Shown here: positions 1-56,757 of the stretch, piece after piece
Numbering within the stretch: the first letter of the stretch is position 1
How the letters are laid out: each line of letters begins with the position of its first letter
NCBI GenBank assembly: GCA_017557185.1
Contig: JAFZAP010000027.1
Location: 1 to 56,757 of the forward strand
Reading direction: 5' to 3'
DNA length: 56,757 nucleotides
DNA from: Prevotella sp.
GTDB taxonomy: Bacteria > Bacteroidota > Bacteroidia > Bacteroidales > Bacteroidaceae
Position numbers and translations under genes: made by a program
Notes under the pieces: generated by a model
The model's database searches: none
Told to the model about the DNA's origin: nothing
Seen by the model: only the letters and a program-made list of their open reading frames with translations

Positions 1-199
1 AAAATAAAATTGTTTTTATTTTGGGAGCTATATACAATTAGACCCTCCGAACTTTTTAGACAAACGAAACAGACGGACAGATGTTTTTTACCCACAGATT
101 CCACTGATGACGCAGATTTTTTTCAACACAAATTCCCGTAAATTATCCGCAAATTTTCATTAATTATTTGTCTGCAAATTTTACGAATTCAGCGAATGA

Positions 200-362
200 A
201 CGAAAGAAATTGAATGATGGAGGGTAGATTCCGCACGCGGAATCATAACGTTTGACAGGTTCGGCACCGACAAACTCGTTTGTCGTGCAGACCCTATCGA
301 ACGTGTGACGATGGTGAGAAACACCATCTCCCCCATCATCCAATTACTTCCGTCTCATTCTT
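200..362. repeat. Palindromic interspersed element, copy 1
   Basis: Imperfect inverted arms of about 25 nt (205-229 and 326-349; the right arm contains CCATCATCCAATTACTTC) enclose smaller hairpins. One is CGACAAAC/GTTTGTCG around 267-284; another is a perfect 7-bp stem GATGGTG/CACCATC at 310-328 with loop AGAAA. The right half matches the element at 1317-1778 closely, so this is a member of an interspersed family. No coding capacity is apparent. Confidence 0.6.
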
Positions 363-797
363 TCTCCGACTCAATGTCTCTCTGTCTAAATTCCTTGATT
401 CCTTCATTCCTTAGAATCATCTAAGATCCGTGGAGAAACTGAGGGGTCAAAAAGTATATAATTACCTTTATTTTTTTCTCTAGCGAAAGTATCTAAAACC
501 GAAGGGTAATCGCATTTCCTGCATTTCCTACACCTGAGCCGCTATGCGAAGTGTAAAGTGCTTCGCACGTGTAAGAACTCAATGGGTTGTCACTCATAAA
601 GCATAGAGTTTTGAGGCATAACTCATAGAGTTTTGACCAAAAACAAGGGCTACGGTCGATGACCTTCGGTTCAATGTGCTTCGCACTGTTCAATGGCCTT
701 CGGCGTTCAAGGCCCTACAGGCGGCTCAATTTTTCACTTTTCACTTTTCACTCTGCACGTAGTGCAGTTGGTGCTACGGGTGCAACTCTTCTGGGAA

Positions 798-980
798 AGC
801 AGTGTCCTAATATAGTGTGCTTTTGCGAAACGTGTGCAGAATCGTGCGGTTTCGCTGCGTTAACGATGGTTAATGTGGCGGGGGGGGAGTGTTTTCGTAT
901 GACTAGAGTAGTGCTTTCGTGTGACCGGAGCAGTGCTTTCGTGTGGCTGGAAGAATGCTCTGAAATGGCTATAGTATTGC
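798..980. repeat. Degenerate 22-nt tandem array (AGTGCT-type core)
   Basis: Roughly nine degenerate units. The equivalent core base falls at 892, 914, 936, 958 and 980, exactly 22 nt apart; earlier units (about 826, 848, 870) are more decayed. The best units read AGTAGTGCTTTCGTG and AGCAGTGCTTTCGTG. The same core type (AGCANTGCT) recurs in the array at 42643-42880. A 22-nt unit is not a multiple of three, so this is not a protein repeat. Confidence 0.65.
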
Positions 981-991
981 CCTAGTTTTGC

Positions 992-1116
992 AAATCAACT
1001 TATTTTAATCAGTAAATTAACTTAATTTGATGAGTAAATTAACTTAATTTGGTAAGTAAAATAACTTAATTTACTGAATAAAATAACTTAATTTACCGAA
1101 CAAATTAAGTTAATTT
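992..1116. repeat. 22-nt-phased array of AAATTAACTTAATTT palindromes
   Basis: Six 15-nt cores start at 992, 1014, 1036, 1058, 1080 and 1102, every one exactly 22 nt after the previous. The consensus core AAATTAA-C-TTAATTT is an odd palindrome (7+1+7). The first core is the most diverged (AAATCAACTTATTTT) and the last has G in the centre. The 7-nt linkers between cores vary (GATGAGT, GGTAAGT, ACTGAAT). The array follows directly on the AGTGCT-type array with nearly the same phase. Confidence 0.85.
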
Positions 1117-1126
1117 ACTTTATCAC

Positions 1127-1157
1127 CTCAATGCTCCAGTATCACCAGAGCATTGAG
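1127..1157. repeat. Perfect 10-bp hairpin after the 22-nt arrays
   Basis: CTCAATGCTC at 1127-1136 and GAGCATTGAG at 1148-1157 are exact reverse complements separated by 11 nt. A run of A follows but no clear T-tract, and there is no gene on either side for it to terminate. The stem contains the GAGCATTG/CAATGCTC core seen in the 22-nt arrays, so it may be a fused or inverted pair of array units. Confidence 0.6.
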
Positions 1158-1316
1158 AAAAACAAATGAGAGGGCTGCTTTTGATGGATGAGATCGTTGT
1201 AAAGACAATCTGAGTAGTAGATTCTTTAAGATTTTAAGACCGCTCGGCTTGCCGCTTGCGTAGTAAAATGGAGCAAGAACTCTTTATTTTACCACAGATT
1301 ACACAGATAACGCAGA

Positions 1317-1778
1317 TTTCTAAGGAACATAGGAATCTAAGGAAAGACATATGAAACAGACGGACATAAGTTTTGCCCACAGATTTCGCAGATTCTCTAA
1401 GGAATGAAGGAATCGGAGGAAACGAATGTCACGAAGGAAATCGGACAATGGAGGGCGATTCCGCGCGCGGAGAGCCTCCCCCCTGCCCGGCCTCCGTCGC
1501 AAATGGGGGATTTGCTCCCCTTTGTGGGGCCGCAGCCACGCCGGTGGCTGCTCTGAAGACCCCAGTCGCCAAGTAGAGGGGTGCTTTACTTCCAGCGTAG
1601 TGCCTCTCTCTGCTGTTTGTCTTAACTTGGCTTCCTCCCTTTTGGGGGGATTAGAGGGGGGCCGCATTTGTCATGACAGCCTCCGTCAGACGTGTAACGA
1701 TGGTGGCAACACCATCTCCTCCATCATCCAATTACTTCCGTATCATTCTTTTCCTTAGATTCCTATGTTCCTTAGAAA
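1317..1778. repeat. MITE-like element with perfect 29-bp terminal inverted repeats
   Basis: Bases 1317-1345 are the exact reverse complement of 1750-1778 (the core of the arm is CTAAGGAACATAGGAATC). Inside lies a second, imperfect inverted pair (about 1435-1460 and 1712-1738) shared with the element at 200-362. A 7-bp stem GATGGTG/CACCATC with GCAA loop sits at 1699-1716. The centre, about 1466-1660, is a GC-richer stretch not present in the first copy. No transposase frame is present, so if mobile it would be non-autonomous. Confidence 0.6.
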
Positions 1779-1978
1779 CATCGGTTTCATTCGTTGAATT
1801 CGAATCATTTGCAGACGAAACTTAAGTTGTTTTATGTTGTTAAAGTTGTTTTTTCCAGAAAATAACATCATGAAGCTAAGTAAGAACGGGGCAAATAGTA
1901 TGTATTTGCAAAAAAAGTAGTAACTTTACACACGAAAACGAGGGGAGGGAGAAATAGAAGTATGTATTGCATTCATAA

Positions 1979-6219
<4,241 letters not shown>

Positions 6220-6233
<14 letters not shown>

Positions 6234-6648
6234 AGAGTTGCTTTTTGAGTTGGGTGTAACTGAGCATTTGCGGCTGTTGCGACCGCAGGTAGCTGGTACG
6301 CACATTCTGCAATGTGCTTGACATGAGCTGAGGATTGCCAACCGACGACAGCGTGGCCGACATGGCCGTTGGCTGTGACTGCCGGGCAGGAACCGAGTAA
6401 ACATAGAAGAAGACTCCTATCAACCAGATGGCAGCAGCCGAGGAGAGTGCTCGCAGCGCTACGAACAACGTGGGCCGCCTCGAACCATTCGGGCAGACAC
6501 GGGAGTCTGCCTCTACGGATTCACCTGAACCATTGCGCATCGAACCTTCAATGCGTTGCATGATGCGCTCCGTCAGTTCGTCGGGGTCGTCGATGACAGG
6601 CGGCTGTTGCGCCTGCAGTCGGCTGAAAAGGTCATCCATCTTATTCAT
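6220..6648 (-). CDS. Small single-pass membrane protein, anti-sigma-like
   Basis: 142 residues. The N-terminal part (MNKMDDLFSRLQAQQPPVIDDPDELTERIMQRI in outline) is acidic and probably cytoplasmic; a transmembrane segment lies at about residues 64-86 (ALRALSSAAAIWLIGVFFYV); the remainder would be periplasmic. The start overlaps the sigma-factor stop by 8 nt and its end overlaps the next gene's start by 14 nt, which points to translational coupling. A cytoplasmic head, one membrane pass and a position right behind an ECF sigma gene suit an anti-sigma role. I see no zinc-binding HxxxCxxC motif and no FecR-type sequence, so the role is inference. Confidence 0.8.
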
Positions 6649-7195
6649 ATCCTAATCGATTAAGTCGTTCGCGAATGGTCTGACGCGCCACATACAGGTT
6701 GCTCTTCACCTGACTGGCCGTGAGACCGGTTACCTGTTCCACCTCCTGCGAGGTGAGTCCCTCCAACAGACTCAGCGTGAACACCAGCCGCTGCTTCGGA
6801 CTGAGTCCTTCGGCCAGCGTGCGGACGATGCTCACCCACTCGCGGTTCTCGAGCTGTCGCTGCGTGCCGCTGTCGGAAGCAAAGTCGCGCAACACCTGTT
6901 CGTCGGCAGGCAGGGCCGCCAGATGCTTCATGCTCCTGAGTCGGTCAAGGCAGAGACGCGAGGCAATGACATAGAGCCATGTTGTGAAAGGACGCCGCGT
7001 GTCGTAATCGCCGAGCCGCTGCCACACGCGCAGGAACGTCTCCTGCACCACGTCCTTCGCCTCTTCCTCGTCGCCCACCATCTTCAGCGCGAGCGAGAAC
7101 ACCATGCGCTGGTGAGCCTGCACGAGCAGTCGGAAGGCATCCTTGTTGCCTTCCCGGCATTGGCTGATGAGTTGTTGGTCGGTGGTAGAGGGCAT
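6641..7195 (-). CDS. ECF-family RNA polymerase sigma factor
   Basis: 184 residues, the usual size for extracytoplasmic-function sigma factors. Sigma region 2 is at about residues 20-90 (MVFSLALKMVGDEEEAKDVVQETFLRVWQRL in outline, the DVVQETFLRVW helix being diagnostic). Region 4 is at about residues 125-182 (LSPKQRLVFTLSLLEGLTSQEVEQVTGLT, then a helix-turn-helix recognition segment SQVKSNLYVARQTIRERL). It redirects RNA polymerase to stress or envelope promoters. It is the first gene of a three-gene overlapping operon, with the membrane protein and lipoprotein as likely signalling partners. I could not see a clear TAnnTTTG promoter upstream. Confidence 0.95.
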   Translation of the reverse strand: MPSTTDQQLISQCREGNKDAFRLLVQAHQRMVFSLALKMVGDEEEAKDVVQETFLRVWQRLGDYDTRRPFTTWLYVIASRLCLDRLRSMKHLAALPADEQVLRDFASDSGTQRQLENREWVSIVRTLAEGLSPKQRLVFTLSLLEGLTSQEVEQVTGLTASQVKSNLYVARQTIRERLNRLGYE

Positions 7196-7451
7196 ATCGC
7201 TTTCTGAGTTTGCTAAATCTATCGTTAAGGGGTGCTATCTATATATAATACGGAGAAGAGGAAAAAAAGTCAAAAAAAAGCCCCACTCCGACTCTCCCCC
7301 GCTCGGCTATGCCGCTTTCAGAGCGATAGCGGGGAAAGAAAGGGGGAGAGAGGAGGTGATTCCACTTATTCTGGAGGCAATGAACTTAGCAAGTGTGGCT
7401 ATTCCAACTCCCCTCCCCTCGGGAGGGGTTGGGGGTGGGTTTCCCCTTTCC
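7196..7451. repeat. Intergenic repeat block: inverted CCCCGCT element and GC-rich module
   Basis: Between the small secreted-protein gene and the sigma operon. An inverted element at about 7294-7355 has outer arms of CTCTCCCC/GGGGGAGAG type and inner arms CCCCGCT/AGCGGGG around CGCTTTCAGAGCGATAGCGG. A GC-rich module at 7404-7440 (CTCCCCTCGGGAGGGGTTGG then GGGTGGGT) is the same as the third module inside the GH2 gene. The sigma operon promoter should be in 7196-7290, but I cannot assign it. Confidence 0.6.
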
Positions 7452-7979
7452 CTACTTGGTGCGGGTGAGCTGAATAGTTTTATTCTTCTCAGTAGTGAAG
7501 TACATGGTCTTTCCATCGGAGGAGAGCCGAAGAAGCATCTCCTGCTTAGTCTTAGGATTGCTCAGCTTGACTGTCTTGCCATCGAACGTATAAGGAGCTT
7601 TCTTGGTATATGACTTGCCTTTCAACTTTCCTGCAACGAGTTTTCGTGCTATCCAAGGCACATCATTGGCTTTTGCCTTTGCATCGTCGTATTTCACAAG
7701 CATGCTCAATTCCAATTCCTTGTCGCTGAGAAACTTCACCGTCATCGTCGTATTGATGGCATCCATCATGGCCTGAACAATCTGGTTGGCTTCCTTCTTT
7801 TCTTCGGCGGTGACATCTTTTTCTTTCTGAACATCTTTGTTGAAGTCGCTTTTGATCTTTTCCATTTCGCCTTTCATCATATTGGCACAATGATAGACCC
7901 TGCCCGACAAAGACCCTTGGGCACTAACTGACAGACTAACAGCAAAGGCAAAGATGCCCATGAAAAGTAACTTTTTCAT
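7452..7979 (-). CDS. Small secreted protein, lipocalin-like beta strands
   Basis: 175 residues with a clear signal peptide (MKKLLFMGIFAFAVSLSVSA, cleavage before QGS). After a charged helical stretch (about residues 35-75, rich in Lys/Glu) come alternating beta segments ('MTVKFLSDKELELSM', 'KKAPYTFDGKTVKLS', 'LRLSSDGKTMYFTTEKN', 'IQLTRTK'). This pattern is seen in small Bacteroidetes lipocalin-like or DUF-type extracytoplasmic proteins, but no family is certain. It lies 42 nt after the double-GH43 gene and in the same direction, so it is probably the last gene of the FAS1/SusCD locus; its function there is unknown. Confidence 0.75.
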   Translation of the reverse strand: MKKLLFMGIFAFAVSLSVSAQGSLSGRVYHCANMMKGEMEKIKSDFNKDVQKEKDVTAEEKKEANQIVQAMMDAINTTMTVKFLSDKELELSMLVKYDDAKAKANDVPWIARKLVAGKLKGKSYTKKAPYTFDGKTVKLSNPKTKQEMLLRLSSDGKTMYFTTEKNKTIQLTRTK

Positions 7980-8021
7980 ACAATCACATTTTTTATAACA
8001 GTGAGAAAATATGATTACTAA

Positions 8022-11000
8022 CTACCGACGGAGAATCTTCAGGGTGCGGGTGGTACCATCGGCAAGCACTTCGCGACGAAGGTAGAGGCCTGGTTGCGTG
8101 GGAGCCTGCGTGCCGAGAGCTGTGCCGTCGATAGTGAAATAGGAAACGGCTGCGGTCGGGGTGACGTCCGGCATACCTTCGGCGAACGGCAGAGCAGGCT
8201 GGTCGATAGCGGTGATAAGCTCCTCGACATTGCTGATCTGCACGGGCTCGATACCGGCATTGGTGGGTTTCACACGCTCGATAGTGCCGTCGTCACGGAA
8301 GGTGAGGCGGTCGACGCATACCTCGCGGTGATAGCCGGGGCCGTCGTTGAGATACTGCGGATTGATGCGGTGATAGACAATGTACCAGTCGTCGGTGCCG
8401 GGAACGTTCACTATGGAGTTGTGACCCGTGCCGTAGATGCGGTTGGCAGCATCCTGAATGATGACGATGGGCTGGCGTGCCACTTGGATGGGGCCTGTTG
8501 GCGACTTGCTGGTGCCGTAGGCAACATGATAGTTGGTTGAGCCAGTGTCATCGACCGACCAGAGGAAGTAGTAGAGTCCGTTGCGATAGAACACGTAGGT
8601 ACCCTCGCGGAAGGCATAGTCGGAGAGCGAGCCGCCCTTAGGTGTGATGACATACTCGCTGCCGACGGTGGAAAGCATGTCGTCGGCCAGCAGACGATAA
8701 CAGAGTTGGCCGTTACCATAATAGAGGTAGGACTGTCCGCTGACAGGATCGGTGAAAACATCGGAGTCGATCATCTGTCCGGCCTGCGAGGTGGTGAAGA
8801 GAGGTTGTGAAGCTGCGCGGAACGGTCCCGTGGGATTCTCGCTGACGGCTACGCCGAGTGTCTTCTTGTTATACGAAGGATTCTGGCCGCTGAAGTAGAA
8901 ATAGTAGCGCCACTTGCCACCCACAAACTTCTCCTCGATGCAGGGTGCCCAGGCATTGCCCGTTGTCCACGACACATCGCCTCCGCGCTGCAGGTTGAGG
9001 ATGGTTCCCTCGTTGGTGAAATTCAGCAGGTCGGGCGACGAGAACACGTCGAACGTATAGCCGCCCCACCCTGTGTAGCCATCGGTGGTGGGATAGACAT
9101 AGAAGCGACCCGTCTTGCGCGAGAAGAGCACCTCGGGATCAGCATGGAAGTCGGGCAGCACGGGGTTGCCGACGGCCTCGACGGTGACCAGATAGTAGTT
9201 CACGGGTCCGTTGCTGCTATGAGCGCGTGCTCCAACCGTGTACATCACAGGGCCTTTCGTGAAGTCCACAGGTTGATTCGGGGAGACAACATCGGCCGGC
9301 GACGAGAAGAACTGCGGGTCGAAGGAAGTGAGGTCGGTAGAGGGATCGACGGGCACATAGATTTCAGCGGGGGTCTGTTCGGTATCGACAGCATCGCCAA
9401 TCACGAGTCCTGTCTGACGGATGCGGGGATTGCGAGCACCCGTAATCTTCGGAGCTGCACTGCCGCCAATGGGGAAATAGCGCAGAAGCCGATCAGTCTC
9501 TTCCGCAGTGATGGGGAGGACGGTGCCGTGACGAGGTGTGAAGGCACCACTGGTACGGGTGTTCTGCACGAAAGTGAAGTTGCTCAAGTCCGGACTGGAA
9601 CAGAACTGGTAGTGTCCTGCGGTGTAGCAGTCGTACATGAGTACCCACGAATCCTGATTGATGAGCTTGAAGACACCGGCACCCTCGACAGCCTCGGTGG
9701 TCTGCTGGAGCGTCGATGTAGGCTCCGACCACTGGCTGCCAAGCGGTTCGCCGGGACGTGCGGTGAGGTAACGAGCGGTAACCTTGCAGATGCCGCCCTC
9801 GCCCTCGTTCTTATAGAAGCCGTGATAGAGGGAGTCGCTCTCGTTGTAGACGATGTCCATATCGATGGTGGCCGAGCCGCGGTCGTAGAAATAGATGGGC
9901 TCGCCATCGAGGTCGGTGAAGTCATCGTTGGCGTAACAGTAGAAGTCCTTATCGAAGGGGATTCCATCGCGACTGCCTGTACGCAGCGAGAAGTAGACCA
10001 TGAAGCGTTGTGCCTCGTTGTCCCAAATGGTCTCGGGTGCCCAGACGCGGATGACCTTCTCGAACATCGTGCCGCGATACTTATCGGGGAAGTGCACGGT
10101 GGAGTGAGTCCAATGAACGAGATCGGAGGATTTCATCATGACGATGCCTCGGTTGGAATCCCATCCTTCAGCACAGCGCATGTCGGTGTTGACCATGTAG
10201 AACATGCCGTCGGGACCACGCAGGATGTGAGGATCGCGCACGCCGCGCTTCAAGGCAATGGAGTCGGCAGCCACGACTCGCCGTCCGTTGTTGAGGGGTG
10301 TGAAATTATATCCGTCGTTGGAGATGGCATAGTAGAGATTCTCGTTGTCGTTGGACGGGAAATAGACAAAAAGATAGTTCTGATAGGGCTCGTGCTCGTG
10401 GAGTGTGATGACGAAATCGCGCGTCAGGCGTGCCTGGCCCTTCAGGATTGTGGCAGTAAGCGTGACGTTGCGTTTCTTCCCTTCAGGAAGTTTCAAGACG
10501 CGTCCCTGGTCGGTAATCCACTCGGGTTCGGCCGACTTCCAGAATACCACGGAGCCGTTCTCGGCAACGGTAGGTAATGCGAGGTCTGTATAGACGTTGT
10601 TGAGATGACCGGGAATGGTCAGCAGAGCCGCATCAGCAGCCACTATCTCCTCGTCGGAAAGCTCAGGAAGTACGCCCACAGGGAACTGGCGTTCGGTTGC
10701 CAGCGACGCATATTGCTGGTCGGTGGGCGTGAAGTGGGCGGTCAGGGTGGCAGTAGCAATGGGGTTGCCATGAGCCGGACGCGTGATGTGTCCATCGGCC
10801 GTGATTACACCGTTGTCGCTCGATGACCACTCAATCTTCAGTTCGCGATAGGTAGCAGGCAACTCAACATCCGACTTCAACTGAGTGAGATCGCCAGGCG
10901 AAAACTCCTGTATGTGACGAATAATGCGCAAAGAGTCTTCGTAGGCGTTCAAGCGCTTGGTCAGTTGAATGAGACGTCCTATCTCGGAAGCATTAATGTC

Positions 11001-11648
11001 CTGATCATAGAGCCGGAAATCACTATAGAGCGCATTGCGAAGATAGGCATCGCCCACATAGCAACTGCGTCCGAGATAGTTCTCGACGGTCTTGCCCACC
11101 TCGCTCGGTTGCAGGCGAATCGTCTTTGAAGCCGAAACACCATTCACATAGAGTCGCACGGACTGATTGCGGCTGACAACGACCACGTGGTTCCACTGTC
11201 CCTTCTGAACCGGGTTCTTAGCAGTTATGCTGAGTTCGCCACTATAGTCGGTCTGGCTGATGGCAAATCGTGTGTCCTTGGCCGAGAAAAAGAGGTAGCC
11301 CTCAGTAGATGAACGGGCAAAACACCACACGAAGTTGCCGTTGTGATCGAGGTCGGCATTCTCGGGAATATAGACATTGAGCGACAAGGAATAATTGCCG
11401 TCGAGCGAGGCTATGACATTGCCGAAAGACTCGCCAAAGTCGAAATAACCGTCGTTGTCGCCCAGACTGAGCACCTGGAGGCCATCGGCATAGGGAATGA
11501 GCTCAGCACCCTGGCAGAGTGATCCCTGATAGGTGGCCGAGGCATCGCTGGTGGAAGAGAAGTCGAAATGAACCAGCGGGGTGATGGTCTGTGCGACGGC
11601 TGTCGTCGCTGCTATCAGCGTGCAGACAAAGAGTAAAATCTGTTTCAT
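8022..11648 (-). CDS. Secreted multidomain enzyme with LamG and two GH43 modules
   Basis: The start at 11648 gives the signal peptide MKQILLFVCTLIAATTAVAQ and about 1208 residues; the upstream ATG adds a non-signal leader. Domains: LamG/concanavalin-like (about residues 25-230); Ig-like linker (about 255-345); first five-bladed GH43 propeller (about 370-690; GVRDPHILRGPDG, RVWAPETIWD, EAVEGAGVF); second GH43 (about 830-1140; LPDFHADPEV, MIDSDVFTDP, FREGTYVF, GTGHNS); and a C-terminal sorting-like tail (YFTIDGTALG ... LKILRR). GH43 enzymes hydrolyse arabinosides and xylosides, so arabinan, arabinoxylan or an arabinogalactan is the likely substrate class. It is separated from SusD by a terminator-like hairpin but has no room for its own promoter, so it is probably expressed by read-through. 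Both propellers keep the acidic residues and could be active. Confidence 0.9.
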   Translation of the reverse strand: MKQILLFVCTLIAATTAVAQTITPLVHFDFSSTSDASATYQGSLCQGAELIPYADGLQVLSLGDNDGYFDFGESFGNVIASLDGNYSLSLNVYIPENADLDHNGNFVWCFARSSTEGYLFFSAKDTRFAISQTDYSGELSITAKNPVQKGQWNHVVVVSRNQSVRLYVNGVSASKTIRLQPSEVGKTVENYLGRSCYVGDAYLRNALYSDFRLYDQDINASEIGRLIQLTKRLNAYEDSLRIIRHIQEFSPGDLTQLKSDVELPATYRELKIEWSSSDNGVITADGHITRPAHGNPIATATLTAHFTPTDQQYASLATERQFPVGVLPELSDEEIVAADAALLTIPGHLNNVYTDLALPTVAENGSVVFWKSAEPEWITDQGRVLKLPEGKKRNVTLTATILKGQARLTRDFVITLHEHEPYQNYLFVYFPSNDNENLYYAISNDGYNFTPLNNGRRVVAADSIALKRGVRDPHILRGPDGMFYMVNTDMRCAEGWDSNRGIVMMKSSDLVHWTHSTVHFPDKYRGTMFEKVIRVWAPETIWDNEAQRFMVYFSLRTGSRDGIPFDKDFYCYANDDFTDLDGEPIYFYDRGSATIDMDIVYNESDSLYHGFYKNEGEGGICKVTARYLTARPGEPLGSQWSEPTSTLQQTTEAVEGAGVFKLINQDSWVLMYDCYTAGHYQFCSSPDLSNFTFVQNTRTSGAFTPRHGTVLPITAEETDRLLRYFPIGGSAAPKITGARNPRIRQTGLVIGDAVDTEQTPAEIYVPVDPSTDLTSFDPQFFSSPADVVSPNQPVDFTKGPVMYTVGARAHSSNGPVNYYLVTVEAVGNPVLPDFHADPEVLFSRKTGRFYVYPTTDGYTGWGGYTFDVFSSPDLLNFTNEGTILNLQRGGDVSWTTGNAWAPCIEEKFVGGKWRYYFYFSGQNPSYNKKTLGVAVSENPTGPFRAASQPLFTTSQAGQMIDSDVFTDPVSGQSYLYYGNGQLCYRLLADDMLSTVGSEYVITPKGGSLSDYAFREGTYVFYRNGLYYFLWSVDDTGSTNYHVAYGTSKSPTGPIQVARQPIVIIQDAANRIYGTGHNSIVNVPGTDDWYIVYHRINPQYLNDGPGYHREVCVDRLTFRDDGTIERVKPTNAGIEPVQISNVEELITAIDQPALPFAEGMPDVTPTAAVSYFTIDGTALGTQAPTQPGLYLRREVLADGTTRTLKILRR

Positions 11649-11675
11649 GCTATTTCGGTGTTGGGTTGAAAAAAT

Positions 11676-11722
11676 GAGGGACGAGGAATAAGAGCCGATA
11701 GGCTTCCAATTCCTCATCCCTC
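11676..11722 (-). terminator. Terminator-like attenuator between susD and the GH43 gene
   Basis: GAGGGACGAGGAAT (11676-11689) and ATTCCTCATCCCTC (11709-11722) pair over 14 bp with a single mismatch; the inner AGCC/GGCT can extend the structure. On the minus-strand transcript the stem is followed at once by six U (11670-11675 region), as in an intrinsic terminator. Only about 27 nt separate it from the GH43 start, too little for another promoter. It probably lowers enzyme expression relative to the transporter genes. Confidence 0.7.
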
Positions 11723-11747
11723 TTAGGTAGCAATAAGTGGCCGACCC

Positions 11748-13655
11748 TTACTTGAAGGGCAGATACCAGTTCTGCTGATTGGTCAGGTCGACGACAGGAT
11801 GCTTGTAGGCCAGCTTGTCGGCGAGCCAACGGCTGCCGTAGTCGGCACCATAGGTGGCGGCAGCGTTCTTATGGCGGGCAATACGGCAGAGATCGCCGAA
11901 CCGATTGCCTTCGAAGGCCAGTTCAAGGGCATACTCGTCGCAGATGAGATCCTCAACCACATTGATGAGGTCTTGCTTCTGCCAGGAGGTGATGGTCTCC
12001 ATGACGGGATTGCCTTCCTCGTCGAGCACGGGATTGCCTTCTTCATCGAGTACTTCCTGTTCAATGACCACGGGTTTGATGAAGTCGTCGCCATATTTAG
12101 CATTGAGCTCAGCAACCTTTCTCTCCACCTCCGACTCGAGCTGATAGGGCGAGAAAGCACCCTTGGTGTAGCCGCTGCCATAGGAGTGGATGCCCACATT
12201 GTCGGCAAAGAGCGACACATAATCGCTGGAGAAGAAGGGAATCGTGGTGCGGAGGAACTCCTGTGACTCCTCGGTGAGATACAGGGGATCTGTCGAGAGA
12301 TCGCGGTTGAGACCGTCCTTCAGAATGGCGAAGGCTGCATCGGGATAACCCATACGGTTAATGGCTTCGGCCAAACGGAGGTAGACGGAGGCATTGCGAT
12401 AGACAGGTATGTTGGCACCTTCGAACTTCATCATCTCGTTGAACAGGGAGTCTTCCTTGCTGACATGGGAAGAGAGCGTCGTGTAGCGGCGCAGGTCACC
12501 CAAATCGACCGACTTCACGTTACCGTTGTCAGTAACAGCCGTTGACGGCACATAGTAGTAGTTCTGCTTGGAAGCCAGGTCGAGATAGGACTGCGAGGCG
12601 TCGATTTCGCGCTCTAGGAGATAGAGCGATGAAACCGCTCTGCCACCCGTGACAACATAGGACGTCTCGTTGGTGTAGAAGTCATAGCCGAACAGACGAG
12701 GCAGGTCGGTGGTGAGACCATTCAGATTGTTCACAGCCATCGGCACATAGGTGATCACATCGGAAGGCGTGTTCATCGAGAAGATACCCTCCCATCTCGA
12801 ACTGCTACCTTCAGGAGTGTAATTGATATCGTTAGGCAGTTTGCGAACTATCTCATCTGTGAACGTAGGCTGATTATAGAACCTATTAGCCAGCGCAGCG
12901 TTGTCGCGCAGATAGGTGAAATAGTAGCGGGCAGCCTGAGCATAATCGCCTGTCTCAAGATAGAGATCACCCAATACGAGGTCGACGGGGAACATCATCT
13001 TGGGAGTGTCGACGTACTTCATGACGCCACGATTGGTTTCACCCACTTCAATGTTAGATCCATAGGTAGGTACACGCTGACCCGAGAACTTGGCCAGATC
13101 GGGAGCCAACGCTTCGCAAATGCCAACGATGTCCTTGGTGTCATGCACGGTATTGGCCTCGCTGATGCTGGTGATGGGGTCGGTGTAGAAAGGCACATTG
13201 CCATAGATCTTGGCCAACTGCAGATAGGCCCATGCACGGATGCTGTAGGCCTGCACATACTCTGGGATTGCCACCTTGCGCGAACCTGTGAGCAACGAGG
13301 TGTCGCGATGGGCGATGAAGTAGTTGCAGTTGTTGATGATGCGATAGAACACGTAGGCCGAATCATACTTGTTGGAGGCTGTTGCCGAGAAGTTGGCCAG
13401 CTCGCGCAGGTCGGCTTGGGTGTACTTGTTGACCTGTGTGAGGTCGCCACGCATCTCATTGATGAGCACATACTGATCGATGGCCTGCTGTACTCCCTTG
13501 AGAATACCGAGCGTGTAGAACATCGAGTCGGTCTTCTCGTTGAGTTGCGGGTCGAAGATCTGGCTGTCAGAGTCGGTCTCAAGCATATCCTGACAGGAGG
13601 TTGCCGAGAAGAGCACGCCGCAGAGTGCTACTATGATAAAAATACTCTTTTTCAT
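11748..13655 (-). CDS. SusD/RagB-like outer-membrane glycan-binding lipoprotein (second pair)
   Basis: About 635 residues from MKKSIFIIVALCGVLFSATSC, a lipoprotein signal with the lipid-attachment cysteine; upstream in-frame ATGs at 13670 and 13688 only add Lys-rich residues. SusD hallmarks are the helical TPR-like N-terminal half (YVQAYSIRAWAYLQLAKIYG, GDYAQAARYYFTYL) and the C-terminal EYALELAFEGNRFGDLCRIARH with WYLPFK at the end. It should sit on the SusC-like barrel encoded just upstream and capture glycan. A short acidic duplicated insert near residues 560-580 (EVLDEEGNPVLDEEGNPVMETI in outline) looks like a small tandem duplication. It is followed by the attenuator and the GH43 enzyme. 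Confidence 0.93.
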   Translation of the reverse strand: MKKSIFIIVALCGVLFSATSCQDMLETDSDSQIFDPQLNEKTDSMFYTLGILKGVQQAIDQYVLINEMRGDLTQVNKYTQADLRELANFSATASNKYDSAYVFYRIINNCNYFIAHRDTSLLTGSRKVAIPEYVQAYSIRAWAYLQLAKIYGNVPFYTDPITSISEANTVHDTKDIVGICEALAPDLAKFSGQRVPTYGSNIEVGETNRGVMKYVDTPKMMFPVDLVLGDLYLETGDYAQAARYYFTYLRDNAALANRFYNQPTFTDEIVRKLPNDINYTPEGSSSRWEGIFSMNTPSDVITYVPMAVNNLNGLTTDLPRLFGYDFYTNETSYVVTGGRAVSSLYLLEREIDASQSYLDLASKQNYYYVPSTAVTDNGNVKSVDLGDLRRYTTLSSHVSKEDSLFNEMMKFEGANIPVYRNASVYLRLAEAINRMGYPDAAFAILKDGLNRDLSTDPLYLTEESQEFLRTTIPFFSSDYVSLFADNVGIHSYGSGYTKGAFSPYQLESEVERKVAELNAKYGDDFIKPVVIEQEVLDEEGNPVLDEEGNPVMETITSWQKQDLINVVEDLICDEYALELAFEGNRFGDLCRIARHKNAAATYGADYGSRWLADKLAYKHPVVDLTNQQNWYLPFK

Positions 13656-13701
13656 ATTCTTTATCTTCATTAACTTCTTTAACTTCATTAATTTCCAAAA
13701 G

Positions 13702-16700
13702 TTAGAGATTGATCCTCAATCCAAGTGAGAAGGTGCGGCTGAGAGGCACGTTACCTGCATCTATGCCCTGATAGAGCACGCTGTTGGCAACCGAGAACTC
13801 AGGATCACTACCCAGATAACGGGTGACGGTGAAGAGGTTGTTGGCCTCGGCCCACACCTGCAGACCCTGCAACCAAGAGAGGCTCACAGGCACCTTGTAG
13901 TTCAGGCGGAGAGTCTTCAAACGCAGATAGCTGCCGTCTTCGATCCAGCGGCTGCTGAAGCAGCTATTACCCATAGGATCGCCGTAGCCGATACGGGGGA
14001 CGTCGGTGACCTGTCCCTCATAGCGCCAGCGGTTGGCAACGGCCGTGGTCTGGTTGTAGAAGTTGCTGCCACCCTCAAGGATGCTACGCTGATAGTTGAA
14101 GACATCGTTGCCCAAAGAGTAGTTGAAGCCCAGCGAGAGGGTGAAGTTCTTCCACATGACGTTGGCGAAGATGTTACCATAGATGTCGGGATTGGGATTA
14201 CCGATTATGGTCTTGTCCTCTACGCCAATCTTACCATCGCCATTGAGGTCGGCATAGTGAGCATCGCCGGCATGGAAATACTGGCGAGCGCCCGTATTGT
14301 CGAGAAGGTAGAGATAGCCATCACTGCCTGCTGCTTTGGCTTCGGCATCGGTAGCAAAGACACCCTCGAAGGAGTATCCATAGAAGGAACCTGCCGACTG
14401 ACCAACGATGGTGGCGACATTGTTGGCACCATAGATAGACGACGTGTAGCCCTGAGCGTTGGCCTTGCCACCCACGTAGATCGGACTGTTGTTAGGCAGC
14501 GACTTAATCTTGTTCACGTAGTGTCCCATGGATGCACCAACCTCAACATTGAAGTCCTTGGTAACAACAGGCTTGGCGGTCACAGTGAGTTCGAAACCGG
14601 TGTTGTCCATCGAACCGCCATTCGACCAATAATTGTTGATACCAGCCACAGGGTTCTCGAAGCTCTTCAATGTGAGGAGGTTCGTGGTGTGGTTGAAGAA
14701 GTAGTCGAAGTCGACACCCAGACGATTATTCAGCCAATAGGACTTGAAGCCCAGGTTCAGACGATTGGTCTTCTCGAAGGTAATTTCGTCATTACCGATG
14801 TTGTTGAGCTGAGCTGCCGTCATGTTACGCAGGTACTTCAGCACTCCGAACGACGTGCGGGCAGCATAATTGCTGATGTCGTCATTACCGGAGATATCGT
14901 AGCCGGCCTTGAGGAGGAAGTAGTTCAGTGCGTCGGTCTTCGGGAACCAAGCCTCGTTGGTAACAGCCCAGCCAAGTTGCAAGCTCGGGAAGATACCCCA
15001 CTTCACGCCTGCGAGTTTCAGTCCGCTAGAGTTCTCACCGAAGCGGCTGCTACTCTCGGCAGCAATCGTGGCCTGAACGAAGTAGCGGTTGCGGAAGTTG
15101 TAGTCGAGATTTGCATACCACGTAAGACTCTTCCAAGCATCGGCAACACCTTCCACATTGATATACATGCTCGAGTTGATGTTGGGCTGCTTGTCGTTGG
15201 CACCGGAGTTGCGCTGGCCAGTAGGCGTGTTGTCGTCGAAAGTGAACGATGACAGACGGAAGCCGCCATAAGCATCGACGAAGTGCTTACCAAGCTGCTT
15301 CGTGAACTGCAGGCGTGTGTCGCTGAAGACGCTGATCTCCTTGTTGAACATCGTGCTGGTGAGCGTCTGCACGCGACCGATACCGTCGATGAGGAACATG
15401 GGCATACCGCCATTGGGACGATAATAGCGCTGCGATACGCGGTCGAGGGTGTAGGAGAAGGTTTCGCTGAGCGTGAGGTACTGGTTGAACTCATAGCGCG
15501 GAGCGATAACAGCATTGAAGTTGGTCATCTCCACACGGTTCTTGTTGATGGCGCTACCATTGTAGAGTAGAGCCGTGGGGTTACCCAGCGTCAGATCGTC
15601 ATCGAGCTCGGTAAGGAAGTCGTCAGCCTCATAGAGCGTGGACGTAAGCTTACCGGTTACGATACTGTAGGTGTAAGGATTCAAGAACGGCGACTTGATG
15701 AGCGAAAGCAACGTGGGTGATGACACGGGACCTTCGGAGAAGTCCTCAGGAGCACCATTGTCGAAAACGTTGCGATTGATCTTTGCATACGACATATCAA
15801 AGCGTGTAAAGAGTTTCTCCAACACGTTGATATCAGTATTAAAGCGCACGTTCAAGCGATTGAAGTCGTTCTTGCGGGCAGTACTCTGAGCCGTGGTGTA
15901 ACCAAGCGAAAGGTTATACATACCCACATCATCACCACCCTGCACGTTGATGTTATAGTTCTGGGTGACGGCATTGTGATAGACCTCTTCGCTCCAATCG
16001 GTGTTGTTGTGGTAGGTGTTATAATAATACTTGCTCTGGTCGTTGCTAAGGAACTTCAAATCGCCCTTGAAGGAGTTGATGTCGGGATAGGTTCCGAGCA
16101 TCTCGGTAGCATAGAGACGATACTGAGAGGCATCCATCATCTCCGGCAGTCGGCCCATCATGACAACGCCTGCACCAATGTTGGCATCGATGCGGGTAGC
16201 CATAGAATGACCACGCTTGGTGGAGATGAGGATGACACCATTAGCACCCTTGGCACCATAGAGAGCCGTACCGTTCTTCATGACCTGAACCTTCTCGATA
16301 TCGGAAGGATTGATGTTCAGGAAGAGGTTGGTATAGTCGCCATAGTGGAGAGTGGAACGCGTCTCCTGCATGTCACGAATGACACCATCAACAACGATGA
16401 GGGGTTGTGCATTGGCGTTGAGCGAGCTGAGACCGCGAATGAACATGGCCGAGCCGTAGCCAGGACCGCCCGAGCGGTTGATGGCATGGACATCGGCACC
16501 AAGGTTGTTTTCGATTTCGGTCTCGGCAGAATAGGCCGTAGTGTTGTTGACCAGTGCCTGAGTGACAGCAGCCACATTGGTGCCATTCTCATACATGGTC
16601 TTGAACTTATCGGCAATCATCGTGATGTGGAGCTCCTTGTCGCCCGTTCCGATGCCTACCTGCTGACTAAGATATCGCGGTGCATGCACAAACAACGCTG

Positions 16701-17001
16701 TTGCGAATGTGGGCACCTTGATGGTGAACTCACCCTGCTCGTTGGTCATGGCAGCATAGTTGCGGTCATTGAGCGTCTGTACCTGGATACCTGCGAGGGG
16801 TTCTTTCGATACAGCATCGATGACGACACCCTTCACTTCCATGGTGGGATATTGGGGCTTCTTCACCTGTACTTTCTTCTTGACGACAGTTTCCTGTACT
16901 TCTTCGACATATTCCACATCGTCCTGGGCCACTGCCGGCAGGCAGACAACCATTGAGAAGAGGATGCCGATACTAAGAATTAAATGTCTTTTCATTATCA
17001 T
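13702..17001 (-). CDS. SusC/RagA-like TonB-dependent transporter (second pair)
   Basis: About 1099 residues; MIMKRHLILSIGILFSMVV is a signal peptide ending near VAQ (translation may begin at the second Met, 16995). An unusual charged stretch follows (EVQETVVKKKVQVKKPQY). Then come a carboxypeptidase-regulatory-like domain (VKGVVIDAVSKEPLAGIQV, about residues 55-140), a plug domain (about 165-290, with MFIRGLSSLNANAQPLIVVDG and VQVMKNGTALYGAKGANGVI) and a long beta-barrel ending in an aromatic-poor but standard FSLGLRINL. It imports oligosaccharides across the outer membrane using TonB energy, in complex with the SusD encoded immediately downstream. It is separated from the preceding FAS1 gene by 47 nt. 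Confidence 0.95.
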   Translation of the reverse strand: MIMKRHLILSIGILFSMVVCLPAVAQDDVEYVEEVQETVVKKKVQVKKPQYPTMEVKGVVIDAVSKEPLAGIQVQTLNDRNYAAMTNEQGEFTIKVPTFATALFVHAPRYLSQQVGIGTGDKELHITMIADKFKTMYENGTNVAAVTQALVNNTTAYSAETEIENNLGADVHAINRSGGPGYGSAMFIRGLSSLNANAQPLIVVDGVIRDMQETRSTLHYGDYTNLFLNINPSDIEKVQVMKNGTALYGAKGANGVILISTKRGHSMATRIDANIGAGVVMMGRLPEMMDASQYRLYATEMLGTYPDINSFKGDLKFLSNDQSKYYYNTYHNNTDWSEEVYHNAVTQNYNINVQGGDDVGMYNLSLGYTTAQSTARKNDFNRLNVRFNTDINVLEKLFTRFDMSYAKINRNVFDNGAPEDFSEGPVSSPTLLSLIKSPFLNPYTYSIVTGKLTSTLYEADDFLTELDDDLTLGNPTALLYNGSAINKNRVEMTNFNAVIAPRYEFNQYLTLSETFSYTLDRVSQRYYRPNGGMPMFLIDGIGRVQTLTSTMFNKEISVFSDTRLQFTKQLGKHFVDAYGGFRLSSFTFDDNTPTGQRNSGANDKQPNINSSMYINVEGVADAWKSLTWYANLDYNFRNRYFVQATIAAESSSRFGENSSGLKLAGVKWGIFPSLQLGWAVTNEAWFPKTDALNYFLLKAGYDISGNDDISNYAARTSFGVLKYLRNMTAAQLNNIGNDEITFEKTNRLNLGFKSYWLNNRLGVDFDYFFNHTTNLLTLKSFENPVAGINNYWSNGGSMDNTGFELTVTAKPVVTKDFNVEVGASMGHYVNKIKSLPNNSPIYVGGKANAQGYTSSIYGANNVATIVGQSAGSFYGYSFEGVFATDAEAKAAGSDGYLYLLDNTGARQYFHAGDAHYADLNGDGKIGVEDKTIIGNPNPDIYGNIFANVMWKNFTLSLGFNYSLGNDVFNYQRSILEGGSNFYNQTTAVANRWRYEGQVTDVPRIGYGDPMGNSCFSSRWIEDGSYLRLKTLRLNYKVPVSLSWLQGLQVWAEANNLFTVTRYLGSDPEFSVANSVLYQGIDAGNVPLSRTFSLGLRINL

Positions 17002-17048
17002 AGATATTTATGAGGTGAGACTTCTTAAGAATACTCTTTCAATCGCCT

Positions 17049-18809
17049 TTAGTTTCTGACGACAGTGACTCTGCCACCACCACGACTGGGATCGTCGTAC
17101 TTGTAGTCGGGATGAGCCTTCAGATAGTCATCCATTTCCTTCGGAACGAGGAAGATTCGGTCGAGACGAATGGTACGATCGTACTTATTGGAAGTGGTGG
17201 GAGTGACACGTCCTGTGATACGGATGAACGGTGCGTAGTCGGTTCCTGCATAGCAGATGGGGAAGGTAACCTCACCAAAACAGAGGGTATCGATCTTCGT
17301 TGCACTTGTTTCAAAGTCTCCCAACCTCGTAGGATTCTTAGGCATGGAACCATTTTCGTTGTTGAAGCCCAAAGCCACACGGACGAAGTTGCCCTTGGGC
17401 TGGGTGTCATAGACGTTGGTAATGTTAGAAGGAGCGAACACACCATAGATAACATAAGTCGTGGAACGCACATTTCTCAGGTAGAAGTTGAGTTCCGGAT
17501 TGGTGTTGTTCGATGAAGCATTGGCCTCGAGATAGCCATTATTCGACAAAGTGCCGGGAACAGCGGGATTCTGAATACCAGTGATAATGCCCGTGTGAGG
17601 CATGGTCGAACCGTTGACCACAGCAGCGAGGAAGTTGGAATACTCACCCTCGATGTTGATGATTGGATTCCAGATGGTCCACGGATGCAAGCGCAGCGAG
17701 TCGTCAGTGATGTACATGGCACCGTTACTCTTATCAACGCGAGTTGTTCCTGTGAACAAAGCCTCTGCATCCTCTGTGTACATCTTGAAGTAACTCTCTG
17801 TCACCAAGGAATCGGCACCAACCTTCTGGCCCGTCTGGTGGTTGTTCAACTTCACGTTGTCATACAGATTGTTGTTGAAGAACAGGCTCTGCATCAAGTT
17901 GTGATGCACAATGGAGTCGCGCCAGTAAGCACCGCCATTAGGAAGTTCCACCTCTTCTTCGTGCTGAAGACTGGTCGATGACTGCGGTGCATCGATGGCG
18001 GTGAACTTATCTATATAATTATAATAAGGTGTAATGGCCTTGATAGCACGCGTCCAAGCCTCGTTGGTCGGAACAATCATCGTGTAGTTACTATCCTCAG
18101 TGTTGATGTAGGCATAGCGGTTCTCCAATGGGTTATAATCTTCGAACACGGAATCGAGGTAAGTGATCTGACCATCTACCACAGGACCCTGGACACTCTT
18201 ATTCTCATCGAGACGGAGAACGTCGTAGGAGTGATAGTAATTGCTGATGGAATCGATAGCGAACTCACTGGCATCGAGCGATTCGAAAATGTTGGAATGG
18301 AAGAAGAGCTTGCCGTTCAACGTATGGACAACACCATTCTGACTGGCCACATTCGGCTGGGCCACAGCAACACCTGCCATCGAGTAGTTGCCGGCACCTT
18401 CGAAGTGAAGCACCTTCTCGTTGAGCATGTAGATGCGCTCGTTGATGGCACCTGATGCCGGGAAGTTGTTGCGTGCAATGTGGTTCTGCACGAACTCCTT
18501 CAGCAACTTGTCGTTGCCAAGGGCATTGAGGGCATCGTAGTCGAAGGTTCCGTTGAGCGGTGCCCAAACCGTAAAGGTCTGCGACGTGTTAAGAACGGCG
18601 TCGTAGCCCGTCTTCCTGACAAGGTCGGCAAACTGCGACAAATTAGCATTTGAAGAGATGTTCTCCCAAATGGTTGACGTGGCAGTACCCTCAACAGCGT
18701 TTCCTGCATCATAGTGGTCATCCCAGTCAGAGCAGGCTGTGAAGAGGGCTCCTGTGGCAAGAAACGCCACAGTGGCCAGCATGTTTTTGAATATCATGTT
18801 TCTTTTCAT
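17049..18809 (-). CDS. FAS1 (fasciclin) domain surface lipoprotein
   Basis: 586 residues with lipoprotein signal (MKRNMIFKNMLATVAFLAT then LFTACS). The FAS1 domain lies at about residues 45-170. Its signature pieces are TIWENISSNANLSQFADLV, FTVWAPLNGTF (H1 region), VQNHIARNNF and the H2 motif NGVVHTLNGKLFF. A second, more diverged FAS1-like unit follows (about 185-340, MIVPTNEAWTRAIKAITPYYN). The remaining C-terminal part is beta-rich (YVIYGVFAPSNI, GEVTFPICYAGTDYAPFIRI). FAS1 domains mediate adhesion and ligand binding. It is the last of three consecutive FAS1 genes placed between two SusCD pairs, which suggests a surface glycan-binding or scaffold role (inference). Confidence 0.88.
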   Translation of the reverse strand: MKRNMIFKNMLATVAFLATGALFTACSDWDDHYDAGNAVEGTATSTIWENISSNANLSQFADLVRKTGYDAVLNTSQTFTVWAPLNGTFDYDALNALGNDKLLKEFVQNHIARNNFPASGAINERIYMLNEKVLHFEGAGNYSMAGVAVAQPNVASQNGVVHTLNGKLFFHSNIFESLDASEFAIDSISNYYHSYDVLRLDENKSVQGPVVDGQITYLDSVFEDYNPLENRYAYINTEDSNYTMIVPTNEAWTRAIKAITPYYNYIDKFTAIDAPQSSTSLQHEEEVELPNGGAYWRDSIVHHNLMQSLFFNNNLYDNVKLNNHQTGQKVGADSLVTESYFKMYTEDAEALFTGTTRVDKSNGAMYITDDSLRLHPWTIWNPIINIEGEYSNFLAAVVNGSTMPHTGIITGIQNPAVPGTLSNNGYLEANASSNNTNPELNFYLRNVRSTTYVIYGVFAPSNITNVYDTQPKGNFVRVALGFNNENGSMPKNPTRLGDFETSATKIDTLCFGEVTFPICYAGTDYAPFIRITGRVTPTTSNKYDRTIRLDRIFLVPKEMDDYLKAHPDYKYDDPSRGGGRVTVVRN

Positions 18810-18833
18810 AATCTATGCTGTATATCAATATTG

Positions 18834-20921
18834 TTAATACATATCTTCAATGTACTGCGTATTGTTGTACACATTCTCCGGACACAACTCAATGTAGTCG
18901 AGGTGGAACTGTGCACCCGTGTTGTTGGGCAACACGCTCTTGAAGCGCAGCCAGTAGTCGCCTTGCTTAAACTGCTGACGTGTCAGGATGCGGCGCAAGT
19001 CTTGAGCGTTGGAGCGGGCAACGTCGGTACCACCCTTCGAAACAGTGTAGAACAACGGGCCACGCATGTAACCCAGGTTGCGCATATCGGCATCACTCTC
19101 TACGCCAAGATCCTCATGGTAGGTATAGAGCGACCAACCATTAACCACGTCTGGCACCACCGTCGAACCGTCGGCAGAGATACTTGACGACGAAACGTGA
19201 CGCATATCGAGCGGGATGTCGAGAGCCTGCATCGATGAGATGTTGGAACTAGGACCCATATAGAACTGGAGCATACCGCGATTACCATTAGCGGTGTAGC
19301 CCATACGTAGTTCGTAGGTTCCATCGGGAACAGGCGGCAGACGGAATGCGAAGTCGAAGACGCCCATGCAGTTGAACTCATCACCCTGGTAGTTGCTCCA
19401 GTTGTTGCTTTGTCCTGGCAGATAATAGAGGCGGGTAATGTCGCCGTTGTAGATGACAAGATACTCGAAGAAACCATTCGGGAAGCGGATATAGTCGCCA
19501 CCGAGAGCGGCATCAGAACCAGACTTTCCACCATTCAGGGCTCTCACTTCCGCATCAGAGATCATGCGGAAGTTGTTCGACATCATTTCGCCGAGGAAAG
19601 AAGTATCATCGAAACGAAGACGCTCGTTGAGCACGCCGTGAGGCACCTGAGCATCGTAGACCAGCATACCCTTGATGGGATGGATGTAGCCATTCAGCGC
19701 CTGGAAGTTGTCAGTCTGTACCTCAATACCTGTGGTAACCACAGTCTGTATCAAGGCGGAAGCCATTTCAGCAACACGGTCGGTCAGGGTGCTGTTGGTA
19801 GCATAATAATTGATATTACGCTTGCCTTGGTAGCGGACAATCTTCATCAATGTGTAAGGCAACATGGTCTCGTTGTAGTCGAAAGGCATCACCTTCTTCA
19901 CATCGTTGGCACTGCTGCGAACAAGCTTGTCGTAGGACACCTTGTACTTCAGGATATGATAGCGCACAAACATGTTCAGTGCATTGTAAGGACTCGTGAA
20001 GTCGGTTCCCGTACTCACCTGAACACCTTTGTTGCGATAATAATCATACCAGCCCGAGCCAGGATCTGCACAATGGGCATACACTCCATTTGCATACTTG
20101 GCGAGGTCTTCCACCGAATTGATGCCATTCTCCCTAAGTGTTTCATCGGTCTCGGCAAAAATGGTGTAGCCGAGCACACACTCCTTCGGAACATAGAAGT
20201 TGTAGGTGCTGCTCACCTTATCTATATGCGTGTGACGCTGCAAGGTGAGCGAGTCGGCAAGTCCCGTCAGTTTCAGAGCCTGCGTAAAGATACCGAAGAT
20301 GTCGTTGTGCTGTTCCATTTCACCTGACACCAGTCTGTTGGAACGCTGCAGAACTTCACTGACTTCGTGCAGAACACCGTTTTCCAGTTCATTATCCATA
20401 CTGGTAATGAACGAGTAGCGGTTGATCACGGTAGAACCAGAAATGGAGTCGATCGACGTGTTAATGTCGCGACCAAGCATTGTGCCTAACGTCATGCCGT
20501 TGCTCATATCGATACCCATCACCTCTGTTGACAGGAGGTGGAAGAGTGCGATATCCTTACACAGCGAGTCGGTCAAGCCCTCAAGGCCGGGACTTGTCAT
20601 GCCATTATGCGGATTCTCCGTGTTTGCAGGGTCATTATAAAGGCTGTCGATATACTGCTTGACGGCATCGTTATTGGGTGCGAAGCACGTGTACATGCCA
20701 TAAGCCGACAGAATCTTATCGTATCCTATTCGCTTCAGGATGTAGTTGAAGTGGCCAAATTGGTCTTCACGGTTGGCAAGGTAGTCCTCAATGGTCTCAC
20801 CTGTAAAAGTATACAGGTTCGACTCGTCGATGTTCTCCTTACAACTCGTGAACAAACCAACTGACGAGATGAACATCATCACCAGAAGAAGCGATTGGTT
20901 TATGAACTTAATCTTTTTCAT
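18834..20921 (-). CDS. FAS1 domain lipoprotein, tandem paralogue B
   Basis: 695 residues, lipoprotein signal (LLLVMMFISSVGLFTSC). It has two FAS1 units: about residues 40-200 (FNYILKRIGYDKILSAYGMYTCFAPNND is the H1 region, NGVLHEVSEVL the H2-like end) and about 210-430 (YTIFAETDETLRENGINSV, LNGYIHPIKGMLVYD). A C-terminal jelly-roll-like domain follows, about 460-695 (FAFRLPPVPDGTYELRMGYTANGNRGMLQFYMG), whose shape resembles carbohydrate-binding modules. It has the same length and order as its neighbour at 20943-23030, so the two arose by tandem duplication. Twenty-four nt separate it from the next FAS1 gene. A role as surface binding protein beside SusCD is inference. Confidence 0.9.
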   Translation of the reverse strand: MKKIKFINQSLLLVMMFISSVGLFTSCKENIDESNLYTFTGETIEDYLANREDQFGHFNYILKRIGYDKILSAYGMYTCFAPNNDAVKQYIDSLYNDPANTENPHNGMTSPGLEGLTDSLCKDIALFHLLSTEVMGIDMSNGMTLGTMLGRDINTSIDSISGSTVINRYSFITSMDNELENGVLHEVSEVLQRSNRLVSGEMEQHNDIFGIFTQALKLTGLADSLTLQRHTHIDKVSSTYNFYVPKECVLGYTIFAETDETLRENGINSVEDLAKYANGVYAHCADPGSGWYDYYRNKGVQVSTGTDFTSPYNALNMFVRYHILKYKVSYDKLVRSSANDVKKVMPFDYNETMLPYTLMKIVRYQGKRNINYYATNSTLTDRVAEMASALIQTVVTTGIEVQTDNFQALNGYIHPIKGMLVYDAQVPHGVLNERLRFDDTSFLGEMMSNNFRMISDAEVRALNGGKSGSDAALGGDYIRFPNGFFEYLVIYNGDITRLYYLPGQSNNWSNYQGDEFNCMGVFDFAFRLPPVPDGTYELRMGYTANGNRGMLQFYMGPSSNISSMQALDIPLDMRHVSSSSISADGSTVVPDVVNGWSLYTYHEDLGVESDADMRNLGYMRGPLFYTVSKGGTDVARSNAQDLRRILTRQQFKQGDYWLRFKSVLPNNTGAQFHLDYIELCPENVYNNTQYIEDMY

Positions 20922-20942
20922 ATGATTATCCCCATCAGATGA

Positions 20943-23030
20943 TTAGTACATATCTTCCAGATACTGGCTGTTGTTGTAGACATTCTCCGGACAGAACTCG
21001 ATGTAGTCAAGGTGGAACTCCGTATTTGTGTTGTTGGGCAACACAGTCTTGAAACGAAGCCAATAGTCTCCCTGCTCGAACTGCTGTCGAGTGATGATAC
21101 GACGCAGGTCGCCAGCATAGCCGCGTGAGATGGTGCTGCCGTAATAGAAGCACATCGGACCACGCATGTAGCCAAGGTTGCGCATGTTAGCATCGCTTTC
21201 CACTCCGAGATCTTCGTAATTCGTATAGAGCGACCATCCTGTCACGGCATCAGGGATGATGACCGTTCCGTCGGCACTCTTCTCATCCTTGGGCACCACA
21301 CGCATATCAAGAGGAATGTCGAGTGCCTGCATGGAAGAAACTACATTGGTGCGACCCAAATAGAACTGCAACATGCCTCGGTTGCCATTCGCGGAATAGC
21401 CCATGCGAAGCTCATAAGTTCCATCAGGAACGGGGGGCAGACGAAGTGCAAAATCGTAGGTTCCCAAGTTGAGAATCTCGTCACCTTGATAATTTGCCCA
21501 TCCACAGTCCTGACCGCCCAGATAGTAGATTTCTGTATTATCTCCATTATAAACTTTCAGATATTCACAGAAGTTTTCCGGAAGGCGCATATTTCCATTT
21601 CCTCCAAACGAATCAAATGTTCCGCCATTCTCTGCTTTCACCTCTGCAGGGCTCTTACAACGCAAACCGCTCGACATCAACTCTGGCAACAGCGAAGAGT
21701 CGTCGAAACGCATGCGCTCATTGAGAACGCCGTGAGGCACATTGAAATCGTAGACCAGCATTCCGTTGATAGGATGGATGTAACCATTCAGGGATTGGAT
21801 GTTGTCCTTACCCACCTCGATGCCTTCACGCATGACGGTCGTGATATTATCAGAAGCCATTTCTGCCATACGGTCGGTCAGCGTACTATTGGTCACCCAA
21901 CGGTTCAGCAACGGTTTGCTATTCACGCGAGACATTTTCATCAATGTGTAAGGAAGCATCGTCTCAAGATATTCATACACAGGAGCCTTCTGCGACTGAG
22001 AATATGTATAGAACATCTTGTTATAGGGTACCGAGTACTTAAGGATGTGGTAGCGCACAAACATGTTCAGCACATTCGCTGCATTCTGGTAATCACGCTC
22101 CGTGCTCACCTTGATGCCATTGTTGCGATAGTAGTCGTACCATCCGTTGGCATCGGCGCTGTTGGCATAGGTCTTCTTGGCAAACTCAAAGAGATCGTCA
22201 AGGGAATTGATGCCGTTGGCCTTCAGTACTTCATCAGTTTCGGCAAATATCGTGTAACCATATTTGCAAACCTTAGGTATAAAGATCTTTCCACTCTGTG
22301 CTTTATTGCAGAACTTCTTGGGGGTGATGAGTCCGCCACGCTCCTGAAGATTCAAAGAGTCTATCAGTCCCGTTACGCTGAGAGCCTGCGTGAAGAGCGA
22401 AAACTCTTCGTGCTTGCTTATCTCACCAGCCATCAAGTTGTTGGAGCGAGTAATCACATGATCAATCTCGTGTAAGACACCATTTTCCAATTCATTGTCC
22501 ATCGTGGTCACCAAGGAATAGTTGTTCAGCACAATCTGTCCCGAGATAGAGTCAATCGACGTATTGATGTCTCGTCCCAACATCGTGGCGATGGTCATAC
22601 CATTGTTCATGTCTACGCCCATCACTTCAGAGTAGAGCAAATGGAACAGGGCAATATCCCTGCATAGAGAGTCGGTGAGTCCTTCAAGCCCCTGCCCGGT
22701 CATACCGTTGTGTGGCAGGTCTGCATTGCTCATGTCTTGATAGAGACTGTCCACATATTTGGTAACGGCCTCATTGTTTGGAGCAAAACAGGTATAGGTG
22801 CCGTAGGCCGATAGGATTTTGTCGTAGCCAATGCGTGTGAGAATGTAATTAAAGTTTGAATACTTATCATCACGATTGGCCAGATAGTCTTCGATGGTCT
22901 CACCTGTAAACGTGTACAGGTTTGATTCGTCGATATCCTCTGAGCAACTACTTAAGAAGCCTGTCATGACAGTAATCATGACAAACAACAGCACCTTGCT
23001 GAAGAACGTATGATTATTCTTCTTTTTCAT
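20943..23030 (-). CDS. FAS1 domain lipoprotein, tandem paralogue A
   Basis: 695 residues, lipoprotein signal (MITVMTGFLSSCSED). Immediately after the cysteine it shares ESNLYTFTGETIEDYLANR with its paralogue. The first FAS1 unit spans about residues 40-200 (FNYILTRIGYDKILSAYGTYTCFAPNNE; NGVLHEIDHVI). A second unit spans about 210-430 (YTIFAETDEVLKANGINSL; LNGYIHPINGMLVYDFNVPHGVLNERMRFDD). The C-terminal domain is jelly-roll-like (LRLPPVPDGTYELRMGYSANGNRGMLQFYLG) and ends FHLDYIEFCPENVYNNSQYLEDMY. The N-terminus, H2 regions and C-terminal domain are the best conserved between the pair; the middle (about 230-400) differs more, which could reflect different ligands. Thirteen nt follow the SusD stop. 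Confidence 0.9.
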   Translation of the reverse strand: MKKKNNHTFFSKVLLFVMITVMTGFLSSCSEDIDESNLYTFTGETIEDYLANRDDKYSNFNYILTRIGYDKILSAYGTYTCFAPNNEAVTKYVDSLYQDMSNADLPHNGMTGQGLEGLTDSLCRDIALFHLLYSEVMGVDMNNGMTIATMLGRDINTSIDSISGQIVLNNYSLVTTMDNELENGVLHEIDHVITRSNNLMAGEISKHEEFSLFTQALSVTGLIDSLNLQERGGLITPKKFCNKAQSGKIFIPKVCKYGYTIFAETDEVLKANGINSLDDLFEFAKKTYANSADANGWYDYYRNNGIKVSTERDYQNAANVLNMFVRYHILKYSVPYNKMFYTYSQSQKAPVYEYLETMLPYTLMKMSRVNSKPLLNRWVTNSTLTDRMAEMASDNITTVMREGIEVGKDNIQSLNGYIHPINGMLVYDFNVPHGVLNERMRFDDSSLLPELMSSGLRCKSPAEVKAENGGTFDSFGGNGNMRLPENFCEYLKVYNGDNTEIYYLGGQDCGWANYQGDEILNLGTYDFALRLPPVPDGTYELRMGYSANGNRGMLQFYLGRTNVVSSMQALDIPLDMRVVPKDEKSADGTVIIPDAVTGWSLYTNYEDLGVESDANMRNLGYMRGPMCFYYGSTISRGYAGDLRRIITRQQFEQGDYWLRFKTVLPNNTNTEFHLDYIEFCPENVYNNSQYLEDMY

Positions 23031-23043
23031 GACTACTGACTAA

Positions 23044-24831
23044 CTAGTATTTTTGAGTTGTTTTCTCTTGCTCGAAGACAGGATTCTGCTTCAACAAGTA
23101 ATTCACCTTGATTTCCCTTTCTTGAATAGGCCAATAGAGGAACGGCTCGCTCTTCATCTTGTAAGAAACGGCCTCACCACCAGTCTCAAACTTTCTGACG
23201 ATCATCGAGAGCATCGGGGCATAGAGTGAAGGCCACTCCGTACGGTCAGCCAACTTCGTCTTGAGGTCTACGCCGTTCATGTGACGATAGCAATAGCGCA
23301 TCAGGTCGAACCAGCGCTTACCCTCGAAGCAAAGCTCGCGTTCACGCTCGGCAAGTACCAACAGTTCCATCGATTCGCGATCGGGGAAGCTATTCATTTG
23401 CAGCGTATCGGATACATTCTTCGCCATCGACCGCTTGTTGACTACCTGTACGAGGTTGAATGCCTGGTCAAGTGCTACGCGGTCGCTATCGTTGGCAGCA
23501 GTCTGCACGAGAGCCTCGGCCTTCATCAACATCAAGTCGGTCAGACGATAGACAATCCAGTTCTGGCGGTAGTTATCAAAAGCGCGCGAGTTCGTTTGCT
23601 TCTCACCGGCCGTGAACTTCGTCGGGTCACTCGACGACTGATTGGTGCTGCTGACCACATAAGTTCTCGGCGACACCATCTTGCGAATGGAAAGTTCAGT
23701 AGCTTCTGGGTTGTTAGCATCATAAACATTATACCAGAAACGATAGTCATTCTTCGACTGATAAATCTTCAGTCCCTGCTCCTCATTGGCTTTTTCGTCA
23801 ACGCTGTTGAAGAGTTGCGAAGCCATCAGCGCACTAGTAGTGGCATGAGCGCTTGAACTACCAGTCTCATAGTAGAGGTTCTCCAGCGCAGTATTCGTAT
23901 TACTGCTACCATCATACTGCCATTCCAGAATGCTCTCACGCGAATTGCCTTCAACGAAGATATCACCGAAAGCATCATCGCGGTCTATCAGGTGGTAGGC
24001 ATCTTTTTCTATCGTTGTCATACGACCGGCATTGACGGTGTTGAAATATTCATCCTTGTCTTTAATCACTTGGTCGACATACTGGATGCATTTCTGATAG
24101 TCAGCCTGACTGTGGTTGATGGAGCCACGCCAGAGATAGATATCGGCTAACAAGGCACGCACTGCATCGCGGGTGAAATAACCCACGTTGCGCCAGCTGT
24201 TTTCGCCATAGGCACCACTTTTCATGATGTAGCGCTCGGCTTCCTCCAGATCGTTGATGCAATTCTGCAGCACGCTGTCGGGAGCCATCTGCGGAATCGA
24301 CATCACCTGGTCGTCGTCTTCATACGACTGACTGGTGTAGGGAACGTCGCGGAAGGCACGGACGAGATAGAAGTAGCAGAGGCTGCGCAGAGCTAGCATC
24401 TGTGCCCGTGTCTCGTCATAGTCGCCCTTTGTGAAAGCAGGATCCAATTCCATCACGTCACCTGCGTGGTTCAGTACGATGTTGCATCGATTGATTACAT
24501 CGTAGAACGCACCCCATGAGTTATAGCCATTCTGCGGGAGAAGGTTCACGGCACTGATGTTATCCAGGTCCGTGCTATTATAATTCTTATACTTCACCAG
24601 TTCGTCAGAACGATAAGCGCCCCAAATGATGGCTCTTGTCTGACAATCATAGCTAATCATGCTGGCATAAGCACCCGTCACCATACCCTTCACGTCTTCC
24701 TTGGTCTTCCAGAAATCCTCACCGATAGTCTTGTCGGTAGGATAAATGGTCAGGAAGTCGTTACAGGAACTGAGACCTGCGACGAGCATAGCCGCCATAG
24801 CAAATAGTTTGAATATATTGTTGCGTTTCAT
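23044..24831 (-). CDS. SusD/RagB-like outer-membrane glycan-binding lipoprotein (first pair)
   Basis: 595 residues with lipoprotein signal (MLVAGLSSCNDFLTIYPTD, typical SusD N-terminus). Helical repeats lie in the first half (AQMLALRSLCYFYLVRAFRDVPY is the diagnostic SusD stretch, residues about 130-155). The C-terminal RagB part includes LVLAERERELCFEGKRWFDLMRYC and ends with LYWPIQEREIKVNYLLKQNPVF, which is standard for the family. It pairs with the SusC-like gene 14 nt upstream and should help present glycan to that barrel. Three FAS1 lipoprotein genes follow, where SusE/SusF-type surface proteins would usually be. Confidence 0.95.
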   Translation of the reverse strand: MKRNNIFKLFAMAAMLVAGLSSCNDFLTIYPTDKTIGEDFWKTKEDVKGMVTGAYASMISYDCQTRAIIWGAYRSDELVKYKNYNSTDLDNISAVNLLPQNGYNSWGAFYDVINRCNIVLNHAGDVMELDPAFTKGDYDETRAQMLALRSLCYFYLVRAFRDVPYTSQSYEDDDQVMSIPQMAPDSVLQNCINDLEEAERYIMKSGAYGENSWRNVGYFTRDAVRALLADIYLWRGSINHSQADYQKCIQYVDQVIKDKDEYFNTVNAGRMTTIEKDAYHLIDRDDAFGDIFVEGNSRESILEWQYDGSSNTNTALENLYYETGSSSAHATTSALMASQLFNSVDEKANEEQGLKIYQSKNDYRFWYNVYDANNPEATELSIRKMVSPRTYVVSSTNQSSSDPTKFTAGEKQTNSRAFDNYRQNWIVYRLTDLMLMKAEALVQTAANDSDRVALDQAFNLVQVVNKRSMAKNVSDTLQMNSFPDRESMELLVLAERERELCFEGKRWFDLMRYCYRHMNGVDLKTKLADRTEWPSLYAPMLSMIVRKFETGGEAVSYKMKSEPFLYWPIQEREIKVNYLLKQNPVFEQEKTTQKY

Positions 24832-24845
24832 ACTGCTCTCTGTTT

Positions 24846-27800
24846 TTAGAATCCAACATTAATGTTCAGCGTCACTGACTTGCTTCGCGGTGTCTGAGAA
24901 CCGTCATAGGCAATTCCCCATGCACCTGCGGAGTGCTCAGGATCGGTACCGCTGTACTTCGTGAAGCACAACAGGTTCTGTCCAGAAAGGCTCAGCATCA
25001 GGTTGCGCAGGCCGATAGCCTTGAGCAACTTCTTGTTGAAGCGGTACGACAACTGCACATAACTCATACGGATGAACGAAGCATCCTCCACATAGCGGTC
25101 GCTGCCCAACCAGTTGTAACCGGTGTTGTACATAGCGCGCGGCATTGTTGTCACGTCGCCGTTCTTGCGCCAACGCCAGTTCACGGCAGAGCTCTGATTA
25201 TAGGCATTGAACATCTCTTCCAGATTCATGCGGGCGGTGTTCACAACCTTGAAGCCAGCACGATAGGTGAAGCTGGTCTTCAGCGACCAGTCACCATAGA
25301 AGAAATTCAGACCGAAACCACCACTGAGCTTCGGGTTCGAGTTGCCCAAATAGACAATGTCAAGGGAGTTAATCTGACCGTCGTTGTTCACGTCGTCGTA
25401 GATGGCATCACCACCATGGAACTTATAGGTCGACGTGCCTTCCCTGTAGTTATACACCTGCTGGATGGGGTTGCCATGCGAATCCATGAGCACCAAGCCG
25501 TCGGCACCACGAGCCACAGGAGCTGTGTGGCCATCCATGAGGAACTTATTGATGGCACCCTCGAAGTCACTACTCCAAGGATAGTCCTTGCTGTCGCCAG
25601 CCTTGTTCTGGTTCAGCAGCCACTCGTAAGAATACTGGTACACACCCTTGAAGCGGAGTCCATAGATAGAACCCAGCGGGTTACCCGTCTGGATGCGGTT
25701 CAGGTAGGTACCACGTGAACCAGCGTCCCATTCTGCATTGATTGACTCGAGCACGCTCTCGTCCATTTCAACGATCTCGTTGAAGTTCTGACAGATATTG
25801 AAGTTAGCACTGACCTCGAACTTACCTATCTTCAAGAACTTGTTGGCATTGACGTTCAATTCCCAACCCTTGTTGGTCATCTCGCCAACGTTCGTCCAAG
25901 CAAGTGAGCCGTAACCTGTCGAATAAGGAATACCCACACCCCTCATCAACAGATTCTTTGTACGCTTGAAATAGTAGTTGAAGTCACCCGTAATCAAATC
26001 GTTGAAGAAACCGAAGTCACCACCGAAGTTGTACTGAGCGGTGCGCTCCCACTGCAGACGATTCAGCTGCAGGCTCTCCAGATAGATCACATTGTCGACT
26101 GTTCCACGACCATAGTTGCCACTGGGGTTGTAGCGGGCATACTGCAGATACTCGTTATCTGGCTGCTTACCCACAATACCCCATGAAGGACGGAACGACA
26201 GCATCGAGAGCCAGGAATCCGACCACTTCATCCAAGGTTCGTCGCTGATGTTCCAACGGGCAGAGACGCCAGGGAAGATACCCCACTTCTTCGAGTCACC
26301 AAACTTGGTGGTACCGTCGGCGCGAACCGAGAAGTCCACAGCATAGCGTGACTTGTAGGAGAAGTGTCCCTGATAGATGCCCGACATCGAGCGCCATTCG
26401 CCATTGCCGGAACCCAGTGCCTTTGAATGGTCACCATCCACTGAGGGAGAATGTACTTCTGTAGGTACATTCACTACACTCGTCGTCTGGCTGTTGTTGT
26501 TACCCGTTGTCATCTCCCAACGTCCCAGCATCGTTGCATACCAGTCTTGATTGCGGAAATGCGGTGTGAAGGTCAGGGTGTGGCGGGTGGTGAAGGCCAG
26601 CGAGTTGTAGTCGTACACCTCATTATAGTTATACTGCGAATCCGTCCAACCATTGGTGGTCAGCGATCCAGGCCAGAACTTCGGCTGGCTCTCCGAGAAG
26701 ATATCCATATAGACCAGACCCGTATAGTCGAGACGTGTCTTATCATCATCCTTACCCAACAGGTAGTAGTCCAGGCGGAACTCCGGAGAAATACGATAGG
26801 TCTTGTCATCACGCCAAGCCTGATTGGCGATAGCTACGGGGTTGCCAAGATTACGAATGGACTCCAACTCGCGCGATGACGTGCCTGCCACCGAAGAACC
26901 GGTTCCCTCAGCACCTACGGGCAACATCAGATAGAACTCATCGGTATTGCTACCATCTGCGTTCTGGCGATAAACACTCATGTTCGGTGCCATTTTCTGG
27001 GCACGACCCAAAATGTTGTCATCGTAGTTCTTATGGTTATTCGTGTAGGTAAGCGGGAATGTCGTACTGAACTTGATGCGATCACTGACGAAGTAGTCAA
27101 GCGCAAGCTTCGTAGAGAAGCGGTCCAGTGTTTGCTTGATAATGGTACCGTTCTGGTGGTCGTAACCAGCCGAGATACGGAAGTTAGCCTTCTCACCACC
27201 ACCGGTGATGGTCAGGTAATGGAACTGTGTCCAACCCGTCTGCTGAACTTCCTTCACCCAGTCGGTATTGTTATTCCAGTTCTCAAACTCTGCCCACGAG
27301 CGGTTATAGTTGATTTCGTTGATGTTCGTGGTAGCGGTAGCGCTCTGCGAGGGATTGTAATACATCTCCTTCAGCATCATCGTGTAGTCATCACCATTCA
27401 GCAGGTTGTAGCCCTTTGGCTGCCAGCTGGTCTGCACACGCAGGGAGTAGTCAACACGCGTTGCACCACGCGAACCACGCTTGGTGGTAATCGAGATTAC
27501 ACCATTGGCACCGCGCGAACCCCAGATAGCCGTTGCAGCAGCATCCTTCAGGACATCGATCTTATCAATATCAGAGGGGTTCACCGACAGCAGCGATGAA
27601 TAAGTCTCCTCGTTGGCCGTGGTAAAGTCGAAGGATGGGTCAGGGTTGTCAAAGATGTTTCCGTCGACAACAATCAGAGGTTCTGCCGAACCGTTAATTG
27701 ATGTCACACCACGCAAACGCATGGAAGTACCGGAACCCAGGTTACCCGAGTTAGCCACAATGTCCAGACCGGCAATCTTACCCTGCAGGGCTTCGTCGGC

Positions 27801-28244
27801 TGATGTGAACGACAGACCTTCTACCTCGCTCATGTTAAAGGTTTGCTTAGCTGCCGAGACCTCGTTTTCAGGAATGACCAGACCGCCTTGGCGGAACTTA
27901 GCCTTTGCCTTCACGACGACCTCTTTCAGCGTATTCTCTTCCTCAAGCATGATATTGAAGACCGTCTTGTCGCCGATGGGAATCGTCACCTTCTTGTAAC
28001 CCACGTAGGAAATCTGAAGTTTGTTCTTCGTATTCTGGATTTCCATCGAGAAGTTACCATTGATGTCGGTCTGCGAATACGACACGTTACGGTTGTTGGC
28101 GTCAATTTCGACAACGTTACACATCATCACAGGTCCTTCCACGTCGTTGACGGTACCTGAGATGCGTGTGCCCTGTGCCATAGCCGCCGGACCTAGCAGG
28201 CAGCAAATCGCCAGTAACAGATATTTTATGTTGTTCGTTTTCAT
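24846..28244 (-). CDS. SusC/RagA-like TonB-dependent transporter (first pair)
   Basis: About 1132 residues from MKTNNIKYLLLAICCLLGPAAMAQ; an ATG 9 nt further upstream (28253) would add three residues. The carboxypeptidase-regulatory-like domain is at about residues 25-110 (ISGTVNDVEGPVMMCNVVEI, ISYVGYKKVTIPIG). A TonB-box-like segment TLKEVVVKAK precedes the plug (about 140-260; LQGKIAGLDIV, MRLRGVTSINGSAEPLIVVDG, IDVLKDAAATAIWGSRGANGVISITTK, all classical). The barrel fills the remainder and ends SVTLNINVGF. It is an energised outer-membrane importer of oligosaccharides working with the SusD downstream. It follows the multi-FAS1 lipoprotein gene after only a few nucleotides. Confidence 0.96.
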   Translation of the reverse strand: MKTNNIKYLLLAICCLLGPAAMAQGTRISGTVNDVEGPVMMCNVVEIDANNRNVSYSQTDINGNFSMEIQNTKNKLQISYVGYKKVTIPIGDKTVFNIMLEEENTLKEVVVKAKAKFRQGGLVIPENEVSAAKQTFNMSEVEGLSFTSADEALQGKIAGLDIVANSGNLGSGTSMRLRGVTSINGSAEPLIVVDGNIFDNPDPSFDFTTANEETYSSLLSVNPSDIDKIDVLKDAAATAIWGSRGANGVISITTKRGSRGATRVDYSLRVQTSWQPKGYNLLNGDDYTMMLKEMYYNPSQSATATTNINEINYNRSWAEFENWNNNTDWVKEVQQTGWTQFHYLTITGGGEKANFRISAGYDHQNGTIIKQTLDRFSTKLALDYFVSDRIKFSTTFPLTYTNNHKNYDDNILGRAQKMAPNMSVYRQNADGSNTDEFYLMLPVGAEGTGSSVAGTSSRELESIRNLGNPVAIANQAWRDDKTYRISPEFRLDYYLLGKDDDKTRLDYTGLVYMDIFSESQPKFWPGSLTTNGWTDSQYNYNEVYDYNSLAFTTRHTLTFTPHFRNQDWYATMLGRWEMTTGNNNSQTTSVVNVPTEVHSPSVDGDHSKALGSGNGEWRSMSGIYQGHFSYKSRYAVDFSVRADGTTKFGDSKKWGIFPGVSARWNISDEPWMKWSDSWLSMLSFRPSWGIVGKQPDNEYLQYARYNPSGNYGRGTVDNVIYLESLQLNRLQWERTAQYNFGGDFGFFNDLITGDFNYYFKRTKNLLMRGVGIPYSTGYGSLAWTNVGEMTNKGWELNVNANKFLKIGKFEVSANFNICQNFNEIVEMDESVLESINAEWDAGSRGTYLNRIQTGNPLGSIYGLRFKGVYQYSYEWLLNQNKAGDSKDYPWSSDFEGAINKFLMDGHTAPVARGADGLVLMDSHGNPIQQVYNYREGTSTYKFHGGDAIYDDVNNDGQINSLDIVYLGNSNPKLSGGFGLNFFYGDWSLKTSFTYRAGFKVVNTARMNLEEMFNAYNQSSAVNWRWRKNGDVTTMPRAMYNTGYNWLGSDRYVEDASFIRMSYVQLSYRFNKKLLKAIGLRNLMLSLSGQNLLCFTKYSGTDPEHSAGAWGIAYDGSQTPRSKSVTLNINVGF

Positions 28245-28258
28245 ATAAGGCAAAGTAT

Positions 28259-31153
28259 TTAGTATTGTTTATACAACCTGCTATCATATAACCGTCTGAA
28301 AGCTTTCAGGCGTTCGCGTGCATTTGCCCCGTTCCACATACTGTCATAGCGATCGGTGTTGGCATGGGGGTTCAGTGCCGTCGGCGTCTGGTGAATCACT
28401 GCAAACGACGAAGTGCGGATTTCAGCGGCAATGTTAGCGGTCTTGTCAAACACATAGTCGCGAGTCAGCTTGTTCACCATGCGATTGCCAGCGTTGGCAC
28501 TGATGGTGATACTGTTGCCACGGTTGTCCTTCACGACAAGTTCATTGCTACCACCGCTCACGCTGAGCTTCTCACGGATACCGAGCGTGTCAGAGCAAGC
28601 CGTGCCATAGGTTCCGCTCTCCACAGTGTTGTCGGCAAACACGGAGTTGTCTTGGAAATGGTAGCGCACGAAGGCATTGATTTCCTCAATCATGGCTAGT
28701 GCCTTGTCGCGTGCGGCCTGCACGTCGGCAGGAATCTCCACATTGTCGGTCTTGGCCTGTGTGAGAGCCTCGATGTTAGCATCATAGAGTGCCCTGACGT
28801 CATCCCATGAGGGCAGACCCATGTTAAAGGCCTTCTGCATGGCATTGTTGTCAGGAACATATACTGTGTAATTGTACGAACTGAAGAACTTCACGTCCAT
28901 GTCAAGTCCGTAGTGGGCAGGCTCGTTGACGAAGATCGTATAGCCCGTCCAACGTTTTTTCTTCGTTGCCTCGTTGGTTTCTCCCATTCTATCGCTGGCA
29001 AAGGTCAGCAGGTCTTCTTCAAATCCGCTGCAGAGCTTGTTGAATTCCGAGAATTCCTCGGTGCCGTTGAGCACACTATAGACGGAGTTCTGCGGAGCCT
29101 GGATAATCTTATCGATAGCATATGAGGTACCATTCTTCTGGTTGTAGGTAGACAAGATGTTCGACACAGGACACCCGTTGTCAATCTGTCCACCACCCAT
29201 CACGGTGTTGTTTTCAAACTTCAGACCAGCACCATGCTTGCTCTTATAGAATGTGTTGCTACCCATCTTCTCGCCTTCAGTCAACACAACGGTGTGATAG
29301 TTCAGAATGTCCTTCATGACACTCTGGAAAGTCGTAGAACCCGCTGCTAGCATACCCAGCGAGTCGGCACGAGAGGTACCAACCTCACCCGTGAGCGGAT
29401 CGTATCTCCATGTCGAACAGAACACATACGGAGAGCGGTTAGGGTTATAGAAGAAGCGCATTGCGCGTGGCGGCGATGTCTGCGATTCATGCTTCAGTGA
29501 CGTCGGATCCACGTAGTAGGTGTCACCAAATGCCTCGTCGGTAGGAATGAAGAAACCGTAGTTGGCACTCATGGCGAGCAGGTATGCATAGAAGTGCAAG
29601 TTCAATCCCAACGGTGTTCCCATAGCCTGAGAACCGTCCTGGATGGCAATGTTCATGATGTGCATGTTGTCACGCAGCAATGCAGGAGCCGACACAGCGA
29701 TATACTTGTTCGGCGCAAACACGGTGTTCAACATATAGGCCACACCATTATTGGCGATTTTCACATCGTAACTGCCATCGCTGTTCTTATTCAGCACATC
29801 GAGCGACAGGCCCATCGGGTCGGAAGCATCATCCATCACGTCACCGAACTTGCTGGGAACGGTTCCCACGAACGATGCTTTCATCAGGTTGTCGAGGAAT
29901 GCCAGCACGATGTCAGAAGGAATCGAGTCGATGTTCTCATAGAGGTTCTCCTCGGTGTTAGGCTTCTTTCCATACTGGTCGAGCAGGAATGCGCCACTAC
30001 CACCTGGCAGGAAGTACTGCTTCATGGCCTCATCGGTGGGAACGAAGATGGCAGCGAGGTCGCTCAGTGCGTTCGAACCTGTCATACCGTTATTGTAAGC
30101 ATTCCATCCCGGATCGTAGGGAAGGGCTTCCTTCACCTCTGTGCGGTTCGGGTCAATCTTCAGTTCACCACCCTGCGAGCGTGAGCTGAAATAGCGCTTC
30201 TGGTAGATGGAGTCAATAAGCGGCAGCCCATTAGCCTGTGCATAGTCATTGTAGTTACGCGTGGTCTGTGCATCATAGAACGGAGCACTGTAGCGGTCGA
30301 GCATGCGGCTGAAGTAGTTGCTCTCGCCGCTTGTGCGCAGCAGTTCTGCAATGTTTCCCGGAGGCACAAGCACATCCTTCAGCTGATGGATGTAACCGTT
30401 CTTACAGGTCACGTCAGCATTGATGATTTTGTTGCGGAACACATAGGCAGACCCTTCTTCATCGTTGTAGGGCTCACCCGTGATCACCTCAAAGTCGCTG
30501 TTCTCACCGCGGGAAGTGATACCATTGCTGGTCATCTGCTCCACGGTGAAGTGCACCATCATTGGGCGCGTAGCATCCATGACAAGGTCGATGCCCTTGT
30601 CGTAGAACTTCTCCCAATAGACATTGTTCTTCGGCAGGTTTGCCGGGCCATAGAAATGCGTGATAGAGTCAATCACATTGGCACCAGTGGTGTGTTTCAT
30701 GGCAATACCCGGTGTGACGCTTGTAGCATCATACGATACGTTCGACAGCATCTCAACAAGGATGGCGTTGTCGAGCATCGACGAGTAGAGCAATTGCTTC
30801 TTCATTGCCTCAGAGAGGTCTTCGTACTTCCTGACACCCCAACTGTTGTTCTGATAGAAACGCTCGAACGCCTCATCATTTGCAGGGAACACGGTTTTCG
30901 AACCGGTCTTCTCCAACGTCTCAGTGTACCCCAAGTCGTCGATGAGCCGCAAATAGTTGTTGAAAGTACCTGTCAGTACATCTTGGTTAGGACTCTTCAA
31001 CTGATCATACACACTACTTCCCAGCCAACTCGGGTAGTTACCTTCGTCGTCCAGGTCGTAACGGTCATGGCAAGAAAAGAATCCACCACTGGCAACCGCC
31101 AAGCATAAGCCGAATAAGGCTTTCTTGGTCAGTTCAAAAAAGCGGTAATTCAT
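28259..31153 (-). CDS. Large multi-FAS1 surface lipoprotein, first gene of the locus
   Basis: 964 residues with lipoprotein signal (LFGLCLAVASGGFFSCHDRYD). Several FAS1 units can be picked out. Unit 1 is at about residues 45-270 (FNNYLRLIDDLGYTETLEKTG, VFPANDEAFERFY, NADVTCKNGYIHQLKDVL). Unit 2 is at about 280-500 (AAIFVPTDEAMKQYFLPGG, NNGVAYMLNTVFAP). Unit 3 is at about 510-720 (NYGFFIPTDEAFGDTYYVD, GGGQIDNGCPVS). Unit 4 is at about 730-940 (FSSYNYTVYVPDNNAMQKAF, INAFVRYHFQDNSVF). It is far larger than single-FAS1 proteins. It stands directly upstream of SusC with a 5-14 nt gap, with a TAAATTTG promoter element about 60 nt before its start, so it probably leads the operon. A role as an extended surface adhesin or glycan-capturing arm is inference. 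Confidence 0.9.
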   Translation of the reverse strand: MNYRFFELTKKALFGLCLAVASGGFFSCHDRYDLDDEGNYPSWLGSSVYDQLKSPNQDVLTGTFNNYLRLIDDLGYTETLEKTGSKTVFPANDEAFERFYQNNSWGVRKYEDLSEAMKKQLLYSSMLDNAILVEMLSNVSYDATSVTPGIAMKHTTGANVIDSITHFYGPANLPKNNVYWEKFYDKGIDLVMDATRPMMVHFTVEQMTSNGITSRGENSDFEVITGEPYNDEEGSAYVFRNKIINADVTCKNGYIHQLKDVLVPPGNIAELLRTSGESNYFSRMLDRYSAPFYDAQTTRNYNDYAQANGLPLIDSIYQKRYFSSRSQGGELKIDPNRTEVKEALPYDPGWNAYNNGMTGSNALSDLAAIFVPTDEAMKQYFLPGGSGAFLLDQYGKKPNTEENLYENIDSIPSDIVLAFLDNLMKASFVGTVPSKFGDVMDDASDPMGLSLDVLNKNSDGSYDVKIANNGVAYMLNTVFAPNKYIAVSAPALLRDNMHIMNIAIQDGSQAMGTPLGLNLHFYAYLLAMSANYGFFIPTDEAFGDTYYVDPTSLKHESQTSPPRAMRFFYNPNRSPYVFCSTWRYDPLTGEVGTSRADSLGMLAAGSTTFQSVMKDILNYHTVVLTEGEKMGSNTFYKSKHGAGLKFENNTVMGGGQIDNGCPVSNILSTYNQKNGTSYAIDKIIQAPQNSVYSVLNGTEEFSEFNKLCSGFEEDLLTFASDRMGETNEATKKKRWTGYTIFVNEPAHYGLDMDVKFFSSYNYTVYVPDNNAMQKAFNMGLPSWDDVRALYDANIEALTQAKTDNVEIPADVQAARDKALAMIEEINAFVRYHFQDNSVFADNTVESGTYGTACSDTLGIREKLSVSGGSNELVVKDNRGNSITISANAGNRMVNKLTRDYVFDKTANIAAEIRTSSFAVIHQTPTALNPHANTDRYDSMWNGANARERLKAFRRLYDSRLYKQY

Positions 31154-31219
31154 ACATTTAAAGATTTAGTTATTACATTATTATTATATCTGATACTTGT
31201 TAGGTTACTATATCGACCG

Positions 31220-31227
31220 CAAATTTA
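31220..31227 (-). promoter_or_regulatory. Promoter -7 element of the FAS1/SusCD locus
   Basis: On the minus strand this reads TAAATTTG, a full match to the Bacteroidetes -7 consensus TAnnTTTG, within an AT-rich stretch between the toroid-enzyme gene and the multi-FAS1 gene. The 5' leader would be about 60 nt. I see no good TTTG at the expected upstream distance, only a T-rich run, so the -33 part is weak. Confidence 0.5.
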
Positions 31228-31262
31228 ATATAAATTTTTGAAAAAAACGTAGAAAACTGAAA

Positions 31263-34200
31263 TTATTTTCTTTTCTGCAGCGATTTCTTCCCTTTCTTTA
31301 CATAAATAGTTGGCAAAGATGCAAGTTTCCCCGTTGAGATTTTCCGGCCTGCCAAGTCGTAGCAAGCATCCGAAGCGGCGATGTTGTCCTTGGCAACGAG
31401 GTTGATGGCGGTGTTTATTTTCTGCAATAAGCGAACGTTATCTATATAAAGTAAGGTATTGTTAGCGGCTCCCACACTGGTCGAAGTCTGATAACCCAGT
31501 GAGAGTATCACGTCGCCAGCCTCATTGAGGGTAAAGTCATAACACATGGTTTTCCAGCTATTAGGTTCTGCGGGATAGCGGTAGTCGGTCTTCGCGCCGA
31601 TCTTCACACCTGTAAGCGATGTATTGGTGTTACCTGTGGCTATCACACTCTTTCCATCGTTTTTCTGCTGATTGGTGCACTCGTATTTCATATTCAGCAA
31701 CATACGGTATTCGCCGGCTGGAAGACTGACCGTCTGTGTAATGGCATTCTGTCCGGCTGCCCACGAGTTCAGTACCGTCAGCGTACGACCACCTTTGTCA
31801 TCATCGGCCAACAGACCGGCTGTCTGTGCCGCATAGTTGCCCACATTCGTCGGGCTCACGCAGAACAGATCCATCGAATAAGGCATAGAGTACATGCGGG
31901 CATAGTTCGAACTACCCGACATCCTGTTACCAGCCGTCCATCCTTTCACGGGCAGGACGTTGGGAAATTTCGCATTCGCGGCTGCGACTTTGTTTACATA
32001 GCAGTCTGCATAGGTCACACCGGAGGCCGTCACGTCCTTACCGCGGTCACCATAGGTGACGTCCTCCTCAAAACTAGGGTTTACGAGTTGCGCGGTAATA
32101 TCAGTAAACCCCTTCGTGAGATCTTCGGCTGTTGTTTCGGGAAAACTCGTATTCATTTCTATCTGCAAGTCGTCATCAACGATGCGTGCAGTAAACGATC
32201 CTGCTGTTGTCACCGTTTTCTTAACAATGCCCTTCGTGGTGATGGCCGAAATTTCAAAGTCGCACACACAGTCCACAATGCTTCTGAAATAGGCGACTTG
32301 TGGATTGTCGGCATCCTGCACTGCCTCCAGGCCAGCACTGTCGAAGTAGAATTTCACCACATCGCTATGGCTGTGGTTGGGTTCCACGGCAAAGGTATAG
32401 CTGACATTCATATCGTCCGATGCCGACAGCACAGGGAAACCATAGGGGGTCTTAATGGGATCCAGCGTGCACTTTTCCGCCGAGGCGAAGTTCGTCAGCA
32501 ACAGATAGCCGGTGCCATCAGGATCGAATGTCATTACGCCATTCCAACCCGCAGGCACTTTGTCCTTCAGGTCTATGAGCTGGGAAGCAAGTGCGTGGGT
32601 CTGGTCGGCATCAACGTTGCTGTAGTAAACCATTGCGCGGCGATCCACTACGTCACCCGCCTTCATCGAGCGTCTTTTGTTCTGAAAGAGTGAGGAGAGC
32701 TTTGAGGTCATCACCGAATTGTTGTTGGCACGGTCTCCAAAGTACATTTGCTTTTCGCCTGTGCCCACGAAGCCCAATTCACCGTCGATGTTCAGCCATG
32801 AGGTGCCGAGTGTCTGCGAGTCGTTTCCCTTAACCACAGCCTGTCCTTGTTCGTGGTAGAGCGTTCGGCTGGTTTTCGTCAGCTCGTCCATGCTGATGGC
32901 CATCAGTCCTCCCATCTCTTTGGTGATGGTGGCATCGCTGTTTGCACGGACGTAGTCGATATAAATCACCGCATTGCCAGGTGTCGAGTAGATGGCGAAT
33001 CGGTTGTTCAGCGTGCCATCGTTGGTATTCAGTTCGCCATTCATTGTCCAGGCATCTCCCTTTAGATCATAGATGCCGCTGACAACGGGTGTGGCATTGG
33101 TTTTCTTGCCTTCAATCTCATACCATCCCAGAAAGTTTCCAGTGTTGTTAGCGCGGAAAGGCACCACGATTTTATTCTTGTCCACCGAGTTGGCGGCGAT
33201 ATAGCCCGTGTAGCTTTGCAAGCCTGTGCTCCACGAGAACGTCGTGAAGCGATCGCGAGTGAAGGCACGCACGATATTCTGCGTATCCAGTTTTTTTGCG
33301 GTGCTGTAGCGCTGGCGGAATGTCTCGAAGTCGGTAGCCTCGAGGTCGGCGGTCGGCAGCACGTGGTGCATGAGCCAGGTCATCATCACACGATGAGCCT
33401 CCACACCCATGCGACGTGCGCCCACGTCAGCACGCAGCAGCCATGAACCATCGCTGGTGGTTTTCTGTCTAGCCTTGATATATTTATAGGCAAGGTTCTC
33501 GAGCATCAGCGCATCGGCGTCCCTGAGGAAACAGGCATTCGTCGAATAGCTGGTAATCTGGTCATAGAGGAACAGGCTCCAGTCGTTACCGTTGGGCATA
33601 GCGAGTTCGCCGTCGGTGAGCGCAAGCCAGTTCAGTACTTCCGTCTGCACCTCCTTGTTGTGGTGCATCAGTGCATTTGTCTTCCATTTCTCCTCACCAT
33701 AAAGTTCCTGTTGGAACAATTTCAGGGCGAGGGCTGCCTCGCCCAATTCCTGCATTACTACGTTCTGGTACGAGGTATGGAAGTAATTATGGTTCTGTAG
33801 TGTATAGTCGTCGTAGAGGTTTTGCCCTTTGTAGAGCTGTGCTACGGTCTTTGAGTCATAATCAGGATCGACAACGGTACGGTCAGTCTTGTCGCTGATG
33901 TGCGAGTAGCTGTTGATGGCAAACTCGCGCAGCCGCTGGAACCAGCGGGCTGCCAGCGCGTCGTCGGGGAACAGGCCAAGTGTAGCAGCGAGGATATCGG
34001 CCTCCCAGCCGTTCTCCTCTGCCTTGGTATCGCCACTGTAGCCCGTAGGTATCGAGCGTGTGAGCTCGTAGTTGCATTCTGCCTTTAGCAGTTTGTAGAT
34101 GTAATTGCGTTGTTTCTCCGTGAGTTTATCCCACTGGAAGAACGCGGAGTAGGCCACGCTCATGGCCCAGAGGCTCGACTCCCATGCATAGTCGCTGGTT

Positions 34201-34655
34201 GACACCGAGCCCCAATAGTTGTTGCCCGAACACACTTTCAGCTTGTTCGCCTTGTGGGTGCTATAGGCAAAAATCAGCGATTTCATCGCCATTTCTTCGA
34301 CATCGTCCCACGTCACACCCGTGGGCAGTGTCACCTTTCCCTTACCATACTTCACGAGAAACGCACAGATCATTGAGAGGTCGGCATTCGGACGCACACC
34401 GCGCTCATCGTTGGCCATTGTATTCTCCCCACGGAAGCAGCCGCAGGCCTCGCCTTCGCTGTTCGGAGTCTGAGCCTGCTGGAAGTCGTTCTTCATGTAC
34501 TTGGCGAAATCGGCGAGCATCTGCAGCAAATCATTCTGCATAGCGGTTTCACCGACAAACTCGGCCGTGATTGTGCCTTCGGTGGGACTATCGTTCTGTG
34601 CTGTTGCCCAAAGACTCGTGGTGAGCAGAACAGTCAGGAAAAGGAGTTTCTTCAT
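31263..34655 (-). CDS. Secreted alpha/alpha-toroid protein, polysaccharide-lyase-like
   Basis: 1130 residues, signal peptide MKKLLFLTVLLTTSLWATAQ. Residues about 60-470 are helical and aromatic-rich (YAWESSLWAMSVAYSAFFQWDKLT, ENGWEADILAATLGLFPDDA, LQNHNYFHTSYQNVVMQELGEAALAL, MPNGNDWSLFLYDQ), like the alpha/alpha toroid of heparinase- and PL8-type lyases. Residues about 480-830 form a beta-rich supersandwich (FTTFSWSTGLQSYTGYI, SWLNIDGELGFVGTGEKQMYFGD). A C-terminal jelly-roll at about 860-1090 (LVNPSFEEDVTYGD, VSLPAGEYRMLLNMKYEC) looks like a carbohydrate-binding module, followed by the tail YDLAGRKIST...IYVKKGKK. His/Tyr in NHNYFHTSY are candidate catalytic residues. I cannot assign it to a known lyase family, so a non-lyase hydrolase is possible. 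It has the same direction as the locus downstream but ends 110 nt before it. Confidence 0.82.
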   Translation of the reverse strand: MKKLLFLTVLLTTSLWATAQNDSPTEGTITAEFVGETAMQNDLLQMLADFAKYMKNDFQQAQTPNSEGEACGCFRGENTMANDERGVRPNADLSMICAFLVKYGKGKVTLPTGVTWDDVEEMAMKSLIFAYSTHKANKLKVCSGNNYWGSVSTSDYAWESSLWAMSVAYSAFFQWDKLTEKQRNYIYKLLKAECNYELTRSIPTGYSGDTKAEENGWEADILAATLGLFPDDALAARWFQRLREFAINSYSHISDKTDRTVVDPDYDSKTVAQLYKGQNLYDDYTLQNHNYFHTSYQNVVMQELGEAALALKLFQQELYGEEKWKTNALMHHNKEVQTEVLNWLALTDGELAMPNGNDWSLFLYDQITSYSTNACFLRDADALMLENLAYKYIKARQKTTSDGSWLLRADVGARRMGVEAHRVMMTWLMHHVLPTADLEATDFETFRQRYSTAKKLDTQNIVRAFTRDRFTTFSWSTGLQSYTGYIAANSVDKNKIVVPFRANNTGNFLGWYEIEGKKTNATPVVSGIYDLKGDAWTMNGELNTNDGTLNNRFAIYSTPGNAVIYIDYVRANSDATITKEMGGLMAISMDELTKTSRTLYHEQGQAVVKGNDSQTLGTSWLNIDGELGFVGTGEKQMYFGDRANNNSVMTSKLSSLFQNKRRSMKAGDVVDRRAMVYYSNVDADQTHALASQLIDLKDKVPAGWNGVMTFDPDGTGYLLLTNFASAEKCTLDPIKTPYGFPVLSASDDMNVSYTFAVEPNHSHSDVVKFYFDSAGLEAVQDADNPQVAYFRSIVDCVCDFEISAITTKGIVKKTVTTAGSFTARIVDDDLQIEMNTSFPETTAEDLTKGFTDITAQLVNPSFEEDVTYGDRGKDVTASGVTYADCYVNKVAAANAKFPNVLPVKGWTAGNRMSGSSNYARMYSMPYSMDLFCVSPTNVGNYAAQTAGLLADDDKGGRTLTVLNSWAAGQNAITQTVSLPAGEYRMLLNMKYECTNQQKNDGKSVIATGNTNTSLTGVKIGAKTDYRYPAEPNSWKTMCYDFTLNEAGDVILSLGYQTSTSVGAANNTLLYIDNVRLLQKINTAINLVAKDNIAASDACYDLAGRKISTGKLASLPTIYVKKGKKSLQKRK

Positions 34656-34692
34656 GAGGTTACGAGTTATCTGTAATCCAGTTTTTCCAAAG

Positions 34693-34728
34693 AAAAAAAC
34701 GGCTCCCTACCACTGAGCAGGGAGCCGT
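34693..34728 (-). terminator. Intrinsic terminator of the modular secreted-protein gene
   Basis: ACGGCTCCCT (34699-34708) and AGGGAGCCGT (34719-34728) form a perfect 10-bp stem with a 10-nt loop. On the minus strand the stem is followed by seven U (34693-34699). It lies 17 nt after the stop of the gene ending at 34745 and before the toroid-enzyme gene, so that gene should be expressed separately or by read-through. Confidence 0.88.
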
Positions 34729-34744
34729 CATTATCGCTTGATGA

Positions 34745-37700
34745 TTACTTCACCATGATCTTCATGGCCTTACCGTCGCGAACGACGATGTTCAGGCCAC
34801 GCTGCAGCTTGCTGGTGCGCATGCCGTTGACAGTGTAGATGCCGTCGACAGCCATCTTCTCAACACCAATCTCGTCAATACCAGTGGCGAGCGGGCCATC
34901 CCAGCCGCTGTTGTCACCCTTGGCAGTGAGCGTGAGACGCCAGTTGCAAACCGAGAACCAAGTGCCGGTGAATTCCTTACCAGTGTACTCAGGTCCTACA
35001 GCCATACCAATCACGATCTTGTGATCCTTCACAACCACACCAGGAACCTCCAGGCGCATCCAACCGCGACCCTCGCCCATGTTGGCATTCACGATGTTCT
35101 GCACGTCGAAGTAGTCGGGATCGTCGTCGGTCATCGTTGAGAAGCGAGCTGCAGCCTCTTCCCAGATCTGACCCCACTTATCGGTTGCACGATCAGTGAC
35201 CTCCTCACCAGTCTCATCGCTGATGTAGGTGTAGTATTGCATTGGGATCTCTACCCATGTGGTATCGGTCTTAGCAGCGCCGCCGTTAGCACCGAAGATG
35301 AAGGCACCCTCGCCGCTCGTACGAACATCGGCACCGATTGTGTAGGTACCATTGGGCACACCAAGTACAACCTGCTCACCATAGTAGCGCAGAGCACCCT
35401 CTGTGGAATTGTAAGAGTCGAAGTAGCGTACGCTTTCATCGCCACTCCACCACTGACCGCTCTTGATCGGGCCGTCGTTGTAGGTGAGGTTCCAACCGGT
35501 CTCAGCCTCAGCCATCGGGTTCTGAATGAACGAAGTGTAGTCGGTAGCATCAGGATTGTTGTCGTAGGTATCCTGCTTCTTACAGTTGTATACCAAGGTC
35601 TTCAGTTCCTCAACATAAGCATCCACGGTCTCCTTGTCCTTCATCTCGCTGCAGAGCAGATTGATGTGAGAAGCCATGCGATCGCCAAGAACCTTCTTCA
35701 CCTGCTCGGAAGCAGTCTTGTTCTTCAGCGCTGCAGCCTCTTGGAATGCGGGGATGTAAGTATTGACGTAGTTCTTCAGCTCGTCAATCTTAGCATCAAC
35801 ACCCTCATAGGTAGCCTCGTCGCTGGCGATATAGCTCTTCACGTAGTCAAGAGCGAAGCGTGCAATAGGAGCAGCGTCGTCGTAGTCGCCATTCGACAGA
35901 GCCTCATCCACTGTCGGGATGGTCTTACCCTCAGCCATGATCTCGTTGTACTTGCCCTCTGAAGCTTCAACCAGAGTAGTAACCTCGTTGAGCATATCGA
36001 GATCCTTGGAAATCTCATAGTTGGTGAGGATTTCCTCTGCCTTAGCCTGGTCGGCAGCGAAGTGCATGTTCTTCACCTCTTCCTTCAGTTCAGCAACGCG
36101 AGCATTCAAAGCTTCAGCAATCTGCTCCTCGGTAGCGGGACCGCAGTAGAGCAGCTTGAAGTTGGTTACCAAGAACCAACCAGCAGAAGCCTGGCCGTTA
36201 CCAGTACCCATTGCGCCAATGGTCAGCTTGCCGTCAGGAACGATAATAGCGTCGGTCGTGGTCAGAGTCTCCCACTCGCCGATACCGCCATCAACCCATG
36301 TGTCATAGGTGAGTGCAGCCGACTTCGTGTTGCCCAGAACGCCCTTGGCATAAGTGTGCTGGTCGGTGCAATAGCCAGCCTGAGTGATGAGGTCGGCCGA
36401 CACCTTATAGAATCCAGCAGGCAGATCGGTCAGATCCTGAGCGATACCCAGTGTGCCAGTGAATCCGCTTGCCCAAGCATTCCAGCAGGTACGGCCCTGC
36501 TGCCAGTTCAGACGCTGGTCGCCACCCTGCTCGGTGCCACTCTTATACCAGCCATCGCTTGTGCCGTCGAACGGAGCGCTACCAACAGTGTAGGGATTCT
36601 CCTCATCGAACTCGTGCGGGAACTCATACAGGCCATATTCGCCCATCTTCGGCTGACCCGAACGTGCTACGAACCAAGGATTAGCCACACGGTGTGTGAA
36701 GTTAGCGGGATTCTCCATCGTGCCAACCTGACTCTCATAGTAAGCGTTAATAGCTTCCTGCAGACCCTCGAGAGCCTCCTTGATTTCAGCAGAACCGCCA
36801 TTTGCTACCACTGCCTGATACTTGTCAATGGCTGCCTCCAGTTCGGCCTTGCCGGGATAGTCGGTCTCGTAGGCAAGCTGCTCAGCCTCAGCGATCATCT
36901 CGTCAAGAGCAACCACATCTTCCATGGCCTTCTGATACTTCTCAATGGCATCCTTGATGTCCTGCAGGAGCTGGCGTGCTTCCTCCACGTTGTCGGTGTC
37001 AATCTTGTCGTCGAGTGCCATATAAACTTCCTCAATCTCGTTAGCAAGACCCTGATAGTCGGTCATTTCGTCACGAATGTCGCGAAGCTGCTCCAGATAG
37101 TACAAGCAGTCCTCAACCAGGATGTCAATCTCGTCAGCATCACCGATCTTGATCAGCTTGATACCGTCGATGCAAAGGAAGGGGTTCGAACCAGAGCCAC
37201 CGCTCGACTCAAAACCAAACTCCATTGAGAAGTCGGTGGTCGGGGTGAATTCGATGGTGTGCAGCGTCCACTCTTGATCGTTGAAGCCCGTCTCATCCTC
37301 CCAGACATCGCGACGGCAGGTCACCTTCGAAAGGTTCTTACCATTCTTACCGTTGGGGTTGATGTTGATGGCCCAATACTCCAGACGATACTGAGCGCAA
37401 GGCAGTTTCACCGTCTGCTTGTAAACAGCACGACCGCCCCAACCAGCACGCAGGTAGGCAAAACCAATGTTGTCCTCACCGCTGGCAACAGCCGGACGTT
37501 CAGGGACTTCCAGATAGGTGCTACCATCGTCGGCAATAGGAATTGCCTGTGACTTCAGGTCGTAGGGAAGGGTACCGAAATACACCCACTCACACTTCGG
37601 GAAGGTCTGATTGTTCACGTTCTCCCAACCCTTCACCTGGCCGATGAAGCCATTGGTAGCCTCAAGAGTACGACCGTCGGCACGGTGATTGGGCGTAGCT

Positions 37701-37927
37701 GGATTCACGAGAGCATACACCGAATTGTCAGCGGCAATACCGGCGATGCTTCGATTGCTGAGAATATTCGACTGGTCGACGATTTCCTTCTTCGAACCAT
37801 CAACCTGCCACGTCAAATCCTCATCAAATCCTGCATTGGCGATGTACTCAGTTACATCGATCTCTTCTTGTGCCAGAACGGGCATGCCGATCATCGCAGC
37901 AAGAGCGAAAAGTAGAATTTTCTTCAT
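34745..37927 (-). CDS. Large modular secreted protein (CBM-like and helical modules)
   Basis: 1060 residues, signal peptide MKKILLFALAAMIGMPVLAQ. Three beta-sandwich, galactose-binding-like modules alternate with alpha-helical spacers. Module 1 is at about residues 25-275 (EYIANAGFDEDLTWQVDG; KQTVKLPCAQYRLEYWAIN). A FIVAR-like helical repeat follows at about 280-400 (EAEQLAYETDYPGKAELEAAIDKYQAVV). Module 2 is at about 405-600 (TDLPAGFYKVSADLITQAGY), a helical spacer at about 605-780, and module 3 at about 790-1010 (VVLGVPNGTYTIGADVRTSGEGAF). The tail reads DGIYTVNGMRTSKLQRGLNIVVRDGKAMKIMVK in outline, a C-terminal motif common in Prevotella secreted proteins. No catalytic domain is recognised; surface carbohydrate binding is likely but inferred. 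It is divergent from, and built like, the gene at 38742-42500. Confidence 0.88.
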   Translation of the reverse strand: MKKILLFALAAMIGMPVLAQEEIDVTEYIANAGFDEDLTWQVDGSKKEIVDQSNILSNRSIAGIAADNSVYALVNPATPNHRADGRTLEATNGFIGQVKGWENVNNQTFPKCEWVYFGTLPYDLKSQAIPIADDGSTYLEVPERPAVASGEDNIGFAYLRAGWGGRAVYKQTVKLPCAQYRLEYWAININPNGKNGKNLSKVTCRRDVWEDETGFNDQEWTLHTIEFTPTTDFSMEFGFESSGGSGSNPFLCIDGIKLIKIGDADEIDILVEDCLYYLEQLRDIRDEMTDYQGLANEIEEVYMALDDKIDTDNVEEARQLLQDIKDAIEKYQKAMEDVVALDEMIAEAEQLAYETDYPGKAELEAAIDKYQAVVANGGSAEIKEALEGLQEAINAYYESQVGTMENPANFTHRVANPWFVARSGQPKMGEYGLYEFPHEFDEENPYTVGSAPFDGTSDGWYKSGTEQGGDQRLNWQQGRTCWNAWASGFTGTLGIAQDLTDLPAGFYKVSADLITQAGYCTDQHTYAKGVLGNTKSAALTYDTWVDGGIGEWETLTTTDAIIVPDGKLTIGAMGTGNGQASAGWFLVTNFKLLYCGPATEEQIAEALNARVAELKEEVKNMHFAADQAKAEEILTNYEISKDLDMLNEVTTLVEASEGKYNEIMAEGKTIPTVDEALSNGDYDDAAPIARFALDYVKSYIASDEATYEGVDAKIDELKNYVNTYIPAFQEAAALKNKTASEQVKKVLGDRMASHINLLCSEMKDKETVDAYVEELKTLVYNCKKQDTYDNNPDATDYTSFIQNPMAEAETGWNLTYNDGPIKSGQWWSGDESVRYFDSYNSTEGALRYYGEQVVLGVPNGTYTIGADVRTSGEGAFIFGANGGAAKTDTTWVEIPMQYYTYISDETGEEVTDRATDKWGQIWEEAAARFSTMTDDDPDYFDVQNIVNANMGEGRGWMRLEVPGVVVKDHKIVIGMAVGPEYTGKEFTGTWFSVCNWRLTLTAKGDNSGWDGPLATGIDEIGVEKMAVDGIYTVNGMRTSKLQRGLNIVVRDGKAMKIMVK

Positions 37928-37985
37928 ACGTTGTTTTTTGATTAGTTAGTAAATAATAATAATGAATGATAAAAAGATTTCCGTG

Positions 37986-38017
37986 CAAAGATAAGGCATT
38001 TTTCTGATACTTACAAA
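37986..38017 (-). promoter_or_regulatory. Promoter TTTG-N20-TATCTTTG
   Basis: On the minus strand, TTTG (38014-38017) is followed after 20 nt by TATCTTTG (37986-37993), a full Bacteroidetes sigma-ABfr type promoter. It sits about 58 nt upstream of the start codon at 37927. Confidence 0.8.
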
Positions 38018-38029
38018 CTTTTTGTGCCT

Positions 38030-38600
38030 TTTTTGCTAATAAACTTTTATCTTGCAGCCTTTCTTTCCAACAAAAACTACATTGGGCCGTTTCGTGCAAA
38101 TCGGTTTTGGGGGATGATGAAAGATTGAGATATCTAGGCAATTCGCAATTTGAAATAACCAAGAAAATATCGTACAAATACACTATCTGACTCCAAATGG
38201 GAACTATATACTTTTCAACCCTGCAGCATTACAAACCACCTCATTTATTCATAACGGAAAAAACTCGGAAAGAAACGGAAGAAACGGAAAATGTTGTGTA
38301 GAATTTTTCTGTATATTCTGAAAGATTTCGTGATGTGAATAGAAAGAAAATGTTGGATTTCCGTTTTTTCCGTATAATTTCTGTTTATTTCCGTTGTTAT
38401 GTATGCCATCACGAAACTATTTCTTTGTGAATTATCTTTACATATTCAACAACGTTTGTCGTTCATGCGACGACTCCTGTTTTCCCGTCGTTCTTGTATA
38501 TGTCTCTTCATGCCCTGCATCGCCTTATTAACTCTTTTCATGCTAGCATGTGGGATTAGCGCAACACGAATTTGTTAAATTTTAAATAAAATCCTTATCT
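38030..38600. other. Long AT-rich region between divergent secreted-protein genes
   Basis: No credible gene. Around 38256-38400, repeated CGGAA motifs (left: CGGAAAAAACTCGGAAAGAAACGG pattern) face TTCCG motifs on the right (TTTCCGTTTTTTCCG, ATTTCCGTTG), an imperfect inverted repeat of about 150 bp; GAAAATGTTG occurs twice (near 38288 and 38347). The rest is plain AT-rich DNA in which I see nothing further. Confidence 0.5.
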
Positions 38601-38603
38601 TTT

Positions 38604-38635
38604 ATTGTGTAATTCAAATATTTTTAGTATGTTTG
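38604..38635 (+). promoter_or_regulatory. Promoter ATTG-N20-TATGTTTG
   Basis: TATGTTTG (38628-38635) matches TAnnTTTG exactly, with ATTG at 38604-38607 as a 3-of-4 match to the -33 box at 20-nt spacing. The leader to the start codon is about 100 nt and contains a small hairpin ACGGC/GCCGT around 38665-38683. Confidence 0.7.
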
Positions 38636-38741
38636 CACCCTGAATATGGTACGAGCTACTTAAACACGGCTTTCAAACCGCCGTAACTGATGTGATAATT
38701 ATCTTTATTTAATCAATTTATTGTCTAACAAACTAAAAACA

Positions 38742-41700
38742 ATGCTTATGAAACAACTTTTCCGTTATGTTTTGTTGCTTCTCGCAACATTCATGGGTAC
38801 AAGTGCTTTCGCTGCCGACTGGAACATTCCAGAACCGCAACCGTCTGCATTCGTACAAGGTGACACGTTCGCCATCCGCAACGTAGGCCTCCAGATGTTC
38901 CTTTACAAGGGCGAAGCTTGGGGAACCCAGGTTTGCGTCAACACCAAGGAGGATGCATTTGCTCAAGGCGAGTATTACCTCGTTGCTCCTACCATTGACG
39001 AAGCCAATGCCGACACATGGGGATCCTACTACATCCTCTTCGACAGCTTCGGAACATGGGGTTCGCACCGCATCTGGCGTCAGCCGGGCGATGGCAATCT
39101 TGGTACTGGTATCAAGGGCTGCTTCATCGACAATGCCGGTAACGGTCCTGATGAGCACCTTTGGGACATCCAGCCTGTTGGAGACAACAAGTACACCATT
39201 GGCATTCCTCCCACTTGTACTGAGGAGAACGGCGCTCGTGCAGATTGCTTGTATACTGAGGGAGAATTCCTCGGCGTACAGCTCGACCACGAATCAAACT
39301 GGGCTGCCAGCAATGCTGACGGCGTGACCTATGGTCTCTACTACGACGTTGTCTATGCCGACAACCCCGCGAACTGTCAGTGGGAGTTCTTCAACAAGAA
39401 GGACATCGACATCTACAATGGCAAATGGGAACTGGCTCACATGTGTGACGACGCTGCTGAAGTGGACATCCCCACCGACAGCTATGCTGCCATTATCAAC
39501 AATCCCAATGCTACGATTGAGGAAGTCAAAGCTGCCATTGCTGAACTGGAAGCAAAGCTGAGAGAGGCTGACTCTTGGAACTATCCTCAGGACATCACCG
39601 AGGGTATCATCAAGACTCCGAACCCCTATCAGAACCATGCTGACGGCTGGAGAGTCTATGATGGATCCGGCAAGGAGTTGACCGCTGCCAACATCGGTTC
39701 CAGCTCGAAGGAAGGCGACTGGTGGATTGGTGAGTTCTGGAATGCTTCCGGCTACTCCATCCGTCAGACCATTACTGTTCCGGCTGGTGTGTACACGCTG
39801 CGCTGCTATGCTATGACACGCGACAACATGAATGCCGTGCTGAAGGCTGGTGACAACCAGATGTTCATCGCACGCGTTCCCAGCTCAACGGCTAACGTTC
39901 GTTCGGCTGCTGCTGGCCTGTTCTTGAAGGGCGAGTGCCAGAACGACATCTCTTGGGTACAGCTTGAGGATGCCGATGTTGAAATCAGCCTGACCGCTGA
40001 CTCTGAAACCGGTGACCACTGGCTGCCTTGGCGTAACTTCCAGCTGCTCGACCGCGGTGCCAACATGCGTTCCTATCAGAAGGCTGCTGCCGCTCTGGCA
40101 GAAGGCTGGGAAGAAGAGTTCATCGACGAGAACGGTGATCCGCGCAACATCTTCACACAGGATTACTACGATGCTATTGCTGACGCTGTAGCAAGCATTC
40201 CGACCTCTACTAACACGGAAACTGCTCTGGCCATCTACAAGAAGGTACAGCAGTCGCTGAACGACCTGCGTGAGAACGTACAGCTCTATCGCTGGTTGTA
40301 TCTGCACACCGTGAACCCAGAGACGATGGAGAATCCTGCCAACGAGCCTTGGGGTCTCCGCGAGCCGTTCACCAGCGTATGGAGTGAGGCTGAGGAAATC
40401 TTCTACGATGAAGATTACACCAAGACCAATGAGTACCTGCGCGACCTGAAGGAGCGCTACATCAAGTCTCGTCAGGAGACCATCTGGAACATCGGTGACG
40501 AGGTTGATCGTGGCGGTGATGTTACCATCTACATCGAGAACCCGCACTTCAAGAACGACGACGGCACCGCTTCCAGCTTCGACGGTTGGACAGTTGGTAG
40601 CTCCTCAACGTTCCAGAACAACGCTGGCGCCATCCCCGTAATCGAGCAGTGGAATGGTAGCGGCAACACAGGTATCATCGACGTCTCTCAGGAAATCACC
40701 ATCCGCAAGGTGGGTGCTTATCGCCTGCAGACCAAGGGTTGGTATCGTTCGACCACCAATGAGGACACTCATGCTCAGGAAGGCTACAACACCGTGAACA
40801 CCTACCTGTTCGGTGCTTCGTCGGAGTATCGCTTCCACGACATCTATGAGCATCCTTACACTCCTCAGGAGAAGCAGCAGTACTTCCCGAAGGGTAACAT
40901 CTATGGTACGAACATGAATGGTGTTGGTCAGAGCGCTAATGGTCCTGGCGACACCGACGACGAGACCTACATCGAGACATTGCTCGAAGACGGTTGGGAG
41001 GTTTGCTATCCGAACAACTGCACCGGTGCTAACGAGTTGTTCAACAACCCGGATGTCAACTGGTACGACATGACCTGCGACTTCCTCGGACTCGGTGCTG
41101 ACACACCTGTGAAGATTGGTGTGCGCGGCCGCGACGTTCCTGGCTACGCTTGGCTCATCTGGGATGACTTCGAGCTGGTATTCATCGGTGACGAACTTGC
41201 CGACATGCAGCCCATCGCACAGCAGGCTGCCGACGCTGCCAAGGAGGAATTCCCATCGTTCGACGACATCGAGGCCAACAAGGCTAAGTGGGATGCCCTG
41301 CAGAACTACGTTGCTGTTCTGGAGAATCCTACCGACAAGGATGCCCTCGTAGAGGCTTACAAGAACATCGACAACGCTCGTGTTGCTCTGCGCAGCAGCA
41401 TGGAAGCCTATGCTAAGCTCCGCAAGGAGAACGACAAGCTGAACGACGACATCATCAAGTTCAGCCGCACCGCTAAGGAAGATGCTCTCGAAGCTGCCGA
41501 CAAGCTCTATCAGGAGGTTGAGGATATGCTTGCTAAGGGTACTGTGGCCGACGAGGACATCGACGCCGTCATTGAGCGCATCCTCGATGCTAAGAACGCT
41601 CTGCGCTTCCCGAACAACATGGACGAGGCCAGCGATGAGAACCCCGTTGACTGCACGGCTCTGATCAACAACCCGAAGTACTACGACGAGGGTACAACTA

Positions 41701-42500
41701 TGGCTGGCTGGGAGTACGAAGGCATCAACAATGTTGAGGCTGAGTACGACGAGATTGGCTTCGCAGAAGGTTGGGGTGGTACGCCTGAGGCTGCTACCTT
41801 CGACATCCATCAGACTATCAGCAACCTGCCCGCCGGTACCTATAAGGTGATGGTCAACGGTGTATTCCGTCAGGGTGGTGTTGACGCTGAGAGAAAGATG
41901 TCGCAGTATGAGTATGCTGAGAAGCTCGGCAAGCTCGACATGCTGAATGACAAGGCTAAGGAAGACGTTCAGGTTTACAACGGCGCAGGCCAGTTCTATG
42001 GAAATGGCAATTACAAGCCGTTCCACCGCTGGAACTACATCGTCACCGACGAGTGGGATGAAGTAATCGACATTTTTGCTTCAACTGGTTCTTACACCGA
42101 TGGTGCTTGGGTAGAATATGTTGACAGTGTGACCTATGGCCCAGACGAGCTGCCCGAAAGCTACTTCCTGCCCGATAACCGTCTGGCTCTCTACCAGCTC
42201 GTGCTGCTTGGCCTGTATGACAACGAACTCTATTGCGACGTTGCTGACGACGGCAAGCTCACGATTGGTGCTTGCAACCAGAATGCAACTGGATTAGACT
42301 GGACTCCGTTCTCCAACTGGCGTCTCTTCTATCTCGGTACTGAGAGTTCACATGCTACTGACGCTATCCGCGAGACTGAGGTTGCAACCAACAAGATCGA
42401 TGCTATCTACAGTATTGATGGTCGCCGCCTGAACCACCTGCAGAAGGGCATGAACATTGTCGTGGTGAACGGCAAGGCCAAGAAGATCATGGTGAAGTAA
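38742..42500 (+). CDS. Large modular secreted protein, paralogous architecture
   Basis: About 1252 residues. An ATG is at 38742 (MLMKQLFRY) and another at 38748; the TTG further upstream is unlikely. The signal peptide ends near TSAFA. Beta-sandwich modules alternate with helical spacers: an N-terminal module with WNIPEPQPSAFVQGDTFAIRNVG (about residues 25-190), then modules around 290-450 (TVPAGVYTLRCYAMTRDNM), 590-820 (KVGAYRLQTKGWYRSTTNED; WLIWDDFELVFIG) and 1010-1210 (ISNLPAGTYKVMVNGVFRQGG). Helical stretches lie at about 455-560 and 830-990 (EAYAKLRKENDKLNDDIIKFS). The tail IYSIDGRRLNHLQKGMNIVVVNGKAKKIMVK (in outline) is nearly the same as that of the divergent neighbour. No catalytic domain recognised; probable surface glycan-binding or scaffold protein. 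A strong terminator follows. Confidence 0.88.
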   Translation: MLMKQLFRYVLLLLATFMGTSAFAADWNIPEPQPSAFVQGDTFAIRNVGLQMFLYKGEAWGTQVCVNTKEDAFAQGEYYLVAPTIDEANADTWGSYYILFDSFGTWGSHRIWRQPGDGNLGTGIKGCFIDNAGNGPDEHLWDIQPVGDNKYTIGIPPTCTEENGARADCLYTEGEFLGVQLDHESNWAASNADGVTYGLYYDVVYADNPANCQWEFFNKKDIDIYNGKWELAHMCDDAAEVDIPTDSYAAIINNPNATIEEVKAAIAELEAKLREADSWNYPQDITEGIIKTPNPYQNHADGWRVYDGSGKELTAANIGSSSKEGDWWIGEFWNASGYSIRQTITVPAGVYTLRCYAMTRDNMNAVLKAGDNQMFIARVPSSTANVRSAAAGLFLKGECQNDISWVQLEDADVEISLTADSETGDHWLPWRNFQLLDRGANMRSYQKAAAALAEGWEEEFIDENGDPRNIFTQDYYDAIADAVASIPTSTNTETALAIYKKVQQSLNDLRENVQLYRWLYLHTVNPETMENPANEPWGLREPFTSVWSEAEEIFYDEDYTKTNEYLRDLKERYIKSRQETIWNIGDEVDRGGDVTIYIENPHFKNDDGTASSFDGWTVGSSSTFQNNAGAIPVIEQWNGSGNTGIIDVSQEITIRKVGAYRLQTKGWYRSTTNEDTHAQEGYNTVNTYLFGASSEYRFHDIYEHPYTPQEKQQYFPKGNIYGTNMNGVGQSANGPGDTDDETYIETLLEDGWEVCYPNNCTGANELFNNPDVNWYDMTCDFLGLGADTPVKIGVRGRDVPGYAWLIWDDFELVFIGDELADMQPIAQQAADAAKEEFPSFDDIEANKAKWDALQNYVAVLENPTDKDALVEAYKNIDNARVALRSSMEAYAKLRKENDKLNDDIIKFSRTAKEDALEAADKLYQEVEDMLAKGTVADEDIDAVIERILDAKNALRFPNNMDEASDENPVDCTALINNPKYYDEGTTMAGWEYEGINNVEAEYDEIGFAEGWGGTPEAATFDIHQTISNLPAGTYKVMVNGVFRQGGVDAERKMSQYEYAEKLGKLDMLNDKAKEDVQVYNGAGQFYGNGNYKPFHRWNYIVTDEWDEVIDIFASTGSYTDGAWVEYVDSVTYGPDELPESYFLPDNRLALYQLVLLGLYDNELYCDVADDGKLTIGACNQNATGLDWTPFSNWRLFYLGTESSHATDAIRETEVATNKIDAIYSIDGRRLNHLQKGMNIVVVNGKAKKIMVK

Positions 42501-42536
42501 ATTCACTCAATTCCGAACAACTCGGAATAAACTCCC

Positions 42537-42576
42537 AACAGCCGGGACCCAACCACGGGTCCTGGCTGTTTTTTGT
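42537..42576 (+). terminator. Strong intrinsic terminator
   Basis: AACAGCCGGGACCC pairs with GGGTCCTGGCTGTT (one G-U pair, 14-bp stem, short loop), followed by six to eight T. It lies 37 nt after the stop codon at 42500. A smaller 6-bp hairpin, TTCCGA/TCGGAA, precedes it at 42511-42527. Confidence 0.92.
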
Positions 42577-42577
42577 T

Positions 42578-42913
42578 ACCCACCCCCTGCCCCTCCCGAG
42601 GGGAGGGGAGTTTAAATGGAGAGAGTTGGCGCACACTCTGTGTAAGCATTGCTTCCAAACTTGAAACGCATTGTTTTAAGACCCAAAAGGCATTTCTTTA
42701 AGGGTGTGAAAACATCGCTCCAAGCGTGTGAAAGGATTGCACCAACCGTCTGAAAGCATTGCGCTAAGCGTCTGAAAGCAATGTTCCTTTCCAACTGGAG
42801 CACTGCTCTAGTGGTTACGGAGCATAGCTCTGTAAGGAATGGAGCATTACTCTGTAGGGTACGGAGCAGTGCTATAGAAGCCTCACCCCAACCCTCTCCA
42901 AAAGGAGAGGGAG
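42578..42913. repeat. Intergenic composite repeat block with exact 22-nt array
   Basis: Left border: GC-rich module 42578-42613 (ACCCACCCCC...CGAGGGGAGGGGAG), the same type as in the GH2 gene. Right border: 42881-42913, CTCACCCCAACCCTCTCC/GGAGAGGGAG hairpin-type module. Between them, about 42643-42880, are 11 degenerate units. The equivalent core base (C of AGCATTGC) falls at 42652, 42674, 42696, 42718, 42740, 42762, 42784, 42806, 42828, 42850 and 42872, always 22 nt apart. Cores read GCATTGCT, GCATTGTT, ACATCGCT, GCACTGCT, GCAGTGCT and similar. Confidence 0.85.
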
Positions 42914-43013
42914 CAGACACATAGAAGACTGAGGGTGTGTAAAAATAGAATTATGAAAGCGCTACCTTTCGGGATGTCGAACGGCAGCTTGCGTAGCATC
43001 GCGAAGCAAGAAT

Positions 43014-43106
43014 TGTCAACTATCAACTGTCAACTATCAACTGTCAACTATCAACTGTCAACTATCAACTGTCAACTATCAACTGTCAACTATCAACTAT
43101 CAACTA
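43014..43106. repeat. TCAACTA/TCAACTG heptad microsatellite
   Basis: About a dozen heptads alternating TCAACTA and TCAACTG (14-bp superunit TGTCAACTATCAAC). The array runs up to and includes the stop codon (CTA on this strand, TAG on the minus strand, 43104-43106) of the kinase gene. The same heptad forms part of the second insertion in the GH2 gene. Confidence 0.9.
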
Positions 43107-43727
43107 TCCTTCCATCGGGAACAGTCCGAAGAGCTTGGCATCGATCATATCGGTGACCTTCTGGAGGTCTTCGGCCGACTCTCCGAACTTCACGGTGTCG
43201 CCGTCAACGATGATGAGATTGCCCTTGTAGGTGCTGATCCAGTCCTCGTAGCGACGGCCGAGGCCTTCGAGATAGTCGATGCGAATGCCCTGCTCGAACT
43301 CACGGCCACGCTTCTGAATCTGTGCCACAAGCGTTGGAATGGTGGAACGGATGTAGATCATCAGATCCGGCAGCTTCACCAGCGAGATCATCAACTCGAA
43401 CAGGTCCTCGTAGTTCTCGAAGTCGCGGTCGGACATCATTCCCTGCGCATGCAGGTTTGGTGCGAAGATGCGGGCATCCTCGAAGATGGTACGGTCCTGG
43501 ATGATGGTCTCACTCGACTGCGAGATTTCGACGACTTCCTTGAAACGCTTGTTGAGGAAGTAGATCTGGGTATTGAACGCCCACCGCTTCATATCAGCGT
43601 AGAAGTCGGCGAGATAAGGGTTGTTGTCGACGGGCTCGAACCGTGGGGTCCAGCCGTAACGCTTGGCAAGGAGTCGCGTGAGCGTGGTCTTGCCGCTTCC
43701 GATGTTTCCTGCTATAGCTATGTGCAT
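43104..43727 (-). CDS. Deoxynucleoside kinase (dGK/dAK/dCK family)
   Basis: 207 residues, usual length for bacterial deoxynucleoside kinases. It transfers phosphate from ATP to deoxynucleosides for salvage. The P-loop is at residues 7-15 (GNIGSGKTT). Other motifs are the substrate-site stretch with DRTIFEDARIFAPN (about 75-90), the PDLMIYIRSTIPTLVAQIQKRGREFEQ core (about 115-145, including the Arg-rich LID) and ENYEDLFELM. It is a close paralogue of the next gene upstream, with a 30-nt gap, and both lie in one operon with the S9 peptidase. Its last residues (FPMEG) differ from the paralogue (FPE) and the stop lies in a microsatellite. Confidence 0.93.
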   Translation of the reverse strand: MHIAIAGNIGSGKTTLTRLLAKRYGWTPRFEPVDNNPYLADFYADMKRWAFNTQIYFLNKRFKEVVEISQSSETIIQDRTIFEDARIFAPNLHAQGMMSDRDFENYEDLFELMISLVKLPDLMIYIRSTIPTLVAQIQKRGREFEQGIRIDYLEGLGRRYEDWISTYKGNLIIVDGDTVKFGESAEDLQKVTDMIDAKLFGLFPMEG

Positions 43728-43757
43728 AGTGAGATTTACTATTTTACGATTTACAAT

Positions 43758-44378
43758 TTATTCTGGGAACAAGCCAAACAGCGTGCGGTCGATTTTGTCG
43801 ATGATGCCGGCAAAGTCGCGGGGGTTGTTCTGGAAGTCGAGCGGGTCGGCATCCACCACGAGCACGCGGCCGCGGTATTTTTTGAAGATGAATTCCTCGT
43901 AGCGCTCGTTCAGATTGGCGAGGTAGTCGAGGGGAATGGTCTGCTCATAGTCGCGCCCGCGTTTCTGGATGTTCTGCACCAGATGTGGCACCGAGGCCCG
44001 CAGATAAATCATCAGGTCGGGATGGCGCACGATGTAGAGCATCGACTCGAAGAGTTCCATGTAGGTCTCGAAGTCGCGGTCGTCGAGGTTGCCCATCGCG
44101 TGATTATTGGCGGTGAACACATAGACTCCCTCGAAGATGGAGCGGTCCTGGATGATGGTATGCTCAGCGCTTGCTATATCCAGAAGGTCGCGGAAGCGCT
44201 GCTTGAGGAAGTACACCTCGAGTGCAAACGACCAGCGCGGTATGTCGGCATAGTAGTCCTCGAGGTAGGGATTGTAGTCCACAGCCTCGAAGCGCGGCTC
44301 CCATCCGTAATGGTGTGCGAGCATATTGGTGAGCGTTGTCTTCCCGCTCCCTATGTTTCCTGCAACGGCGATGTGCAT
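43758..44378 (-). CDS. Deoxynucleoside kinase, second paralogue
   Basis: 206 residues. P-loop GNIGSGKTT at residues 7-15. DRSIFEGVYVFTANN (about 75-90) holds the conserved Asp-Arg-Ser of the family (DRT in the neighbour). HPDLMIYLRASVPHLVQNIQKRGRDYEQ carries the LID arginines. Two tandem deoxynucleoside kinases suggest two substrate specificities or, as known for some Firmicutes, a heterodimer (dAK/dGK); which applies here cannot be read from sequence. The start lies 2 nt after the S9 peptidase stop, so the genes are translationally linked. Confidence 0.93.
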   Translation of the reverse strand: MHIAVAGNIGSGKTTLTNMLAHHYGWEPRFEAVDYNPYLEDYYADIPRWSFALEVYFLKQRFRDLLDIASAEHTIIQDRSIFEGVYVFTANNHAMGNLDDRDFETYMELFESMLYIVRHPDLMIYLRASVPHLVQNIQKRGRDYEQTIPLDYLANLNERYEEFIFKKYRGRVLVVDADPLDFQNNPRDFAGIIDKIDRTLFGLFPE

Positions 44379-44380
44379 AA

Positions 44381-46858
44381 TTACTCTGGTATGGGTTTAT
44401 ACATGTAATTCCACCACGATGCGTCGTCCTTGAGCCAACGCTGGAACCACGCGAAGATGGTGTTCTGCCACTTGCGGCGCTTCTGGTAGTCCATGATCCA
44501 GTGGTTCTCGCCCTCGACGATGACGAAAGCCGTGGGGCGGCCCAGCAATTTCAAGGCGTTGAACATTTGGATCGACTCTCCCACGGGTACGTTTGTATCG
44601 GCAGCTCCGTGGAGGAAGAGCAACGGCGTGTGAATCTTATCGGCATTGAAGAGCGGACTCTGGTCGACATAGAGGTCGCGGCGTGTCCAAGGATAGCTTT
44701 CTGCCATCGACACCTCGCTATAACTGTAGCCCCAGTAGCCTTCGCCCCAGTAGCTGGTGTGGTCGCTGATGCCGGCATGACTGATGGCGGCAGCGAAGAG
44801 GTCGGTCTGCGTCTGCAGGTATTGCGTCATGAAGCCGCCATAGCTCGCGCCGATACAGCCGATCTTCTCCTTATTTATATATGGATGCTCCGCGCAGAAG
44901 CGCTTCACACCCTCGATGATGTCTTCGGCAACACCCTTACCCGCTGTGTTGACATGTCGGCTGGAGAACTCCTGCCCGAAACCCGTAGCACCGCTGGGGT
45001 TGATGACATAGACCACATAGCCCAGGGCGGCATAGGCATGCTGAGGATAGCGCGATTCGAAGTTGCGGCTCGTAGGCGAGCAACCACCGTAGTAGTTCAC
45101 AATCATCGGATATTTCTTCGTTGCATCGAAGTGGGGCGGCAGGTAGAAACGGCCGCAGATGGTGTCGCCTCGCGAAGAGACGAAGTCCCAAGGCAGGCAG
45201 TCGCCCAACTCGATATCCTTGAGCAATTCCTTGTTCGGGTCGTCGAGGAGCATCGCCCCTTGGCTCTTTCCCTTTGCGCCCTGTCCCTTCAAATCCACCA
45301 GATAGCTGCGGTTGCTATGGGAGGCGCCCTGACCCGTGAATGCCATGAATGTAGAGGTGCGGCCCAGCGAGAAGCCGGTGATGAGTTCCTCAGGCAGGTT
45401 GATTCGCTCTATCTGACGCGTCTTCGGATTCAAGCGGAAGAAGTTGATGCAGTCACGGTCCTCTGCCGTGAAGTAAATCTGTCCGTCGGCTTCGCTCCAA
45501 CGGGCTCTCTGCACACTGGGGTTGAACGTGCGGGTGAGGGCGGTGGCTTGTCGCGAGGCGATGTCGAAGAGGAAGAGCTGTATGTCGGTCATACTCGGAA
45601 TACGTCCTTCAGGCACGTTCTTGCCTATGCCGCCAAACGCTTCGGGCGACCCGCTGACCAGCAACTGGCGGCCGTCGGGCGAGAAGGAAGCGCTATTGAG
45701 GAAGCCGTCGTCGCTGATAAGGGTATCGGCACGAAGGGTGTTCAGGTCCAGACGAATGATGGAGGAAAGCGTGGTGGGGCGCTGTGTCAGGCGACTGCGG
45801 CTCGACATGAGCAGCAGGTATCGTCCGTCGGCAGAGACATCAGTCACGCTGACGTCGTGGAAGCCATAGGTGAGTCGCTGGGAGAGACCTGTCTGCACGT
45901 CATACAGCGTCAGCGACGAGCGCGATCGCCAGCCGGGTTGACGGTCATCGGGTTCGCTAATCTCATAGACACCATCGGCACGCTTCGGTCCTTCGTTCTG
46001 ATGGGTGAAGAGCAGACGGTGTTCATCGGGCAGGATGCGGAACGGGTCGTCGGGCAGCGCCGTAGCCAGCGTCTGCTGTTCATGGGTAGCAGGGTCAACA
46101 ACGATGAGTCGGCGTCCACCCTCGCCCTTCTCGGTATAATAATAGCGGTTGGTACGCGGCATCCACGTGATGTTCTTGTCGGTCTCCAGCAACCGCTTGC
46201 CTGTCTTTGGCTCCGTGAGCACAGAGCGACCCGAAGTGGTTCCGCCAGGCAGCGTCTCGTTATAGCGACTGATGAGATAGCGGCCATCGGGCGACAAGGC
46301 GACAGACTGTATCCGCGTGCCGTCGGTAACATCGCTAAGCGTGTAGAGGCGCTTGCCGGAAGCACTAACCAACGGCGTGGAAGAATCCTTCCCGTCCTGT
46401 GTGACCACAACCACTGCCGTATCGCGGCGACCTGCCTTCGCAAGGTATTTCACGACAACTTCGTGATTCCCCGCCAGCAAGTCAAGGTTCCGGCCATCGG
46501 TTTTCTTCCCGTCGACGAAGAGCTGGTAGTCCTTCAGATGACGCACCGCGATGGAAGCCTTGGCATAGCCGAGTGTCTGGAGGTCGGTCTGCAGGAGACA
46601 GAGTGCCTGCTGGCAGCGACACTCAGGCAGCAGACTATCGGTGGTCTGGACTGCATGGCGGGCCAAGTCAAGCTTCAACGGAGTATCGAGCAACGATGCA
46701 GGCTTATAGCTCTCAGCGTTCAGGTTCACCGTGTCGAGCATCACCGGTGTATGTACCTCGTAGGGGCCGGCATAGCGGAAAGTGGCTATTCTGACGTCAG
46801 TAGCGTGTACCGACATCGCCAGCAAACACGTGGCTAAGAGGGATAGGATTCTTTTCAT
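44381..46858 (-). CDS. S9 family prolyl oligopeptidase / DPP-IV-like peptidase
   Basis: The start at 46858 gives the signal peptide MKRILSLLATCLLAMSVHA and about 825 residues; the upstream extension to 47017 would cross the divergent gene. The N-terminal half contains beta-propeller WD-like strands (SVALSPDGRYLISRYNE, VTDVSADGRYLLLMSS, SASFSPDGRQLLVSG). The C-terminal alpha/beta hydrolase carries the triad: Ser in GASYGGF (about residue 671), Asp in HGAADTNVP (about 752) and His in GENHWI (about 786). It acts in the periplasm on short peptides, probably Xaa-Pro or related. A TATCTTTG-type -7 element lies on its strand at 46885-46892. Confidence 0.93.
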   Translation of the reverse strand: MKRILSLLATCLLAMSVHATDVRIATFRYAGPYEVHTPVMLDTVNLNAESYKPASLLDTPLKLDLARHAVQTTDSLLPECRCQQALCLLQTDLQTLGYAKASIAVRHLKDYQLFVDGKKTDGRNLDLLAGNHEVVVKYLAKAGRRDTAVVVVTQDGKDSSTPLVSASGKRLYTLSDVTDGTRIQSVALSPDGRYLISRYNETLPGGTTSGRSVLTEPKTGKRLLETDKNITWMPRTNRYYYTEKGEGGRRLIVVDPATHEQQTLATALPDDPFRILPDEHRLLFTHQNEGPKRADGVYEISEPDDRQPGWRSRSSLTLYDVQTGLSQRLTYGFHDVSVTDVSADGRYLLLMSSRSRLTQRPTTLSSIIRLDLNTLRADTLISDDGFLNSASFSPDGRQLLVSGSPEAFGGIGKNVPEGRIPSMTDIQLFLFDIASRQATALTRTFNPSVQRARWSEADGQIYFTAEDRDCINFFRLNPKTRQIERINLPEELITGFSLGRTSTFMAFTGQGASHSNRSYLVDLKGQGAKGKSQGAMLLDDPNKELLKDIELGDCLPWDFVSSRGDTICGRFYLPPHFDATKKYPMIVNYYGGCSPTSRNFESRYPQHAYAALGYVVYVINPSGATGFGQEFSSRHVNTAGKGVAEDIIEGVKRFCAEHPYINKEKIGCIGASYGGFMTQYLQTQTDLFAAAISHAGISDHTSYWGEGYWGYSYSEVSMAESYPWTRRDLYVDQSPLFNADKIHTPLLFLHGAADTNVPVGESIQMFNALKLLGRPTAFVIVEGENHWIMDYQKRRKWQNTIFAWFQRWLKDDASWWNYMYKPIPE

Positions 46859-46884
46859 TGTCGCATGATAGGTTTTTAGACCTA

Positions 46885-46892
46885 CAAAGATA
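46885..46892 (-). promoter_or_regulatory. Promoter -7 element for the S9 peptidase operon
   Basis: Minus strand reads TATCTTTG, a full TAnnTTTG match 27 nt before the start codon. A TTTG at 46907-46910 is only 14 nt away, closer than the usual 19-21, so the -33 box is uncertain. Confidence 0.5.
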
Positions 46893-46956
46893 ACAATTTT
46901 TTCGCACAAATGGGAGTTTTTCCTACAAAAAATGAACGGAATCAGATTTTTATGTG

Positions 46957-46964
46957 TATTTTTG
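46957..46964 (+). promoter_or_regulatory. Promoter -7 element for the cytoplasmic GH109-like gene
   Basis: TATTTTTG matches TAnnTTTG, 21 nt before the start codon at 46985. No clear -33 box is seen. It lies in the 126-nt divergent region shared with the S9 peptidase gene. Confidence 0.5.
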
Positions 46965-46984
46965 CAAAAAGAAAGTAAACGACC

Positions 46985-48037
46985 ATGCCAAACATCATCA
47001 AAACAACGGAACCGCAACGACCTGACGGCCAGAAGTCAGTGCTCGGTCTGCGCACGCCACCGATGGAGGTGGTGCGCGTGGGATTTGTGGGACTGGGCGA
47101 ACGCGGCATGAAGGCAGTGAGGCGGTTTTGCGAAATCAGTCATGCGCGTGTGGCTGCACTCTGCGACGTCTCTGCGCAACGCCTCGCCGAGGCACTGGCT
47201 ATCGCTGCCGATGCCAGGACCTTCGACAGCTACGAAGTTCTTTGCAAGAGCGATGATGTGGACTTGGTCTATGTCTGCACCGATTGGGCTTCACACGTGC
47301 CTATTGCCCTTGATGCCATGAATAACGGCAAACATGTCGCCATAGAGGTGCCTGCCGCCACGACGCTCAACGACTGCTGGGCACTGGTGGATGCCGCCGA
47401 ACGCACACAACGCCATTGCACCATGCTGGAGAACTGCTGCTATGCCAGCTGCCACCTTGCCACACTGGCGGCCACACGACGTGGCAGGATGGGAACTATC
47501 GTACATGTTGAGGGGGGCTACATTCACCCTATCGGCGACCGCTGGACGCCTTGGCGCACGGCTGCAAACCAACAGCTGCGCGGCGACCTCTACCCCACTC
47601 ACGGCATGGGGCCCGCCTGTCAACTGCTGGGCATCCACCGCTCCGACTGGATAGAAACCCTCGTCAGTATGGACACCGAACCTTTCCTGCGGAAAGACTT
47701 CCGCAACGGCGACCACACGACGACCCTCATGCGCACCCGACAGGGGAAAACCATCCTGTTGCAACACAACGTCGTGGATCCACACGAATACACCCGCCGC
47801 TATCACGTTGTTGGCACACTCGATGCGGTGGAAAGCCGCGACAGCACTCCCCACGACCAGATGAGCCGACGCATGGACTGGCGACTTGTGCATTGTCTGC
47901 ACCAGGGACTGCCGCTCGATATCGATGTTTACGATTTGGCTGAGTGGTGTGCCGTGAGCGAGTTGTCACGCCTCTCCATCGAAAATGATCACATGCCTGT
48001 GGCGTTTCCCGATTTTTCTCGTTCAAAAATTTGGTAA
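46985..48037 (+). CDS. GH109-type Gfo/Idh/MocA protein without signal peptide
   Basis: 350 residues. The N-terminal Rossmann fold (VVRVGFVGLGERGMKAVRRF, residues about 29-48) binds NAD. GKHVAIEVPAATTLNDCW (about 116-133) is the typical Gfo/Idh/MocA stretch. The C-terminal domain carries MLENCCY, the VEGGYIHPIGDRW segment and LRGDLYPTHGMGPACQLLGIHRSDW, whose Tyr and His positions match GH109 alpha-N-acetylgalactosaminidases. GH109 enzymes use NAD in an oxidation-elimination mechanism. Compared with its neighbour it lacks a signal peptide and about 90 residues in the region before LVHCLHQGLPLDIDVYD. It could be a cytoplasmic sugar enzyme or an oxidoreductase; the substrate is unknown. Confidence 0.88.
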   Translation: MPNIIKTTEPQRPDGQKSVLGLRTPPMEVVRVGFVGLGERGMKAVRRFCEISHARVAALCDVSAQRLAEALAIAADARTFDSYEVLCKSDDVDLVYVCTDWASHVPIALDAMNNGKHVAIEVPAATTLNDCWALVDAAERTQRHCTMLENCCYASCHLATLAATRRGRMGTIVHVEGGYIHPIGDRWTPWRTAANQQLRGDLYPTHGMGPACQLLGIHRSDWIETLVSMDTEPFLRKDFRNGDHTTTLMRTRQGKTILLQHNVVDPHEYTRRYHVVGTLDAVESRDSTPHDQMSRRMDWRLVHCLHQGLPLDIDVYDLAEWCAVSELSRLSIENDHMPVAFPDFSRSKIW

Positions 48038-48060
48038 TTCCGATTTTATATGTAACTTTG
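48030..48060 (+). promoter_or_regulatory. Promoter TTTG-N19-TAACTTTG
   Basis: TTTG at 48030-48033 and TAACTTTG at 48053-48060 with 19-nt spacing, a full Bacteroidetes promoter. Its -33 box lies inside the last codons of the preceding gene (stop 48035-48037), so the secreted paralogue can be expressed independently. Confidence 0.82.
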
Positions 48061-48093
48061 CAAAATACATTAAACCTTTAATAACTAAAAAGA

Positions 48094-49701
48094 ATGAAAA
48101 GAAAGTATTTGTTTCTGTTCGTGATGGCAGCAGCTCTGATGTTGCCGATGAACACATGGGCACAACAGCCCGAGGCCGGGAAATTCGACTGGCCATACAA
48201 AGTGATTGACGGAACCATCAAGACCGACGTTCCCGCCATGCCGGCAGGTCAGCAGACCGCACTCGGACTGACCGTGCCAAAGATGGACGTGGTGCGCGTG
48301 GCATTCGTGGGACTGGGCATGCGCGGACCGGGTGCCGTAGAGCGCTGGACGCACATCCCCGGTATTCAGATCATGGCACTCTGCGATCATGAGAAAGAGC
48401 GCGCCGAGTACTGCAACGGCTATCTGAAAAAGGCTTCGATGCCGCCTGCCGACATCTATTTCGGAGAGAACGGCTACAAGGAACTCTGCCAGCGGACAGA
48501 CATCGATGTGGTCTATATCGCTACCGACTGGATTCACCATTTCCTCGTAGCGAAGGAAGCGCTGGAACATGGCAAGCACGTGGCTATCGAGGTGCCGTCG
48601 GCCATGAACATGAATGAAATCTGGCAGCTCATCAACTTGTCGGAACAAAAGCGTCTGCATTGCATGATTCTGGAGAACTGCTGCTATGACTTCTTCGAAC
48701 TGAACTCGCTGAACATGGCACAAAAGGGACTCTTTGGCGAAGTGATTTATGTACAGGGAGCTTATCGCCACGAGCTGTCGCCGTTCTGGAATGAATACTG
48801 GAAGAAGGATGCCAATGACAAGCTCGGCTGGCGACTCGACTACAACCAGAAATTCCGCGGCGACGTCTATGCTACCCACGGACTGGGCCCGGTGGCTCAA
48901 GTACTTGACATCCACCGCGGCGACCGCATGCGCACACTGGTGGCTATGGACACCAAGTCGTTTATGGGGCGTAAGTTGGTGAAGGATCGCACGGGCAAGG
49001 ACGAGCCCTTCCGCAATGGTGATCACACTACAACGCTTATCTCCACCGAGAACGGAAAGGTGATCGAGATTCATCATAACGTCATGACGCCACAGCCTTA
49101 CAACCGCATGTATCAGCTCACGGGTACGACGGGATTTGCCAACAAATATCCCACTGAGGGCTATGCACTCTCGGCAAAGGACATGCAGGAAGCAGGTGTG
49201 AAGCCCAACCACGAAGACTTGTCTGCCCATAGCTACATGAGCGAGGAAGACATGAAGGCCCTGCTCGAAAAGTACACTTCGCCCATCGTCACGAAGTATG
49301 GCGAAGAAGCCAAGGAGGTTGGCGGACATGGTGGCATGGATTTCATCATGGATTCACGCTTCGTCTATTGCCTGCGCAACGGTCTGCCGCTGGATATGGA
49401 TGTCTACGACCTTGCCGAATGGTGTTGCCTGGCTGAACTGGGATCAGTATCGATGGACAAGGGCAACATGCCCGTTGAGGTGCCTGACTTCACACGCGGT
49501 CACTGGAATGACGTGAAAGGCTACCGCCATGCTTGGGCCGCTCCTGCCGATGAGGCACAGACCGAAGCTGCCGGCAAGGCATTCACCGAACAGTTGAAGG
49601 CTTTCGGTAAGATCTATTACGAGACCCTCGACAAGAAGGGCGAAAAGGCTGCACGCAAGGCCCTTGCTGCTGCAAAGAAGAAGGCTGCGAAGAAAAAGTA
49701 G
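48094..49701 (+). CDS. Secreted GH109-type glycosidase with Lys/Ala-rich tail
   Basis: 535 residues. The signal peptide MKRKYLFLFVMAAALMLPMNTWA is followed by the Rossmann motif VVRVAFVGLGMRGPGAVERW. GKHVAIEVPSAMNMNE, CMILENCCYDFFELNSLNMA, VQGAYRHELSPFW, FRGDVYATHGLGPVAQVLDIHRGDR and NGDHTTTLISTENGKVIEIHHNV follow the GH109 (NAD-dependent alpha-N-acetylgalactosaminidase) pattern closely. Mucin or other GalNAc-bearing glycans are the plausible substrate. The last 20 residues (EKAARKALAAAKKKAAKKK) are highly basic and not part of the fold, an unusual extension. A bidirectional terminator follows. Confidence 0.9.
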   Translation: MKRKYLFLFVMAAALMLPMNTWAQQPEAGKFDWPYKVIDGTIKTDVPAMPAGQQTALGLTVPKMDVVRVAFVGLGMRGPGAVERWTHIPGIQIMALCDHEKERAEYCNGYLKKASMPPADIYFGENGYKELCQRTDIDVVYIATDWIHHFLVAKEALEHGKHVAIEVPSAMNMNEIWQLINLSEQKRLHCMILENCCYDFFELNSLNMAQKGLFGEVIYVQGAYRHELSPFWNEYWKKDANDKLGWRLDYNQKFRGDVYATHGLGPVAQVLDIHRGDRMRTLVAMDTKSFMGRKLVKDRTGKDEPFRNGDHTTTLISTENGKVIEIHHNVMTPQPYNRMYQLTGTTGFANKYPTEGYALSAKDMQEAGVKPNHEDLSAHSYMSEEDMKALLEKYTSPIVTKYGEEAKEVGGHGGMDFIMDSRFVYCLRNGLPLDMDVYDLAEWCCLAELGSVSMDKGNMPVEVPDFTRGHWNDVKGYRHAWAAPADEAQTEAAGKAFTEQLKAFGKIYYETLDKKGEKAARKALAAAKKKAAKKK

Positions 49702-49736
49702 TCTCATTTATGTGAAGCTACTTGAGTATACAGAAA

Positions 49737-49775
49737 AAGGGGAATGTCAGTAAGAAAGACATTCCCCTTAGCTTT
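49737..49775. terminator. Bidirectional terminator between convergent genes
   Basis: AAGGGGAATGTC (49737-49748) and GACATTCCCCTT (49758-49769) form a perfect 12-bp stem with a 9-nt loop. A T-tract follows on the plus strand (about 49773-49777), and the A-run at 49734-49738 gives U on the minus strand, so it can stop transcription from both sides. Confidence 0.92.
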
Positions 49776-49778
49776 TTA

Positions 49779-50549
49779 TCAGTTTGTTGATTTCTTCTTC
49801 GTCCTTGAACCCGTCGACTTCTTCTTGGAAGTAGCAGTTTTCTTCTTTGCTGTTGAGGTCGACGATTTCTTGGCGGTTGTCGACTTCTTCGTAGTAGTCG
49901 ACTTCTTGGCGGTTGAAGTGCTTTTCTTCTTCGCCGTCGTCGAGGAAGACTTCTTTGCCGTCGTGGCTTTTTTAGTAGAAGTCTTCTTCGTTGTCGTCGC
50001 CTTTTTCGTGGTCGTGCTCTTCTTGCTACTCGTCTTCGTCATCTGCTCGATGGTGTCACGGGCCTGCGTCAACAAGTCATTGAAGCTGCACGACTTCACC
50101 TGTGTGGAAAGGAACCACACCACCACGATCACACCGAGGAGGAACTTCAGTAAGCGCTTCCACTGGGCAACAGTCAGCTTACCAATCTTGTTCGTTCCAT
50201 TCTTCGATGACTTCGATGATTTCTTGCCCTTCGACGAACGGGCGGCGCGGTCGGCTTCGCGCTGCTGACGCTGGCGCTCTTTCTCGGCAGCCGCTTCCAA
50301 CTTCGGACGTACCACCTCTTCATAGCGCTGTTCGCTATAGACATCAAAGTTCGTCGCCAGACGTGCTTCTTCGTCGTCGGCAATCTGTACACCCAGTTGC
50401 TGTCGGCAGGCCTCAGCAATCTCATGACGGAACGAAAGCCCCGTCGACTGTTCCACTACACGCTCACTACTGATAGTCACCGTAGCACCTTCTACAATAT
50501 CACCATAGGCTGCACGTGCAACGGCTTTATAACGATATTCTTCCATCAT
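49779..50549 (-). CDS. Membrane protein with histone-H1-like Lys/Ser/Thr tail
   Basis: 256 residues (starts MM; the second Met is equally possible). Residues 1-60 form a compact folded segment (YKAVARAAYGDIVEGATVTI), and about 85-125 is a charged helix rich in Arg/Gln/Glu then Lys/Ser. One transmembrane helix lies at about residues 135-152 (LKFLLGVIVVVWFLSTQV). Residues about 170-256 are almost only Lys, Thr, Ser and Ala, in KKSTTT/AKKSS repeats. Such tails occur in bacterial H1-like proteins (Hc1/BpH3 type) and can bind nucleic acid, but here the tail lies beyond a membrane helix. Both Lys-rich flanks make topology ambiguous. I recognise no family. It faces the GH109 gene across a bidirectional terminator. 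Confidence 0.8.
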   Translation of the reverse strand: MMEEYRYKAVARAAYGDIVEGATVTISSERVVEQSTGLSFRHEIAEACRQQLGVQIADDEEARLATNFDVYSEQRYEEVVRPKLEAAAEKERQRQQREADRAARSSKGKKSSKSSKNGTNKIGKLTVAQWKRLLKFLLGVIVVVWFLSTQVKSCSFNDLLTQARDTIEQMTKTSSKKSTTTKKATTTKKTSTKKATTAKKSSSTTAKKKSTSTAKKSTTTKKSTTAKKSSTSTAKKKTATSKKKSTGSRTKKKSTN

Positions 50550-50656
50550 GTTTTCATTGCGGCAACACGGCTTCAGCGTCGGTTACCAATAACTAGTTAT
50601 TATGGCAACAAAGTTACAAACAAAAATCGAGAAAGCAGAAAAAATCTCCAATTTAT

Positions 50657-50687
50657 TTTGTTTTTTCCTCGTTTATTCGTATCTTTG
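50657..50687 (+). promoter_or_regulatory. tRNA promoter TTTG-N19-TATCTTTG
   Basis: TTTG at 50657-50660 and TATCTTTG at 50680-50687 with 19-nt spacing, ending 30 nt before the first tRNA base. Confidence 0.85.
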
Positions 50688-50717
50688 CACCCGCAAACGG
50701 ATGTTCCGTTATGCTTT

Positions 50718-50791
50718 GGACTTGTAGCTCAGTTGGTTAGAGCAACAGACTCATAATCTGGAGGTCGTAGGTTCAAGCCCTACCTGGTCCA
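50718..50791 (+). tRNA. tRNA with CAU anticodon (Met elongator or Ile2)
   Basis: 74 nt with the full cloverleaf. Acceptor arms are GGACTTG/CTGGTCC (G-U at 5-68, one U-U at 6-67). The D arm is GCTC/GAGC with AGTTGGTTA. The anticodon loop is CTCATAA, and the T arm is GTAGG-TTCAAGC-CCTAC. The discriminator is A and CCA is not encoded. The D-arm wording resembles elongator tRNA-Met, but a CAU anticodon is also used by tRNA-Ile2, so identity needs comparison with the other CAU tRNAs of the genome. Confidence 0.92.
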
Positions 50792-50802
50792 CGTTGAAAA
50801 TC

Positions 50803-50836
50803 AAGCACTTACGAGTTGTTCGCAAGTGCTTTTTTC
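50803..50836 (+). terminator. Intrinsic terminator after the tRNA
   Basis: AAGCACTT (50803-50810) pairs with AAGTGCTT (50824-50831); CGA/TCG extends the stem across one mismatch. Six T follow directly. Confidence 0.88.
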
Positions 50837-51035
50837 ATGTCTGCGTAAACAATGCGTAAACAAACGGCTTCAGTTGGCGTTTTAGGGTCATATAATGTTC
50901 TTAAGTTTCAAAGAGTCTAACACATGATTTTTTGAATGGCTTTCCATCTCTTTTGCTTACTAGTTTGCTATAAGAAACGAGCCACTACGTGTCAAATCTG
51001 GTTCAAAACAACAAAATGTAGCACTTAAATGTTAT

Positions 51036-51060
51036 ATTTCCGTAATTTTTTTACGGAAAT
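51036..51060. promoter_or_regulatory. Perfect palindrome, candidate operator
   Basis: ATTTCCGTAA (51036-51045) and TTACGGAAAT (51051-51060) are exact reverse complements separated by five T. It lies 14 nt upstream of the -7 element TATCTTTG of the ATPase/TOPRIM genes, where a repressor or activator site would be expected. It could alternatively be a weak terminator. Confidence 0.55.
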
Positions 51061-51074
51061 TGAAAACTTTATTG

Positions 51075-51082
51075 TATCTTTG
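51075..51082 (+). promoter_or_regulatory. Promoter -7 element of the ATPase/TOPRIM/hsd genes
   Basis: TATCTTTG, a full TAnnTTTG match, 26 nt before the ATPase start. The -33 region falls inside the palindrome at 51036-51060 and has no standard TTTG, compatible with a regulated promoter. Confidence 0.6.
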
Positions 51083-51108
51083 CCCCAGAAATCTAAAAGA
51101 ATAAGGTT

Positions 51109-52209
51109 ATGCTCATCAAATTTGCCGTAAAAAACTTCCGTGGTTTTGCTGAAAGAATAGAATGGGACTTATCACATCCCAGCAATTACTCTTTCAACAC
51201 ATATGCTGTTAAAGATGGAGTAATTAAGAATGGTATTATCTATGGACCTAATGGTTCTGGTAAAACAAACTTTAGCGTGGCACTATTCGATATAGTGAAT
51301 CATCTGACTCAGAAATCCAAGAAGCCTGACTACTATCAGAATTTTGTCTATGGAGGAGATTCCACTTTGAATGTGGATTTCGAATATACCTTTAAATTCA
51401 ACGAGCAAACTATCGAATATAAGTATTCCAAGAATGTATTTGGGGCGCTTGTAAAGGAGGCGTTGATTGTTGATGGTGCGTCAGTGTTCAAGCGGAGAAT
51501 AGACACACTGGAACTCGATGAGAAACAATTCCCAATAAATCCAGATGCAAAGCGGAACCTGCAGATGAATGCCAACAGCATCTCTATAGTGAATTATCTG
51601 CTGACATCATATCCTCTTGCCAAAGACCATTACTTAATCGAAATGCGCAACTTTGTTGATTCAATGCTGTGGTTCAGATGTCTAAAGGTTAATGAATACA
51701 TGGGATTTGATAATGTTGCCACAATCCTTGACGAATATATCATTAAAAATAGGTTAGTGAAGGACTTTGCAGATTTCCTACGGAAAATTAGTGGACAAAA
51801 GTTTGAGTTTGTTCAGTCAAGGACAACGGATAAGATTCTGTTCTGCAAGATTGGGAATGGGGTTATTGCTTTTGACTTGATAGCATCAACAGGAACACAA
51901 TCGCTGAAGTTGCTGTACTTTTGGCTAAAGAAAATGAACGAAGCGTCTTTCGTCTTTATCGATGAATTCGATGCATTCTACCATTTCAAGCTGGCCTTTG
52001 AGGTATGCAAACAACTATTCAACCTCAACTGCCAGGTCTTCACGTCATCGCATAACACATATCTGATGACGAACGATTTGTTGCGTCCAGACTGCAACTT
52101 CATTTTGCAGAACAATAAGATTAAGCCACTGCATGCTTGCACAGAGAAAGAACTGCGATTCGGGCATAATATTGAGAAACTATTCCGCGCTGGAGCTTTT
52201 GAAGTATGA
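51109..52209 (+). CDS. AAA (OLD/RloA-like, AAA_15-type) ATPase
   Basis: 366 residues. The N-terminus MLIKFAVKNFRGF is the usual start of SMC/OLD-type ABC ATPases. Walker A is GPNGSGKT (residues 46-53). A signature-like ASTGTQSLKLLYF is near residues 258-270, Walker B with catalytic Glu is FVFIDEFDAF (281-290), and a switch histidine lies in FTSSHNTYLMTN (about 315). The end, IEKLFRAGAFEV, resembles RloA/AAA_15 proteins. There is no TOPRIM domain fused at the C-terminus; a TOPRIM-like protein is instead encoded by the next gene, overlapping by 4 nt (ATGA). Such ATPase plus effector pairs are known in phage defence (PARIS AriA/AriB; RloA/RloB). Codon and base use are more AT-rich than in the genes before the tRNA. 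A role in defence is inference from context. Confidence 0.88.
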   Translation: MLIKFAVKNFRGFAERIEWDLSHPSNYSFNTYAVKDGVIKNGIIYGPNGSGKTNFSVALFDIVNHLTQKSKKPDYYQNFVYGGDSTLNVDFEYTFKFNEQTIEYKYSKNVFGALVKEALIVDGASVFKRRIDTLELDEKQFPINPDAKRNLQMNANSISIVNYLLTSYPLAKDHYLIEMRNFVDSMLWFRCLKVNEYMGFDNVATILDEYIIKNRLVKDFADFLRKISGQKFEFVQSRTTDKILFCKIGNGVIAFDLIASTGTQSLKLLYFWLKKMNEASFVFIDEFDAFYHFKLAFEVCKQLFNLNCQVFTSSHNTYLMTNDLLRPDCNFILQNNKIKPLHACTEKELRFGHNIEKLFRAGAFEV

Positions 52210-53009
52210 TACTGTTTGTGTTTGAAGGCAAGGACGATAAGACTTATTTCGAGTCTATCAAACGGCTTTTCTTCCCAGAGAAGCTCGACACCTTCGTGTG
52301 CACGTACAATAGTAATATATACTCACTCTATACCAAGCTCATGGCGCATGATGCTCTCAATGGAACACTGGAAGTTGACACAGTATCTGTGCTTAAAGAG
52401 ATTCTCCTTGAAAAGGGTGACGAAACGTTGAAAGATATTAGAGAGGACGAGGTATCTGAAATATACCTTTTTTTCGATTACGATTTCCAAGAAAAGGCCA
52501 GGACTCTTGAAGAGAACAACATGAGGCTATCAGAAATGCTGGACTTCTTTACGGATGAAACAGCGAATGGTAAGTTGTATATCAATTACCCGATGGTAGA
52601 GTCGCTCCGCTATACAAAAAAGTTACCCGACTACGACTATTGGACATATACGGTGACACGTCAACAATGCCAGAAGGTTAGATTCAAACACCAAGTTCAT
52701 GAATTTTCTTTCTATGGAGGAAATTTGGAATATATCATTCTCACCATCAAACCAGCTGACGACGAGACGAAAGTACAAGAGAAGATTGATAGTGCAAAGA
52801 CGAATTGGAAGCATCTTGTTGCTATGAATGTCAGTAAGGTAAACTACATCTGTAACGATAAAAATGAAGTTCCTGATGAATCCGATAGTCAGCTGGCAGT
52901 CTTTAGCAATCAACTCTCCAAATATGTCGAGACGGATGAATGTAAGGTTGCTATACTTAATGCATTCCCCATATTTCTGTTCGACTACTTTGGAAGAAAG
53001 ATAATATAG
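52206..53009 (+). CDS. TOPRIM-like partner of the AAA ATPase
   Basis: 267 residues, start overlapping the ATPase stop by 4 nt. The N-terminal strand MILFVFEGKDDKTYFESI has the Glu-Gly of a TOPRIM domain (Glu7). A later strand ends in the DxD motif IYLFFDYDFQEK (Asp91, Asp93), and NYPMVESLRY (about residues 126-136) is a stretch I associate with TOPRIM/RloB-type proteins. The layout fits a single-domain TOPRIM nuclease such as AriB (DUF4435) of PARIS, or an RloB-like protein; I cannot decide between them. It ends 19 nt before hsdM, so ATPase, this gene and the restriction genes are probably co-transcribed. Function inferred: toxic nuclease or effector held by the ATPase. Confidence 0.78.
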   Translation: MILFVFEGKDDKTYFESIKRLFFPEKLDTFVCTYNSNIYSLYTKLMAHDALNGTLEVDTVSVLKEILLEKGDETLKDIREDEVSEIYLFFDYDFQEKARTLEENNMRLSEMLDFFTDETANGKLYINYPMVESLRYTKKLPDYDYWTYTVTRQQCQKVRFKHQVHEFSFYGGNLEYIILTIKPADDETKVQEKIDSAKTNWKHLVAMNVSKVNYICNDKNEVPDESDSQLAVFSNQLSKYVETDECKVAILNAFPIFLFDYFGRKII

Positions 53010-53028
53010 GAAAGAAAATTGAAATGAC

Positions 53029-54564
53029 ATGGCAAAGAAAACAAAAATAAAGACATCAAGCCTCTTTGATGCACCAAAGACCGCACAGGAACTGAAATTG
53101 GAAGGAGTACAGAATTTGTATAACTTCCTGTTCGAGGCATGTAATATTCTGCGCGGGCCGGTGAGCCAGGACAACTTCAAGGACTATATAACGCCAATTC
53201 TCTACTACAAGCGTATCTCTGACGTGTACGACGAAGAGACCGAGGCGGCTTTGGAAGAAAGCGGTGGTGACATGGAATATGCCACACTACCGGAACAGCA
53301 TCGTTTTGTCATCCCTGACGACTGCCATTGGAAGGATGTGCGTGAACGCACAGAAAACCTTGGCTCTGCTATTGTGGGTGCCATGCGAGGCATAGAGCTG
53401 GCTAACCCCGATACGCTTTATGGTGTGCTCAGTATGTTTAGTGCTCAGAAATGGACTGACAAGAAGAATCTTTCCGACGGCAAGATACGTGACCTGATAG
53501 AACACCTGAGCACAAAGAAACTTGGGAACAAAGACTACCCCACCGACCTGATGGGTGATGCCTATGAGATTCTGCTGAAGAAGTTTGCTGATGACTCGAA
53601 GGCAAAAGCAGGCGAGTTTTATACTCCTCGCTCTGTTGTGCAACTGCTTGTTCGCATCCTTGACCCAAAGCCAGGAGAAAGTGTTTACGATCCAGCCTGT
53701 GGTTCTGGCGGTATGCTCATTGAGGCTGTCCATCACATGAATCACAGTAGCCTCTGTTGTGGCAACATTTTCGGGCAGGAGAAGAATGTGGTCAACTCGG
53801 CAATTGCCAAGATGAATCTTTTCCTTCATGGTGCCAGCGATTTCAATATCATGCAGGGTGACACACTTCGCAACCCAAAGATTTTGCAAGGTGGAGAAGT
53901 TGCCAAGTTCGACTGTGTGATTGCTAATCCTCCGTTCTCACTGGAGAAATGGGGCTCTACAGAATGGTCATCTGATAAGTATGGACGTAACATCTGGGGC
54001 ACACCCAGCGACTCCTGCGGTGATTATGCTTGGATTCAGCACATGATAGCATCGATGGCTCCAGGCAATGGTCGCATGGCTGTGGTAATGCCACAAGGTG
54101 TACTCTTCCGCGGTAACGAAGAAGGACGTATTCGAGAGAAGTTGGTGAAGAGTGACATGGTAGAAGCTGTTGTCACTTTGGGCGATAAACTCTTCTATGG
54201 CACAGGGCTTTCACCGTGCTTCCTCATTATCCGCAAAATGAAACCCGCTGCACACAGTGCTCGTGTGCTGATGGTTGACGGCACGAAGATACTGACACAG
54301 AAACGCGCTCAGAACATTCTTGAACAGAAAGATGTTGATCGTCTCTTCGAATTGTATGAGAATTACGAGAATATGGAAGACTTCTCTCAGGTAGTTACAC
54401 TTGAAGAGATTGCCGCTAAGGGCTACGACCTGTCGCCCAACAAATATGTGCAGTACCACCGTGAAGCTATTAAACCCTACGCAGAGGTGTTTGCTGAGTT
54501 TAAGGCTGCCTATGAGGAAGTAAAGCTTCGCGAGGCAGAATTTAAGAGAATCATAAACGCATAG
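53029..54564 (+). CDS. hsdM: Type I restriction-modification N6-adenine methylase subunit (HsdM 1)
   Basis: 511 residues. The N-terminal HsdM helical domain (FLFEACNILRGPVSQDNFKDYITPILYYKRISDVYDE in outline) lies at about residues 30-150. The methylase domain follows: GEFYTPRSVVQLLVRILDPKPGE, SAM motif I VYDPACGSGGM (about 218-228), GQEKNVVNSAIAKMNLFLHG, catalytic motif IV VIANPPFS (about 298-305). It methylates adenine in the bipartite target set by HsdS. It begins with a short Lys-rich leader and is followed after 4 nt by a second, different HsdM. No HsdR is in the window; it may lie beyond hsdS. Confidence 0.95.
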   Translation: MAKKTKIKTSSLFDAPKTAQELKLEGVQNLYNFLFEACNILRGPVSQDNFKDYITPILYYKRISDVYDEETEAALEESGGDMEYATLPEQHRFVIPDDCHWKDVRERTENLGSAIVGAMRGIELANPDTLYGVLSMFSAQKWTDKKNLSDGKIRDLIEHLSTKKLGNKDYPTDLMGDAYEILLKKFADDSKAKAGEFYTPRSVVQLLVRILDPKPGESVYDPACGSGGMLIEAVHHMNHSSLCCGNIFGQEKNVVNSAIAKMNLFLHGASDFNIMQGDTLRNPKILQGGEVAKFDCVIANPPFSLEKWGSTEWSSDKYGRNIWGTPSDSCGDYAWIQHMIASMAPGNGRMAVVMPQGVLFRGNEEGRIREKLVKSDMVEAVVTLGDKLFYGTGLSPCFLIIRKMKPAAHSARVLMVDGTKILTQKRAQNILEQKDVDRLFELYENYENMEDFSQVVTLEEIAAKGYDLSPNKYVQYHREAIKPYAEVFAEFKAAYEEVKLREAEFKRIINA

Positions 54565-54568
54565 TCAG

Positions 54569-56107
54569 ATGGAAGAGCATAAGAATACAAAATATATAGG
54601 AGCAGACGAACAGATCTCCCTCGACGATTTGAAATCGTTTCTATGGGGAGCTGCCACCCGTTTGCGCGGACAGATAGACGCTGCTGGGTATAAGGAATAC
54701 ATCTTCCCACTTCTGTTCTTCAAACGCATTAGTGATGTCTATGACGAACAGTTTCAAGATTTTGTGTGTGAAGGTGGCGAGGATTATGCCCACATGCAGG
54801 CAGAAGAATTGGCCATCCGCATTCCTGAAGGTGCACATTGGAATGACGTGCGTGAGGTGACCGAGAATGTAGGTCAGCGACTTGTGGAAGCCTTCATAGC
54901 CATAGAACAGGCAAACCCTGGCGAAGAGGCAGACGGTCGCATCATCGGTGGACTTGATGGTATATTTGGCCCGAAAGATGGTTGGACGAACAAGGCTAAG
55001 ATGCCCGACCACATCATCACTTCGCTGATTGAAGATTTCTCTCGCTATAATCTCAGTCTTGCCCATTGTCCGGCAGACGAGATGGGACAGGCATACGAAT
55101 ACCTTGTGGGTAAGTTTGCTGACGATGCCGGCAATACTGCTCAGGAGTTCTATACCAACCGCACAGTGGTTACGTTGATGGCAGAGATACTGCAACCAAA
55201 GCCTGATGAGAGCATTTATGACCCCACCTGTGGCTCTGGTGGTATGCTTGTGAAGTGCCTTGACTTCCTACGACAGAAAGGAGAACCTTGGCAAGGAGTA
55301 AAGGTGTTCGGACAGGAAATCAATGCACTGACCGCTTCCATTGCCCGAATGAATCTTTACCTCAATGGTGTGGAGGATTTCAGTATTGTTCGTGAAGATA
55401 CCCTTGCACATCCTGCCTTCGTAGATGGAAGTAAGTTGCGCAAGTTCGATATAGTGTTGGCTAATCCACCATATAGCATCAGTGAGTGGAATCGATCTGC
55501 TTTCGAAAACGACAAATGGGGACGAAACATGTGGGGCACACCGCCACAAGGACGTGCGGACTATGCTTTCATTCAACATATCATTGCATCTATGAATGAG
55601 AATACTGGAAGATGTGCGATTCTATTACCTCATGGTATCTTATTCCGCAACGAAGAGATGGAAGTACGCAAAGGACTTGTTTTGTCCGATAAGATAGAAG
55701 CGGTCATTGGACTTGGTCCTAACCTTTTCTATAATGCACCAATGGAAGCTTGTATCCTCATTTGTAACAATAATAAGGCTAAGGAACTAAAGAATAAGGT
55801 TATCTTTATCAATGCCAAGTATGAGGTAACACGAAAAAATGCGGAAAGTTATCTTGAAGATGTACACATTCAGAAAATAAAGGACGCATACAGTAATGTG
55901 AATGATATTGCTGATTTCAAACGTTTGGTTGACATTGAAGAAATTGAAAAGAACCGTTTCGATCTTAGCATACAAAAATATGTTTACATTAGTGAGATAA
56001 ACAAAGCGGACTTTGTTTCTGTAGAAGACGCTTTAGTATCCTGGAAAGAACAGCACTCATTATTTGTGAACTCTGTAGAAACATTAATAGGAATGTTAGG
56101 CTCATGA
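54569..56107 (+). CDS. hsdM: Second type I methylase subunit (HsdM 2)
   Basis: 512 residues. Same domain order as its neighbour but clearly diverged: LKSFLWGAATRLRGQIDAAGYKEYIFPLLFFKRISDVYDE (in outline) at residues about 14-55, QEFYTNRTVVTLMAEILQPKPDE, motif I IYDPTCGSGGM (about 215-225), FGQEINALTASIARMNLYLNG, motif IV VLANPPYS (about 295-302). Both catalytic motifs are intact, so it is not a decayed duplicate. The stop overlaps the hsdS start by 4 nt (ATGA), which ties this copy most closely to the specificity subunit. The C-terminal helical segment (YSNVNDIADFKRLVDIEEIEKN) is standard. Two HsdM with one HsdS suggests either a heteromeric M2S complex or two systems sharing parts. Confidence 0.95.
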   Translation: MEEHKNTKYIGADEQISLDDLKSFLWGAATRLRGQIDAAGYKEYIFPLLFFKRISDVYDEQFQDFVCEGGEDYAHMQAEELAIRIPEGAHWNDVREVTENVGQRLVEAFIAIEQANPGEEADGRIIGGLDGIFGPKDGWTNKAKMPDHIITSLIEDFSRYNLSLAHCPADEMGQAYEYLVGKFADDAGNTAQEFYTNRTVVTLMAEILQPKPDESIYDPTCGSGGMLVKCLDFLRQKGEPWQGVKVFGQEINALTASIARMNLYLNGVEDFSIVREDTLAHPAFVDGSKLRKFDIVLANPPYSISEWNRSAFENDKWGRNMWGTPPQGRADYAFIQHIIASMNENTGRCAILLPHGILFRNEEMEVRKGLVLSDKIEAVIGLGPNLFYNAPMEACILICNNNKAKELKNKVIFINAKYEVTRKNAESYLEDVHIQKIKDAYSNVNDIADFKRLVDIEEIEKNRFDLSIQKYVYISEINKADFVSVEDALVSWKEQHSLFVNSVETLIGMLGS

Positions 56108-56757
56108 AATATAGATTTGACCAAATAGCTTTCAATAGCACAGCAAAGAAAACTCCAACAGAATCGGACAAGGAACATTATATTGGTTTGGAGCACATTG
56201 ACAGTGAGTGCCTTGAGATTTCTCGATGGGGTTCCGAAGTTGCCCCTATAGGAGAGAAGTTGATAATGAAAAAGGGGGATGTGCTATTCGGTAAAAGGCG
56301 TGCATATCAAAGGAAACTGGCAATAGCTCCCTTTGACGGAATCTTCTCCGCTCATGGAATGGTACTACGTCCCAATGAGGAGATTGTTGACAAGGACTTT
56401 TTCCCATTTTTCATGAGTTCTGATATATTCATGGAAAGGGCCGTGCAGATTTCAGTGGGAGGGCTATCTCCAACTATCAACTGGAAAGACCTAAGAGAAC
56501 AAGAGTTTGACCTTCCGCCTCTTGCAGAGCAAAAGGTTCTTGCCGAAAAAATATGGGCAGCATATCGTCTCAAAGAGTCATACAAGAAGCTCCTTGCGGC
56601 TACTGAAGAAATGGTGAAATCGCAATTTATCGAGATGTTTGGGAGTGTGGATGATAATCCAAAGTCCTACGATATTAAAAAGGTTGGTGATTTTGCTGAA
56701 TGTTTTGCTGGCGCAACCCCCAGTACCAAGATTCCGTCTTATTGGGATAATGGAAAT
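56104..56757 (+). CDS. hsdS: Type I restriction specificity subunit HsdS, cut by window end
   Basis: 218 codons are present without a stop; the gene continues beyond the window. The first target-recognition domain is complete (about residues 1-145: MKYRFDQIAFNSTAKKTP, YIGLEHIDSECLEISRW, KGDVLFGKRRAYQRKLAIA, ISVGGLSPTINWKDLREQEF). The central conserved helix follows (LPPLAEQKVLAEKIWAAYRLKESYKKL in outline, about 150-190), with SQFIEMFGS as the usual end. The second target-recognition domain begins at YDIKKVGDFAECFAGATPSTKIP. HsdS determines the bipartite DNA sequence recognised by the M and R subunits. The start ATG overlaps the HsdM 2 stop (ATGA). Confidence 0.94.
   Translation, partial: MKYRFDQIAFNSTAKKTPTESDKEHYIGLEHIDSECLEISRWGSEVAPIGEKLIMKKGDVLFGKRRAYQRKLAIAPFDGIFSAHGMVLRPNEEIVDKDFFPFFMSSDIFMERAVQISVGGLSPTINWKDLREQEFDLPPLAEQKVLAEKIWAAYRLKESYKKLLAATEEMVKSQFIEMFGSVDDNPKSYDIKKVGDFAECFAGATPSTKIPSYWDNGN

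Follow-up and report, generated by a model that had tools for sequence, protein, structure and literature searches.

The analysed DNA (the window) was a 56,757-nt stretch of a Prevotella sp. contig, in which an ATPase gene (A) and a TOPRIM-like gene (B) stood ahead of type I restriction genes at the 3′ end. The locus comprised the following features.

50718..50792, + strand: tRNA-Met (CAT), predicted by ARAGORN, 5′ of the unit
51040..51056, no strand: palindrome CCGTAATTTTTTTACGG (CCGTA-W7-TACGG, conserved arms), putative operator
51075..51082, + strand: Bacteroidota-type −7 box TATCTTTG, assigned by sequence, 18 nt past the palindrome
51109..52209, + strand: gene A (PDC-M12A), Rad50/SMC/PtuA/OLD-type ABC ATPase, 366 aa
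51244..51267, + strand: Walker A GPNGSGKT, residues 46–53 of A
51289..51918, + strand: variable middle segment of A, residues 61–270, candidate sensor
51949..51972, + strand: Walker B FVFIDEFD, residues 281–288 of A
52051..52053, + strand: His315 of A, switch His, from the alignment
52206..53009, + strand: gene B (PDC-M12B), TOPRIM-like putative nuclease effector, 267 aa
52224..52226, + strand: Glu7 of B, predicted TOPRIM catalytic Glu, from the alignment
52476..52484, + strand: DYD of B (Asp91, Asp93), predicted TOPRIM DxD, from the alignment
52599..52601, + strand: Glu132 of B, in YPMVE, third acidic position, conserved in 74 of 76 aligned B sequences
53029..54564, + strand: hsdM1, same direction as B, 19 nt 3′ of the B stop
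54569..56107, + strand: hsdM2, second tandem full-length HsdM
56104..56757, + strand: hsdS, incomplete at the contig end

Genes A and B overlapped by ATGA in the window, and an overlap or a gap of at most 2 nt separated them in 72 of 72 loci common to both alignments (window included; B starts chosen by script). The coordinates bore out the gene overlap and the 19-nt distance from B to hsdM reported in the first-pass annotation. Its Walker A, Walker B and switch His were located where it had placed them and were conserved among 85 aligned A sequences, and its EGKDD and DYD motifs were present in B, with the key acidic residues conserved among 76 aligned B sequences. The palindrome at 51040–51056, the second tandem hsdM and the occurrence of the pair outside restriction-modification (RM) loci were absent from that annotation. 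Two distinct full-length hsdM genes in tandem preceded a single hsdS (53029–56107), an order that recurred in locus L174. On the − strand at 49779–50549, a gene encoded a protein with a long, repetitive Lys/Thr/Ser-rich C-terminal tail. Contig C72 was rejected as the continuation of the window, as it held a different type I locus without the remainder of the window's hsdS. This separate type I RM locus (L137, G000:C72) had HSDR_N and Methylase_S matches and an hsdM-like ORF recognized by eye, and the 219-aa ORF between its S and R genes presumably resembles a four-helix-bundle protein.

Residues G46, N48, G51, K52, D285, D288 and H315 were invariant in the 85 aligned A sequences, and G49 and E286 were at least 90% conserved. 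Protein A matched Pfam AAA_21 (7.8e-14, 52.9 bits, cut-off 27), and these motifs and matches identify it as an ABC-class ATPase. It matched the PADLOC PDC-M12A profile PDLC04426 over residues 1–365 (1.7e-130), far better than the AbiLi profile (3.5e-36); the former was matched by 85 of 85 aligned A sequences. In two loci, a second A-like ATPase ORF was found 5′ of the pair (L071:7104-8186, 232 bits; L080:9084-9872, 34 bits; A profile).

TOPRIM domains are defined by a conserved Glu and a DxD motif, and both were found across the 76 aligned B sequences, in the motifs E7-G8-K-D-D and D91-Y-D93. E7, G8 and D91 were invariant (76/76), residue 93 was D in 72 sequences (E in the other 4), and position 11 was E in 71 (D in the other 5). 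The PADLOC PDC-M12B profile PDLC04430 matched B over residues 1–266 (6.5e-69) and matched all 76 aligned sequences. The AbiLii profile matched the window's B far more weakly (0.0014), and none of the 76 sequences was listed for it at 1e-5. Searches of B against PDB sequences returned nothing relevant, and Foldseek gave no match at E ≤ 0.001; the weak structural matches included OLD TOPRIM domains. A was kept while B was missing or broken in L027, L035, L066, L070, L073, L076 and L113, and also in L038 (absence meaning no tblastn match at 1e-3 within 2.2 kb). Such loci hinted that B is costly, in a sample biased because the scan was done with A. Directly 3′ of B, loci L012 and L033 carried a remnant ORF beginning MNDKE.GY.YIL, truncated in both, which we take to resemble a T5orf172/GIY-YIG gene.

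The two window proteins matched full-length to adjacent genes of the PADLOC candidate PDC-M12, and by these profiles the pair is a member of it. No paper naming PDC-M12 was found in the literature search, and the available text of PMC12988326 describes most PDCs of the core defensome as unvalidated. PDC-M12 is a catalogue entry; the palindrome, the life as plasmid and filamentous-phage cargo and the exchange of the middle segment described below are observations of this analysis.

ATPase-TOPRIM pairs are a widespread type of defence system. An ABC ATPase beside a TOPRIM protein recalls PARIS, in which an anti-restriction protein activates a tRNase effector, and the A profile matched AriA. The PARIS detection rule combines an AAA_15 or AAA_21 ATPase with a DUF4435 partner (PMC9122126, available in part), and A scored above the cut-off for the ATPase half. 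The acidic motif order of B (E, DxD, E) resembled that of five DUF4435 proteins (an alignment of five of six loci, the fusion in L170 being left out). However, B had no PF14491 (DUF4435) match at E ≤ 1, and hhalign of B against the five proteins gave a probability of 1.6; DUF4435 had 0 matches in the own genome. The pair was therefore rejected as a PARIS subtype. RloB, which we take to be PF13707, was not among the two Pfam matches of B at E ≤ 1, so the earlier view that the second gene fits neither DUF4435 nor RloB was upheld at this threshold. The proteins had also been called shorter than those of PARIS, which held for A (366 aa, AriA 464 aa), and a possible new subtype of the PARIS kind had been proposed, which gave way to the PDC-M12 matches of both genes. 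The DUF4435 loci also lacked the palindrome (0 of 6 within one mismatch).

The OLD family, retron-Eco8 OLD and the PtuA of Septu and retrons have the ABC head fold in common with A. However, the ATPase and TOPRIM of OLD are parts of a single chain, whereas the window has two genes, and the partner of PtuA is the HNH protein PtuB (PMC12409363, in its available part) instead of a TOPRIM-like B. OLD-ABC/TOPRIM dyads have been described as backup effectors of BREX-type systems (PMC12839542, available in part). In RptR-controlled type I RM islands, a palindromic operator heads a type I RM-linked defence operon, as here, but there the repressor, RptR, is a protein of its own with TAGCTA as its binding site (available text of PMC12255303), while the 17-bp site here had no visible regulator gene.

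The pair also resembled AbiL in its two-gene order and in the AbiLi match of A, and differed in the mere 0.0014 of B to AbiLii. Here, a toxin-antitoxin explanation may be considered, in which A neutralizes toxin B and the palindrome is a classical toxin-antitoxin operator. All 85 aligned A sequences matched AbiLi at ≤1e-20, the AbiLii of F. nucleatum is toxic in E. coli (PMC3985639, available in part), and autoregulation would be a toxin-antitoxin-like trait. However, the same text reports that AbiLi failed to counteract AbiLii and that AbiEii was the sole toxic one among the lactococcal proteins tested, which makes lactococcal AbiLii non-toxic. In PARIS, loss of either gene was non-toxic (available text of PMC9122126), and L040 keeps an intact B despite an interrupted A frame. 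We regard this explanation as tentative and rather improbable. By its architecture, the pair may work like PARIS, the mechanism of which is described in PMC12409363 and PMC9122126 (both available in part), or like AbiL, with PARIS membership excluded.

The order pair-hsdM-hsdM-hsdS was repeated in L174, from another genus of the same family, which also had the tRNA-Met; the DNA homology with the window started at 50716 (blastn). The identities were 97.5% for A, 93% for B, 93% for hsdM1 and 77% for hsdM2. Behind hsdM2, L174 continued with one hsdS, then a recombinase, then another hsdS; an hsdR of 975 aa lay farther along. Between the two hsdS (L174:98-4492) stood this recombinase gene, of the tyrosine type, together with a gene that had no Pfam match, like in shufflable specificity loci. 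Behind the pair in L040, a RhuM/Fic gene was located between hsdM and hsdS (L040:13444-14430).

Among 29 first co-directional downstream genes (32 downstream ORFs minus those of L068, L084, L089 and L090, plus the window's hsdM1), there were two type I methyltransferases (window and L040), one type III methyltransferase (L033), one GmrSD (L043) and two terminase small subunits (L060 and L109, by sequence). The other families among the matches listed, which covered 25 of 47 and 25 of 57 families, were diverse (mutS, glycosidases, oxidoreductases). Taken with the L174 order and the L040 and L033 neighbours, this indicated that the RM association was real in the lineage and recurrent with other RM systems, and that it was not general. 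The first-pass annotation had suggested that the pair may be a guard of the type I enzyme. In that PARIS-type explanation, A would unleash B on sensing anti-restriction proteins that inactivate the products of the hsd genes; the identical operon order in the window and L174, the other RM systems beside the pair in L040 and L033 and the PARIS-like architecture suit it, the PARIS trigger being Ocr (PMC9122126, available in part). On the other side, RM-type neighbours amounted to just 4 of 29, 4-kb plasmids and a filamentous phage carried the pair without RM genes, and B is not a DUF4435 protein. Thus, the pair does sometimes sit in RM operons, and its pairing with hsd genes, for which a survey had been proposed, was seen in the window, L040 and L174, but only 2 of 29 downstream genes were type I methyltransferases. 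An RM-dedicated guard was rejected as a general rule, and for this locus we consider it unlikely.

The relatives search found B in 8 of 199 genomes (own genome and a 33-residue fragment in G003 included), so its distribution was sporadic. Fourteen plasmid records contained A and 15 contained B; the carriers were 4-kb Escherichia plasmids and plasmids of Raoultella, Pectobacterium and Acinetobacter. A near-identity DNA search detected the pair in 9 of 5,426 E. coli genomes, always on plasmids. It was also present in three Vibrio phage records, and the one inspected belonged to Tubulavirales (filamentous phages), with a depositor's note on A reading Paris_II AAA_21. The titles of genome contigs with A (best 80 of at least 180 relatives, many of them MAGs) comprised Bacteroidota, Bacillota, Spirochaetes, Proteobacteria, a planctomycete, Collinsella and archaea. 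The pair is an autonomous mobile unit found at many chromosomal sites, and it heads restriction operons only sometimes.

Of 95 homologous loci, 79 had the arms CCGTA-N7-TACGG exactly within 200 nt 5′ of A, 88 had them with at most one mismatch and 90 with at most two. These loci were 79 of the best 80 genome loci, 10 viral loci and 6 plasmid or relative loci; the window was not counted, L038 was excluded for too little upstream sequence, and the A start of L040, which has the interrupted frame, was set by hand at 9996. Upstream regions of other genes in the same loci (n = 1,016) gave 0 exact, 3 within one and 36 within two mismatches, and 1,900 shuffled upstream regions gave 0, 0 and 71. When A was clustered at 60% identity, the palindrome was exact in the majority of members in 30 of 38 clusters and within one mismatch in 34. 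Representatives were the best per cluster with at most two mismatches (35 of 38 clusters), a choice that inflates the information in the arms; core and flanks played no part in it. Core positions 7–10, unused in selection, were A/T in 35 of 35 representatives, and conservation of the flanks dropped to near background. Exact copies included the archaeal-titled contigs L088, L089 and L091 and the Vibrio filamentous phage L019. Two mismatches were found in L023, L090 and the 4-kb Escherichia plasmid, three in L075, and four to five in L070, L097, L098 and L099. In L067 and L013, the exact palindrome was 136 nt from the A start and was closely followed by a −7-like box, pointing to a longer leader.

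The exact 17-mer occurred once each in 13 of 399 family genomes (partly overlapping the 95 loci), and all 13 sites were directly 5′ of A, identified by HMM at 11 and by the first codons at a contig end at 2 (15 and 4 residues). A backward control pattern had no occurrence in the 399 genomes. Looser patterns are unspecific by themselves: 10 of 60 relatives had CCGTAA-N5-TTACGG, at 11 sites in all, with 4 sites (those with A/T-run cores) before A and 7 sites elsewhere, and CCGTA-W7-TACGG occurred in 22 of 345 phylum genomes, with the window's locus alone adjoining A among 22 loci. In the own genome (G000), CCGTAA-N5-TTACGG had a single site, the window's palindrome. The exact 17-mer was found in 69 stretches of the viral collection, 5 with A within 160 nt, and the remaining ones look like background, many lying within ORFs; the T8 form occurred in 12 stretches. 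The 17-mer forms were not found in the literature searched.

The −7 consensus of Bacteroidota, with its associated −33 position, was assumed to be TAnnTTTG. A −7-like box lay 14–19 nt past the palindrome in 35 of 41 loci, which were hand-picked and mostly Bacteroidota by title (allowed pattern TA-N2-3-TTTG). With this spacing the palindrome would cover the −33 position, and the overlap suggested repression. The terminator or att-site reading was disfavoured by the promoter spacing and by the lack of an empty site among the exact family matches.

No recurrent upstream or regulator gene accompanied the palindrome in the loci inspected by eye. As it was kept in very different hosts without such a gene, the simplest reader would be A, B or both, and the A/B complex or one of its members probably reads the palindrome. 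That most copies examined have the same palindrome at the promoter suggests self-regulation of the pair. Among loci with upstream sequence in which A was intact and B missing or broken, the palindrome was exact in 6 of 7 (L027, L035, L066, L073, L076 and L113; L070 was without it), which weakly favours A as the reader. A host factor might instead read the palindrome, or it might be a recombination or insertion site, and the −33 location would also fit a host regulator. However, the palindrome is a single copy in the genome, left no empty sites (13 of 13 exact family matches precede A), accompanies the pair across phyla and archaeal-titled contigs, and mostly holds its spacing to the −7 box, and such a role is quite unlikely. 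Given the 19-nt gap between B and hsdM1, the restriction genes are probably under the pair's putative operator as well. The literature searched, as far as the available texts go, contained no case of such a pair regulating itself through a site of its own.

Between the window and L040, B was 91% and codons 331–360 of A were 92% identical in DNA, while A residues 61–240 were just 37–57% identical in protein, with third-position identity of 36–64% in matching codons (11–17 codons per bin). L012 and L033 showed a similar protein contrast between the ends and the middle of A; their synonymous sites had diverged throughout, and therefore L040 is the evidence for exchange. A divergent middle segment of A, with B and the end of A nearly identical, is what would be expected of an exchanged sensor. 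Among 181 pairs of loci with 60–75% A identity, B identity ranged from 28 to 81%, and this incongruence, judged by pairwise identities, suits a separate exchange of sensor segment and effector.

We thus favour, with a probability of about 0.55 and on sequence comparison, the reading that the pair is an autonomous mobile two-gene anti-phage candidate (PDC-M12) with its own putative operator: an autoregulated ATPase-TOPRIM abortive-infection module that here would co-drive a type I system with two hsdM genes. One of the two proteins, most likely A, or their complex would bind the palindrome as a dimer, and the bound proteins would repress their own promoter. A phage product may be sensed by the variable middle segment of A, and an ATP-driven rearrangement would then free or activate B. 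As a putative TOPRIM nuclease acting on RNA, tRNA or DNA, B would arrest the cell, by analogy with AriA/AriB in PARIS. The same operator would drive the hsd genes 19 nt behind the pair.

A bolder extension, which we offer as a speculation with little weight, is that A is a sequence-specific palindrome reader that also senses phages through the surface with which it reads DNA. DNA-mimicking or DNA-binding phage proteins would displace A, and this single step would unleash the TOPRIM effector and lift the repression of the operon, along with the restriction genes behind it, the operator being a built-in bait. If true, an operator-as-bait defence system would have been kept from archaea to filamentous phages.

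The presence of one palindrome with such a pair in different phyla and domains, with no regulator gene visible beside it, raises the question of how such a module is controlled on standby. The copy on the 4-kb E. coli plasmid offers a small model for the pair, with a palindrome that is degenerate there. If A or B reads the palindrome, the pair would have a DNA-recognition function that the available texts of the literature searched do not describe for PARIS, and the restriction genes behind it would be wired to DNA recognition.
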